The notes below the pieces were generated by a model. The model was not told the DNA's origin. It saw nothing but the letters and a program-made list of their open reading frames with translations, and searched no databases. A program made the position numbers and the translations under genes. From Branchiostoma floridae (taxonomy: Eukaryota; Chordata; Leptocardii; Amphioxiformes; Branchiostomatidae): a stretch of 64,000 bases of DNA. The stretch covers positions 8,207,402-8,271,401 of the forward strand of contig NC_049985.1 of assembly GCF_000003815.2 (NCBI RefSeq), written 5' to 3'. Of this stretch, positions 1 to 64,000 are shown piece after piece (the stretch's first letter is position 1; the number at the start of each line of letters is the position of its first letter).

Positions 1-1264
1 TGTACGTCCCCTGTGCCCTATTCATATTCTTTCATCCGAAACCTCTTTCATAATGTGATTAAAAAATGACACTATCTAGTTTGCTCTTCTTTGAATTTGG
101 CCTGGTACAGATGAAAACCAATCAGACTAACATTTGTATTCTGAAATTAAATTTTCTGTCTGGTTTCACTGCTAAACAACTTACATGTAGGACATTGACT
201 GTATAAGTTATAACCCCGAATGTATGATTCTGCAATGAAGATGGTCAAAATGAAACTCATATGATACATAGCCCTTTTAAACATAATGTTACATAAAACT
301 AAAAGATTGTGTCCCAATGTGCTTGTAAAAATATACTTTTATCTACCGTAGTACAGGTAAATAATACACTTACTAGAAATAATGAGACAAGTATTTTATT
401 TTTTTACCGAAAACTTACATCCTCAGGCCATTCAAGATCTATTTCAGAGTATTTATTTGTATATTGATTTCACAACACAGTTAACGATCCTTTCTCCATC
501 CCTCCAAAGACGTAATCCATTCCTCATACGATGCCCTCCTTTCCAGGTGTTCTTCCCACAGGTGACATGCTATCATCTTCCAGTCTGCCACAATGCATTG
601 TCAATATTGGGTTCCATTCAGATAACACTCACCTTGATTGTATTGTACACCATAATTCAGCTGTCATGCAACTAAACTGTGCCATTTGCATAATTTGAAT
701 CACATCTGCATGTAATGGACTTTTGAATCAGACTACGCCTGGGGCATTCCTCCACATACATAACAGACTGAGCAGAGTGAATTATTCATGTCCTGTGTGT
801 GGCTAAAGAGGAAATGCCGTGCAATGCATGGGCAAACCTTTCTTCACCGAAACAAGAATTAAATGCCTATTTATCTTAAAGTGTCACACGCTGGCCATTT
901 CCTCGAGGGAGACAGCACTGACGTAGATATGACGGCAAAGCAGTAACTATGTATCAACAGTGCCTGTCCTCAGGATGGCACAAATAGTTTCAATAGCGGC
1001 CCTTAAGCAATGGCTTTGTAGACTTGAAATAAACTTCTGTCTAAAAAATAATACAAGAAGACCATAACTCATAAGCTTTTTATAATCTTACAAAAAGCAT
1101 GATGATGAAACCATTTTCTGAACTTTTGAATTTGGTATATCAAGATAAGGAAAAAAATCATATTTCCTTGGGAGGCTACTTATTTCTTACAACCACTTAG
1201 CACAAGTAAAATGTCACGTGGATTTTGTTTACTTTACATCAAAAATAGCACGACCTTTTATCGT
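1..1264. other. Non-coding stretch at left edge
   Basis: No exon with a recognisable product, splice frame or conserved motif is visible on either strand. The sequence is AT-rich with short homopolymers. The open frames present are short, low in complexity and lack partners. It may be intron or 3' flank of the minus-strand gene whose first exon lies near 5.3 kb, but nothing in the sequence proves that. Confidence 0.5.
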
Positions 1265-1569
1265 NNNNNNNNNNNNNNNNNNNNNNNNNNNNNNNNNNNN
1301 NNNNNNNNNNNNNNNNNNNNNNNNNNNNNNNNNNNNNNNNNNNNNNNNNNNNNNNNNNNNNNNNNNNNNNNNNNNNNNNNNNNNNNNNNNNNNNNNNNNN
1401 NNNNNNNNNNNNNNNNNNNNNNNNNNNNNNNNNNNNNNNNNNNNNNNNNNNNNNNNNNNNNNNNNNNNNNNNNNNNNNNNNNNNNNNNNNNNNNNNNNNN
1501 NNNNNNNNNNNNNNNNNNNNNNNNNNNNNNNNNNNNNNNNNNNNNNNNNNNNNNNNNNNNNNNNNNNNN
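1265..1569. other. Assembly gap (run of N)
   Basis: A run of about 305 unknown bases. Open frames that cross it are artefacts. A missing exon of the minus-strand secreted-protein gene could be hidden here. Confidence 0.99.
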
Positions 1570-2440
1570 ATGATATAGATGCCCCAAAGGAAAACAGGTC
1601 TAGTAATTCAGCTTCTATCACCTGGGGGGAAGAGTCACCTACTTTCTGCCCTGATAACATCTCAATTGGGCCCAGCACCATTTCCATGCATCTTACACAG
1701 GAAGAAAGCTGGCAATCACAGTTTTATGTGCCATAAGGTGCTCCGGGAAGCCCTAACTGCTCAGCCGTGATATCCCTGCAATGGTATTCTCCTAACAAAA
1801 TCGTTTTTCTAATCACACCTTTTCTCCTCACCTGTCAAAATCAGAACTTCCCCAAGCACATGACTCATACACAATTGTCTGTGTCCTCATACTGCCATAG
1901 GAACTGTCCTTACACTTCAGGTTGAAATACTAAGGAGCTTTGCAGAGTTTCTTTTTTCAATGGGCATAGGTCCCTACAGACCAAACAGTGGCTTCCAAAG
2001 GCAAGTTCATTAGACCATCCTACATCCTAGCCATTTGTTTCATTTTAATTTGAAGCCTCTCCAGCACTCTCATATATATTTCCTACCCAGGGGGTAGGGG
2101 TGGTCACACAGGAACTGCAGTTCAGAACTTCAGGTCAATTTTGATGATCCTACTGTACTGCTGAAAGAAGAGGGAGTTTCACCACAGAGGCCAGTTTGAC
2201 TCATCTCATTTCCATGAGCAACAAATCCTCCTGGCGGCTTCCGTGACCGGCTAAGTACCCTACCTGTGGCACTAAATGGTGGTAAAAACAGCTCAGCTTA
2301 CACCAATAAAAACCTTAAGAGCTCAGACTGGGCGACCTGCCCATTCCAAGCATAATTTCTCTGGGCACAATTTCTGCAATCAAGAACGTGAGGCCGACCC
2401 TTGCCCATTACTGAGACCCAGCATAGGGAGATGAATCACC
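1570..2440. other. Non-coding stretch between gap and Harbinger-like element
   Basis: No supported exon. The text is unique-looking and moderately AT-rich up to the point where the inverted-repeat element begins at 2444. I see no RNA gene or promoter signature. Confidence 0.45.
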
Positions 2441-2443
2441 TTA

Positions 2444-3981
2444 GGGACCGTACGGCATTTAGCGAGGGGGGAGGGCCGGTCGCCAGGGGGGGGAGGGCCA
2501 AGCAAAAAAATATTTTGCCAGGGGGAGGGCCTAGCAAAATTTTTTTTACTTGGGGGGAGGGCCAAGCAAAAAAAAAAATAGCTTGGTCTGCCAGCAAAAT
2601 ATGTCACTTAAAATCCAAGAAACGGCGTTTCAGAGGGTCAAGATTTCAAAAAAATTTTCTGGACCTCTGCAAGGGATCGCCCAAGGTTGGCGCTCGGGAC
2701 ACAGTGAAAATGCGAAAGGGAGGGGGCGGGGCTTATGCATGACGCCCTCGAAAACCCTCTTCACGTACAGAAATGTTATTAAACTCTAGATTAGTCTGCC
2801 AGCAAAATTTACCCCTGTCTTATTGCCCTCAAAATGTAAGAAATGGCGTTTCAGAGCTCGAGGGTAAATATTTGCAAATTTCCCTGGATCCCTTTTGACG
2901 TGACCGGCCTTTGATGACCAACATCGTGATAATGTGTTTGGGGGGATTTAATTTTGTATTTCTAAATTGAAATGCTATAAAAGTTAGCTTTGTTTGTCAG
3001 CAAAATATCTCCTCAAACTGAAGGAAATAGCTTTTAAGAGGGTCAAGATTTCAAAATTCTCCCGGACCTACCTTGCGATTCTTCGTGCCTTTGGCGCCAA
3101 ACATGGTGTTCGGAACTTCGTTCTCAAAAACTTGAAACCCTCGTATTTTTTTTTTTTCATAGAAATGTCATCTAACCAGCAAATTTTCCCATAAAAAAGC
3201 AATGCAGGAAATCGTGGCCAAAAAAAGCGTGGCATTTCTAAAAGATCTCCTGCAAGTCTGCGGTCTCACGCCCGCCGGCGGCTAGAGAGAGGCGACCGGT
3301 CTTACCCCGCCGTGGGAAAATCAGCGTCACGCGTCGGCGCCCCCCTCCCCACTACAGTTTTGGAAGTCGAATCGTGCTGTCGTTTTGGTTTTCATTTTTT
3401 TTCCCCCGATTTACCGTAAGTTATTACCACCACAGAACCAAGAAAAAGTCCAAAATATATGTAAATTGAAAATAGTTTCCGTCAAGCCGCTCAGGCCCGC
3501 GAGCTTGCAATACGTAAATTTAGGGAGCGGGGCGCGCGCCGCTTCGTGGCGCAAATCTACTAGAAATTCAGGTACAAATGCTTTTTAGGTGTTGTTTTAA
3601 TATCAAAACAATGAAATAGCTTCTATAAAGCAAATATCTATGCCTCTATGAAGCAGATATTTATCCCTCTATTAAGCAGATATTTTGAGCCATTCTGTTT
3701 TCCTTTTTTTACTAGGGGTGAGAGATCTGCTTCTCGATGAAAATCATGAAAAAGTATGACGCAAAGCACATTTCCAAATGCGGGAGCGCAGTGTTTTATT
3801 GGCGTCTTGAATATTTTTTTTCAAAGTTGATGGGAGGGGGGAGGGCCAAGCAAAAATATTTTGTCTTGGGGGGAGGGCCAAGCAAAAAAAAATTTACCTG
3901 GGGGGAGGGCCATGCAAAAATTTTTTGACCCGACCCTCTGGCGACCGGCCCTCCCCCCCTCACTAAACGCCGTACGGTCCC
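2444..3981. mobile_element. PIF/Harbinger-like non-autonomous DNA transposon, 1.54 kb
   Basis: The two ends are inverted copies of each other over about 42 bp (2444-2486 and 3939-3981), both beginning GGGACCGTACGGC, with two or three differences. The trinucleotide TTA flanks both sides (2441-2443 and 3982-3984), which is the usual target duplication of PIF/Harbinger elements. Short G-rich motifs (GGGGAGGGCCAAGC) recur inside both ends in the same direct orientation. The interior holds about three diverged copies of a roughly 200 bp repeat (from 2588, 2793 and 2990), followed by a CpG-rich core (about 3200-3580). There is no transposase frame, so it would need enzyme supplied in trans. Superfamily assignment rests on TIR start and TSD only. 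Confidence 0.8.
2588..3065 (+). repeat. Internal tandem repeat of the Harbinger-like element (about 3 units of ~200 bp)
   Basis: Three blocks starting near 2588, 2793 and 2990 share the order: CAGCAAAAT, then a GAAAT/GAAAC-GGCGTTTCAGAG-like core, then AGGGTCAAGATTTCAAA or a variant, then a CTGGAC or CCGGAC end. The units are diverged and not coding. A similar block in opposite orientation lies near 31700-31790. Confidence 0.6.
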
Positions 3982-3984
3982 TTA

Positions 3985-5109
3985 GGTCTCTTGTAATGAT
4001 TCCTGATTAGAGAATGCATCAGAGCACTGTACATACACACCTTGACTACCATGTGGCCAATTTCAAAGCAACCAGGGACAACAGGCTGAACCCTTCTATC
4101 ATCATATTGGACTGGAGACCCCACACAGTAAATCACTGGCACAATTTCTACTCTGAATGGGCTTATGAACATAGCGGCACGATTGCGTGCACTTTATGAT
4201 GCAACTGCAAGAGGCTATGGCAATTTGAGACTCTGATATTTCCGATTTGGGAGTGATAACTTCCCTACGCGGAGACAATTTTGCCAATATAACATTTTAT
4301 TACCTGCTCGTGTGTTGCCGATCCCAAACTGATAATTGTCATTATCTGCTGGCTGACGCTGTGGATTTTACTGTCTGGAGTGGTGGCTCAAAGGAAGGAC
4401 AAATTCTTATCACTCCTTGGACAGTCGGAATGCTCAGATCCAGTATGGTCAGTCTGGACTGGCAAACACAACATTGGTACTGTTGTATTTATATTGTTTA
4501 CAAAGGTGAAAAGTATCTACAATGTATTAACTGCATTTCTTTGCAAACAAATATCTTTGATGTGTAAAATGTTGTGTATGAAAGATTCGGAATACCAGTC
4601 TTCAGTCTTGCTTTTTCATTGGTAAAATACAATAGATGTACCTTACAAAGGGGGTTGAGTTCTTTAGATTAGCAGCAAGGAAAAAGAACTATCATTCACC
4701 CCTACATACCGAAGTTTCAGCAGGGCATTAACCAACAACATCCAGGTGCAGTGGGTCCCAGCATGGGGCATACAGCACCTTTCAACCCCTGTGTGGTTGG
4801 AATGTTTGTTGAACTAGGCTGAGACACGTCCCCTGGTTTACATAACAAGCGGAAAACAGGCCACCCGGAGGGAGGACGATTACGAGAAATCCAAAATCGG
4901 TGCAGCGCAAAGGAAAAACAAAGTTTTGTGTTTCTGATCTTGTATTACGTTGTCCCTGCCAAGTGCTGCGTTGCTGACAAGCACTACGCAAATCTACTTC
5001 TTGATATACCAGAAAATTCACTATCTACTGACGTTCAAAAAAAGTGGCAAACCTCACATAAAATGTTGCAACCAAGACAGATATATAGTAGAGATATTAT
5101 AAAAAGACT
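3985..5109. other. Non-coding stretch, probable intron 1 of the secreted-protein gene
   Basis: It lies directly downstream (in minus-strand sense) of the donor site of the 5122-5361 exon, so it is probably intron. I looked for a following Cys-rich exon and found none convincing. The open frames at 4247-4567 (+) and 4782-5021 (-) have no recognisable domain or splice context. Confidence 0.4.
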
Positions 5110-5121
5110 TTAAGAAGTCAC

Positions 5122-5361
5122 CTCGTAGTTGACTTGCTGGAAATCGGCCTGGTAGTCGTGCGGGCAGCAGGAGTAGTGCGGGTAGTGCTCGGAGCAGAAC
5201 ACAGGCTGTCCCGACTTCGGCTGCCACTCGCCCCGGTCGCGGTCTTTCACCACGATTTTCTCCGGCAAAGTCCCGTCTGAACACAGGTGATCCAGGTGGG
5301 TAAGGTCTGCCGCCCAAGCCAAATTGGCCACGAGCAAGATAGCGAGAGAAAACCTCTCCAT
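5122..5361 (-). CDS. First coding exon of a secreted Cys-rich protein (folate-receptor/HHIP-like N-terminus?)
   Basis: The exon starts with ATG at 5361 and encodes 80 residues before a donor site (GAG|GTGACT, phase 0). Residues 1-18 form a clear signal peptide (MERFSLAILLVANLAWA). The mature part has a lone Cys near residue 27 and then the pattern FCSEHYPHYSCC around residues 55-66. That spacing resembles the start of folate-receptor-type domains, including the HHIP/HHIPL N-terminus, where an FC-x(n)-CC pattern is typical. The product would be extracellular. Only this exon can be supported. The remaining exons must lie to the left, in the gap or outside the window. Its 5' side is unusual: the 9 bp target duplication and left end of the 10.7 kb MULE begin 52 bp upstream of the ATG. 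The gene identity is tentative; the signal peptide and donor are clear. Confidence 0.6.
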
Positions 5362-5412
5362 TTTGACGGAGAAACTTCTCTTTTACACAACTCTCCTCAC
5401 TACACCACTACT

Positions 5413-5421
5413 CCGCTCTCT
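5413..5421. repeat. Left 9 bp target-site duplication of the MULE
   Basis: CCGCTCTCT lies immediately outside the left terminal inverted repeat and is repeated exactly at 16179-16187, immediately outside the right one. Nine-bp duplications are the hallmark of Mutator-like transposition. Confidence 0.93.
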
Positions 5422-5472
5422 GGTGGCGGATAGATCCTATACGGGATTTCATGTTCACCGGAAGTGATGTAA
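5422..5472 (+). repeat. MULE left terminal inverted repeat
   Basis: 51 bp, inverted match to 16128-16178 with a single mismatch. Its inner part reads ACCGGAAGTGATGTAA: an ETS-type core followed by a CRE-like half, with T where the right copy has C. Confidence 0.93.
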
Positions 5473-5802
5473 GGGCCGCAGTGCGCATGACCACAGACTT
5501 GGCTGAAACCAGAAACATGGTGAATATGTTACTGCGAAGACTCAAACACTTTGTGTGATTCGCTCGGGCAAGGAGGCTCGGGCAACCACCGGTGTACTAC
5601 ATGTTAGACAGCATGTTTCATTTAACTGCTACAGGCCAGGTGAGACACTGTACAGGTCAGTAAGGTGTGTTATCTTTTCATTGTTGTTGTTGTTGTCCTC
5701 GTTAACGTCTATAATTTATTTCGCTAGACGTGGCCTCTTGGTGCTGAGTAACACATGGTTCGCTTTTGAGTCAATAGTCTCTCTTGGTATTTAACTTTTC
5801 AT
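5473..5802. other. MULE left subterminal region
   Basis: Unique sequence between the TIR and the tandem array. One isolated array-like unit (CAGGCCAGGTGAGACACTG) lies near 5631-5660. No exon is supported. Confidence 0.5.
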
Positions 5803-6272
5803 GCATGCCAAGTGAGACACTGTACAGGTGTGTAAAGTGTATTTCCATTGTCTACAAGTACAACCCAGGTCAGACCCTGTACATGTGGGTCCGTACATGT
5901 GTGTATTAAAGGGTTTTTCAATCGTCTACAGGCCAGGAAAGACACTGTAGAGGTAGCTAAGGTGTGTTTGAACAGTGTTCCATTGTCTACAGGCCAGGTG
6001 AGACTCTGTAGAGGTAGCTAAGGTGTGTTTGAACAGTGTTTCCATCGTCTACAGGCCTGGAAAGACACTGTAGAGGTAGCAAAGGGTGTGTTTGAACAGT
6101 GTTCCATTGTCTACAGGCCAGGTGAGACTCTGTACATGTGTGTAAGGTGTGTTTTATTGTCTACAGGTCAGGTGAGACTCTGTACAGGTGTGTAAGGTGT
6201 GTTTCAATTGTCTACAGGCCAGGTGAGACTCTGTACAGGTGTGTAAGGTGTGTTTCCATCGTCTACAGGCCA
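5803..6272 (+). repeat. Left subterminal tandem repeat array of the MULE
   Basis: Eight or so units of about 50-65 bp share the order CCAGGTGAGACTCTGTACAG, then GTGTGTAAGGTGTGTTT, then CCATTGTCTACAGG. Units at 5930-6110 carry an added GAACAGTGTT segment. The array stops abruptly at the first 88 bp direct repeat. The unit core resembles the array at the other end (13950-14641), in the same orientation on the plus strand. Confidence 0.85.
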
Positions 6273-6360
6273 AATTAATCTCACTCAGGATAACAAAGTC
6301 GGTAGAAGTTTGAGCAATTGACGTCTTTAATCAGGAAATAAAGACATCACAGGCCAAGTC
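6273..6360 (+). repeat. 88 bp direct repeat, copy 1 (with hairpin)
   Basis: Starts AATTAATCTCACTCAGGATA and matches 7163-7250 with about five differences. Contains a short palindrome, GACGTCTTTA facing TAAAGACATC around an 8-9 nt loop. Confidence 0.85.
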
Positions 6361-7162
6361 CAACTACTTGGCAACACCTTAAGAAATATTGCAGACTGCA
6401 GTGTAAGCGAAAAAAGGATTGTCCGGTTTAACAATACTGGACGTCTTCTATTGGACTCATGAAATAAGTGCATGGCGGTATAACAAAGTTACTGACACCT
6501 AAATTTAACTATGAATCATGCTCTTGTCAAACAACGGAGAGGAAATCGGCACGATGTTGCCGGAATAATATCTTGTTTATCATAACATTTTGAACTGGAC
6601 AGTTATCGACTGTAACTCTTTGATTCTCAGAGGAATTGCATGGAAAGTTTGATAACGTCAACTACATATGTAACTTGCAATTTGGTACTACATGTATAAC
6701 ACAACTAAAGCTGCCAAGTGAATTTCGGGCAGCGAGAGTCACTCCTTCTGGAATGTAACGCTGAGCCGCAACTTATTGTGCTCCTACGGCAAGTTGAGTC
6801 GAACCGTGCTTGCTTAACTAACATACCTACATGTATATGACAAGTTCATGGGTCAAAGTTCATATAACAGTTCTTCGGCTGCGGTTGATTACGAGAATGC
6901 ATGCACTGTGTTCTATCAACAATAAGTGCTAGAGTCCTTCGGTTTTGGGTGAACAAGAGTTGGGTGATCGACAGCTTGTAAGGTCTTTTGACAGTTTCTG
7001 TAAATTCAAGTTCAGAATGTTTATACAATTCTTTAGCTGCGGGGGAGGGATGGTGGTGAAGCTGTCTCTCGTTCGAAGCTCTGTTGCCGCACTGCGCATG
7101 CCTGGTCATTAGTCACATGGCCAAATTCTTGAGGATAACGTCCCCGGGCCTTATCCTCTCAT
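6361..7162. other. Spacer between the two 88 bp direct repeats
   Basis: About 800 bp without a supported exon. Near the right end is a small inverted repeat, GAGGATAA (7131-7138) and TTATCCTC (7151-7158), around a CCCCGGG core. The short open frame at 6846-7109 on the minus strand has no recognisable domain. Confidence 0.5.
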
Positions 7163-7250
7163 AATTAATCTCACTCAGGATGACAAAGTCGGTAGAAGTT
7201 TGGACAATTGACGTCTTTAATCAGGAAATAAAGACATCACAGGCCAGGTC
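7163..7250 (+). repeat. 88 bp direct repeat, copy 2 (with hairpin)
   Basis: Second copy of the 6273-6360 repeat, including the same 10 bp-stem hairpin. It lies just downstream of the stop codon of the tyrosine-recombinase fragment in minus-strand sense, so it may be part of that element's 3' end. Confidence 0.85.
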
Positions 7251-7307
7251 GAGTGTAACGAGAAGCCCAAACTTGAAGATGGTAGATGGAGGTGTGTAGC
7301 ATCGGAA

Positions 7308-7646
7308 TTAGGTAATCCGGTGGCACAGCAGGGACCGTTGCGCCATGGTGAGTTGCAGGTAGAGGAGATCGGCGTCAGATTTCCAGTCTCCGTGGTGACG
7401 GCGAAGTTCGCGTGGAACCACGGCCTCAAAGGCCAGGGTGTAGCCTCCTCGACGCAAGTCATGTAGGGTGTGATACCGGGGTGGCAATCCTGCTTTGTTG
7501 ACCAAGCGCGCGAAGGCTTTGTCAAGGACTGAGCCGGTGAGCGGACGTAATGGGCGACGTGGTGTTGGGGGAAGCTGAAAAGCTGGAGAAGCGGGTCTGG
7601 CTGGAACGAGGCGAAGCATGTTGTTATACGCGAGCACGGGACAGAG
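7308..7646 (-). pseudogene. Tyrosine-recombinase (DIRS/Crypton-type) C-terminal exon fragment
   Basis: A 112-residue frame follows a splice-acceptor-like CTCGCAG at 7647 and ends in a stop. It starts LCPVLAYNNMLRL and contains HDLRRGG (the H-x-x-R pair of tyrosine recombinases) and GDWKSDADLLYLQL (the later Trp plus the candidate nucleophilic Tyr). This is the catalytic C-terminal half seen in DIRS-like retroelements, Cryptons and related animal genes. The first catalytic Arg and the N-terminal core-binding domain are absent, and no upstream exon was found before the MULE transposase stop 136 bp away. It is therefore best read as a truncated fragment captured by, or inserted in, the MULE. It could also be a 3' exon whose partners were lost. 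Confidence 0.7.
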
Positions 7647-7781
7647 CTGCGAGAATCAGAATGATACAATAACTAACATATGCAGTGTTTGGATCCTTTC
7701 TACTTCAGATGGTACAGTCCAGACAAGAGCTGTCCTACAGTAATCCGCTGCTGGTGTGCTCACCATACCGTATTCCTTTCA

Positions 7782-10700
7782 TTAGAGACCACATGAGAGA
7801 CCGGAACACTTAAGACAGACATATTCCCGGTTATTTGCTACAATGTCAGCAACATCACTGTTACTCAACTTGACACAGGCACAGTGGTACCATCCATCAC
7901 ATCTATCACACGAGATCATTTGTCCTGGCTTGTATAAGTTGCAGATGCAATATATTGTTAGCTGATAGCTGGTTTCCTTGATGTTGTTGTCTGGTGCGTT
8001 TCGTTGACTATGTGGGAACATGCTAATCGATTCTGTCGCAAGGCAGTTCTCCAAGTGCTGTCTCATTTGCGTTTGGTTGAACTGTACTGTGGATGGATCT
8101 ATTTCCTCGGCCAGAGCCGCAGCATTTGCGACTGCAAATAATCCACAGTCGTTACTGCCGTTCTGCTTCTGCACGCATTTGACAGTGACAGGGATTACTC
8201 CATCTTGCCCTTCAGCAAAACTGCCATACATTGTAGCTAGTTGCTTACGCAGCTCAGCATTCATAGATGGACTTAGGGAATCAAACACTGTCACACCGGT
8301 ACCCCCTCCAACGGTTGTAGACACAACCCAGTGTTGTCCGATGCTGTGGATTTGTATGCAATCATTTGGTGCTGGGATAGGGTCTTGTTGCTGACCTGCC
8401 TGCAGGACCACTGTATCCCGCAACCCATCTATGCATGGGTACTCCTTCTTGATGAGCCCCTGGGAACAGTTCATGTGCTTATCGTTAAGCCATTCATCTT
8501 GCTGCAAGAGCTTTCTGTCTTCTTCTGTCAACTGGATGTTGTTAATCTTAAGCCATTCCTCCTCATCCTTTTCCGTTGTTTCAGCATCCTCGATGTCTGC
8601 CACTACTGTTGTCTCCAGCTCTTCCTCGATGTCTGCCACTACTGTTGTCTCCAGCTCTTGCTCTTTCTCCATGTTATCATCCAGGCTGACATCGACCCAA
8701 AATGCAGACTTCATCATATCTGCATGATGGCCAACCCTCTTTGAGTAAGGATGTTTTGGAGGCAGAGTTGGTAGTGCATGGCTATCAGTCATCTTCCTTT
8801 TCCTTTTTTGGGGGCTTCTGACGCGGAAGGTTCCATCATGTGCTGAGTGTCCCACCATTTCCTCCAACAAGCATGATAGTTGCTCCTTCATGGACGTGAG
8901 GTAGAGTTCATCCTGAAGATTGTACGTTATGTTTGTCATTTCTTTCAGCAGGCTAGCACATTCCCTCTGCAGTTGTTTACTTCTTTTCGGCTTGCTTACA
9001 GGGAGCTCACCATGTACTGCTGGTGATGGTGTGGGAGAAGGTGGTGGTGGATCTGCTGTGGATGTTAATGATGGACTGCTGCTGTCATCCGTCTCACTTG
9101 AAGTACAGGTGCTTGAACTTGAAGATAGCAGTGTACTGTCTAAGGAGAAGAGGGGATTGTCCCTATATACTGCTGACAGCTTCTCCCAGCCCCATTCTTG
9201 TTGTAGGTTGAAGACTGAGCAGAAATGTTTACACGGCAACTTGTGCTTTAACCAATCTCTGCATGTGCAGGATGGCATGTTGGTAGATGTTGCTCCAAAG
9301 TTGACTGTGTGTTGTTGGCTGCGCTTGCTGCTGCTCTTGACTTGAAAGATTCCCGGGCCAATGGAGACAATGTCGTCTTGCTCGTAGGACTGGGCTTCTT
9401 GCAACCTTGCCATGATATGCAATACAACTCCTCTTGGCCTGTCCTTAAGGTAGGTGGGTAGGTCGGTATGATATTTTCGATAGCACGAGCTGTATGCCAC
9501 GTTCAGTTGAATGTACCTTGAATGATAAAAGAAAGAACAGAATAAATCGCAAGGAAATGGACTCTAACATTGAAGACAAAAGTAAACTACACATGTAAAC
9601 ACATAATTGGCTATGCAGGTCCACCATAAATTTATTATGAAGGGGTATCTAAATGTTGTTCAATGAATAACATCAGAATACTAAGATTTCAGTAACTATG
9701 AATTAAGATAAAGAATATTGATTAAAAAAATTACATTGTTTTGACCAACTGACTTAAGTATGATATGCCAATTATATATTAAGAAAGAAGAAAGAAATTT
9801 TACATTTTTACAAATTACACATGTACATGTCCGTGCAAGATAATATTAAGATTTGGACTTCAGCTCACTTTCGATATGCTGTCGCCAAGAAGTCTGTTAC
9901 GACTACTGTGATCATCTCGGTGAGGCTTCTCCTTTTACGGCCATCAAGGTGGGAGTATTTCAACGTCTCGTTTTGTCTCTCCACCCCGTTGTTGGTGTAA
10001 ATCGCCACCTTCAGATCTTCATCCTTGAAAGCTTGCACCCACCTCTATATGTGATTAAAAAGGGGGAAAAGAGTTACATCTTGTAAAAAGGATTTACACA
10101 ACAAGGCACAGGTATGTACAAAAGCCCATAAGAAACAGACCTTTATCATTCATGTGTCTCTTGGAGCGAAGACCAAAAAACCTACACAAAAAATCTCATC
10201 ATGAAAATCTCATCTTAACGATTAAGTTTATTGTAGCATGTACATCAGGCCAACTTGCATAAATTATATCTAATAGTGTTCAACTTTACTTAACCTTATA
10301 ATACAGCAAGGACGCTAATTAGGTCTTTATTTGCATAATCAATATTTTTATCTGCCTTGTTCCAATGTCAATAAGATTAAATGAGAAAGAAATATCCTAC
10401 ATGTACGAGTGTCATATCATGAAATACAGTAGATTTATTGATACGCACCTTAGTACATTTAAGCCACTTATTGGAGAACCATGCCAGCAGCCTCTCATTC
10501 TCCTTCCACACTTCTGATTCTCGAAGCAGGGACAGGCATCTCTCGTACTCTTCAGTTGTGCCAGCAGCTGCAATGTCCCTCAGAAGGTTAAGTACTGTGG
10601 CTTGCACGTGACTTACACCATGTTCTCTCTTGCGCACCCACTCCACCCATGCTTTTTCACGATGGAAGTCACACAGCAGTACCTTGGCATCTGCATGAAA

Positions 10701-13700
10701 TACAAGAGACACATATACGATTGGTAACATATATATATATGAACAGGACAAGACACTGCATGTACATATGTATGTCGGCAAACATTTGCTTTGCCAGCAT
10801 TACCCTAATTTGCTACCAATCTGTGTACAATTCCTGATGAGTATACCAGGGTCCCCATATTATCAGCAAGCAGTTGATATGTGACAAGACAGTCATAAAC
10901 CAATGAATACATGCATTGAAAAGTTTGAGTTGAGTTTCACCTTGGAACTCTTCTTCGAGGGCACCAATTTCTGCTTCACAGAAGTCCACCATGAAGTGGG
11001 AGGGGTTCCACTCTGGATTCCAGTCCTTGAAGACCTGGAGAGCTTCTCTGATGTCCACTGTCCTCTCTGTGTGTGGGACAAAGACTCCAACAACGGTGTA
11101 GCACACATTTGTTCTTACACACAGAAAGAAAAGTGGGAGATCGTAACGACATGTGCGGTATGTCGCATCGAGCAGACACATTTGCTGGCCATACAAAAGT
11201 AATAATCTCTGCTGCCATGCTGTTTGATAACAGAAGAGGACGTTGGTCTTCGTACCATCCTCAAGGACTTCACTCGGGCGAAACTTGACCTTGCAGTCCT
11301 CTTGCCGCGCCCATCTTGTGGACAGAATCTGGAAATAGAATCATGGAAGGAACATCACTGCATGTGGGAGACTGACCAAACTTAAGGGAAGGTTTTGCCT
11401 TTTCTTACAATTAGGATGTCTGCAGGAACCTGGTCTATTATATTGCGATAATAAGACCAGATGTTACTCACGGACTGTATCATTTTGCTCATTACCTGCA
11501 GGTTGGCTTGGTCCTGTGATGAATTCCTTGTTGAATCATTTACTTTCGCCATAATGTTCCACAGGTCTCTGTCAGTCGGGTAGTACTTCCGTTGTGTTGT
11601 AGGAGGAGGAGTCTCGCCTCTGAACAGCTCATTGGTGATGAATGTGCTCAGGTGGTGCTTTACCTCACTCACTGTTTTGGCACCACCCTCGGTGATCTTT
11701 TCCACCTGTTGTCTGATTCTGTCATCCACCGGCTGACTCAATTCAGCAACCTATAGAAAAATGGATTTTGACAGTTTTGATACTTTGTCTTATTACATCT
11801 CACTCCCTATACCATGCAGAGGGAAGTGGATGGTTATCTTTGACTTGTAATTCAAGATTTTGTATACATACCATTCCAACAGTTGGGTGGTTTCTATGGT
11901 CGTCCATGGCTGGGAAGCGTGTTCGATATTCCCAAACGGCCTTAACCGCTGACGGATCTTTTGCTAGTGCCTCCTTCAGGGCTTTGGAAACTTTATCTTT
12001 TGCTGATTGTTTGTCCTCTTCAATCTGAAAAATTACACAGGCATTAACAGCTGCAATGTGTCAATTGTGTCATACAATTTTAAAATACAAAATGTGTAGA
12101 CCTCATCTTAGCAAAGAAGGCTACCGTATTTTAGTGTTTCCTTGTGCAACCAGTGACACTGATTCATGATTTATGTCCAAAAATGTTCGCCTTATCCAAT
12201 GGTGCAAGTATAAAATTACCTTCATTTGTCATTACCTTCAAAACTGGGGTCTCTGTGTTATTCATCAAGTCATGCAAAGTATCCTGCTGGATTTTGATCT
12301 CCTGCAGAGTTTTGCATGATACATGCAGGACTTCGCATGAGACAAATTTAATCGAGGCTTTCTTTAATTGAGACTTCTCAAGTTATGCTGTTATCCTTCA
12401 TCTCAATAAATATTTGGACTTTGGGTTATAACATCATCATCATTGTTCAGTCATGCTGGTTGCACAGATTAATAATTTAATGTCTCCTTAATGGCAAAAG
12501 ACAGGTATTGAAGTTTTTATATACCTTGAAATCAGGAAATCTGATGAGATAATGAACTGTGAACTTGACAGGACAGTCCATCTTTTTGGTATCTTGCACC
12601 TGGCGATGTCTTCTCAAAAAACCATGGTCTTCTAGCTATTAAAGGTACAGAGAGACATAGAAGTACGTGTTACTGTACATCACAGTTAAACAAAACAGCA
12701 TTACACTTTATCTCAAACTTTCACCTTTGATATGGACTGCAGAAAATGTAACTAATTCTGTTCATGCCCTTTTCTTTGTGTTGAAATGTTACCTACATTT
12801 TTAAGTATGGAAGTATTGGAACATTATTAGTATTACGATTTCCAACTAAAAATATATTTTACTCATTATTTATGCAAATTACTTTCCACTAATTAGTACT
12901 TTGAGGTGCTTACATTATAATATCTTTCAACTTTATGTCAAGTTCATTTGTAAAATAACATACTGCTTGTTGCTGTTTCTCAGCCTTCCTCTTGTCTTTC
13001 TTAGGCTTGTCCCTGTCTTCTCCCTGATGACAGCCATACACCGCCTTGCTCACAAGTTGGAATGGAACGCCATCAAATTCCACATACTTCAGCTTCCAGT
13101 TGATGCTCTTCTTAGCTGAGGGTTGCACATCTGTAGTGAAATGTCATAACAAGTATATACTTGGTAAGCTGTGTATTGTTTATGCAAGCCAATCAGATGA
13201 AATTTTCCATTATGGTTTTCACAGAAATGACAGTTTGAAGCCAGGAGCAGTTGTGGAAGATGACACTTGTAGGTACATAAGTATTTAGTTAAATTTGGCC
13301 AGTAACTTAAAAACTAGACAAAACTACGACTTGCATCTTCCACGTTAAATCATATTCGAAATTGAATCAACGTTTCTAAATATATTTGCCGTTACAAAGC
13401 GGATATCTGCACATGGAAACAGTTTCATAGGAACCTATGTTCTTTATGTACAGGCCATTGAAAAAATAAACATCTAGTGTCATAACTAATGCAAAATAAC
13501 AGTTTTAATTCTTTATGTTAATGTGAACTGTTTTCCCTTACAGATGCCAACGTCGATTGGATCCTGTCTGTGAATATGCATGAAATGTGTTACAAATTTC
13601 AATCAGTGAACTGATGGATCTTGGTGTTTGTCCATCATCGTGCCATGGGTCAGCAGTTTCATCTTGTCAAGGCAACATAGAGTCCGGCACTGAGGATTAG

Positions 13701-16043
13701 TGTCGAGTGAACTGAAGACAATTTCATGACTCTTAACCCAATCACCGCCACCTAAGATTACAATTGGACCTACACAACTGCACGTATTCTGGACGTGATC
13801 TTACAGTCACAGAGCACCATGAAGTGGTCTAAACTTGTTGCCATGGTTGTTGAGAAGAGCAGTAGCAGACTGTACTTGCTACAAACCCTAGGCCTCTGTA
13901 AATGAAGACTGGACTCGTGCGTCCTGGTATTATGGTTAATTGTCTTTGTTTAGCCAGATGCTTGCCAGGTAAGGACAACTGAGACCAGGTGAGGCACCTT
14001 GCAGGTAAGACAGGTGTGTTTTCTTTGACTAAAGATAAGGTGAGGCCAGGTGAGGCACCTTGCAGGTAAGACAGGTGTATTTTCTTTGACCAGGGACAAG
14101 GTGAGGCCAGGTGAGGCACCTTACAGGTAAGACAGGTGTGTTTTCTTTGACTATGGACAATGTGAGACCAGGTGAGACACCTTACATGTATGGCAGGTGT
14201 GTTTTCTTTGACTATGGACAAGGTGAGACCAGGTGAGACACCTTACATGTATGGCAGGTGTGTTTTCTTGGTCTAGGGACAAGGTGAGGCCAGGTGAGGC
14301 ACCTTACAGGTAAGACAGGTGTGTTTTTCTTGACTAGAGACAAGGTGAGGCACCTTGCAGGTAAGACATGTGTATTTCTTTGACTAGGGACAAGGTGAGG
14401 CCAGGTGAGGCACCTTACAGGTAAGACAGGTGTGTTTTTCTTGACTAGAGACAAGGTGAGGCACCTTGCAGGTAAGACATGTGTATTTCTTTGACTAGGG
14501 ACAAGGTGAGGCCAGGTGAGGCACCTTACAGGTAAGACAGGTGTGTTTTTCTTGACTAGAGACAAGGTGAGGCACCTTGCAGGTAAGACAGGTGTATTTT
14601 CTTTGACTAGGGACAAGGTGATGCCAGGTGAGGCACCTTACAATGATATTTTCTGCAATTGACAAGGAAAAGAAGACTATAACATCTTAAATATAATTAT
14701 CACAACCTTAGCATGAATCTGCAATGCCATAGTAAGGGTTGGAATGTACCCTTACTAGCACCCTTAAATGTTTTACTAGTGGTTATTTGGGGTAATTAAG
14801 ATGATGGACAGGTGTATGTTCTGTATGTGGATTCATCTGTGCTCCAGCAGTTGATCTTACCTGAGACGACATTGACATCATTGCCCGAAACAGAATACCA
14901 GTATGTTTTATATCATGTACATGTCTATAGGGCTTTTTTTAAGGACTGTAGATGCAGAACGCAGTGTATGATGATGATGATGATGTACATGTATTAAGTG
15001 TTGTGTAAAGCATGGTAAGATATGACAAAACCAAGTAGTTTTTCCATGACCAGATTGTTCTGTACTTTACAGTATAGGTCAGACACAAGATCCATAGAGC
15101 AAGGGATGTGTTCATTTAATTGTTTTTATTCACATGTGTAAGAACGAAATGGACAACAGAAAGTAGATGTGAAGTTGGTTTGTATTAATAAAGAGAATCT
15201 ACCTGTGCAATGAATAAAAGTATGGACAATATCAAATTTGTTACAGTTTGGTGGATTTGTGTGGTTGTTTGGGAATATAGAGTAAAAAAAAAACGTGGTG
15301 GAATAATGTTCTGTAAATACTGTGGTGCAAGACCATTATTTTCCAAAATTGGATCATTCATTATTTTCTAGAATTGGAAGTTTGCATTTCAAGTTGGAGA
15401 AGGAATAATCCAGCATAGCAGTATGTCAATAAAGTGGCAGGGGGTATATTTTGCAAAATACTAATGGCAAGGTTGTGTGAATGAGAAAAAAATAACTTTC
15501 CGTGGCAGTTCTTTTATATAAGTAATCAGAATCATCAGTTACAGGTTATGTCTGCAGGAGTTCTTCAGTTATAGACCGGTTTTATCTTCTCAAGTTACTT
15601 AATTAATTAGGTCCTGATGACAGACCATGTGACCTTGTAATACTGATAGGGAGTCCGACCTAAAACAATGAGCAAAATAACAGTTGTAACTTGGAATGTC
15701 AGGACAAAGCAGTATATATCTGTTAATTCATATTGACTTGTTAAAAAGGTACATCCTCACAAATGCTATTGTGTTGAAGTTTGAACATTACGTAATACTC
15801 TCCAAACCTCTGCTTGGCGAGCCACTCAATTCGCGCGAAAACAGACGACAGAAAGTACTATGACAACTCACTCTTTTCATCGAAATTGGCGCTGAGTTTC
15901 TGGAGCTTGATGTATGTGGAACCCGTCTCTTCTTGAACTTTCAAACGAGTTCTTTCAAACTCCTCCAAAGTATTGAAGGAAACTTCGGGATTTCTGTCAT
16001 GACAACTAGTTGCCGGCGGCCCCGGGGCTTCATTGCCAGCCAT
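7782..16043 (-). CDS. MULE transposase fused to SWIM, Ulp1-type protease and PHD finger (10 exons, ~1183 aa)
   Basis: Exons: 15872-16043, 12964-13130, 12525-12635, 12236-12301, 11872-12024, 11409-11750, 10941-11328, 10449-10690, 9869-10044, 7782-9516. All junctions are GT-AG and keep phase. The total is 3552 nt without an internal stop. The N-terminus looks like a zinc-binding DNA-binding region (Cys91, Cys134, His215, His218). The transposase core has DATYRT (Asp391), FMVDFCEAE (Asp452), the C/H motif CDFHREKAW and NNGVERQNE (probable catalytic Glu569). A SWIM finger follows (Cys689, Cys691, Cys701, His703). After a Ser/Pro-rich linker comes a C48/Ulp1-like domain with His1001, Asp1018 and Cys1063 (HWVVST, VFDSL, NDCGLF). 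A C4HC3 PHD finger ends the protein (about 1129-1176). It would act in the nucleus: DNA cutting and joining, SUMO-type peptidase activity and histone-tail binding are inferred from families. Exon 1 is linked by phase and family resemblance only. Confidence 0.88.
8575..8670 (-). repeat. In-frame 36 bp tandem duplication in the transposase linker
   Basis: The acidic linker before the Ulp1 domain repeats ELETTVVADIE twice in a row. The DNA copies are almost identical, so this is a recent slippage duplication that keeps frame. Confidence 0.75.
13131..13949. other. Transposase intron 1, part adjoining exon 2
   Basis: Part of the 2.7 kb first intron (13131-15871) of the minus-strand transposase gene. 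No additional exon recognised here. Confidence 0.5.
13950..14641 (+). repeat. Right subterminal tandem repeat array of the MULE (in transposase intron 1)
   Basis: About eleven units built from GGACAAGGTGAGGCCAGGTG, AGGCACCTTACAGGTAAG and ACAGGTGTGTTTTCTTTGACT. From about 14275 the units form a higher-order repeat of 112 bp (starts near 14275, 14387 and 14499) alternating a long and a short unit. On the plus strand the units repeat CAGGTAAG and CAGGTGAG, perfect donor-like words, but the gene here runs on the other strand. The frames open across the array are repeat artefacts. Confidence 0.88.
14642..15871. other. Transposase intron 1, part adjoining exon 1
   Basis: AT-rich intronic sequence with a short GAT run near 14970. 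No exon, RNA gene or nested element with clear ends was seen. Confidence 0.5.
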
Positions 16044-16127
16044 TGTATATAGTACGGTACCGGCGGGTTGACAAGTCTTTAATCACGTGACGCTACGCCG
16101 GGGTGTAATTAACCCTCAACCCCGCCG

Positions 16128-16143
16128 TTACGTCACTTCCGGT
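16128..16143. promoter_or_regulatory. ETS-CRE-like composite site inside the right MULE TIR
   Basis: On the minus strand this reads ACCGGAAGTGACGTAA. CCGGAAGT is an ETS/GABP-type core and TGACGTAA a CREB/ATF-type site; the close pairing is known from TATA-less bidirectional promoters. It is suitably placed to drive transposase exon 1 inward and could affect UFM1 outward. Binding is inferred only. Confidence 0.5.
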
Positions 16144-16178
16144 GAACATGAAATCCCGTATAGGATCTATCCGCCACC
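16128..16178 (-). repeat. MULE right terminal inverted repeat
   Basis: 51 bp, inverted partner of 5422-5472. Read inward it contains ACCGGAAGTGACGTAA, an ETS core fused to a CRE-like TGACGTAA. Its inner edge is 84 bp upstream of the transposase ATG (16043). Confidence 0.93.
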
Positions 16179-16187
16179 CCGCTCTCT
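16179..16187. repeat. Right 9 bp target-site duplication of the MULE
   Basis: CCGCTCTCT, identical to 5413-5421. The pre-insertion site is reconstructed by joining 5421 to 16188. Confidence 0.93.
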
Positions 16188-16318
16188 CTCGTCTGCAAAT
16201 CGATCGTCTTTTTAAAGTCTCGCAAATCACGAGATCTCGCGTTACGCGTGATTTCATTCTGCACATGCGCACTGTCAGTCGTACACGAATACTTCCGGTT
16301 TCTACACAGCTGGGAATC
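16188..16318 (+). promoter_or_regulatory. UFM1 proximal promoter / 5' UTR (host side)
   Basis: This 131 bp between the MULE duplication and the UFM1 ATG contains TCTCGCG, CACATGCGCAC (NRF1-like) and ACTTCCGG (ETS-like). All are typical of TATA-less housekeeping promoters. There is no clear TATA box. Transcript start is not determined. Confidence 0.55.
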
Positions 16319-18552
<2,234 letters not shown>

Positions 18553-21500
18553 AAAAAGAACTCCTCCACCTATCCATCTTATTTTACAAGGACGTCGACA
18601 TGGCTATGTGACAAAACTATCAAGTTGAAGAAACTGCAAATATGTAAGGCTCAATGTATTAGTTTGTCAAATTGACTAAAGAAGATACTTGATGCAATCA
18701 CTGATGTGTACTACCAGAAGATATTTATTTCCATTATTCTTGTCAGCTGGAGTCCCCATTTTATCCATAATGTTACAGTGGTAGAAATGCAGTTTTAGTT
18801 TTTTAAGAAAAGTATGTTAATCAAATATTCCAGTGCATTGTCTAAAATATATGTATGGTTTTGGGTACTTGTGTGCAAGTATGTTCCTCCAAGTTGGACA
18901 GGATTTTGCCAAAATAAATGTGATAAAGTTGTTCAGATAATGTTATAGGATAAAGATTTGTCCTTACATATTCTCATATTCTGTTTCCTGTATTAAAGGA
19001 AGAAGAAGTGAATTTCAAGATACATATACATGTACTAGTACTGTATTGTGAAGTTCAAGATACATGTACATCACTGATGTTGATATATGATGAAGAAGTA
19101 GAAATTTAGGCAGAAGCGCACTATGTTGTCGGAAAAATGAATTAAACATGAAATCACACACACACCTGACATGCCATGATTTTATGCTTGAGGTGGTTTT
19201 ATGTATGACAAAGCTGCTAAGTGGGCCACTGAAGCATCGACAAGACTTGGTAATCAAATTACCTCAGACAGATGAACACATGATGGAATAGTTCCAGTCC
19301 TCACAGGACTAACAGGACATGCATATTACATGCTCGATGTTGTTCTCTTCATCATCACATGCAGCTTTTAAACTTGAGGAATGGGATTTTCTGTGGGGAT
19401 GGGGGTGAAATAGGGCTTGCTGTGTTCATGTAGTACTGGAATTGCACTTTTTGTTTTCAGAAATACAAGAATTCTTGAGATACTAACAAAAACTTCAAAT
19501 AAAGAAAAAAATGTAAATCAAATTCCATACCAGTTATTATACCAGTTTGGTCAAATCCACAATTTGCTCTTGCGTGCAAATCATGTTGCAACAGAAAACC
19601 TAATGTTCCATACAGATAATGTGTTCACATGTTGGAGTCAGAGCGTAATGTCAGTTTTAATCAATCATTCCCGTTATGTCCATTAAGAAGGATCGTCTCT
19701 ATGGCTGCCGTTCATGAGTGCTAGTCTGTAATGTGATTGGTTTCATATATTTAATCCTAGAATATTCATTGGATATGTGGAATATAAGATTACATAAATG
19801 TCATGGTGTCTACTCCAATTTAGGGTACAAAAGAAAAGCTGATTACTTTCCACTGGAAAGTAGCCTGATTTAATCGCGCTTCTCAGGCCCGTCGTACATT
19901 GCCGCTCCGCGGGGAGGAGTCTACAAGCTCCGGATAGCGGAGTTTGCGTTACACAGACTAACTGGAAAGGATAACCATGCAAAAGTTTCGACATGCAATG
20001 GAAATTTGTTCTTTCATACAAGAATTGCTGGATGAAATTCAAACATTACAGGTATTCTACTTGTATATTGTACACAAAATAGTACTGTACCATAAAATAG
20101 TCAATATCAACCATTTTGCACACATACCCAGTTGTCAGCTACCACTGATTGAAATATGTCAGCAACCTCAATATTACATGTATTGTATACTATTGAAGAG
20201 TTAGGGTTTTGAAGGCTTTATACAACAAAGCAGTAATGTCAGCTTGCAATGCTGTGTGACCAAAGGCATAATACAGTAGATGGGCACTGTTATAATATAG
20301 TGTATTGTGTAGATATGCACAGGATTCAGATCGTTAGGAAAACCATAATCTGATATGTCAATACTACTTTAAGTGGTTGTGCATGCCTTAAGCTCATTGC
20401 AATATATTTCTCATTTATAATACGTTCTTATTGCAAAACAAGATTGAGTGATGCTGATGCTGTTATCACACCCAAAATGCCAATTAGAGGAGCAAATTGT
20501 CCCAGTGGGTTTGGCGCTAGCTGTGACGGATGGAGTTATGGAATCCTGTGTCATCAGGACATGATGAGGCTGATAGAAAGAAAACCCACTGTGGAGCGGA
20601 TCATTTCTGCATCACAGTAAGAGTGTGGTTGGAGAGAGAAAAGAATTAAGGGGGTATAAAGGAAGAGGAAATGTTTTGTGCGAAAGTTAAAAACATCATT
20701 GATGAAGATTTCACATGCAACATTATGTCCCATTCCCCTAGAAATGCAAGTCTGGCCTTCATTTTCTTACACTCTGATCATTCACACTTGAGTAAGATTT
20801 TTTACCTGCTTTGTGTCTATATACCAGTGAACCACTAACATGGGCCCTCCATTTAACATCCTATACAAGGAATGTGCCTGACAGAATCATGGTACTTATC
20901 ACCTTTATTAAGTAAGGAAACTTGTGTAGAGTGACTCTCCCAAGGGCACAAAACTGAGGCATGTCAGTTTGAAGTTAGGTCCTTGATTCTGGACCAAACA
21001 CCCCTATCATGCCACATGATGCAGTACCGTTTTGTTAGGACTTTCCACGAAAGTTTCTATTGATACCTTTACCCAAACATATTAGCTCAAAGAACGACAT
21101 TTTGTATTTTGCCAGCATATTCCATGATGTATGACTTGGCCAGTATCTTGATGACCAAACTAAAATAGTAATATGAGTTTCTCAAGGCCACAAAGGTGAT
21201 AAGTATCCTTTCATCGCAGGGATACTTGTTGGCCACTGCAATGGGAAATGTGTGTGTGCTACCTGTATTATTCAGTCATGCCCAAATATTGTATTCTTGT
21301 TCAAAATCTCCTTATCAACAAGACCCAGACATATTTGGTTGGAGGACAAGCTTTGACAATAGCTCTCTCTTGTGTATGTGTATATGTGAAACTCCAAACA
21401 ACCAAAGTGTAAATTTTGTTAGAGATGATTTCAGGACACAAGTACCTGTACACTTGAAGAACATCATAACTCTTACTGCACTGGGGGATTGTTTTTTGCA

Positions 21501-24043
21501 GATATATGTGCAGTACATTTTGTTTTACACATATATGTAAGTTCTGCATGAGATTTTTTTAGACTCCCAGGGCATTGTCTGCCATTTTTGAGGGTATGAC
21601 ACCGGTATGTTTATTATAATAATCAGATTACAAGAAGGAATGAGAAGTTCTCCCATCCATCAACACACAGCAGGAGAATGCGAACAAACCAATTTGCCAG
21701 GGGAATAATGCATCTATTTACATGTACATACTACACATGAATACCGATGTTCTGTCACAGTGTCAGTCTGTAACCTTCAGCTCCAATGAACGGCATGATT
21801 TACATGTTCCACTTCTAAAAGCAGGCCATCTTTTAACCTGACCAGTTAAATATGCTGTAAAACTGTCGAGCTTAATCTCTATTATATGAGAGAACATCTG
21901 GCTTTAAGGAGCACGTTACACGGAAACTGCCCCTTGTAAACCCGCTTAAGTGTGTCTGAAATACTGCACAGGTTATCGCATTAGTTCAGCCTCACCATTA
22001 CGAGTGTAACACCTTTGTTGCCAGTGAGTCTGGGCAGGTGGAGCCAGCGCTTTGCGTAAATCCCTCCAAACTTTGCTTAGCAACGACCTCGTTAATCATC
22101 AAGCACCGGCTGCGTCCTTTGTAGAATTTTGTCCTCTTGAAGGACGTACGACGACTATCAATTTAGGCTTTATGTAAATAAAAAAACACTATGACCTTGT
22201 ATGACCATGTGGAGTTCTACATGGAACGTAGAGTTTTATCATTTCAATGTCATAAACACTGCCATCAAAAAGATCAATAAATTCTAATGCAAGGGAACAC
22301 AAATCAAGTGTATGTTGAATTACTATGTAAAAGATTGCTAGGGCCAGACTGGAAAGATTAGACTGCTATGATACCATCGAGAACATCATCCCAGATGAAG
22401 GCCTGGGTTGTTGTCCAGTCAGAGTGATTGATAGAGACAAGATGATCACTTTTATCTAGCAACAGGTTCACAGTTTTTACAGGCATATTGTACCAATGTA
22501 GGCCAGGAAAGTCATATGTTTGGACAGCCATATGTTTCAGTCTAAGGCTAGGGTTAGGGTTTAATAGGGGGTATCAGAAAATAGGGGTAGTCATAACATA
22601 CAGTGTAGGCACAGAAGGCTGTTGGGACAATATGGCTGCAACAATTGTAGGTGTATTTGGTACAGATATATGCTCTAGCTGGAAGGAATCTTGAAAACTG
22701 ATGTAAGTTTAGAGTACCTCCACCCCTTCCAACTCTCACACTCTGAATTGCTTTTCAAAGATGCACAAAAATGACTGAGCAGTTCTGTTTGACCTTTCAC
22801 ATTAACTTTGTTCTACTGATTTATTATTGCATTGCAATATTATTAAGTTAGTTCCATTAATTCAATAACCACTACATTAACATGTAAACAAAGTAATTTC
22901 ATTTCTGTGCAGAAAAGATGATGACAGCTAAATAGATTTTGCAGACTTAATGCATTCATATTAAAAAAAAAGTACATAAATTTTTTAACCAGTCAATGTT
23001 AAACTTAATGACACCCAGTCTCTTTGTATCACTTAAGTAATCAAATTCTCTAAAACAACAATCATTCTATTTTACCAATTACAAGATATTCAACTGATAT
23101 TGTAGAATTCAAGGAGTTACTGGCTTTCATCACGAGCCATCAAAGTGTCTGCTGCTAGGCAGAATTACATGTAGTACAATTCATGGCATAAATATTATGC
23201 TCCTAATCTGTAGAAACAGTGCTGTTGATTTCATCTCAATAACAGAACTCTGAGGTGTCAGATACTGCCAAGGCTACAGTGCTGTTTTCATAAGCATTGA
23301 GTATCATACATATGTATTGTTAGAAAAATTATGACATTTGTTATAAAGTACCCCACTCATGTTAATTACATTGCATCGGAGAATGTACTGTTTTGTTTAG
23401 TCACTGTTATATAATCATAACATTCAAAATATTACAAAATGGGCAATAATTCTGATTCAATGGTGCATAGAGTAGACTATTCATTTTGTTCCTTCAAACA
23501 CAGTATTCCTACCACACTTTCACAACACGCAAGTAGAAACTTTACTGTACGGGTACTGACCTTCCTTTCTACAGTACAGTTTTGATATATTGCTCACATA
23601 CAAGTCTAAACTTCTGCTGCCCAAAGTCAAAGTGTGCAGCATAGAATTGCTCTTTCTTTAAATATCAACCAATTTACCAGCACTGGAGCAGAGAGATGAC
23701 TGTGCTCCACCGGAGACCTTCTTCCCTTTGCTCACATAATTGTCTCAACTCTGCCCCGGCCATGGTTGAGGTGCAGGGATGAAGACTCAATTGATTTCTC
23801 CATCTCTTCCCCCTTGGCAGGTGATCCCCATCCCTGATGGCTCCGGAGGTTGGGAGTTCTCCGGGCCGTGATCAATCATCCTGCGGTGAGAGAGGAAGAT
23901 ATCACGGCTCAGCATCATCAAAGCTGCCTGATGTGCAATCAGTATCAGCATCGCTCCCACCTGGGTGCATGCAAGCCTGTGAGGCGCTCTACCTTCCTAG
24001 CGTACAAATGTCTTAGTGTATGGTGCCAAATTAGTATGGATAC
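18553..24043. other. UFM1 3' UTR and long non-coding stretch
   Basis: Polyadenylation-like AAAATAAATG lies near 18912. Beyond that I find no exon with family match or splice support on either strand up to the coronin-7 C-terminal exon. The open frames (e.g. 19743-20042, 21196-21540) are AT-rich and lack domains. Two TTAGGG-type doublets near 22549 are too short to mean telomeric origin. A final tiny coronin-7 exon could be hidden here. Confidence 0.45.
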
Positions 24044-24330
24044 CCCTGTAGCTCTACTGGAAACAGCAGCAAAGTTCAGCTCCTGGCTCCAATTAGCTGG
24101 TAAATGGGAGACCCTGATTCAATCCTGGGCAGGGCATCTATATTTGGGGGATGCACCTGTCTCTCGGAAGGGATGTAAAATAGGGGTTGCAAGGGGAAAG
24201 GCTAGCAACCCCTCCTGTAAAAGTATACCATGCTACTGAAACAGCAAGGAAACTTGCTGCCCTATGTGCCTCAAGCGGCCTACAGGGGTCTGAACAAATG
24301 GTGCCAAATTACCTGTAATTTTCTGAAGGC
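24044..24330 (+). mobile_element. tRNA-related SINE-like repeat downstream of coronin-7
   Basis: TGTAGCTCTACTGG (A-box-like) is followed about 70 bp later by CCTGATTCAATCCTGG (B-box-like). The tail (GGGATGTAAAATAGGGGTTG and onward) resembles a widespread invertebrate SINE tail. Another tail-like segment occurs near 42660-42720. Ends are approximate. Confidence 0.5.
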
Positions 24331-24459
24331 TTGCCTGGTAGCAATCAAGAATGGCTACAAAGGCAGGGAGCACAATTTTCTGGGGAGAACAATTTTTAGA
24401 GCATTCAGAAGTACAGCATATCAATGGAGATTAACCCTTTCTTCCCAGCGACCCACTTT

Positions 24460-24546
24460 TCAACTCCTAGTCCCATCGATCACGACGACCTTCACGGTGA
24501 CCTCTAACAAAGGCTGACTCCTTGTTTTCCTGACTGATTTACTCAC
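24460..24546 (-). CDS. Possible read-through C-terminal extension of coronin-7
   Basis: After EGVDDDEW the sequence is TGG|GTGAGT, a strong donor. Family proteins end DEWD, so a small last exon encoding Asp-stop is expected. If the intron is retained, the frame stays open for about 28 more residues to a TGA at 24460. The expected tiny exon was not located. Confidence 0.3.
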   Translation of the reverse strand: MSKSVRKTRSQPLLEVTVKVVVIDGTRS

Positions 24547-27500
24547 CCACTCATCATCGTCAACTCCCTCACAGAGGTCCTGGGGTAGAGGGTCTCCCTT
24601 CAACTCCAATTTACTGTCCATGGCTCGCATGAGCTGTACAAGAAAAGGGATGCACTCAGTGTTGGGAAGTATGCTGTCAAACCTTCTTTTACCTGAAATA
24701 ACTGTTAGGTTACAGCAGCAAGAAGTTCATAGTTAAGCTGTTATCATCATCATCTGGCATCCCAGTTGTTAATATCACTAGTAATCATATATACTATCAA
24801 AGAATTCTATTCATAATTACAAGGAAAGTTTTCTTGAAGTTGTGTATCATCCATCAATAAAGATTTCATGACTAGAGGTACTAGATGGAAAAAACATACT
24901 CAATATAAAGTATCCACTTTGATGCACCATAAAACATCAAACACAGATAAACTACACTCAGTATTTTGGGTATAGATTCCCAAAATCTATTTTGCATTTA
25001 AGGTTCATGAGATGAAATGGATCAAAGAAACCTAGACCAAACTTCTCTGACACAGATAACGGGCCTCCATACATTCTTCCTTTGCAGAAATATACAGTCA
25101 CTTGCATAAAGTCACCAGACATCACATAAACAGGGAGGTGCTCAAGGTAATATCTGGCACTTTTTAACCTTTCCAAGACCACCCTGTTACAAATGTATAT
25201 AACCCTCACCTCCCTCATGACCTCAATGAAAAGTGGCCTGCAGGCCGATTTGAGCTTCTCGTAATACAAAAAAGGTTCAAACAGTCCAACAAACAAACCA
25301 CAGGTCAACCATAATACCAAGTTTTAACCAGCCTTGGCAGTAGAAGGGTTAAAATGCACAGGTTATCTGGCCCTGCCACCTGTTGTAACAAAAGATGAAT
25401 TACTAAAATGAAATGAAGATAGACTCCATGACCTAAATGGATTTTGCATGGTGGTGGGATATGATGGATATGTTTCAATTACATGATTCCATCCTATGCC
25501 CTTCAGCTATTTTCAGTCCAATGAAGTATTGACTGGTTTCGATTTGAACATGTTTGGAATATGGCTCCATCAAGGGTCAGTACAGGGTCACACGTAGGTG
25601 TCAGCTACAGTCACTTTTGTGCAAAGATTTACTAGATGCTGAGCAAGGATTGTGTTCCTGCATCTTAACGGACAATATTGTCCTTAATGTGGTGTCACAA
25701 ATCAGGACAAACGTATACTGTAGACTACAAGGTAACTAATGTGGGTATCGATATTCCATACACAGGAGGGGATAGAGTGATTTGTAACCCTTTACATGGA
25801 GGTGACATGGTAACATGAGTCTAATACAGGTCCATGTAACTGGAACAGATCTATAGTCCATCTTGTATGTGACAATCAGCAGGGCTTATAGAGCTCTCAT
25901 CAGCTGTGAAGACAAAAGTTTGGCCAGCAAAATGGCATTCTAGCTTTTCGTACAAAGAAGACTAAAATTGGAACAGTCATGACATTTTCACACATATTAA
26001 TTTTCACCATATGTTGTGAAAGCTACCAGAAGTGCTGACTGTAGATATTTTTACCTCTTCCTTCTTTTGCTCATCAGTCTTGTAAGTATCAGGGTTGTAA
26101 CTCTCATACTTCTTTGGAGCAGGAGCTTCTTTTGGGGCTTCACTCACTGAAATGTAATGGAAACAAGAGTCATTGAAAAGAAAAAGTTTAGAACAAAATT
26201 AAGCACATTGAATGTTCAAATCAACAGCATTCTCTGCAGTCCTGATTTTCATTATTCAAACACACTGGCAGCCCATAAAAACCATTATCTCCTTGGTGCT
26301 GATTGGTTATCCACATGATTCTATAGCATTCCTGGCAATCCTCATTGGTCAAATACAAATAATAACCATCATCTCCTTGGTGCTGATTGGCTATCCACTC
26401 ACATACTATTCTACAGCATTCTTTGCAATCCTCATTGGTTAAATACAGAGATGACACCCTCAACCATGATAGCAACCATCTCCTTGGTGCTGATTGGCTA
26501 TCCAGTCACATACTTTCAATTCTACAACATTCTTGGAGGTCCTGATCCTCATTGGTCAAACACACTGGCATCCCATAATATCCAGCCTAATCTACTTGGT
26601 GCTGATTGGCCATCTATGACCAGCTATCCACCCAAGTACTCTCAATTCAGAAGCATTTTCTGAGTCCTGACACGCTTTGATAAACACATTAGTATCCCAT
26701 AATATCCAGTCTGATCTCCTTGGTGCTGATTGGCTATCCATTGATATGATTTATACTTAATATCTCAAAGCAGGGTTTCTTTTACGATCTCGTAGGTAGG
26801 TACCCTGCGGCCTTCAGACCAACTCTAAAACATACTGAATAAGCCCACTTTACTTGTTTCCGACAAAGATCTAGCAATACCTTCTGTATGGAAGACTGAA
26901 CTTTAGGATTTATAACTGGTACTAGCTAGCCTCCGAAATGTTTTACCTTATCTTATACGACCTAAAACATACCCCGCTTAACAGCCCACCTGACATGCTT
27001 GACTGTAAATACATGAAGTTTACAAGGTGTAGATAGTCACATCAATGGGAATAGTGCCCATAAAAACTCCACAATCTAGCTCCAGTGGCCTGGAAAAAAA
27101 CTCCCGTGGTAATAATCTGGTTGTTAAAGTTGTAGCTGTCATCTTCATTGTTAGATATTATCTGTGAGTTACGACTTCATCACCACATTACATTGTAAAA
27201 CTGGTGACCTCACTGGTGCCCTTTGGCATAGGAAAAAAATGTTGTGTTTTCGTTAACGTTCTGCTGACCTTAGTAAAAACCTGCCTAACATTACCATTGC
27301 CTTTTTTCTGGATTCACCACTGGCATGGAACATAGAAAAGGCTAGAAAAAGGGATATAAACAGGTCCACCAAACCTAGGTACCTTTTATGTTCATGCCCT
27401 TCATAATGGTACCTGTATTCTTAAGATCACTTTGGCCTGATTTTAAAAAAAATTATAACTCCTGCCTACCTACCGACCCTAATCATTTTGGGACCGTAAT

Positions 27501-30500
27501 AGGAAAGGCAACATTAATCTTTCTAGGCTTAACAATTATAATGAGAGTTGAAAACAGTCTGAAATTATTGTTCACTTCTGTATAATTTTTTTAATTCAAT
27601 AAATTGATAGTGACCAAAAATTACTGTTTGAAGCCATGACCATCATCACCTGCCAATACCGCTCGTAAATTTGGGATAATTAATACATGTAAATGACTAA
27701 TCAATAAATGAATGAATCTCGTGCATCAAGTCAAACTGAAGGTCTTTCACTAATCAACTCTATAGCATGATGAGTTGCTATCAGACGCATGAATCAGTCC
27801 TGTATTGACTACTATTGATCACACAGGTCTGCTGTCCATCCATCAGCACTAACAGCTCACAGAACACATCCACAAACTTCTGCAAACTTAAATTGGAGAA
27901 AGCAACCTGGTAACTAGAAAGGCAACTTTTTTGCAAAAATGCAGACTGTTTTCCCATAGCCTTTTGTCAATGAATAGAAATTGATCATATTTACAATACA
28001 GATAATAACCTAACACAGTTCTAGCCTCTGACCCTAACAGAGGAAATAAAAGAAATAAAGGACACATCAGCAAAAACAATTATATATTTTCCCTACTGGG
28101 GAAAACATACTGTAACAATGAATTGCCTTCTTCAGTCAGTGTCCCAGCTACTTGGTAGCTACAGGAAAAACAGGAGGTGGTTTGTGGGACATACTTTATG
28201 GAGCATAAGAAATATCCCCTGATTTGTAACCTGAGATATAACGGTAATATAACGCTTACGACAGTCTCCAACTACAGGAAATTTATCGATTTTTCAGAGT
28301 CAACTCAGTTCACTACTGCAGAAGACTCAAGCAGGTCATATCAAGGTTGAAATATGTAGCCTCTTGTCTTTGAGAAAGTCAGTAAAAAGGATTTAGATAA
28401 ATGCAAAATGGCTTCAACTCTAAGTCTTTGACCTCCCCAAGACAGTCACAACCACTTGTAATGTACTTCAATGCTGGTAGCTGATACATGTAAGTCTGTG
28501 CTGTAGTTGGAAGCTATGGCTCTTTTCCAGTTAGCATGGGCTAAATCATAGTAAATGTATCTGTAGGAAGAACTCAATGAAAAGAAATCCTTCAATTTTC
28601 ACTGCTATAAACTAAAAGGCAGTCATCAAGATATATACTGTGAGTGATATCTAATGCTGCTGGCTGCAGCATAGCAATTGTGAAAAGTGACTAAGATTGC
28701 TTTTCCTACAAACAACCCAAAATAACCAGTTTCAACCAAATGCCCTGGATATGTCTCTGTCAGTCATCCATATTTTGGGGACGAGATTTTTAATAATTCT
28801 ACACTACACTTTACTTCTTCTTGTCCTTTTCATCCTGTTGGACGATCAGTCTATTACAGTACAAATAACTTAACAGAATCAAATGCATCCATTTCTAAAA
28901 AGGATTATGAACAGATAAAACTATTGAGCTAAAACCTAAAAAGAAGTGAAGAAAATGTAGAGTTTGGATGTTCTAACCAAAATTAAACAGTGACTACAAC
29001 TGCCAGTGTTAGATCTTGCAGTCTACAGGACCTGGTCCTCTGAGATACAGAAAAAAAATGACAATATGATTGTAACAAAAACAACATGGCTAAAAGCTCT
29101 TATGTTTGATGGCTATAAACAGCTTATTCTTTGTAAGTCCCTAGAACATCAAAAGCTGGTTCATGTATCTAGGTTCACAATTCACATAGCTCTGGACTTC
29201 ATCAGAGATTATTTTTGACCTGGGTTTGTAATTGACAATATGCTGGTCCTGATAAAGCGATGGGCAACAACAATTATTGCAAAGTGATGTTAGCTGGAGA
29301 TGTGAGGGCATCTGATGCACCAAACGAGCAAAGGCCAGCCCATAATTGCTCCCCAGTACCCTGAAATTACGGCTTGATACGCCAATCTCTCTTGGTAATT
29401 CACTGCAGCTGAATTACAATTGATTAAACAGTAAAGATAGATCATCTCCACAGACAGGCGTCATCTGTAGACCATCGTCTGAGCCAACAAGAAAATTGTC
29501 GGCAAAGCCGTCTAAAGGCTGTTGTAAGTTAGTTTGTTCCAATGTGGAAAGAATCAATGCTCTATGTTTGTAAAATGTCATTTATCATTGGTACTGCTTG
29601 ATGTAAGTAAAAACTACATGTAGTTAGACACACAGAAAATATAAACAGTTAGTGGTAAATAGGTAACGTTAGAGACACCTCCCTCCCACCAATCAGGATT
29701 TGTTGCATCATTTTTCTGTTATGCAGTACTACTCTTAGTAACACTAAATACTATTAGTAGATATGTTGGAATATTCATTCATAATGGTATGGCAGAAGTT
29801 GCTTCAACATCAGCTTATTTGTTATTTTGTGCATCAAAACACCCCTAAGACTGTGAAGAAGGCCACGGCTGCCAATGCTACACTTCATATAGTTCTCATA
29901 GTTAGGAATCAATGATCCTTCCCAAGTGACTTTTGTGGTTACTTATACTACAGAACACCAGACTTGATTTCTTTTAATCTTTCTCCGAGGAACGCACAGG
30001 CAGGAAATTCCATCTCAGCAGTGTTGTAAAAAACCATTTCATGACAATCTCCCATTGATTTTACAGTAACCGTAAACTTCGGTACAAATGGCTAAATCTG
30101 TTCTTGGTTGTAACTCTACACGTTACTCCTGCTGTAAAAATCTATTGTCAGGTTCAATCTGTGAAGACTGCCAAGAATATCATGTACAATTCCAAGATGT
30201 GTACATGCTTGTATTTGTGTATAACGCTAGTTCACCTTTATACTCCGGGTAACAAATATCCATGTTTTTTTTTATCCGGGTATTTAGGGATATCAAGTCG
30301 ACGGATGACGATTTCAAATTCAATATTTACAAAATGTTATAGTTTAAACCCACTATCCGTGGACTTGATATCCCCAAATGACCTGTCTCTATTAACAATT
30401 GATATAGGTTACCCCAAGGATAAAGGTAAACTTACGTGTCAGTGTGTGTGAGTGTGCATGTGTGTGAACTCTCAGTCTTTTCCAAAATCCTCCAATATTA

Positions 30501-33500
30501 ATTCCTTTCCTTCATAATCCTTAGCGAGTCATTTGTATCGAGAAGTTGTGTCAAATCAATCCAGCATGAGAGCTAGATATATTACCCACACTTTTGATTC
30601 ATTAGGCACAATGCGACAGTTTTATGACAGCAATGACAGTTTCATGCACAAGGGAACACAGTGATTGCTCCTCTGACAATGTCGTGCATGCTGTGATAAA
30701 TGAGGCATATGTCAGCTGTCAGAATTACGACCTGCCTCCGTTCGATTACACAATATTGCAGCAATATTCTTCCTTCAGCTGCAAGCTTCCACCTCTCATG
30801 GGCTTGGTTTAGAATGAAAATTGCACATATTTTTTGGATTTATAGACCCCCCAAGCAACTGATGGAAAAGAAGATGGATATTAACTTGGTCTGAAAACAA
30901 TAGCTAGATGACAAATGGCAATCATAGAAGCCTTATCTGCACATTCCAGCTTGAAATGTGAAGTATATACTTTGCACATATACAGGAGATGAATATCACA
31001 TCATCTGGTTAAGTTACACAAATTTCAAATTCAAGTGGTAATAAAATGTCTTCAGAATCTGCCAATCTATTACGAGTGCGCTACAAAAAAATCAATCATC
31101 AGATTCTGATCTCTCTAACACACTAGTTGCTCAAATCACAACCTGGTCATAAAACCTTCATAAAGTGATGGTCAATTCACCATAACTGTTTGAATGCAGA
31201 GTAATACACATGTACCTATACTTCATTCTAATATTGTTATACCTGGGCCATGATAACAAATATTACAAGTGTTTCGGACTCATCTACCTTTAACAGTACC
31301 CCACAGGCATCTACTGCTGTGTATCATTAAGGGATTCCATAGAATACCGGTAATTTGAATGTGCTGTGTGTGTGTGCTGTGACATTAGAATAACATTATT
31401 GGACTTATTACAATTTCTCAAATTCTGATGCAGTCACAGTTTGTGCGTTTTGTCAGATAGACATGACATAAAAAAATAAAACACAAGTGTATTCCGCATC
31501 ATCCTCGGTCCCAGCCGTCTCGTAGGTTGGATTGGTCTCCGGATTTTGGGTGATCCGGCCCAATGTCGTGCTTGGTAACCTCGGATAATACGGAATAGAC
31601 CACACTGCACAGCAGTGCTCTAGCCGGCCTGAATTTATTTTCCCTCCCCTGGATTTTGAATTTGGAAATCCTGTCAAGCGCAAAAGGCACAAGAATCCTA
31701 GGGGGTTGAGAGCATGTTCCCCCAGGAAAATATTGAAACCTGGACCCTCTGAAATGCTATTTGAGGCGCAAAATTCATGTCCTTCCACAGAAGCAAAATT
31801 CCATCAGGAGACAGAAGGACGGATGCTGGCTAGAACCCTGCATTGTAGTCTATGATATATGGTACCTACATGGCTTCATGTCTGAAGGCCTGAGACTGAC
31901 GATCCTCTGTACTTTGTTTCCTCCATCCAACCACTCCTGAGCTGTCATGGCAGGCTCCCAGGATGCTCTGGTGTCAGGGAACAGGTCATCTTGGAAGTAC
32001 TCCATCTGAAAGGTGAAGAAAATATCTTGTCATGCATTGAATCTGCAAAATATCTATTCTTTGCTACACTTACCTACTTACTGTTTAGATTGCTCTGGTA
32101 TGAAAATCACCCTTAGCCTACTAAGGTTATCCAAAAAGGTGGTGTCTGGAAAGTCAACTACCAGCACTAGCATTATCGCTTTAAGAATACAATATCTTAA
32201 AGTGGAAGTCCTGCCACAATACCATGGAAAACTGCTAGGAGACCAATGATATAATTATGTCTTTAATGCCTACAAACATATCAAATATCATAAAGATCCA
32301 TCCACAACTGCTCCAGATACACACAGTTACACAAAAAAACATAACCTTTAAGTTAGTAAAAGTGAAAAGGTCATGACAGTTTACCTTGACTCTTGGCACA
32401 GTGAAGGATAACGGCTCTAGAGTGGTTTTGTTCAGCTGGTAGGCTTGTGCAAATTCCACATCCTTGACATTACACACATTCTTAGGTAGGAAAGACACTC
32501 CCTGCAAGGCAAGACAAGACAAAAAGGTCACGAATGCAATGTTCAAGGCACACAAATTAGTTTTAATTGGGGAGGTATGTAAGACTGGGTACAAATGCAT
32601 TGAAAATTGTACCTAATGGTGTACTGTGGCTTGAGGAATAGGTATTTTCACAAGGTGTGACAGGAAGAACTTTTAATGGCTCTCTGGTGCTGAGCTAGGA
32701 TTTGTACACATTAGAGGGAGGGAAAGCCAATAATAGTGTCTCTGCCTCTAAATTAGGCACAAAGCAGATCCAGCTGCTACTGACCAGCTTCTGCATTTCA
32801 AAGGAAACAAGCAAATGTACCGTGTGTACTGCAGCTGTAAACTGTCATATCATTTTATGATTTAAGTAGGCATACATGATTGTACAATTGCTTGCTACTT
32901 TCTCGTATCTGTGACTTCAGAAAAACTTTGATGCATACATCAAGGTAATGAGTAACACAGAAAGCATAACTGTTACAACATGCTTTACGCTAATGGGAAA
33001 TATGCTATACATTAGATCATAAACTTGGATGGAATTTACTACAAACTACTAGAATAACTCACAGTGATATTATGGTTATAGGTTTCAGAGAATATGATTT
33101 AAGATAGTACATGTGGGTACATGCAATTTCATTTACTACATTCAAAATTCAAAACTTTATTTGCTCAAAGTCATTTTGAAAGTCACAACTATGGCACAAC
33201 TAATCAACTAAGAAGAGGTTTTCAGTCATTCTGCAGTATATAAATCATGATCAGCTAATCAAGGTTAGATTTGTCATACATGTATGTCATTGTATGATTT
33301 TGATGACAAATTTTTCTGTGACAGACCACATGCCTACAAGGAACTAAGGCAACCTATTAAGTATTAAAATGACAGATGAAATTCGTACAACACATATACA
33401 ACTGTCCTAAGAATGTCCTTGGGATCACACAAGGATTGTAAGTTTGGAGCCGTAGAATGATTGTAAGACAATTGTGGCCAGACCCTTACCTGATGTGGTA

Positions 33501-36500
33501 AGCTGAAGGCTGTAGTTGCCAGCTCAATGAGGTAGGGCTTCTCTGTGCTGACTTCATATGAGAAAATTTGACTGTCTCCCTGAAAAATATTAAGGAAAAG
33601 ATAGAATCAAAATGGTCCTTCTTCTATGGTTTCACAACTTCTTTTGCAAAATGATTTGACTAATGTAATGCTAGTTCACCTACATTATCAAGTCGAGGGA
33701 CGGTGGTTTCAAAATATTTTGAAAATATTGCAGTTTTATACCACCATCAGTTGACTTGATGTCCTTAACTTATCTAGTTTTTAGATACAACAGATATAGG
33801 TTACCCTGCGGATAAAGGTAAACTACAGGTAGCATTAGACTAAAATCCATCATGTCTTGCATTTCAGTCACAAAAGACATCGTAGCTATTAGGAAAGATA
33901 CAAGATCTAGAGAGCCACCTACCTTTCCAGTAAGGAACAGCACCCTGCTGTCCTCATCATAATAAGGCACAAGGATTGTAGTAGACTCATCAATGCCTAC
34001 AGTAGTCAGGGGTGCAGACAGGTCCTCAGCACTGAATACAAAAATGGTCCGTGTGCTTGACCTGAAAGAACATACAGAATTGCTTTGCATTAACTGAATG
34101 AATGTCATTGTTTTTCCTTAACTATCGCTCATATTTTATACATTAGCACTTCAAGAAAAGTGCTATAAGACAAATATAGGATGTTTACAATACAAATCCA
34201 TCAGGAAAACTGTATACAACAGAAAACTTTAACCTTTCACTCATATTTCTTGGTTCACATCAAAATCTCTGTCAAATACCTACACATGTATCTACATGCA
34301 TGCTTCAAAAATCAAGCTTTCTTTGTTTATTTTCACTGAGTAATAAATGTGAAAGAGAATGACGTACCTGCTAAACCCAGTAACTGCCAGGCACTTGCCA
34401 TCACATGCCCACACCACCCTGGCACCTCTGGCACCTACTGGGCCATCTCCCTCCTGCGATCAAGGGTTAAACATGTAATAAAAGTTTTCTTAGGTCCTTT
34501 AGGGTGGACTATGACTTAAACTGTCTATAATTTATCTTGCTTACCTTAATGTAACGTCCACAATCACATTTTTACTCGAGAACAAGGTCTACAAATCTGG
34601 CCTACAGTGGAAAAAGTGATGGTGATTTTGAACAAGTTTAGCTTACTGAAGACAGGGGATATTGACAATATTTCACTGAAGACAGACAATATTGACAGTA
34701 CAGTGCTGGGAAATTCCCCTAGCTTGTTTGAGTATAGTGAACAACACACCAAAGCTTAACATCCCACACACCAAAGATTACAACCCTTCCCAGTAGTGGA
34801 AATGTCAGGTGACAACAGCCAGGATTTAAACTCCCAACCTGTTGGTCCAGAGACTGGGTCCATAACTACAGGACTACACACACTACTAAAGTGAACTGGA
34901 ATGGGAGAGGCTCACCCTGAGAGGCCGGGTGCTGTCCCGGGGGTTATATATCCTGATGCTCCCGTCCTTACACACCGTGGCAAGGTACTGTCCATCTGGG
35001 CTCCAGGCCAGGCTGAAAATCTGTCCAAGACACACATTTGCACATCTTTATTGTGTGTTTGAGTGCTTCAGACACATTTCTAAACATATATCAGCCCAAT
35101 ATGCTTTGTCAAGGCTACAATTTGACAGATTTAGTCATTTTACTGCATGTGACAGTCATCAACTAGTAATTCTTTTGTTTGAAAAAAGTATCAAATGACC
35201 TTTAATCAACATTTGAGAGAAATAAGAGAAATCACATGGCATTGTCTGCATACAGAAAGGAAGACATGCTCAGTTTACACACACATTGGTGGAAAGAAAA
35301 AGGAAACCATGGTAGGGACAAGATGCTAAATGGCAACAATTTGCGACTTGAAGTAATCACTGACCTGGTCTGTGTGTCCTCTTAGTTTAAAAACCTGTTG
35401 CTCGGCTGACAAGTCCCATACTCTGACTGACATGTCGAACGATGCAGATGCCATGATGTCGCTCGCTGTGGGGTGGAACTTCATACAGTAGATTTTCTCC
35501 TCATGACCTGGATGGAGTGGTAAGGATAAACTATGCAGCCTGGAATATACCTGGGAGTATCTGTATCTATATAGCCGATACAGCCCTTTGGTGTAACACA
35601 AAAGCTTCGCAGGCACGCGGCGTGGCAGCAGCTGGTTATATTACACTGAACAACCTGTCACACCTAAGTTTTGCACATCTATTTGCATGTGTTTGTTAAA
35701 GCTATCCAGAGAAGATGCCCCTACTGTCAAGTAGCTATAATTTCCGATTGATCGACAACATCAATTAACAACAGCAAAAATTTCAGCACCATGAAAAGGT
35801 CTATATACACTCTTGACAGATCATTTAAAATGCAGGTAACCACAACATTGTACCCAATCTGGCAAAGTTAAAAGCATTTCTATATGCTTAATATGTTATC
35901 TGCAAATCATTTCAAAAGATGTAGACGTGTTACTTGCTTCTTCATTCCTCGTTAGTGGCAAAATCGGTCAAACGGTTAGCAAGCTTAAGGTTGTTTCTTG
36001 ATTTTCATCTTACCTCTAAGGCAAAACTCAGGCTCTGTCAGTGTCTCAGTCAAACCACCTTCTGGGATGTGCCAAATGTTGATTGTGGCATCAGCAGCTA
36101 TTGAAGGAAGAAAAAAACTCATACTATTAGATAACATAAGTATCTATTTCATAAATGCCCCTTGTGGGTAAATCCCTTCTAATTACAGTCAAGTCTGTAT
36201 AAATGGCCACAAATTTGTGGTGGTCCCTTAGATAATTTTCCCATTGACACAAGTATAAAAAAAATCCTGTCTATAGTGACTACCTATCCACATAGACAAG
36301 CTTTTATCAGTCCCCTGAGTGGTCTTCTTGGACTGTAATTCACTAAAGTTCACTACAAAAGACATGAGTTCCTGTATACTGCTGCTGTATAACTGATCCT
36401 GCTCACCGACAGCCAGCCTGCGTTTGTTGAAGGGGTCCCAGCAGAAGTCCATGACAGTGGTGCCATTCTGTACAGTAGGTACTCCTGTGTCTGGTAACCT

Positions 36501-39500
36501 GCCTGGCTGGGAAACCTGCGGACACGGCAGCAACATTATCATGAGATAAGGACCTAGCTTGTACACCATCGTTAATTCTTGTTCAGCTGCAGATTTGTAG
36601 GAATTTGCATTAAACATTTTATTCAATTTTCAACAGCTCTGAACTAACATTGTTCCATAAGAAGTGGTTATGGCTCCATAAAGTGTGAACAGTTTTAAAG
36701 CAAGATTTGATGAGTACATGAAAGCCCACCCACCCACAACTTCAAAGCACTGTTCCAACCTACAAGAACAACAATGGCAGTATCATAAGCTGAACAGAAG
36801 AGTGGCAAAACCTACTACTTGGCTGAAACCACTCTACTCTACTTAACAAAAAAGGGCAAAAACATCTGTTTCTGAGCCAAGTGAAATTGCACCTCATATA
36901 TTGCAATCTGTCCACCGGTGACAGACAGTGGCACAGCTACCCTGTCCGGGTTGGCATGGAAACCGTCGCACTCCCCGAACAGAGACACGTTCAGGTTCCG
37001 GATGTTGACTATGTGGGAGGACTTGTGTAACGTGGTGCACTTCAGATGGCGGAACTTGGACGTGGGAATGCCTGACAAGGTAAGGACAGCAGAGATAAGG
37101 TAAAATGAAGACTAGTGAACCAGCAGGAATTGCTACACGACAACACTGGGTGTATAAGACAATCCACTGAGATCGAAAACAGAGACAAAAATGGCTTGGC
37201 CATGTACTCTTGAAGAATGGCAGATAACAGAATATATAAAGGTGCCTTTGACTCTAGATCTGATGGTCAAAGAAAAAGAGGAAAACCCAAAACCACGTGG
37301 AAAAGAACAGTGTCAGACGACCTGCAACATGTGATAACAGGTAGTATTAGAGTGTTGCATGTTTTTATGTACCTGCGAGGAACATGCTCTTCCTGTTACT
37401 CCCTTTCTGACTAGCAGATTCCTCAGTTGGTGACTCCTTAGTAGCCGTGTCCTTGCTGGGAAGTTTGTCCGTTACCTCCCTGTTGGTCGCTGCAGGTGCA
37501 GGGGCAGGTGTAACAGCTGGTTTAGGAGCAGGTGTAGCAGCTGGTTTAGGTGCCTGAACAGCCGGCGGCTTTCTGTCTTCCTGTGGTGCCATACAACAAT
37601 CATTTCAGCACCATGGACAATAATAATAAATATTTTTAATGTTTTTCTTCCTTAGCTTTTGAAACATCAAAGATATTTTTATGCAGATCTGCATTGGTCT
37701 CATTTAAGCTTAAGTTACATTTTCAAACTGGGGCGTGGCAGTGCAGCTTTTGGGAGGGAAAAGAATGATATAAAAGACACCAAAATACACAAAATGTCAA
37801 CATAAGATTCATGGGCATAATTTGAATATATTTCTAATTTTTCATTTATTCAAACATCCCGGCCGTGCCCTGGTTCGGCAATGTGACCTAAGCCTTAGCA
37901 GGTACAAGTTACATTTGTATTTCTAAAAGAGTTATTGTCCTTTTACATCAATGATCATTTCCCTTCTGTAAAGCATGCTTTTCCTCCTATTTGTGCTCAG
38001 CTCCTCTGCTCCAAATAATTCCCTCACAGTCCATCTAGTTACCTTCACAGGTTCAACAGGTGTGCTTGCCACAGGCTCCATGTTCTGGGTGGGTGGCTTG
38101 GCTTGTACCACTGGTTTACTGGGAGGAAGGGTGGGTCTAGTACTTGCAGCTGGGGGAGGGGGGCCTCCACCACTTTGCCTTGAAGGGGCTGTGGGCCTTT
38201 TCTTTGGATCCAGGGAGATTTTCGTCACCTTTTTAACAGACAGAAACACATGTAAATAAAACCTCACACTAACCTTTTTTAATCATATTACAAGCACAAG
38301 TTTGTTACAGTTTCAAAGTTCAAACTGGGACAGCACTCTTTATTTACCATGTTATTCCCTCCATCCCTCCACTCCTGTGCTGTCATGGCAGGCTGTCCTG
38401 ATGCTGTATCAGGGTATAGATCTTCATGGAAGTCACGATAAGTCTGAAACATACACATGACTCTCAAAAATATGACTCTCAAACACAATCATCCTATCAT
38501 AGATGGCAATGAATTATTGGCGTATAATTCTAAAATGCAACTGCCTGCACTAGTGAAAAGAAAAGACTGGTTTCAGGCATTTTTGACATGACATTCTGAT
38601 ATCAATCACCTTTAAATTACTGTAAATGCAGAAACATTCGCTGTTTTTGCGGTGACCAATTCACCGCGAACTTACAATGTAAAACCACTGCGAACATTTT
38701 TCCATTATAGTATGTGACTACAGTGTATGGCGCTACCGCGAACTTAAAACCACCATGAACAGTCCATTTTTACCGCTATCGCAAAATTAAATCCCCGCAA
38801 ACTGCATTTACAGCAACACTTCTATATATCAATTTCAAATTACGATAGACAGAATGACTCCCTTTAACTCATTGCACAAACCAACAGCAAATTTGTAAAC
38901 AAAGTTAGATTTGTTCATGTTGAAAGTTTCCGACCTTCCTAGGCACGATGTATGGAAGAGGTATGATGGCCTGGTGCACCAGCAGTAACACCCGGTTCAC
39001 TTCTCCTGCCATCACCTCCATGGCTCGCTTGGGCACCATGGCAACGCCTTTCAACTGCTCCGAGCTCATGTGGGGCTGGCCTGAAAATTAACCGTCACAT
39101 GATTACAGAGAAACACTTGCAAAATACAGCAATGTCTCAATTATATTTCAATCAGGGCTCTCTCTAGGACCCATCTGGGATGGAAAAATGCTTGTTGGGA
39201 TGGAAAAATCCCTTCAATCCAAAAGATATGAACTTAATGACATGAAACTGATGAATATGTATTGCGCAAGCTGAAATTGACAGATTTTACAAAAAACAAC
39301 ATAGATTTTCTTCTTACAATATTTGTATATACACTATTCAATATTTGTACAAAAATTGTTTGAAATATCATATTCAGAAATAGTAGTGAATAAAGCCTTA
39401 CACTCTGAGAGGTACGGATGCTTCGAGGTGACTTCAAAGTATCGGACAACAGAGTCACCCTGTGGAAACAAATAGACATAAGAGATGGCACCTGAACAAA

Positions 39501-42500
39501 ATTAGCCTGGTATCAAACAAATGCAGAGAGGACAGAAGAGACTTGATATGGCCGGATACCAGGCTAGAACAAAATCACTTTGCTGTGAAAAGCACTAAGT
39601 ACATACATGTTAGAAAACTTTTGCATAATTTTGAAGAATAAAAAGGAATTAGCTACAACAATGGATAAAAGTAGTCCTAGATTTAGTGGAATTATAGAAC
39701 TCTATAATCACCCATAGCTTGTCTATGAAAATTCATGTTTGCATACCTTTCCAGCAAGGAAGAGCATTCCTGTATCTGCATCATACAGAGGCATGATGGG
39801 GCTGAAAGAGACAGACAACTGACAAAATTAGGAAAATTTATGCACTTGACACCTAGAAATCAAATCTTTAGAGAATTTTTTTTCTTTTCTCAATGTTTTT
39901 TTTCTATGTAAAGATGGAACATTGACCATTGTTCTAGGTATACATTATATCATTACTATCAATAAAAATTTGTTTCAACTACCATCATGTTGTTTCATGT
40001 ATTTGTCACAGTTGATAGGTGCTACGCTTTACTACCAAACAAACAAATCTTTAACTGTTAAATTTCCAGTTTTTTTAAATTTACCTAATGTCCCAAAGAA
40101 TGTTGATCTTCTTTAAGACTTTTCCAAAACCTACTGATGTGTCATTCATACAACCTTTTTAAAAGCTACCACCAAAATTGTAACAGCCAAGACAATGAAC
40201 AAGATGTCCATGCTACACTAGACAGGCATCACAAGACGGCAGTGGAGAATGACATGTACCCAGTGTTGGAATCCAGTGTTTCCGTGGCCAGAGACTGGCC
40301 CATGTTGCGAGGGTCCCACATAATGTACTGACGTTCACGCATCTAAAGAGTGCAGGGCATAAAGGACATACAATGTGCATGGACAATGACTGGCACAGTC
40401 AAGCCATGCAAGCTACAACAGACAGATCAGATACATACATGCATCAAGTCAAAGTATTAGAGTGTGGAATAGATTTTCATACTTAGCAAAGAATGTCGTC
40501 AAACACTTAGCATGCAGAATTTGTATGCTAAACACTAATGGGAAAAATTATGACAGCAAAGAAAAGCATGTGTAGTAGAAAGGAAAAGAAAAAGCCACAA
40601 ATCCAACTCTGATACAAAGTCAAGCACATAGTCAAGTTCTTTCTAGCAGAGATGCAACTTCATTGGACATATAGACTCATTCTGGCAATATCTTGCAAAT
40701 AAAGCAGTCATTTTAGGCTACATCCAAGACTGTACTTGAACAGTTTTCAAGGTTCTACTATCACTTAATGTACCTTGTATCACTAGAGGCACATAGAAAT
40801 ATACAATGTTAAAATTGAACTTTAAAAGTGATGTTTGGGTACGTTTGCAACAGTGTCCCTACCTTACTGAACCCTACAGACAACAGCATGTCCTTGTCTC
40901 CTAGCCACAACACTCGGGAGTCACGCACATTCTGGTGGCCATCACCTGACTAGAACACACAAGCCACATCATATGATGATGCCAGAAGTTACTATTGATA
41001 TGCTAAATCCTGTAGGATGAAATAGGTGAAATACATGAGCTACAATCTTACAAAGCAATTCCAGTTTATACCTGGCTACTCATGTAACCAGCACATTACA
41101 CATAAATGTTTATTCTTGTGATATTAAGTTCAGTAACATTACCTGTACTGTTGAACCAGCTCTGGGATCTAGAACCCTGATCTTCTTGTCCTGTTGGGAA
41201 GGAAAAAAAAGGATTGGCATTTTCATATCTTTTTTCCAATATTTCTTCAATGCAGAACAAACATACAGTAAGACATAACACTGTGTAAAAACAAAAACCT
41301 ACTTGCCCAACATTTATAATGAACATTCTTGCTTTTATCAGCCAACACAAATACTAATTTTAAATTGAATACCAGATAGTCAGTATTTCAAGACTTCCCA
41401 GGCACACATACATACCTTGCAAGATGTCGCTAACAGGCTGCCATCTTCTTTCCATGAAAAACTCTGCACTAAGTCATTGTGATCCTCTAGCACTGAAATT
41501 ACAAAGGAAAAAAAACATTCAAAATAGATGACATCCCTGTTGATACCCCTGTTTTCAAGAATAACAGATAAAGGTTGCCCACGGATAAAGGTGAACTAAA
41601 GTAAAAATTGGCTGTCTGAACTATACATGTACCATAAGCTTCCTGCTGTGTCCCCACGTCCCATATCCTGACAGATCTGTCTGAAGAGAAGCCCAGGATG
41701 TTCTCTGCTGTCGGATGCCACAGCACAGTCTCCACTCTCCTGTCCAGGGTGGTCAGAGTGGCCATGGCTGACGAAGACTCGGTCAGCGGGCCTGCCGGGA
41801 TTGTCCATAACTTCACCTGGAGGGCAACAGTTTAAGACATTAAGGTTTTTTAAAACTAAATGTGGCTCATAAGATTTGTTCCCTTAGATGTATGTTGGCA
41901 CATAAAAGTAAAGCCTATGCTTTATACTATACAACCTAGCTAGCCAACATGGTATTTGCATGTGGGGATAGCCGTATACAGTGCTATGTTTCAACACTCC
42001 TATGCTAGATTCCGACACTCCTATGTTTGGGCTGGAGTTAGGGTTAGGGCTTCCATAATATACTGGTGAAACGTTTGCATGTAAATACAAACTGTGTTCC
42101 AAAAGTTGTATTAAAACTGTATCAAAACCAACACAATTGATTTGTAAAAGAACATACAGCACTCTTTTACAATTTTACTCAGGGACAGGTGTAATGTCCT
42201 TTCAAATCAAAATATCACTGACTCATAAATGTGTTTCAGAGAACTAGATCTAGAACTAGTTTCCTGAATAGTTCTCTCACTTTCTCTATCTTATACATGT
42301 TGTGTTTATTATCTATTTCATGTCCAACTCACCGAGCAGTCCTGAGACCCCGTTGCCAGAAGTGAAGTCTCCGAGAAAGCATCGAATGGTGAGAAGTCAA
42401 AGTCTGTGACAGAATCTATTGAAGGAAAAAAATAATTTGTTACCATCTTAAAAGTAAAGTTACCATCTTACCAGTAACAAAATGGATAAACCTAAATCTA

Positions 42501-43823
42501 GCCCATAAGATGGAAAACTTATGTTGATGGCATTGCTGCCCCTACAGCCGGTGAGGCTATGGGACCGGTGAGGTGAGGTGAGCCCATTAGGCACTTAAAA
42601 CAACTTTCCTCACTTTACTCAGGTGAAAATGAGTCTCTAGCTTCGGCCAGGGCCGTCCCTTGGATAGGACGTTAAATGGAGATCCCGTGTCTGGGGAGAG
42701 CCATACCCCAAGCACGTTAAATAATGGTGCGTTGTGAGTGGTTCAAAACCTGCAGTACCTTGGCCACACCTGGGGCAATTACTGTCGTATTGAGGTCACT
42801 TGAATGGCGCCGAATGGCAGCTCGCTCCAGACCCTTGCGATTTAGCCCCACCTGATGTAAGCTCCTCGCAATTTGGCCCCTGGCTGCAAAGAGTGAGTAG
42901 TCGGCCCACCCAATAACAATTAAAGGGAAGATTGATTGATAAGGAAAGGTAACATACCTGCATGAGCATGTAGCAAGGGGGTAGATCTGTCTTGTCTGCC
43001 AACACTGTTTAGAGGTAATATACCGAGGATGTTTCCACCTGCAGAAAGGTAATTATGCTGTTTTACATTTTCTCTTCAAGAGATATTGACAACTTATTAA
43101 AGTAAGACTGTCAGAGGAGTACAGACGGGATCCTTAATAGATTGAACAGACCAGGACTAGATGGACTGGACAAGACCAGGACCACACTCTACTGTACTAG
43201 TAATAAGTTACGCATTTGGGTTATCTTCTTCTTCATCCTGTAAAGGCCGACTATTTAAGACAATGAATATTCCAGCTTGGGGAAAGTGCTCCTTATTCTC
43301 GCACTGTTGCAAGGGATAGTCCGTATATCATAGTCAATTGTCCATAGCCCAGTTGTCACCATGGGGAATCTGGAGGTCTCACACTCTGTTCTGCAGCCGC
43401 CCACCCAGTTATGGTTCTGATATTTGTCTGTAGTTTAGGTCTCCATGATGAGTTGTGATCCTTACCTGGGCTGTCGTGACAGTAGGCTATGTGATGGCAG
43501 TTGGCTTTGATGTGGTTGCCTTGGGATGACAGGCCTCGAGGAACGCTGATGTCCGTGATCCAACCCTTACAAAATATTACAAGAACAGATTTTACTGGAT
43601 ACATAATGATTACTTTGCTAAATACAATGTCATTTCTTGTACCTACTCAAAGCATAGTATGAGACAAAGTAGCAATGATTATGTATGATATATGCCAATT
43701 CAACAGTAAATTAGTGGAACATGGTTTATCTTAAAGTTTAGAATAAATGGTGTGACTCACATCCTTCTTGGGCACTTTGGCAGCTGCATTCTTATACTTG
43801 GAGGCCTTGAAGCGGAACGCCAT
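24547..43823 (-). CDS. CORO7: Coronin-7 (POD1-type, two beta-propellers), 27 coding exons, ~974 aa
   Basis: Exons (5' to 3'): 43761-43823, 43466-43565, 42958-43038, 42333-42415, 41633-41816, 41416-41492, 41143-41190, 40863-40949, 40260-40342, 39747-39801, 39402-39459, 38935-39080, 38348-38443, 38043-38228, 37373-37580, 36893-37071, 36407-36515, 36014-36097, 35365-35507, 34916-35020, 34368-34453, 33923-34061, 33490-33579, 32385-32501, 31870-32005, 26055-26146, 24547-24633. All phases agree. It starts MAFRFKASKYKN and has two coronin propellers, seen as paired motifs (DFHEDLYPDT/YFQDDLFPDT, AMTAQEW twice, SKFRH opening the second half). A Pro/Ala-rich linker lies between (residues about 388-518). 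The acidic end EGVDDDEW is the CA-type Arp2/3-binding tail. Coronin-7 acts at the Golgi and on F-actin. Human is 925 aa; the longer linker explains the extra length. The final residue(s) are uncertain. Confidence 0.95.
26225..26745 (+). repeat. Tandem repeat (about 5 units of ~100 bp) in the coronin-7 intron
   Basis: Each unit carries CTCCTTGGTGCTGATTGGC followed by TATCCA and, later, CCTCATTGGTCAAA or a variant. It lies 80 bp from the exon at 26055-26146 in the large penultimate-side intron. The repeated ATTGG words are CCAAT boxes on the other strand. Confidence 0.8.
30229..30432. mobile_element. TIR MITE, family A copy 1 (coronin-7 intron)
   Basis: Starts AGTTCACCTTTAT followed by CGGGTAAC, and ends with the inverted form (GGTTACCCC, GGATAAAGGTAAACT). 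A second inner inverted pair, ATCAAGTCGACGG and CCGTGGACTTGAT, makes a nested foldback. Non-coding. Confidence 0.65.
31690..31790 (-). repeat. Dispersed repeat related to the Harbinger-like interior
   Basis: CCAGGAAAATATTGAAACCT followed by GGACCCTCTGAAATGCTATTT is the reverse-complement version of the repeat unit inside 2444-3981. The 31453-31788 open frame on this strand is an artefact of it. Confidence 0.5.
33673..33824. mobile_element. TIR MITE, family A copy 2 (coronin-7 intron)
   Basis: Same layout as 30229-30432: AGTTCACCT start, ATCAAGTCGAGGGACGG inner repeat with its inverted partner CCACCATCAGTTGACTTGAT, and a GATATAGGTTACCC to GGATAAAGGTAAACT end. Shorter interior. A third, partial copy with only the right end lies at 41555-41605. 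Confidence 0.65.
36225..36345 (+). repeat. Dispersed short repeat, family B copy 1 (coronin-7 intron)
   Basis: Contains CTACCTATCCACATAGACAAG, TTTTATCAGTCCCCTGAGTG and GTCTTCTTGGACTGTAATTCA. Related copies are at 45380-45470 (plus) and 48575-48650 (minus). Confidence 0.55.
37125..37345 (+). pseudogene. Truncated LINE reverse-transcriptase C-terminus in coronin-7 intron
   Basis: On the strand opposite coronin-7, a frame reads RIYKGAFDSRSDGQRKRGK then PKTTWKRTVSDDL, the familiar C-terminal tail of non-LTR retrotransposon reverse transcriptases. A frameshift separates it from the preceding KWLGHVL. It is a dead, 5'-truncated remnant between exons at 36893-37071 and 37373-37580. Confidence 0.65.
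37948..38042 (-). CDS. Possible alternative 3' extension of coronin-7 linker exon
   Basis: The frame of exon 38043-38228 stays open past its donor (AAG|GTAACT) and reads VTRWTVRELF, then STNRRKSMLYRRE. The RRKSM motif mirrors RKSMFLAG at the end of the next exon. A later donor-like GAT|GTAAAA in the same phase near 37948 would give a longer linker isoform. Confidence 0.3.
38620..38813. mobile_element. TIR MITE, 194 bp (coronin-7 intron)
   Basis: Begins CTGTAAATGCAG and ends with its exact inverse CTGCATTTACAG. The interior is rich in CGCGAACTTA-type words in both orientations. The same terminal sequence occurs in many invertebrate MITEs. No clear target duplication. Confidence 0.65.
39503..39565. 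mobile_element. Very short TIR element (~60 bp) in coronin-7 intron
   Basis: TAGCCTGGTATC and GATACCAGGCTA face each other about 60 bp apart. The interior GAGAGGACAGAAGAGACT is also found in the long hairpin at 47837-47898, so the two are probably the same family. Confidence 0.5.
42540..42930 (+). repeat. SINE-tail-like and low-copy repeats in coronin-7 intron
   Basis: Contains CCCTTGGATAGGACGTTAAA and GGAGATCCCGTGTCTGGGG, a tail common in marine invertebrate SINEs and related to 24150-24200, followed by a stretch of unknown origin. Not coding. Confidence 0.4.
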
Positions 43824-43866
43824 GATGATACCCAGACCACAGTGTGTTCAACTGAAGTGACTAGAA
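43824..43866 (-). other. CORO7: Coronin-7 5' UTR part of first coding exon
   Basis: An acceptor (CTTCAATCAG) ends at 43867 on the minus strand, 43 bp before the ATG. This implies a 5' UTR intron from 43867 to 44358. Confidence 0.55.
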
Positions 43867-44358
43867 CTGATTGAAGAAGGGAGAAATCATTGAAGACTTG
43901 CATATTATTGTAACAATTCATGAATGTTGTGTACTATGGGGCTGACATATTATATAGGGCATGGTCTTACTCTTAGCATGTTGTTGCTGTTGTTGTTGTT
44001 GTTATGAATAAAAATTATGTATAGTTGTTTGTGTTGACCCAAACCTCTGGGATCTGACTCAGAACCTAAGAAGATGAGCAACAGAAAGCGTAATGATCCT
44101 AATACACTAACACACGTTATATCAGATCCTAATTAAGATAATTTTAATCTACAGGGTTGACCAATGTAAACAGTGATCAGCTGATCTGATCCTGAACCGA
44201 TCTGCCGGTGCACGCGGTGTCACATGATGTCTGAACGATATTTGTTCGGCAGACAGAAGTAGAAACAGGAACGTGTTTGGCATCTATTCTCCCTAGTCCT
44301 AGGACACCCATACATTTACCGAATGCACACAGAAACACAGAAAACGCCGCATACTTAC

Positions 44359-44475
44359 AGGAAGGACGAAAAGCCGGGCGGAAAGCAGTCAGGATCACAT
44401 GGAAGGGGCGTGGAGAAACCACTTCCTGCTTACAGGGTCAAAGGTCGGGTTTACCTTCTTGATCCCAGGGTAGTC
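44359..44475 (-). other. CORO7: Putative coronin-7 5' UTR exon and promoter
   Basis: A consensus donor (CCT|GTAAGTATG) at 44358 on the minus strand pairs with the acceptor at 43867. The 5' limit is unknown. The block is GC-richer than its surroundings, which fits a promoter-proximal exon. Confidence 0.45.
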
Positions 44476-45559
44476 TCCATCAGGCCACGTTGTTGAAAGG
44501 AGCGACCTCTAGCGTTCCAGGAAATATGGCCAAATAATTAATTGTATTATATTAACGTTATACCGTTATGATAGTGAAAAAGAACCAGGTGCATTTCTGT
44601 CTAGACTTAATCTGCACACTGAATATTATGAAAAGTTGCCGTTCTTTTGTTCAGTTATCCTTGAAATATTTCAACAAAAACGCCCCTGCAGTTCCAGAGC
44701 AGTGAGCTTACATGAAATAACGTTACCAATAATGTAGCTTCTAAAGCTATGATGACCACAAATATCCGGACACACAAACACACAGACAGACACACTCATG
44801 AACACACGAAATACAATACCTCATTGGAGATAACAGCCGTCCTCTTGCGAACAGTAGGATGGACAGCAAGTTCCAGTACCTGTGACAAGTTAGCCTGATT
44901 GGTGCATGTAACCTAAAGCTGAAAATTCAACCAACTATTTTTTATCATTTGAATGTGACGTTTTTTCCGTAACTAGTATTTGTGACATGTACCCTTTTAT
45001 TGAGAGCGTTTCTCAGAAAAACCCTATCCTAGACGTACGTCCAGAATGGAATATCCTCATCATATTAGGCAATGATGCGAGTGTGCGAATGGAAAAAATG
45101 GCCAGAAACAACTTCAATCATGACACACTCAGAGTATGGTATGTCAAATAATAGATATTCTTCATATTTTTGTTTCATCACATCATCTTCTTTGACCTGG
45201 GAATTGAATTCAGTATTCTGTGGCATAATAATATGTTTTCCGATATCTTTATTTGCAATCTACGGCATATATTTTCTCATTTACAGCTACTTTATACGAT
45301 TTACACCTGGCCAATGTGACCAATTTTTACTCGTCCCCTGGATAATAATTCCTTCTGACATAAGCATTAACAATCCTATCCATAGTAACCACCTGTCCAC
45401 AGGCCAGATTTTATCGGTCCCCTGGGTGGTCGTATTGAGTAGCTTTGACTGTACAGCTAAATGAATGTATTGTGAAAGTCCAATGTGTCATGAGTATTAA
45501 ATCTTCAATTTTCAATCACGTGTAAGATTTCCCATGATGCCATGTCATCTCTATGTTTC
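44476..45559. other. Intergenic stretch between coronin-7 and the acylated-protein gene
   Basis: No supported exon. A family B repeat copy lies at 45380-45470. CACACAGACAGACACACTC near 44780 resembles a retroelement tail. The 45072-45464 frame is AT-rich and partly made of the repeat. Confidence 0.45.
45380..45470 (+). repeat. Dispersed short repeat, family B copy 2
   Basis: Contains CCTATCCATAGTAACCACC, TTTTATCGGTCCCCTGGGTG and a GTCGTATTG stretch, matching 36270-36340 in the same orientation with moderate divergence. Confidence 0.55.
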
Positions 45560-45707
45560 CTTGTCTGATAGAGGTTGACGTTTCCAGACGACCGTAGGTC
45601 AGGGTTACTGCCCGCTCCGGCGGTAGGTTAGGGCTGCTCACGGTCCGTTCCACCACATTTGCCAGATAAGATACTTACGGTCAGGAAACTGTTTAGAGGC
45701 AGCAGAG
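45560..45707 (+). other. Putative 5' UTR exon of the acylated-protein gene
   Basis: Ends AGCAGAG|GTAAGTAAC, a strong donor at 45708. A matching acceptor (CATCCTGCAG) ends at 46581. The exon start is not determined. It may share the region with coronin-7 as a divergent pair. Confidence 0.4.
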
Positions 45708-46707
45708 GTAAGTAACGATTCAATCATTGTTGGCTCATAAAACTGGTTAATGTAGTCAATTAAGTGCTGTGCTAAGAGACGTCAGGTGCAAACTGGTCCT
45801 AATATTCACAATAGAAATCCCGGCTGGTCTATAAACGGCTGGTTGCTCTGTGATCGTGAAACGCTTTACAGTCTAAAGATAAACTTGGCTAGGTATGTTT
45901 CACTGAGATTAAATCATATCCATGAAAATAACCATGCTGCGAATCAGATTTATTCATACGATGCTATTCAAGACTGCAGTGATATTTGTAGGGTATCTTG
46001 TGTTTCAAAGCTTTTCATTCATCAGAATAAAAACATCCTATTGTAGGTATTCAATAATTCATCGCTCTATTGTTTGCTGATCGAATGGGAAGGTCACCCC
46101 TTTCGTTATGTATCCTTTCATCCAGGGTAATGTTGCCGGGGATTCCATTTCAATAGGTGAAAGGAGAAGACCCTCGCTTCCGACGAACGTCACCTGTGTG
46201 CTTGGTTTAGACAAAAAAACAGCATTGACCAACGTCTTTTCTCTGTACCGTTTTTTTTTTCAGACGAGGTAAAGATAAAGGTTCCATAGCTTTGTAGCGT
46301 ACAGGGCACGGTAAAGGCGAAGTCCTTCCCTCTCCTGGCTCCCGCTGCCTTTTACATCCCCGGCCGACGTCTGAACGCCTTTCCCAAGGACCCAGTCCAG
46401 CCGGAAGCCAGGAATCCGAAACTAAAGACTTCTTCATCTCGTATTCGCTAGCCAAGCTGCTCCGCCCGTATTCGACGTCAACCTCCATGCAACATTAGCT
46501 AACCCGCTTCTTCTGTACGCTATTTCTGTACGCTATTTAAGCCGTTCTGACTGTTATCTTTGTACTATATACATCCTGCAGGAGGAAGCCCTGATTGTGG
46601 TAGCAAATATCAACCGTGCCCAAGGGGTCGAGGGAAGGAAATCAAACTTCGTCATCAGAGATCACTGAGACGTCTGGGTCTGCCAGCCTCTGGGGGAGCT
46701 GAACAAC

Positions 46708-47223
46708 ATGGGCAACGTGTGTTCGGGGTGCTGCAGAAAATCAAAATACATCGCAAATAATTTGAAGGAGAAAGGTGTGGGAGGCAAGAGGGACAGATAC
46801 ATACCCTGCCCGGAGACTTTGAAAAGGAGAGACGTTGAACGTGTGGCTGCGGCCGGTGAGGAAAATGTGCAGGATTGCACTGAGGAGACGTTTTATAAGA
46901 ATGACGAAACAAGGCAAGTATACGACAATGGCAATGAGTATGAGGTGCGCGGAAACGATACGGATTCCAGTGCAAGCAGTACGGGCGAGGCAGAAATGTA
47001 CTTTGGAGAAGAGACTGAGGAAGAGGGGACTCCGGAAAGGGAGGGGACTCCGGAGAGAAAGTTCTCGGGCATCAAAATCGAATTCAAGGCGCGGGTAGAA
47101 AATAGTGGGAACCAGCTGACTGAAATGCTACAAGCACGTGGCATTCTAAAGACGAAAGAGGACGACATACATAAAGAACAAACTAGGTTTTGGGAGGACG
47201 GAGGCGGACTTACAACACTTTAA
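46708..47223 (+). CDS. 171 aa orphan protein with myristoylation/palmitoylation-type N-terminus
   Basis: A single open exon follows an acceptor at 46581, with a good start context (AACATGG). The protein begins MGNVCSGCCRKSK. Gly2 fits N-myristoylation, Cys5/Cys8/Cys9 fit palmitoylation and the following Lys/Arg fit membrane binding, so the product probably sits on the inner face of the plasma membrane. The rest is hydrophilic and acidic, with a short duplicated GTPERE/GTPERK motif near residue 108 and a C-terminal KIEFKARVENSGNQ to LTEMLQARGILK segment. I do not recognise a family. There are no transmembrane segments. The length, composition and splice context support a real gene, perhaps lineage-specific. 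Function is unknown. Confidence 0.65.
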   Translation: MGNVCSGCCRKSKYIANNLKEKGVGGKRDRYIPCPETLKRRDVERVAAAGEENVQDCTEETFYKNDETRQVYDNGNEYEVRGNDTDSSASSTGEAEMYFGEETEEEGTPEREGTPERKFSGIKIEFKARVENSGNQLTEMLQARGILKTKEDDIHKEQTRFWEDGGGLTTL

Positions 47224-47836
47224 ATTTGATCACTGAAACCCTTCGAGAGGTTGGAAAAGGTCAAAGTGTTACATGCGTAGGACAAATTAAATCTTTTTCA
47301 TTGAATGAATGCATGGGTGTCCCAGATTCTCTTGCATACAGTCACCAGCTGTCGCCATTTACCACAATCGCATGGTGTCATGGGATATGTCTATTGTCTA
47401 CCATTGTCTACACCTGTCCCATCATTCAAAGCGACGACAAACCCACTGAAGCTGGTTTAATCTAATTTGTCACTTTGTTATTTTACCAAACGAATCATAC
47501 CATCGAATCCCTTTATGTCAATACGTTTGTATTTTTTAAGGTTCACATTCAAAAATCCAAAGTACAAAATGTATGAAAGGACTATCTTGACCTGAAGTTG
47601 TATTTCAGGCAGTCGTTTTCCTACATGGAAATGTGCAATGCTTCTTTGTGACATTCCGAACGGCTGTACTACGTATGCATGGCAACGCATCATTGGAATA
47701 CGAGAGGTACATGTATGTATGTTCACTTAAGATCTTTCACGACATGTAATTAAACTATAATATTTGCCAACTAGATCTAAAGCGTTCATAATCATTATAC
47801 GTAAAAGTTGACAATGCTGGTATCCAGGCACATTTT

Positions 47837-47898
47837 AGCTCCTGAGTCTCTTCTGTCCTCTCCGTATTTGCGGAGAGGACAGAAGAGACTCGGGAGCT
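47837..47898. repeat. Long perfect-stem hairpin (28 bp arms, 6 nt loop)
   Basis: AGCTCCTGAGTCTCTTCTGT and the next eight bases pair with 47871-47898, with one mismatch, around TATTTG. Outside it, CTGGTATCCAG and its inverse CTGGACTCGTACCAG (roughly 47817-47925) extend the symmetry imperfectly. Probably a foldback MITE; it is not an attenuator in this context. Confidence 0.85.
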
Positions 47899-48574
47899 AT
47901 AATACGTCTGGACTCGTACCAGACTACTATCAGCCATGTTACTGAGATACGGAAGGGTCAAAATCTTTCCACATACAGGATCAATATTCTTGAAAAATTT
48001 TCACGGATACAAATAACATATCACCTTTTGAAATCTATTACAGCACACACATTTGTTGTTCATCATTGACAAATATGCAATTCTTTTGTTGTAAAAAAAA
48101 CAAGCGTTGATGACGTCAGACTTCTAAGTCTATCCTTATACAAATTATCTAATTCTGCAACATTCAATAGACACATAGCCATCTTTACATGGTAAAAATA
48201 ACAAGTGTGTCCTATTTCAACAGCCTTGCGTCATATACACGTGCAGATACGGCTGTATATATTTTTTAGAAATCTTAATTGTGACAGAAATATATTCTTA
48301 ATATATTCTTGGTAGACTATTTCCAATAGTACTTATACTTTAGAGTGTACGATTTTTTTGTACATGACAACGATGTAATAAAATAGCTAGTTGCATCAAG
48401 CAAAAATATTTCCACATATTTTACAATTTCTGTTTTCAAAATCACCCCTATTATATGTATGCCCTCATAACTCACATTTCATATGGGTTATCATAACGTG
48501 GGCAATAAAATTCATTGATTCAATCATAACGTTGCTGTTGATTTTCTTACTGTATTCAATGGCAGTAATGTACG

Positions 48575-48650
48575 GTCAAAACTGCCCAAGAAGACCACTC
48601 AGGGGACCCAGAGTATCTGGACTGTGAAGATAGGGGTCCACTATAGACAG
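48575..48650 (-). repeat. Dispersed short repeat, family B copy 3
   Basis: AAGAAGACCACTCAGGGGAC and GGTCCACTATAGACAGG are the reverse complement of the 36270-36340 segment. Confidence 0.5.
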
Positions 48651-48789
48651 GTTTCTTAATGCCTGTGTCAGCGGGAAAATTTATTTAAGGCACCATCTGA
48701 CAGGTCACATTAACCAGGTGCTCGTTACATAGATCTAGAGGCGGTCACTTGTACAGGTTTAATTGCACATTATGGGTGTACCGTCCACG

Positions 48790-48980
48790 TAGCCTCTACC
48801 AGGCTCCACAGGTCGCTGGAAAAATAGTAGAAATTAGCCAAATAAGACCAAAAAAAACACACCAGATAAGGTCGCAAACTGTACTCCACGGCCATCTAAT
48901 TCCTCTGGCGCATTTTCTGTCTTATTTGGCCAATTTCTACCACAGTATTTCAGCGACCTGTGGAGCCCGGTAGAGGCTAT
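48790..48980. mobile_element. hAT-like MITE, 191 bp, with 8 bp target duplication
   Basis: The ends TAGCCTCTACC and GGTAGAGGCTA are inverted, and similarity runs inward for about 65 bp (GGCTCCACAGGTCGCTG, GTAGAAATT, CCAAATAAGAC). CGTCCACG flanks both sides (48782-48789 and 48981-48988). Eight-bp duplications fit the hAT superfamily. It lies just beyond the PPEF stop codon, so it may sit in its 3' UTR. Confidence 0.8.
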
Positions 48981-49011
48981 CGTCCACGATAGTTTGTATC
49001 ACCACCCTACG

Positions 49012-52000
49012 TCACGTCTCCTCCGGACCTGGCCGTTTGAGGTCTCCATCGACCAATCGGAAGGCCTCTAGAAACTCGTTAAAGTCGATGCAGCCGTCAT
49101 GGTTGAAGTCCATGCTGTGCGCCATGTCCTTGATGACGTCATCAGGGAGTGGGGTGTTGATGTGTTTGGACAGTATGTGGCAGGACTCCTTAAATTCGTC
49201 CATGGAAATAAACCCTGACGGTGACAGAAATTGAAGATCTCATTTTTGAACTAGTTAATTTAAATTCACACAAATTACATGCCCCAAATCGTCGCCTAAG
49301 ACTGTGAACGCAGACCATCTCAACCGTTGCATCCTACCATTCTATGGTTACAACTCAGCACGGGAACAAACAAAGACAAAAGGGCCAGTGGGGAAAAACT
49401 TGAACACACACGTGCACCGATCGAGACAAACAAGCAAACATACATACATACATACAAACAAGAAACCCGAAAACAATACATTTGTATTTATAGCCAACGT
49501 CACGAATATTTTACTAATTTTACTTGGGGTGGAGTTATTGATTTAAGTAGAATTTAAAAGATAACACCATGTGCATAGTATTCAAATGTATGTTGCTAAA
49601 CTCAAGTTTGTCGGTCTGAAAATGTACAAATGTAGAAGAAAGACTACCTGAGTTGTCCTTGTCCATGGCCCTGAATATCGTCTCCAGCTCGTACCGACAT
49701 CTGTACATAGCCTCAGTAAAATTTGTCTGGCACGGCATGGAATTGAAAAAAAAACAGTAACTTTTACATTCGTCATAAATCTATCATCCACTTTGTTATG
49801 AAATGTCCTACCTACAGTAAAGAGAGAGAAACATTGTTTAAGAATATTAGAACCAAAACACACATCTCTCTCGCTGGTGCAGAAAGCGATATTTTCCATG
49901 TATTGCTCTCATGTTCATCTCATATATCCGTCTACGTAGGCCAGTTTCTTTATAATGTATTCCAAATGCGAGACCAGATTAATCATACATAACTGTACTG
50001 TTAGGCCATGTTGATTTGATTATATGAATGACATCCGCGCTCGCACCAATTTTCGGCCGTTTCCAAAAAAAAAAAAAATCGACCACACAAAACATTGTGC
50101 AAAGCAGCTGTAAAATGAGCACAAATAGAGTAGATTGAAAAAACAAGTATCAGAAAACAGATAACTTATGCCATAGAATGCCAAAATAAATCTAAAGTCA
50201 AAGAATAAGATGTGAAAGGACAGAAAGAAAACATCTATTGTTGGTTGTATAGGGGGAGGTACCAGTACAGAAAATTCAGGTCAAGAGGATCATTTCCAGG
50301 TCCGGACCTGAACCTGGAACTTATTGTCTGTGGAAACTTGAGAACTGGCAATACTCAAAACAATGGTAATTGGTCAATTTTGCTACAAAAGAATCTGTTT
50401 GTTGGATTATTGGACTCCCACTGACATTTTAATATAAAATCCCATCTCCATGTAATAAAGGCTAGCTGTCTCTGTACCTTTGACTGTAGAAACTTGGTAC
50501 AATTGACTATAAACTCTTCTTGACTTCGCTCTTGTTGTCTTCTTGGCCCCCGTTAAGACCCCAAATGTGTGCCGACATAGTGTGTCCATTTTGTAATTGG
50601 CGAAACCTGTTCCTCTGATTTTTTTTTCAGGTCCGTTTTTTTTCGGATTGGTCCAAGGAGAAAAAAATGTTTTGCACCCGTATGATTTACTGGTCCCTTA
50701 GCTACACCTAACTGTTGGTGTACTATACTATGTGTGTTTAGTCCTATGTTCAACCTTCCTGGCAACTTTGATTTCATACTGAAGGCAACTTTTTTTTTTT
50801 TGCCAAACTTTTTTTTTATTCGCTCGCTCGCATCAGTTTTGGAGTTCCCAGAGGATGTCATCCATATAATCAAATCAACATGGCCTTATCGATAATGTCT
50901 TGTTGTTGTTTTGTTTGTAGCCTCTTAGTACTATTGTCTGTATAGCTATTAGTTGTTATTGGTTGCCATACATTGTACCCTGTGCGATTGTTGAGCAATA
51001 AAATTCATTCATTCTATCAACTCACAAGCTGAAACATATCTGAATATTCGTACAACGTTACAGTGAATGTCTGATTCAAGAGAACCTGTCTAGACACTGA
51101 ACTAAATTCGGGATGATGAAACAATATAGGTGTTTTGCAAAATATCGATTTGCATATTAACCAGTAATTTGATCTGCTAATTTAAATATCAATTTTCAAT
51201 CCAATCTACTGACGTCCGGGTAGGAACCAGCCGTCGAATACCCCGGATATAAACAACAATAGCGATCGCTCGTTATACTAATGAATAGTGCTCCTAAAGT
51301 TCCGTCAAATACAAAGGGTGAAGTAAGAATCTCACCTCCTTAAACCGGTGTGACACAGCGAACGTTTCAAAAAGACTCTTGTAGGAAACCAGGTCTCGAT
51401 CAGGTGTCGTCACAAGCTGGTTCTTCAGAGCCCTCCATGGGAGGTCCAAGTTTAGAACCGACGTCATCGTCTGGATCCAATGACGTAACGTTATCACGCC
51501 TACATGTTGTCAGAAACACGTAAGATTACATGTATATTTTTGGTACATAAACATTTCGATGTGGAATCAATGACAAGAAAATGATAAATTTTTAACAAAC
51601 AAGAAATCGAATAATCTATTTCTACACAAAATGTTTGTGAATCCAGTCTTTTGTGAATTTAGAGTGAATTTCCTGCTATTTTCCGAGGGGATTTTGGGTC
51701 CCTGTACCAACAACTTTGGGCCTGGGCCAAACCAGCGTTTTCATCCTACAACAAGTCTCCAGTTGAACCATTTTCCGCCAACCAGGCCAACCTTGGGCCC
51801 AAGAAAGTGGAAACAGACTTGCTCACACACCAAAACAAACCAAAAACTATACCTCTGTTTTCACGGAGGCAAAAAGTGAAATACTAACTAGATCTTGAAA
51901 GACATATTCACCTTCATCTGACGGGTCCATTTGGCGGAAGGCCTCCATGAGTGCAGTTTTGTTTGCATAGCATTCTTCCTTCAGGTACACGATAGCTGCC

Positions 52001-55000
52001 TTCTCAATGATGCTTATTCTGACGTGTCGGGCAAAGACAAAATAGTTTATTAGATAATTATCATTTCACCAGCATATAACAGATATGGTTTTATATCTAT
52101 AATAGTCGTAATTGAATAGATATGAAAATTATACATCAAACAATAAGATGACCCAGTGCAATATACCGATTAACAAAATGATAACTTTGGAAATAAATAA
52201 TGATAGTTCAATAATTGATGACAAAGCAAATACCGGTAGAGAAATAGAAATATAACATCATAAGAAATGTAACAACTAAAAAATCAAAAATGTAGAAACA
52301 AACAATGAATAGGAGATTAATGAAAGGATTAGTTGTCTAATAGAGAATTTTAGCAGGTTGAAATGTGAATTACACCACAGGTTTCACCACTTGTTAGTGT
52401 TTAAATATTTTTTGCTACCACCTTTCAGACCTTTGCGACAACGCCATCTCCTTCTCCATGTGGAACGATGTGCACATGTACTGTACCAGACGGGGCTGAA
52501 GGTCCGCGCCGATCTTAACATACGCGCCTCTGTTACTCCCCTCTTCGTAGTAGTTGGACGCAGAAAATATGGTCAGGACCTTCGTGAGAAAAGAGTGAAG
52601 GACGAGATGTGTTCATTCGTTAGCACAATCAACCAAAATCTGCATGAGAAGAACCTGCTAACGGTTATCAGTACTCGATAAGATTGCTGGTTATGGCATG
52701 TACAATTCATGACACAAACATGCACAAACATTAGCCTCCGACCAGGCTCTGCGGATCGGTGGTCTTGTAGTAGAAATTGGACAAATATGGTCAAAGTACG
52801 TTAGGAGAGTCGGCCTGCAAAGGAGTTATTTCCCCACCGCCAGGCCGGCCAACACTCCTAGGCCAATTAACGCCAACTAGTCTTTTATCCCTAACTTGTC
52901 CAAAGTCCACTACACGTATTACTATTCGGCTTAGTCTCCAAACAGATCTTGCGGTGGCATAATATAGTATCATAAGCTGGGGAAGGAGTTAAGCCGGCAA
53001 AGGCGTTCATTGGCTACTTCAAAAGCAATATGTAGATACACCTTTAGTTGATTAGACATTAGGTCATGTATTTTTCGCTTTCTCATGAGAATGTTCATGC
53101 AGTTAGCCTTTGGGCATGATTTTGCAAATAGATGACTATCTTATGCCTCTGCAAGATCTGCTTGGAGATATGAGATGTCCCTCACACACCTGGTCATTGT
53201 TTGTGAACTCTTATCCTTCAAACTTGTAGACACACCGAAAACATAACCCTTGTTCATGGTCATGGAGGTAAAATCAGACATGAAAACGATATTGGTCTTT
53301 ATTTCTATTAGGAGATGTCCCTCACTTGGTTATTGTGTGTGAACTCATATCCTTCGCACTTGCAGACACACCGAAAACAAAACCCGGAGGTAAATTAGAC
53401 ATGGAATCGATATTGGTCTTTGCTTTTACCAGAACTTGTCCCTCACCTGGTTATTGTGTGTGAACTCATATCCTTCGTACTTGCACTCGTGCGACCTGAT
53501 GATGAGCTGCATGTCGTTGTCCTTGAGGAACCTACCGGTGACGTCAGGACCGAAGTAACACCCGCCCCCACGGAACGTGTTGGGGCCGCACCCCAGCTTC
53601 CCGCGCGGGTCGCTCCACAACAAGTCAAGAATCTAGAGTACATACACTTAACGCAGTTAAAGGTTGAACAAGACGCTAATATAAATTTGTAGCATGTTAA
53701 TCAAATACATGAAGTTATGGATTCCATACGTGGTTTGTTCTTCTCTTTAGTTTCAATAAGGCGATACAATATCGAGCAATTTTAAATTGCAGTACTACAA
53801 GTACAAAGTGGATGTAGAATTTCACTGACCTGTCTCCATTCTCGATCTATTTTCTCCCTGCCCGTCAGGATGCCTAGTGGGTCCTCGTCAGAAGTCGGCG
53901 GCATCAAGGCTGTTATGAACTGAAAACAAAGACGATAACAGCAATGTTATTAGTGTTGATTGTAAATTTCACATCGTCAGAGATTGCGATGGTTGCGATT
54001 TCGACATGGATTTCACTCAATATGTTGCGACCAAATAGCCGTTTCGTTTCAGACGAAGATCTTGCTGCTGGGAAAGTTGAATTCAACGGGCATCGTCTAA
54101 GAGAAACTGCATGTCTTGTAGAAGTTTATGTCTTAGCCCTTGGATGGTTAATTCAATAGTTACAGTCTAGAAGTTGATATCCAGTGTTAAAGAATGCGAG
54201 GTTGTAGGGACTTCAAACGCTTTATTTCCACACGCAATGTAAAGCATTAACTAATCTTAAAATTTAAGAATAGTGATACAATATCAGAATGCGAAACCGT
54301 ACCTTATGTCTTTCGAGGGAAGCGAGGCATTCGAGATCAGTTGTATCAGATATTCCACCGTGAGCTATAAAAATCTTTTTATCAATGATGGTGGCGAGCG
54401 GCAGCCAGCTGAAGACATCTCTGAAGTTTTTCACCATAACAGTCGCATTTTTCTGGAACGAAACATAAATAGAATTGATCTTAACTCACAATGTCGCAAT
54501 GTCACTGTATCGAATGATGGCTGCTTTAATGATTTACCTTTTGAAGCATTAAATCATAAAACATTTAGCACAGACGTCTCAGATCATAAAAAAACATGAT
54601 CAGAAAGAAATTCAAATTCAAGAAAAAAATTCATTACATCTTATTCCCGTACATCTTACCTTGTATTTCACTATAATCTCTTTGATAAACCCGTATCTGT
54701 AAAATACAGAAGGTATGAATATCTTACTTCTTACCAATCATCGACATGGCATTTCGATAATAAATTGTGGACAAACAGTTTCTATGTGGATGTTAAGTAA
54801 AGTCAGCCCGGCTAAAGAAGAACACTATAAAGTTGATAAATTTAGTTAATACTCTCTATTTCAGTAATGTGACGATTAAGACTTTTCATTCATTACACAA
54901 TGAGCTCCAATAGACCAATGCTAAGTAGGCAGCACTCATTTTAGGATGTACATTAATGGATAAAACTATCGTCTTTTCGGATGAAGGCTAAGTTGGTATC

Positions 55001-58000
55001 TGTTATCGGCTAATGTTGTAATGCTTGAGTCACGACTGAAATGCCAAAGTACTGTCATATGTCGGTTCATATGCGGTCATCGTGACTCTTGGATAACACA
55101 GGCCTGAGGTAGAGTGGGGAGGGGCAACCGTAAGTGAATGCTATCCTAATTTCATTTTTTTTATTACAACAGCTGAATATAAAACGTCACATCATGCACA
55201 TGCTCCGAGTAATTGAATCACGTCGCGACGTATGAGCGTTCGACAATTCGATGTCATATCAGCATATTGCTTTTGTGTTGAAGGAAAGTTACAAATTTTA
55301 ATATGAATAGAAAACAGCCATGTTCTGCTATATCACGCGACTTTCTTATGAGTGAAAGCCATTACACAATACACGTACAGATTAAGTGAAAGAGCAGCCT
55401 ACTCACTATACCTGAGATTCATGTGATAGTCCTCGTGGTTGCCCCTGTTCAGGAAAACCTGGTTTGGATAAACTAAGAGGAAGGCCAGTAGAAGAAGTGC
55501 GATTTCCACGGAGTGAGGCCCGCGGTCCACAAAGTCACCGTTGAAGACGTACGGCGTTTCAGGAGAGGGAAGGCCATTCTGGAAAAACATAACAGATATG
55601 ATAACACAATATGCTATCAGTTTTCTATCATTCTCTTTGTTTGTTTGTTTGTTTGTTTGTTTGTTTGTTTGTTTCGCATATTCGCTGTGTAAGCCCAGAC
55701 TGGTTTGAACCACTCACACAGGAAAGCACCACTATTCTTTTCGTGTGGCTTGTCCCATACGAAAGGACGTCCTAACCGAAGCTAGGTATACTCATTTTAA
55801 GTTAACAATCCTATCCACAAGACAACGTTGGTCTTTGTATGCATCAAACGCATAACCACTCTCACTGTTGACAGCTTTTCTTTTACAGAAATGACTCTCA
55901 CCACCCCACATTATAGGTGCCACAGCCTGTTTTTTTTTTTTTTTTTCTATTTGCTTTTGGACAGACGAGGACGATGTGGCACTGCACTCAAGTTTTGTAA
56001 CTTATATTAACAATGCCACATACACGGTACAGACAGAAGGAAAGTCGTGTAAAGTGCCTTTCCCAAGGGCACAACGTCGGGGACACGGTGGGAATCGAAC
56101 TCAGGACCCATAGATTCCGAGCCGAAAGCTCTACCAGTTACGCCACGCCCGATGCCACAGCCTGTTCCTTGTCACTGTTCGATGGTATTGCCCACCACTA
56201 ACCAAGTATGCTGAAATTTACCTTATAAAAGACGACGAACAAATCATCAAGACTGCCGTGTAGGTCACCTGGAAGCGAGCAAGATGAAGTGTATGAGCAT
56301 ATACATGTGCATCGTTTTCATTCACAAATATTAGAGTGATTGCGAATGATGTTAATTGTAGAAAGAGGTCTATCTAGAACGGTAATTGATTATGTAGAGA
56401 TTTTATGCAGCATTCTAAATACACTGAGTAGGATTACGTTCTAAGAGAAACAGTGCAGTACATCTTTGGAGAAGGGGGTCGATACAGCCATGCAACTAGG
56501 TATCTTTGACGTGTAGTCAAGTCACCTAACATAGGTTTCGGGTCATTTTGACTTGCCAAGAATCAGAGGACTGATCGAAAGCTTGTTGGTAAGAGCTTTA
56601 TTTTGTGTACGGCGGAAATAACGTATCGAATCTTTACAATATGAATGATTTGTATGTTAGTTCTTCGACGCAAAAAACGTGATACCAGCTATGTACAGTG
56701 CATTTGAGCACCATGTGACAGTCCTTTATAAAATGCACAGCGCACTACGTACCACATATCGTTATGTCGTGTAATACTCCGGTGGTTGCTCTGGTTATGT
56801 TGCCCATGAGTCTCAGGCGCTTGCGTGCTTCATGCAGAAGTTGAACGGCATATCGGGCATGTAGAGCCTTAAAAATATATACATTAACGTTAACGTTACA
56901 TGATATATACTTCTGCTATATTAGACTTAATTATAGTCAAAACGAATCCCATATTTACTCATTAATCACCAAATAGCAATTACTCAAGCAAATAGATATG
57001 ATTTCAGATGACACCCGATATATTTCCTCAATGACACTGAAGTCGGAGAGCAGGTTTTATATCCCAACTTTTGATTGATATGTAAATGAGATAAAGAGAA
57101 TTTTAATAGTCCAATGGGAAACAAATATTAGACAAGTTAATGCGATTAATTAGTTATCTCCTGTTCGACCCTAGCCTGGGTACCATCCGATTTCTACTAC
57201 CGGGGCTCCTTGCAATCGATATCCTAAAAAATACTTCGTTTTGGAGGACTGCAGTGAGACAATAACTCTTACCTTCTTTTCTTGAAAGTACTCCACCATC
57301 TGCGTGACCTGGGTGACAGTCAGCGGGAAGTCCAGCCGCAGTCCTGTGTAGTCGGGAGCAACTGGGATGCTCTCGTAGTCCGATACCAGGTCTTCTTCCG
57401 ACTCGTCATGTGTTCCATTGACTCCTCCTTGGGTCAAACCACGAGCAAACATGCAGTACATGAAATAACAACCGCGTGACTAAGATTAAATGTTCAAGCG
57501 AACGTTTGTTATCAATAATACATACCATACATAACATACCTTATATAAAGAAGTCTGATCTAGATAGAAACGTTTTCTGTCTCATTGAGGACCTGGTCAC
57601 AGTCGTCGCGCGATCGTCGTACGATCATAAACTCGGTTAGTCGTGGATTTGTCGTAAGATATAAATTATGTCTTTAAAAGGCTATCATTGTCGGCTGTGG
57701 TTCTGTCAGAACCTCCACGAAAACCCTACGACATACGACATCCAAATCGTGCGACGACCCATGCCATGGCGAATGTGGCCTGACCCTATGGTAAGGGACT
57801 TAGGTCTCCATACTCCACGCCAAAATCTGTCATGTATACCTTCACCGTATATGTATTTCGCAGTGCGATGGACATCCAACATAACACATATGTATTTCGT
57901 GCATGTGAATAATCACTGAGATTTCTCACCTGAGGTTAAGTCTTTCTGTAACAGGACTGGGAACGGAGACTTCTTCTGGGTTTGTAGAATGGGCCCTGCA

Positions 58001-61000
58001 TGGAGACGGAAACAACATGACCACATTACAATCTCATCACAAGTCGTTATAAAAACCTACCTGTACATAATAGGTTGTGTAATTTATATTGTCCAATGAA
58101 TGCAGTGGAATATGAAATACACTTTATTAGCCAGTGCTCTCACTACGAGGCCGAAAGAAACAGATCATTTCAAACTGTTGCCTCAACATCACCAAACCAC
58201 ATTTTTACTCAAATCACAAAACCCATTCATTTTTCAGAAAGCGGGACAGTTCATTAACCACTGCCTTCAAAGAAGAAGTCAAACTTTACAATAGTAAACG
58301 TAGTACATTGTACATGTAGTAGATAGAAAACTAATGTTATGTACTGAATGACCTTACTCCTATTTCGTACAATTAGCCTTCGGGCAAGATTTTGCAAAGA
58401 AACGCTCTATATGATATCACAATTGAATGAAAAAGCACACAAATGAAGCATCGACGGTTTGTTTGTTTGTTTGTTTGTTTGTTTGTGAACAGTTTCATCA
58501 GCTTGGTAAGTCACTAGTCGGTATAGCAAAGAAAGAACCAAGCAGACGCAAGGAGAGCTAGTTTACTCACCATGGTCTCCTACATGATCCATCATATCAA
58601 TGAAGAAATTATGAAGCTGCAAAATAGAAAATCTCTCAGTAACAACTCAAGATGAATTACATAGGGCCAGTTTGTTAAAGTTTTAAAGCAAACCGTTGAG
58701 TTACATTTTATGTATCATGACTAAATTTAACATGCAACACACGTGCGCAAATCACTAAGGCTTATTCGATACGATTGCCATGACGAAAACCGTTTCTTTT
58801 CTTGAAAGACTGCAGCAACAAGAATATAAGCAACACTTTGCATTTCCCTGGACCATGGATTATCAATTACGAGGGTGAGTCAGAAAGTAATGCAAGTGGT
58901 TTCATAACAGACTCGTTTTTTAATCAATTGAGTTGAAATTTGGCACAAAAGTAGAAGCATATGTCCTCTTGAGATTGAATTTTCTAAATTTGGTCTTTAT
59001 CATTTTATGAGCAACTGAGTTGATTTCAAGATGAACACACCCTTGGTAGCTTGTCAGACTATGAATTCCTCTAAATTTGACCCACTGAAAATCACTGTAG
59101 GAGGTTAAAATTACACATATATGATACCAAATGTCTCTATATGATGCATGCCGATTTTCATTTCTGAACTCTCAATGGTTCCTCATTTACAGCTGCTAGG
59201 ATGGAGTAAGTTGTGATATAGAGCTGTTGGATTGATACACGAATTCGTGAGTTGTTGGTTAAAAGACTACTTTTCCATTAACCAAAAGAAACGAAACTTT
59301 ACACAGTTATTAACTGTTTAAAGGCCAAAAAGGGTGCTAAGTTTTATTCCTCTTTGTTAATGGGGAAAGAAGGCTACAGAAACTTTTAATCATAACACCA
59401 CAAATCTCATGACCCAGACGACCGTGTATACCTCACTCTACTTCAGCAACGAAAAAAGAAAAACTGATCGGATTTCAGAGTTGAAAATAAGCACGTGGGT
59501 TATAGAGAAATGCAGCTTATTACATGTGCAGGTTCACTCTCCTACAATAGCAAAAATTGGTTTAGGGAAATCGTTAATTGTACGTTAATTGGACCTCACT
59601 TTTCTTCTGACGGGATTCCTAGGGTATGGTCATCTTGAAAGCTGGTCAGTCAGTCATAAAATAATGAACAACAAATTTAGATATTTTAATCTCAAGAGGA
59701 CATATGCCTCTACCTTTGTGCCAAATTTGAACTCATTCGATCAAAAAACGAGTCTGTTATGAAACCACTTGCATTACTTTCTGACTCACCCTCGTACAAC
59801 TACAAGTTCTCTCCAAATTGATTATGAAAAACGCCCGGCTTTGCGACGTAACAGAAATACACGATTGATGTGATTCTTCTTTATACATTCCCTTTATCTA
59901 GTCATTTACTTATTTTCAATTACACTGAATGGGAGGGGGACAAAACAGGTGATATAAACCAGTTATCTCCCAGCAAATCAAATCATAATTTTTCGGAGTG
60001 AGTCTCCATGTCTCACTGATATTTGGCAGTGTATCGGACCACGTTGCACACATGTACTTAAAGGAGTCCTAAACTCCACAAGAGAGTGTTATTTTCCGAT
60101 AGATTTAATTTTAGGAAGTAAACATGCATGATACTTCACATTATACGATTAAGTACCCATTAGTCTTGCGTATATGAAAAAGCATTCAGTATTGTGCTTA
60201 GCTCCCCAATTACTCTTTAATCAAATCAAGTAAGCTCAGTCCATGGCTGTATACAATGGCCTGACAAAAGTTCGGTTAGAAAATCGATTTGAGGGGTGAT
60301 GTTAAAGACTCGTGTTGTTATGTGTTCTTTGATATCTTGTGAACAATTGGCCGTTATGGTGTGCACATCGCCCCTTATTTATGCCGAAGATATTCACGAT
60401 GAAGGCAGTATCTATACGTATAGGAAATGAAAGGGTAGGTTCTGCATAATGCTTTTACAAACACATGTGCATATCTCGTAATTCACCACAACTGAAATTC
60501 TGAAGTTGCTGGTTGTGAATTTATCGATACATAATCTATTGGAAAATAACGCTCCCTTCTGGAGTTTAGTACCCCATTATACAAGTAACACACCAGTAAA
60601 CACAATACCTTCAGCTGGTCCTGTTCATTGTGGTACTCTATACTTTGGAAGATTTTCCATGTGCACATGCGCCGTGCCTCCAGCCGGGCCAGGTAGCGCC
60701 GGTACCATCTCTGGATGAGTATCGCCGCCTTCATCGCTGGAACAAAACGATTCAGACTCATTGTCCATTCAAACAGACGTCGATGAAGGTTAGACATTAG
60801 GTACTCCATACTCCATGTAAAATTTACTCAAGTACCTGTACAAGTATTGAAAACGGCCAGACGTTTCTGACAGCAGATGACAGCAGACATTTCAAACAAC
60901 GTTTCATACATACAGTAGTTCTGTTGTTGCCATTTCAATTGTCGGGTTCTGTTCAGTCACTGACGAAAGAGGAAGGATGCTGTCTAAAACGTCGGGCCGT

Positions 61001-61730
61001 TTTCAATACTCATCCCTGTACCTGAATGACTTCTGTAGTGTCATTGTCCCGTAGGTTATCAATAGTCAAGGCCATTCGCTATCCCATAATGCATGCGATT
61101 CAATCTACATAAGATATCCATCTATGGCTCTTGTAAGAATTGTAGCTTATGAATCCAAGCGCTGTATACCATATGTATACACAACTACTTGTAATAGATG
61201 AAGTGTTATATGATGCCACAATGCCGTAAAAAAAGACAGCGTTTGATTCCCCAAAAAACTTTTAAACCATTCTGCAACCACTTGTGTGTTTGATCTGGAA
61301 CCGATCTATAGACAAACAAGAGCTAGACGACCTCACAACTTAGTGAAATAGTTTCCCGTATGTCTTGTTTAATTGTAGTTCATTAATCATACAAATAAGG
61401 TTTTGATTGACATTGGTCACTTCTTGTCACGCGGGAAAGTGACAAGTACATGTAAATGAAACATATAGAACTGCGAAAGCACAGACAATTAGACAAACCA
61501 AAAACAAGACATCAACATTCCACGTGAATCAGTAGATCCTTCATAACCTATTGACTTTCATTCTATCTTCCCATTCAGTCAGTCTACTGAAAGCGTATAC
61601 ACGTAACTATTGACACACAAGAGCACAAACATCCAGACACACGAAAAACAAAGCCTTCGTACACGGAGACAACTAACTGTTACTGCCTGCCGTTGTGCAG
61701 TCGCCGATACTCACTTGTCACCGCACACAT
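49012..61730 (-). CDS. PPEF: PPEF-type Ser/Thr protein phosphatase with IQ motif and EF-hands (~634 aa)
   Basis: Exons: 61715-61730 (tentative first), 60609-60736, 58571-58616, 57930-57995, 57273-57427, 56753-56867, 56222-56268, 55412-55578, 54660-54696, 54303-54452, 53830-53919, 53447-53632, 52431-52579, 51912-52018, 51336-51499, 49648-49726, 49012-49214; phases agree. The order is an IQ motif ([13 protein letters not shown], residues 11-23), then the PP2A/PP1-like core with GDLHG (176), GDFVDRG (205), GNHED (237), HGGISD (290), [13 protein letters not shown] and [16 protein letters not shown]. Metal-binding and catalytic residues are all present. A degenerate EF-hand (MDPSDEG) and two canonical loops follow (563-574 and 603-614). 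Members are calcium- and calmodulin-linked phosphatases of sensory neurons (rdgC, PPEF1/2). It lacks the long insert of human PPEF2 and is nearer PPEF1 in size. The true N-terminus is unsure. Confidence 0.94.
52735..52980. repeat. Element related to the hAT-like MITE (PPEF intron)
   Basis: TAGCCTCCGACCAGGCTCTG, then GTAGTAGAAATTGGACAAA, resembles the left end of 48790-48980. The right end is diverged and no target duplication was found. Confidence 0.4.
55636..55675 (+). repeat. (TTTG)n microsatellite
   Basis: Ten tandem TTTG copies close to the exon at 55412-55578. Similar short runs occur at 58458-58490 and 61969-61990, all in or upstream of PPEF. Confidence 0.95.
55932..56152 (-). mobile_element. 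tRNA-derived SINE with poly(A) tail and 14 bp target duplication (PPEF intron)
   Basis: On the minus strand it starts GGGCGTGGCGTAACTGGTAG (A box), and GAGTTCGATTCCC (B box) follows at the spacing of a tRNA. It ends in a run of about 16 A (T run on the plus strand). TGCCACAGCCTGTT flanks both sides (55918-55931 and 56153-56166). This is a clear retroposition product made by LINE machinery, about 221 bp long. Confidence 0.88.
58868..59796. mobile_element. Mariner-type non-autonomous element with very long inverted repeats (PPEF intron)
   Basis: The element 58870-59794 is flanked by TA on both sides. It begins CGAGGGTGAGTCAGAAAGTA and ends with the exact inverse, which is a mariner-like terminus. 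Inverted similarity continues inward for about 165 bp at roughly 85% identity. The centre has no open transposase frame. Length 925 bp. Confidence 0.85.
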
Positions 61731-62280
61731 CGAACTGCAGCTCTCAGGTCCTTCGGCCCGAATGAATGAATGAATGAATAAGTGACAGAAAAGTGAGTAG
61801 TATGTTCTGTGGGAGGTGGTAACATTTGCTTCCGCAAGCCACAAAACAGCGTGCCTGGCAGAGAGACGGGACCCATAGGCAAAAGCCAACATAATGATTC
61901 TGTTTTAAACATATGACTGAAGACGCAACGTTACGTTTCACCTTTATGACACAGAGATACCTACTTTCTTTTGTTTGTTTGTTTGTTTGGGCCTTTATCC
62001 ATGTAGTAAAAACTCAAAATTGGCCTGCATTTCGCTATTCAACTAGATCGTGAGGGAAGAGGTATGGGTCAGAGAAATTAATGGAAAACTAGAGTTCCAC
62101 GAACACATACCTTTGCCAAATAAACCAGGTTTGTTATGTAGAATGATGTCTGTAGACAAATACGTTACTCATTTCATTTTCTTTATAATTATATGCTTGG
62201 AGTTGGTTTATAAAATTTCGGCATTTATTACGCAAATTAGATCCCAATTTACAATTAATTGATATCAAATTGTATCAAGC
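61731..62280. other. Upstream region of PPEF
   Basis: Contains a GAAT/AATG tetranucleotide run (61761-61780) and copy 1 of a 78 bp direct repeat (61781-61858). A further upstream PPEF exon with a better start could be here or outside the window. No other gene seen. Confidence 0.45.
61781..61858 (+). repeat. 78 bp direct repeat, copy 1
   Basis: AGTGACAGAAAAGTGAGTAG and following match 63910-63987 at about 85% identity, including GGGAGGTGGTAAC and TTCCGCAAGCC. Confidence 0.75.
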
Positions 62281-62283
62281 ATT

Positions 62284-63055
62284 ACTTAAGCTATCAGCAT
62301 ACCAAAATCATGATGATCCTTTGATCCATTCTTGACTTATTCTCTTTCAAAGTCTTTAAATACACCTCTTACTCTCTTCCCTCTTTCTCAGTTACATATG
62401 TGACAACTTTGATGAAAGTACTATAATGGAATGCAGTGGATTTATGAACTTTTCCTAATCAATTATGCAAATTAGCTGTTAACTTGCATAATAAGTATCA
62501 CATTATGTAAGTCTTCATTTAGGCTATCTACATGCCGAAAATCATGACGATCCGTCAACACGTTAATATTTTCTCATTAATTATGCAAATGAGATCATCA
62601 TTTGCATGATAAATATGTATTGACATTTCTCTCTTTCTCAGCTACATATGTGACAAGTTTTAAAGCCCTATCATGGAATGTAGTGAATTTATAAAATATC
62701 CTCATTAATTATGCAAATTAGCTGTTGATTTGCATAATTGTTATCTCATTATGTAGGTCTTCACTTACGCTACCTACATACAAAAAACATGATGATCCGT
62801 CAACATGTTCATATTTTCTCATTAATTATGCAAAAGAGGTCATCATTTGCATAATTGATATCTGTCGACATTTTTCTCCTTCCCAGCTACATATGTGACA
62901 AGTTTGAAAGTCCTATCATGGAATGTAGTGGATTTATAATTTTTCCTCATTAATTATGCAAATTAGCTGCTGATTTGCATAATTAGTATACCATTATGTA
63001 AGTCATCACTCATTCTATCTACATACCAAAAATCATGACGATCCGTCAACACGTT
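62284..63055 (+). repeat. Tandem repeat with period ~240 bp, rich in octamer motifs
   Basis: Three diverged units repeat this order: AAATCATGATGATCC, then TTTCTC or CTTTCTCAGCTACATATG, TGACAAGTTT, ATGGAATGTAGTGGATTTA, CTCATTAATTATGCAAATTA and GCTGTTGATTTGCATAAT. Each carries several ATGCAAAT/ATTTGCAT octamers (POU-type). The block runs directly into a retroelement-like tail. Confidence 0.8.
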
Positions 63056-63365
63056 GTAGAGTTATTCTCATCCAAAGTTTGAAAGGAAACCGGCGCCTGC
63101 AGTTCCAGGGGGCCCAAACTCACAGCACTTACCCTCTGCCTCGAGGGCTATCTACCACTCAAAAATCATGATCACAGCATGTCCAGAACACGAGATATCA
63201 AAATTTGAGGTTCTGCTGCAGTACCTTAGCAAGCCGCTAGGGGGCCCATTATCGAACTTGACCTTCATTTTCCCGACCCCTACCAACCTACCAAATATTA
63301 TCGGGATCCATCCAAGACTTCTTGAGTTATGCTGTTAACAGACAGACAGACACACACACAGACTC
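63056..63365 (+). mobile_element. Retroelement/SINE-like 3' tail
   Basis: Ends with CCATCCAAGACTTCTTGAG, TTATGCTGTTAACAGACAGA and a CACACA run. This is a tail seen on abundant interspersed repeats in many marine invertebrates. The body includes GGCGCCTGCAGTTCCAGGGG. Class is not certain. Confidence 0.45.
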
Positions 63366-63476
63366 ACAAGCCCAAAACATAACCTTAGCCATTCTGGCAA
63401 AGGTAAAAAAACACATGGTTGTACTTGTGAGTGTTCTAATGCTCTAATTGTGTACCTCACTTGTTATCTATCATAG

Positions 63477-63634
63477 GTATGAAACTGGCAGCAGAAAAGG
63501 CCAGCCACAGACAGCAGGAGGGAGAAAGACAGAAACGACAGAAGAAGAAAATGGAGCAAAGAAAGAATTCGAAGGCAGAGAGAGACGAGATGGCTGCCTG
63601 GTCCCAGGAGAGGAAGAAGGAGGCAGAACTGTAG
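63477..63634 (+). CDS. Possible terminal exon encoding a Lys/Glu-rich coiled coil
   Basis: After an acceptor-like CTATCATAG at 63476, a frame encodes about 51 residues beginning MKLAAEKASHRQQEGERQKR and ending in KKEAEL before a TAG at 63632. The charged, heptad-friendly composition looks like a protein C-terminus. No upstream exon on this strand was recognised, and a retroelement tail lies just before it. It may be a pseudo-exon or the end of an unrecognised gene. Confidence 0.3.
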
Positions 63635-63909
63635 GAAGAGATGACAGCAGCAGACAGTGAGCTAGTGGTGCCTAGCACTCACCTGACATGGAACTTGAAG
63701 AAGATATTGGTAAAGACTTTAGGTCCTTAAGCTTTGTATACTTTGTATGGAGAACAGAAGGGGCGACTCGGTCTCCTTCATTGGCTATGAAAAACAGGCC
63801 TTGATAATTAAGTATTGCATCAACTACCAAAGAAAAGACATAATTCTTTGTCTCGCACTTGGAATTCCACAGAAGAACAATCTTTGCATATTCAGCATAC
63901 AAGTTTACA

Positions 63910-63987
63910 AGTGACAGAAAAGTGAGTAGTACGTTCTGTTGGAGGTGGTAACGTTTGTTTCCGCAAGCCTTAAAATAGTGTGCTTGA
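63910..63987 (+). repeat. 78 bp direct repeat, copy 2
   Basis: Partner of 61781-61858; the pair brackets the 2.1 kb block holding the octamer array, the retroelement-like tail and the orphan exon. Confidence 0.75.
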
Positions 63988-64000
63988 TAGATTTGATGAG

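What the first reader, a model, noticed from the sequence alone, without database searches (positions are those of the whole stretch)
7782..16043. Open ten-exon MULE transposase fused to SWIM, SUMO-protease-like and PHD-finger domains
The sequence directly shows ten GT-AG exons in matching phase giving about 1183 codons without a stop. Established knowledge: MULE transposases carry a DDE core and often a SWIM finger, and some plant MULEs (the Kaonashi-type group) carry Ulp1-like domains. A single protein with all of these plus a terminal C4HC3 PHD finger is an unusual build. Inference: the protease could strip SUMO from silencing factors or chromatin, and the PHD finger could steer integration or anchor to modified histones. 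With all catalytic residues of the DDE (D391, D452, E569) and Ulp1 (H1001, D1018, C1063) sites present, the element may be active.
Basis: partly seen in the sequence, partly recalled or inferred. Interest (0 to 1): 0.92.

Follow-up and report, generated by a model that had tools for sequence, protein, structure and literature searches.

The report
Jumping gene with CaRF-type DNA-binding domain

Summary
The gene lies in a complete 10,757-bp MULE, 5422-16178, with 55-nt inverted ends (96%) and a perfect 9-bp target-site duplication. MULE/RNase H, SWIM and PHD pass Pfam cut-offs; Ulp1 does not, but keeps H-D-Q-C, and its family profile finds SENP1. In five paralogous loci of the same genome 72 of 76 splice sites sit at the same place, so this is one gene. 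The Ulp1-PHD tail was exchanged between element families; another family has SENP1-like exons in its place. Mutator transposases with Ulp1 in lancelet and hydra, and an alignment of Ulp1 plus PHD in Mutator transposases, were published in 2010 (PMC2836005), so the build is a known kind. The CaRF link and protease swapping look new. Most likely: an autonomous cut-and-paste transposase; promoter targeting and local deSUMOylation are inferences.

The parts
5422..16178 (-). Complete Mutator-like element, 10,757 bp, gene on the minus strand
   Evidence: Inverted ends, perfect 9-bp target-site duplication, other copies of the ends in the genome
5413..5421 (.). Target-site duplication CCGCTCTCT, left copy
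16179..16187 (.). Target-site duplication CCGCTCTCT, right copy
5422..5476 (+). Terminal inverted repeat at the 3' end of the gene, 55 nt, 96% complementary to the other
16124..16178 (-). Terminal inverted repeat at the 5' end of the gene
15872..16043 (-). Exon 1, no recognised domain; 93% identical in copy C17
12964..13130 (-). Exon 2, start of CaRF-type domain
12525..12635 (-). Exon 3, CaRF-type domain
11872..12024 (-). Exon 4, CaRF-type domain
11496..11750 (-). Exon 5, end of CaRF-type domain (residues 60-273 in all)
10941..11328 (-). Exon 6, RNase H-like DDE core with D340 and D401
10449..10690 (-). Exon 7, DDE core and inserted region
9869..10044 (-). Exon 8, third catalytic residue E518
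7782..9516 (-). Exon 9: SWIM (residues 625-657), Ulp1-like protease (H950, D967, Q1006, C1012), PHD finger (1078-1125), stop
8587..8663 (.). 36-bp tandem duplication at the border where the Ulp1-PHD cassette differs between copies
13973..14642 (.). Minisatellite in intron 1 (units of 51, 61 and 111 nt)
5632..6272 (.). Related minisatellite before the 3' end

Best explanation
Shown: this is a complete Mutator-like DNA transposon encoding one spliced transposase with the order CaRF-type DNA-binding domain, DDE catalytic core, SWIM finger, Ulp1-type protease, PHD finger. Inferred mechanism: the CaRF-type domain binds element DNA (which site is unknown), the DDE core cuts at the inverted ends and inserts with 9-bp staggered cuts, the PHD finger favours chromatin at active promoters by binding methylated histone H3, and the protease removes SUMO from repair or silencing proteins at the site. 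Inferred history: the catalytic half is stable while the C-terminal protease module is exchanged between element families. Inferred evolution: the host transcription factor CaRF and these transposases share a DNA-binding domain, most simply because CaRF was derived from such a transposase.
For: Ends and target-site duplication. Pfam: ALS2CR8 128.3 bits, ZSWIM1-3 RNase H 52.3, MULE 34.7, PHD 26.5, SWIM 25.2, all above cut-off. Splice sites: of 76 compared in five paralogous loci, 72 at the same place, 3 shifted by 3 or 6 nt in phase, 1 in a run of N. DDE, SWIM, Ulp1 and PHD residues kept in copies that cover them. Window against C17, residues 1-840 without exon 4: dN 0.033, dS 0.145, ratio 0.23 over 789 codons. 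Cassette exchange: C17 is 90-98% identical to the window in most 50-residue blocks up to 840 (60% in the block with its exon-4 frameshift, 86% in the next), then 50-65%; its tail is 87.5% identical in DNA over 882 columns to the C9 family. SENP1-like exons in the C2 and C1 family. PHD: nearest solved structures include DIDO1, BPTF, ASH1L, PHF2, PHF13 and PPS, several solved with H3K4 methyl peptides (titles). Five of nine insertion sites lie in the top 3.2% of CpG ratio of the background used.
Against: No RNA, protein or transposition data. Ulp1 is below the Pfam cut-off in the window. The fold model of the Ulp1-PHD part is poor (mean pLDDT 46.7) and its 50 listed Foldseek hits are PHD fingers, none below E 0.001 and no Ulp1. 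Some PHD relatives listed read H3K27me3. The published CaRF motif is not found in the inverted ends except with two mismatches, and cCaRE is not enriched in the element. Four of nine insertion sites are not CpG-rich. C9 (L010) and C271 copies lack matching duplications. The direction of CaRF descent is not shown.
Confidence: 0.8

Rival explanations
1. The gene is a domesticated host gene, not a mobile element: the transposase has been kept for a cellular role.
For: The reading frame is intact while the five compared paralogous loci show damage or gaps in C17, C9, C1 and C15; dN/dS 0.23 between copies.
Against: The gene still sits between matching inverted ends with a perfect target-site duplication, and copies with the same ends lie elsewhere, two of them with perfect duplications. 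Selection on the transposase is also expected for a mobile element.
Confidence: 0.08
2. The exons belong to several genes or the C-terminal protease and PHD are a neighbouring gene read through.
For: No transcript was available; the tail has a history different from the core.
Against: SWIM, Ulp1 and PHD lie in one uninterrupted exon, and the same long exon occurs in C17 and C15 without a stop before the PHD finger.
Confidence: 0.03
3. The CaRF domain was captured by the transposon from a host CaRF gene rather than the reverse.
For: MULEs are known to pick up host sequence; CaRF-like host genes exist in this genome (C19, no transposase match nearby).
Against: The domain is present in element families that differ widely (46-62% identity in exons 2-3 to non-C17 copies), and the host-like C19 gene is split into exons differently, so no recent capture.
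Confidence: 0.3
4. The protease cuts the transposase itself or processes ubiquitin-like modifiers other than SUMO.
For: Ulp1-like enzymes include NEDD8 and bacterial proteases; SENP8 is among the matches.
Against: The family profile and the replacement module both match SENP1 best among proteases listed.
Confidence: 0.2

Closest known systems
Mutator (MuDR-type) elements with Ulp1 from lancelet and hydra (Repbase Reports 2008-2009, cited in PMC2836005; Repbase entries not seen)
   Same: Mutator transposase with Ulp1; the paper's figure 1e legend says Ulp1 and PHD are aligned for Ginger1 and Mutator transposases
   Different: Cannot be compared in sequence here; this may be one of those families. 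CaRF-type domain and cassette exchange are not mentioned in the passages seen
Rehavkus (PMC6446971, passages and section 6 part 1)
   Same: PHD finger, 9-bp duplication, end length within 26-400 bp, minisatellite before the 3' end
   Different: Reported from Arthropoda and Annelida only; no Rehavkus protein was available to compare; SWIM, Ulp1 or CaRF domain not listed for it in the table
CaRF / ALS2CR8 (PMC2877716, passages)
   Same: DNA-binding domain (PF15299, E 5.9e-37 over 214 residues)
   Different: CaRF is described there as a transcription factor without known relatives; the host-like C19 locus shows no transposase match
Ginger1 transposons (PMC2836005)
   Same: C-terminal Ulp1, in one hydra family Ulp1 plus PHD
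   Different: Ginger has a Gypsy-integrase-like core; here the core is MULE and no integrase model was reported
Plant Kaonashi/KIU-type MULEs with ULP genes (recalled, and reference titles)
   Same: MULE plus Ulp1-like protease
   Different: Plant elements; not compared in sequence

Membership tests
Mutator-like elements (MULE) | MULE-type DDE transposase | tested here: met
   PF10551 34.7 bits against 27.6, PF21056 52.3 against 27.2; D340, D401, E518 present, and kept in the paralogs that cover them
Mutator-like elements (MULE) | Target-site duplication of 8-11 bp | tested here: met
   9 bp perfect; also 9 of 9 in C5 and C11 copies, 8 of 9 in C17 by eye
Mutator-like elements (MULE) | Terminal inverted repeats | tested here: met
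   55 nt, 96%
Rehavkus | PHD finger, 9-bp duplication, minisatellite before 3' end | tested here: met
   against the description
Rehavkus | Transposase groups with Rehavkus rather than other MULEs | not testable with these tools
   No Rehavkus sequence held
Ulp1/SENP peptidases (C48) | Score above the Pfam cut-off | tested here: not met
   13.7 bits whole protein, 19.4 bits alone, cut-off 20.7
Ulp1/SENP peptidases (C48) | Catalytic His-Asp-Cys and oxyanion Gln in order | tested here: met
   H950, D967, Q1006, C1012; kept in C17 and C15; family profile to SENP1 E 6.5e-5
Ulp1/SENP peptidases (C48) | Fold | tested here: inconclusive
   Models with mean pLDDT 33.0 and 46.7; Foldseek listed no Ulp1
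CaRF/ALS2CR8 domain | PF15299 above cut-off | tested here: met
   128.3 bits against 28.9, model positions 3-233 of 235
CaRF/ALS2CR8 domain | Binding to the CaRF motif | tested here: inconclusive
   Only motif counts possible: no full site in the inverted ends, cCaRE not enriched
PHD finger reading H3K4me3 | C4HC3 and aromatic cage | tested here: inconclusive
   PF00628 26.5 bits; Y1077 and W1097 align with DIDO1 and BPTF; that these form the cage is recalled; binding not testable
Ginger and KDZ transposons | Integrase-like or KDZ core | tested here: not met
   No such model among the eight Pfam families reported at E up to 10

The most novel reading that the evidence does not exclude
These elements are the living relatives of the transposons that gave animals the orphan transcription factor CaRF, whose DNA-binding domain was described as having no homology to known families. 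The same elements recruited SUMO proteases at least twice (an Ulp1-PHD cassette and a SENP1-type gene), so that deSUMOylation at the insertion site, at promoters marked by H3K4 methylation, is a selected part of their life cycle.
Probability: 0.35. Interest if true: 0.78.

Novelty: new member of a known kind. Interest (0 to 1): 0.52.

Why it matters
CaRF regulates neuronal genes and has been described as a transcription factor without relatives (PMC2877716, passages). Finding its domain as the front end of a Mutator-type transposase offers a concrete origin hypothesis that a rooted tree could decide. The exchange of Ulp1-PHD and SENP1-type modules behind one conserved catalytic half makes the long-suggested role of SUMO proteases in transposition testable by swapping or inactivating one domain. 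It also provides a MULE transposase in a genome that is probably a lancelet, where a survey (PMC6446971) reported finding none.

Tried and rejected
Motif test: CaRF sites as element-binding sites. cCaRE with up to 2 mismatches occurs 5 times in the element and 23 times outside, about equal per kb. chCaRE with up to 1 mismatch occurs 12 and 24 times; 8 of the 12 are one minisatellite unit. In the inverted ends only two-mismatch matches appear. Rejected as evidence for binding.

Viral contigs: two scans with the transposase, first 624 aa of the domain part and then exon 9, found no relative. NCBIfam found nothing for the four proteins given.

Structure: single-sequence model useless; six-row model weak; Foldseek gave PHD only. 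The second structure library was not available.

Ten-exon model: not adopted, not excluded.

Literature: 10 searches. For a CaRF-transposon link: ALS2CR8 with transposase gave 0 papers; calcium-response factor with transposase gave 1, a neuronal review seen as listing; calcium-responsive transcription factor with transposon gave 6, seen as listings; one search gave unrelated papers. One search was about CaRF itself. The library lacks most subscription journals and Repbase Reports, so absence there is weak.
Full report
What is there. The window gene on the minus strand has nine exons (16043-15872, 13130-12964, 12635-12525, 12024-11872, 11750-11496, 11328-10941, 10690-10449, 10044-9869, 9516-7782), GT-AG introns, matching phase and 1132 codons before the stop. 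Three open candidates exist, all in intron 1. Against the close copy C17, the first has indels that shift the frame, the second lies in the minisatellite, and the third (14028-13876) has gaps of 21 and 6 nt only; by eye its frame stays open. I leave it undecided.

The element. An inverted repeat of 55 nt (96%) lies at 5422-5476 and 16124-16178. Immediately outside both stands CCGCTCTCT (5413-5421 and 16179-16187), a perfect 9-bp duplication; the chance at a fixed place is about 3.8e-6 assuming equal base use. The gene starts 81 nt inside one end. In the same genome (513 Mb, 431 contigs) the first 32 nt of the end occur 14 times with up to 3 mismatches, and the pattern read backwards 0 times. 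Ten of the 14 form five pairs (the window, C5, C9, C11, C271); four are single (C1, C139, C17, C16). The other end of C17 was found by script. Duplications: perfect in C5 and C11, 8 of 9 in C17 by eye, none matching in C9 (L010) and C271; the left flank of C271 repeats the right flank of the single C1 copy. C5, C9, C11 and C139 copies show no transposase match (tblastn E up to 1e-3) and share the minisatellite.

Domains. Pfam on the 1132 residues: ALS2CR8 (CaRF) 60-273, E 5.9e-37; ZSWIM1-3 RNase H-like 306-420, 7e-14; MULE 338-425, 2.4e-8; SWIM 625-657, 1.2e-5; PHD 1078-1125, 6.5e-6; Peptidase_C48 948-1039, 0.057, below its cut-off. Alone, the protease part scores 19.4 bits against 20.7, and the next family is YopJ acetyltransferase at 15.6. 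In the PDB its real relatives by single sequence are Ulp1-like, SENP8 and SENP5 at E 0.024-0.057; the best-ranked match (2.8e-4) and another are designed repeat proteins, a compositional match. A profile of six rows from this genome finds SENP1 at E 6.5e-5 over positions 13-167 and the DIDO1 PHD at 4.1e-11.

One gene, shown by relatives. PF15299 gives 20 exon matches at 11 loci in this genome, PF21056 gives 16; counts are lower bounds. Five paralogous loci were read (C17, C9 at 5.2 Mb, C15, C1 at 26.25 Mb, C2). Of 76 splice sites compared, 72 lie at the predicted base, 3 are shifted by 3 or 6 nt with phase kept (C15 exon 2, C1 and C2 exon 3), and one (C15 exon 6) is in a run of N. Exon 1 was recovered only in C17 (whole) and in C271 and C1 at 34.3 Mb. 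Identity to the window by exon is 67-98% in C17 and about 40-79% in the others. Four of the five loci are damaged or incomplete: C17 exon 4 frameshift, C9 exon 9 frameshift, C1 a stop in exon 7, C15 N in exon 6; for C2 no stop was seen in exons 2-8. C14 is partial.

Selection and age. Window against C17, 789 codons of residues 1-840 without exon 4: dS 0.145, dN 0.033, ratio 0.23; introns 2-8 differ by 0.033-0.093. So the catalytic half was under constraint.

Exchange of the C-terminal module. C17 matches the window at 90-98% per 50-residue block up to residue 840, except 60% in the block with its frameshift and 86% in the next; past 840 it drops to 50-65%, with dS about 2. Its tail instead matches the C9 family: 87.5% of DNA over 882 columns, while the cores of C17 and C9 share 31-84% per block. 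The border falls at window residue about 844, next to a 36-bp duplication. In the C2 locus the same exon continues after the transposase part into a different sequence with NWVNDRV, and further downstream exon-like frames match SENP1 (E 4e-10) and SENP1/SENP2 (1.4e-7); two of four pieces pass the Pfam C48 cut-off (21.9 and 24.2 bits) and two show no C48. The twin C1 copy has the same SENP-like exon, 100% identical over 50 residues, about 21 kb downstream. That these exons are spliced to the transposase is not shown. A PHD finger was not found there by tblastn with the window, C17 and C15 tails.

How it probably works. Excision and insertion by the DDE core at the inverted ends: established for MULEs, here inferred from residues and duplication. 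DNA binding by the CaRF-type domain: inferred; the CaRF site is not enriched. PHD: nearest solved relatives are DIDO1, BPTF, ASH1L, PHF2 and others; several titles name H3K4me2/3 complexes, a few name H3K27me3. Insertion sites: relative to 3883 segments of 400 bp from the window and seven fetched loci, the flanks of window, C17, C5, C11 and C1 rank in the top 1.3-3.2% for CpG ratio; C271 8.3%, C9 25%, C16 50% and C139 57%. Three of nine sites have only one flank. The background is not a random genome sample. The left duplication lies about 52 bp upstream of an ATG of an open frame with a signal-peptide-like start (5361, minus); no Pfam family was found for it. This fits a taste for promoters but does not prove it.

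What is known. PMC2836005 (passages) states that Ulp1 is encoded in Mutator transposons of hydra and lancelet, gives a figure legend aligning Ulp1 and PHD of Ginger1 and Mutator transposases, and suggests a role of ubiquitin-like proteases in transposition. PMC6446971 (passages, section 6 part 1) found no Mutator transposase in Branchiostoma floridae and describes Rehavkus with PHD finger, 9-bp duplication and minisatellite, all seen here. PMC2877716 (passages) calls CaRF unique, with one gene per species including B. floridae and Nematostella. In this genome C19 carries a CaRF-like gene with different exon borders and without transposase match; C3 carries a 368-residue open frame with the second part of the domain.

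Verdict. A genuine, complete MULE of a kind already described, with a CaRF-type DNA-binding domain and an exchangeable SUMO-protease module that I did not find described in the searches made.

Noticed in passing
window 6273-7655: Nested repeat inside the element: 95% identical to C2:19741130-19742524, with 88-nt direct repeats at 6273-6360 and 7163-7250 and an open frame that looks like the end of a tyrosine recombinase (by eye; no Pfam hit).
   Followed up: partly
L052 (C13:20066900-20068500) and others: 29 other places in the genome (two-thirds on C13, C5 and C19) match the Ulp1-PHD part at 32-38% identity, mostly open frames of 259-423 residues without the transposase core matched; one was read and has Ulp1-like residues and a PHD-like finger below cut-off. 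Their host element is unknown.
   Followed up: partly
window 13973-14642 and 5632-6272: Two minisatellites of related units in the same orientation; related arrays also match in four TIR-only copies and near paralogs C1, C9, C14 and C15.
   Followed up: partly
C1:26254000-26270000 and C2:9779000-9794900: Twin loci, 96-99% identical over long stretches, each with inverted partial repeats of the transposase gene.
   Followed up: no
C3:30398191-30398643: CaRF-domain open frame of 368 residues (domain positions 66-232) without a transposase match in the fetched region.
   Followed up: partly
window 16188-16330: Right flank is CpG-rich and ends in a possible splice donor, as if the element had entered a promoter between two genes (by eye).
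   Followed up: no
window 62377-63055: Tandem repeat of a 245-bp unit, 2.7 copies.
   Followed up: no
window 46669-47223: Open frame of 184 residues containing MGNVCSGCC, no Pfam family above cut-off.
   Followed up: no
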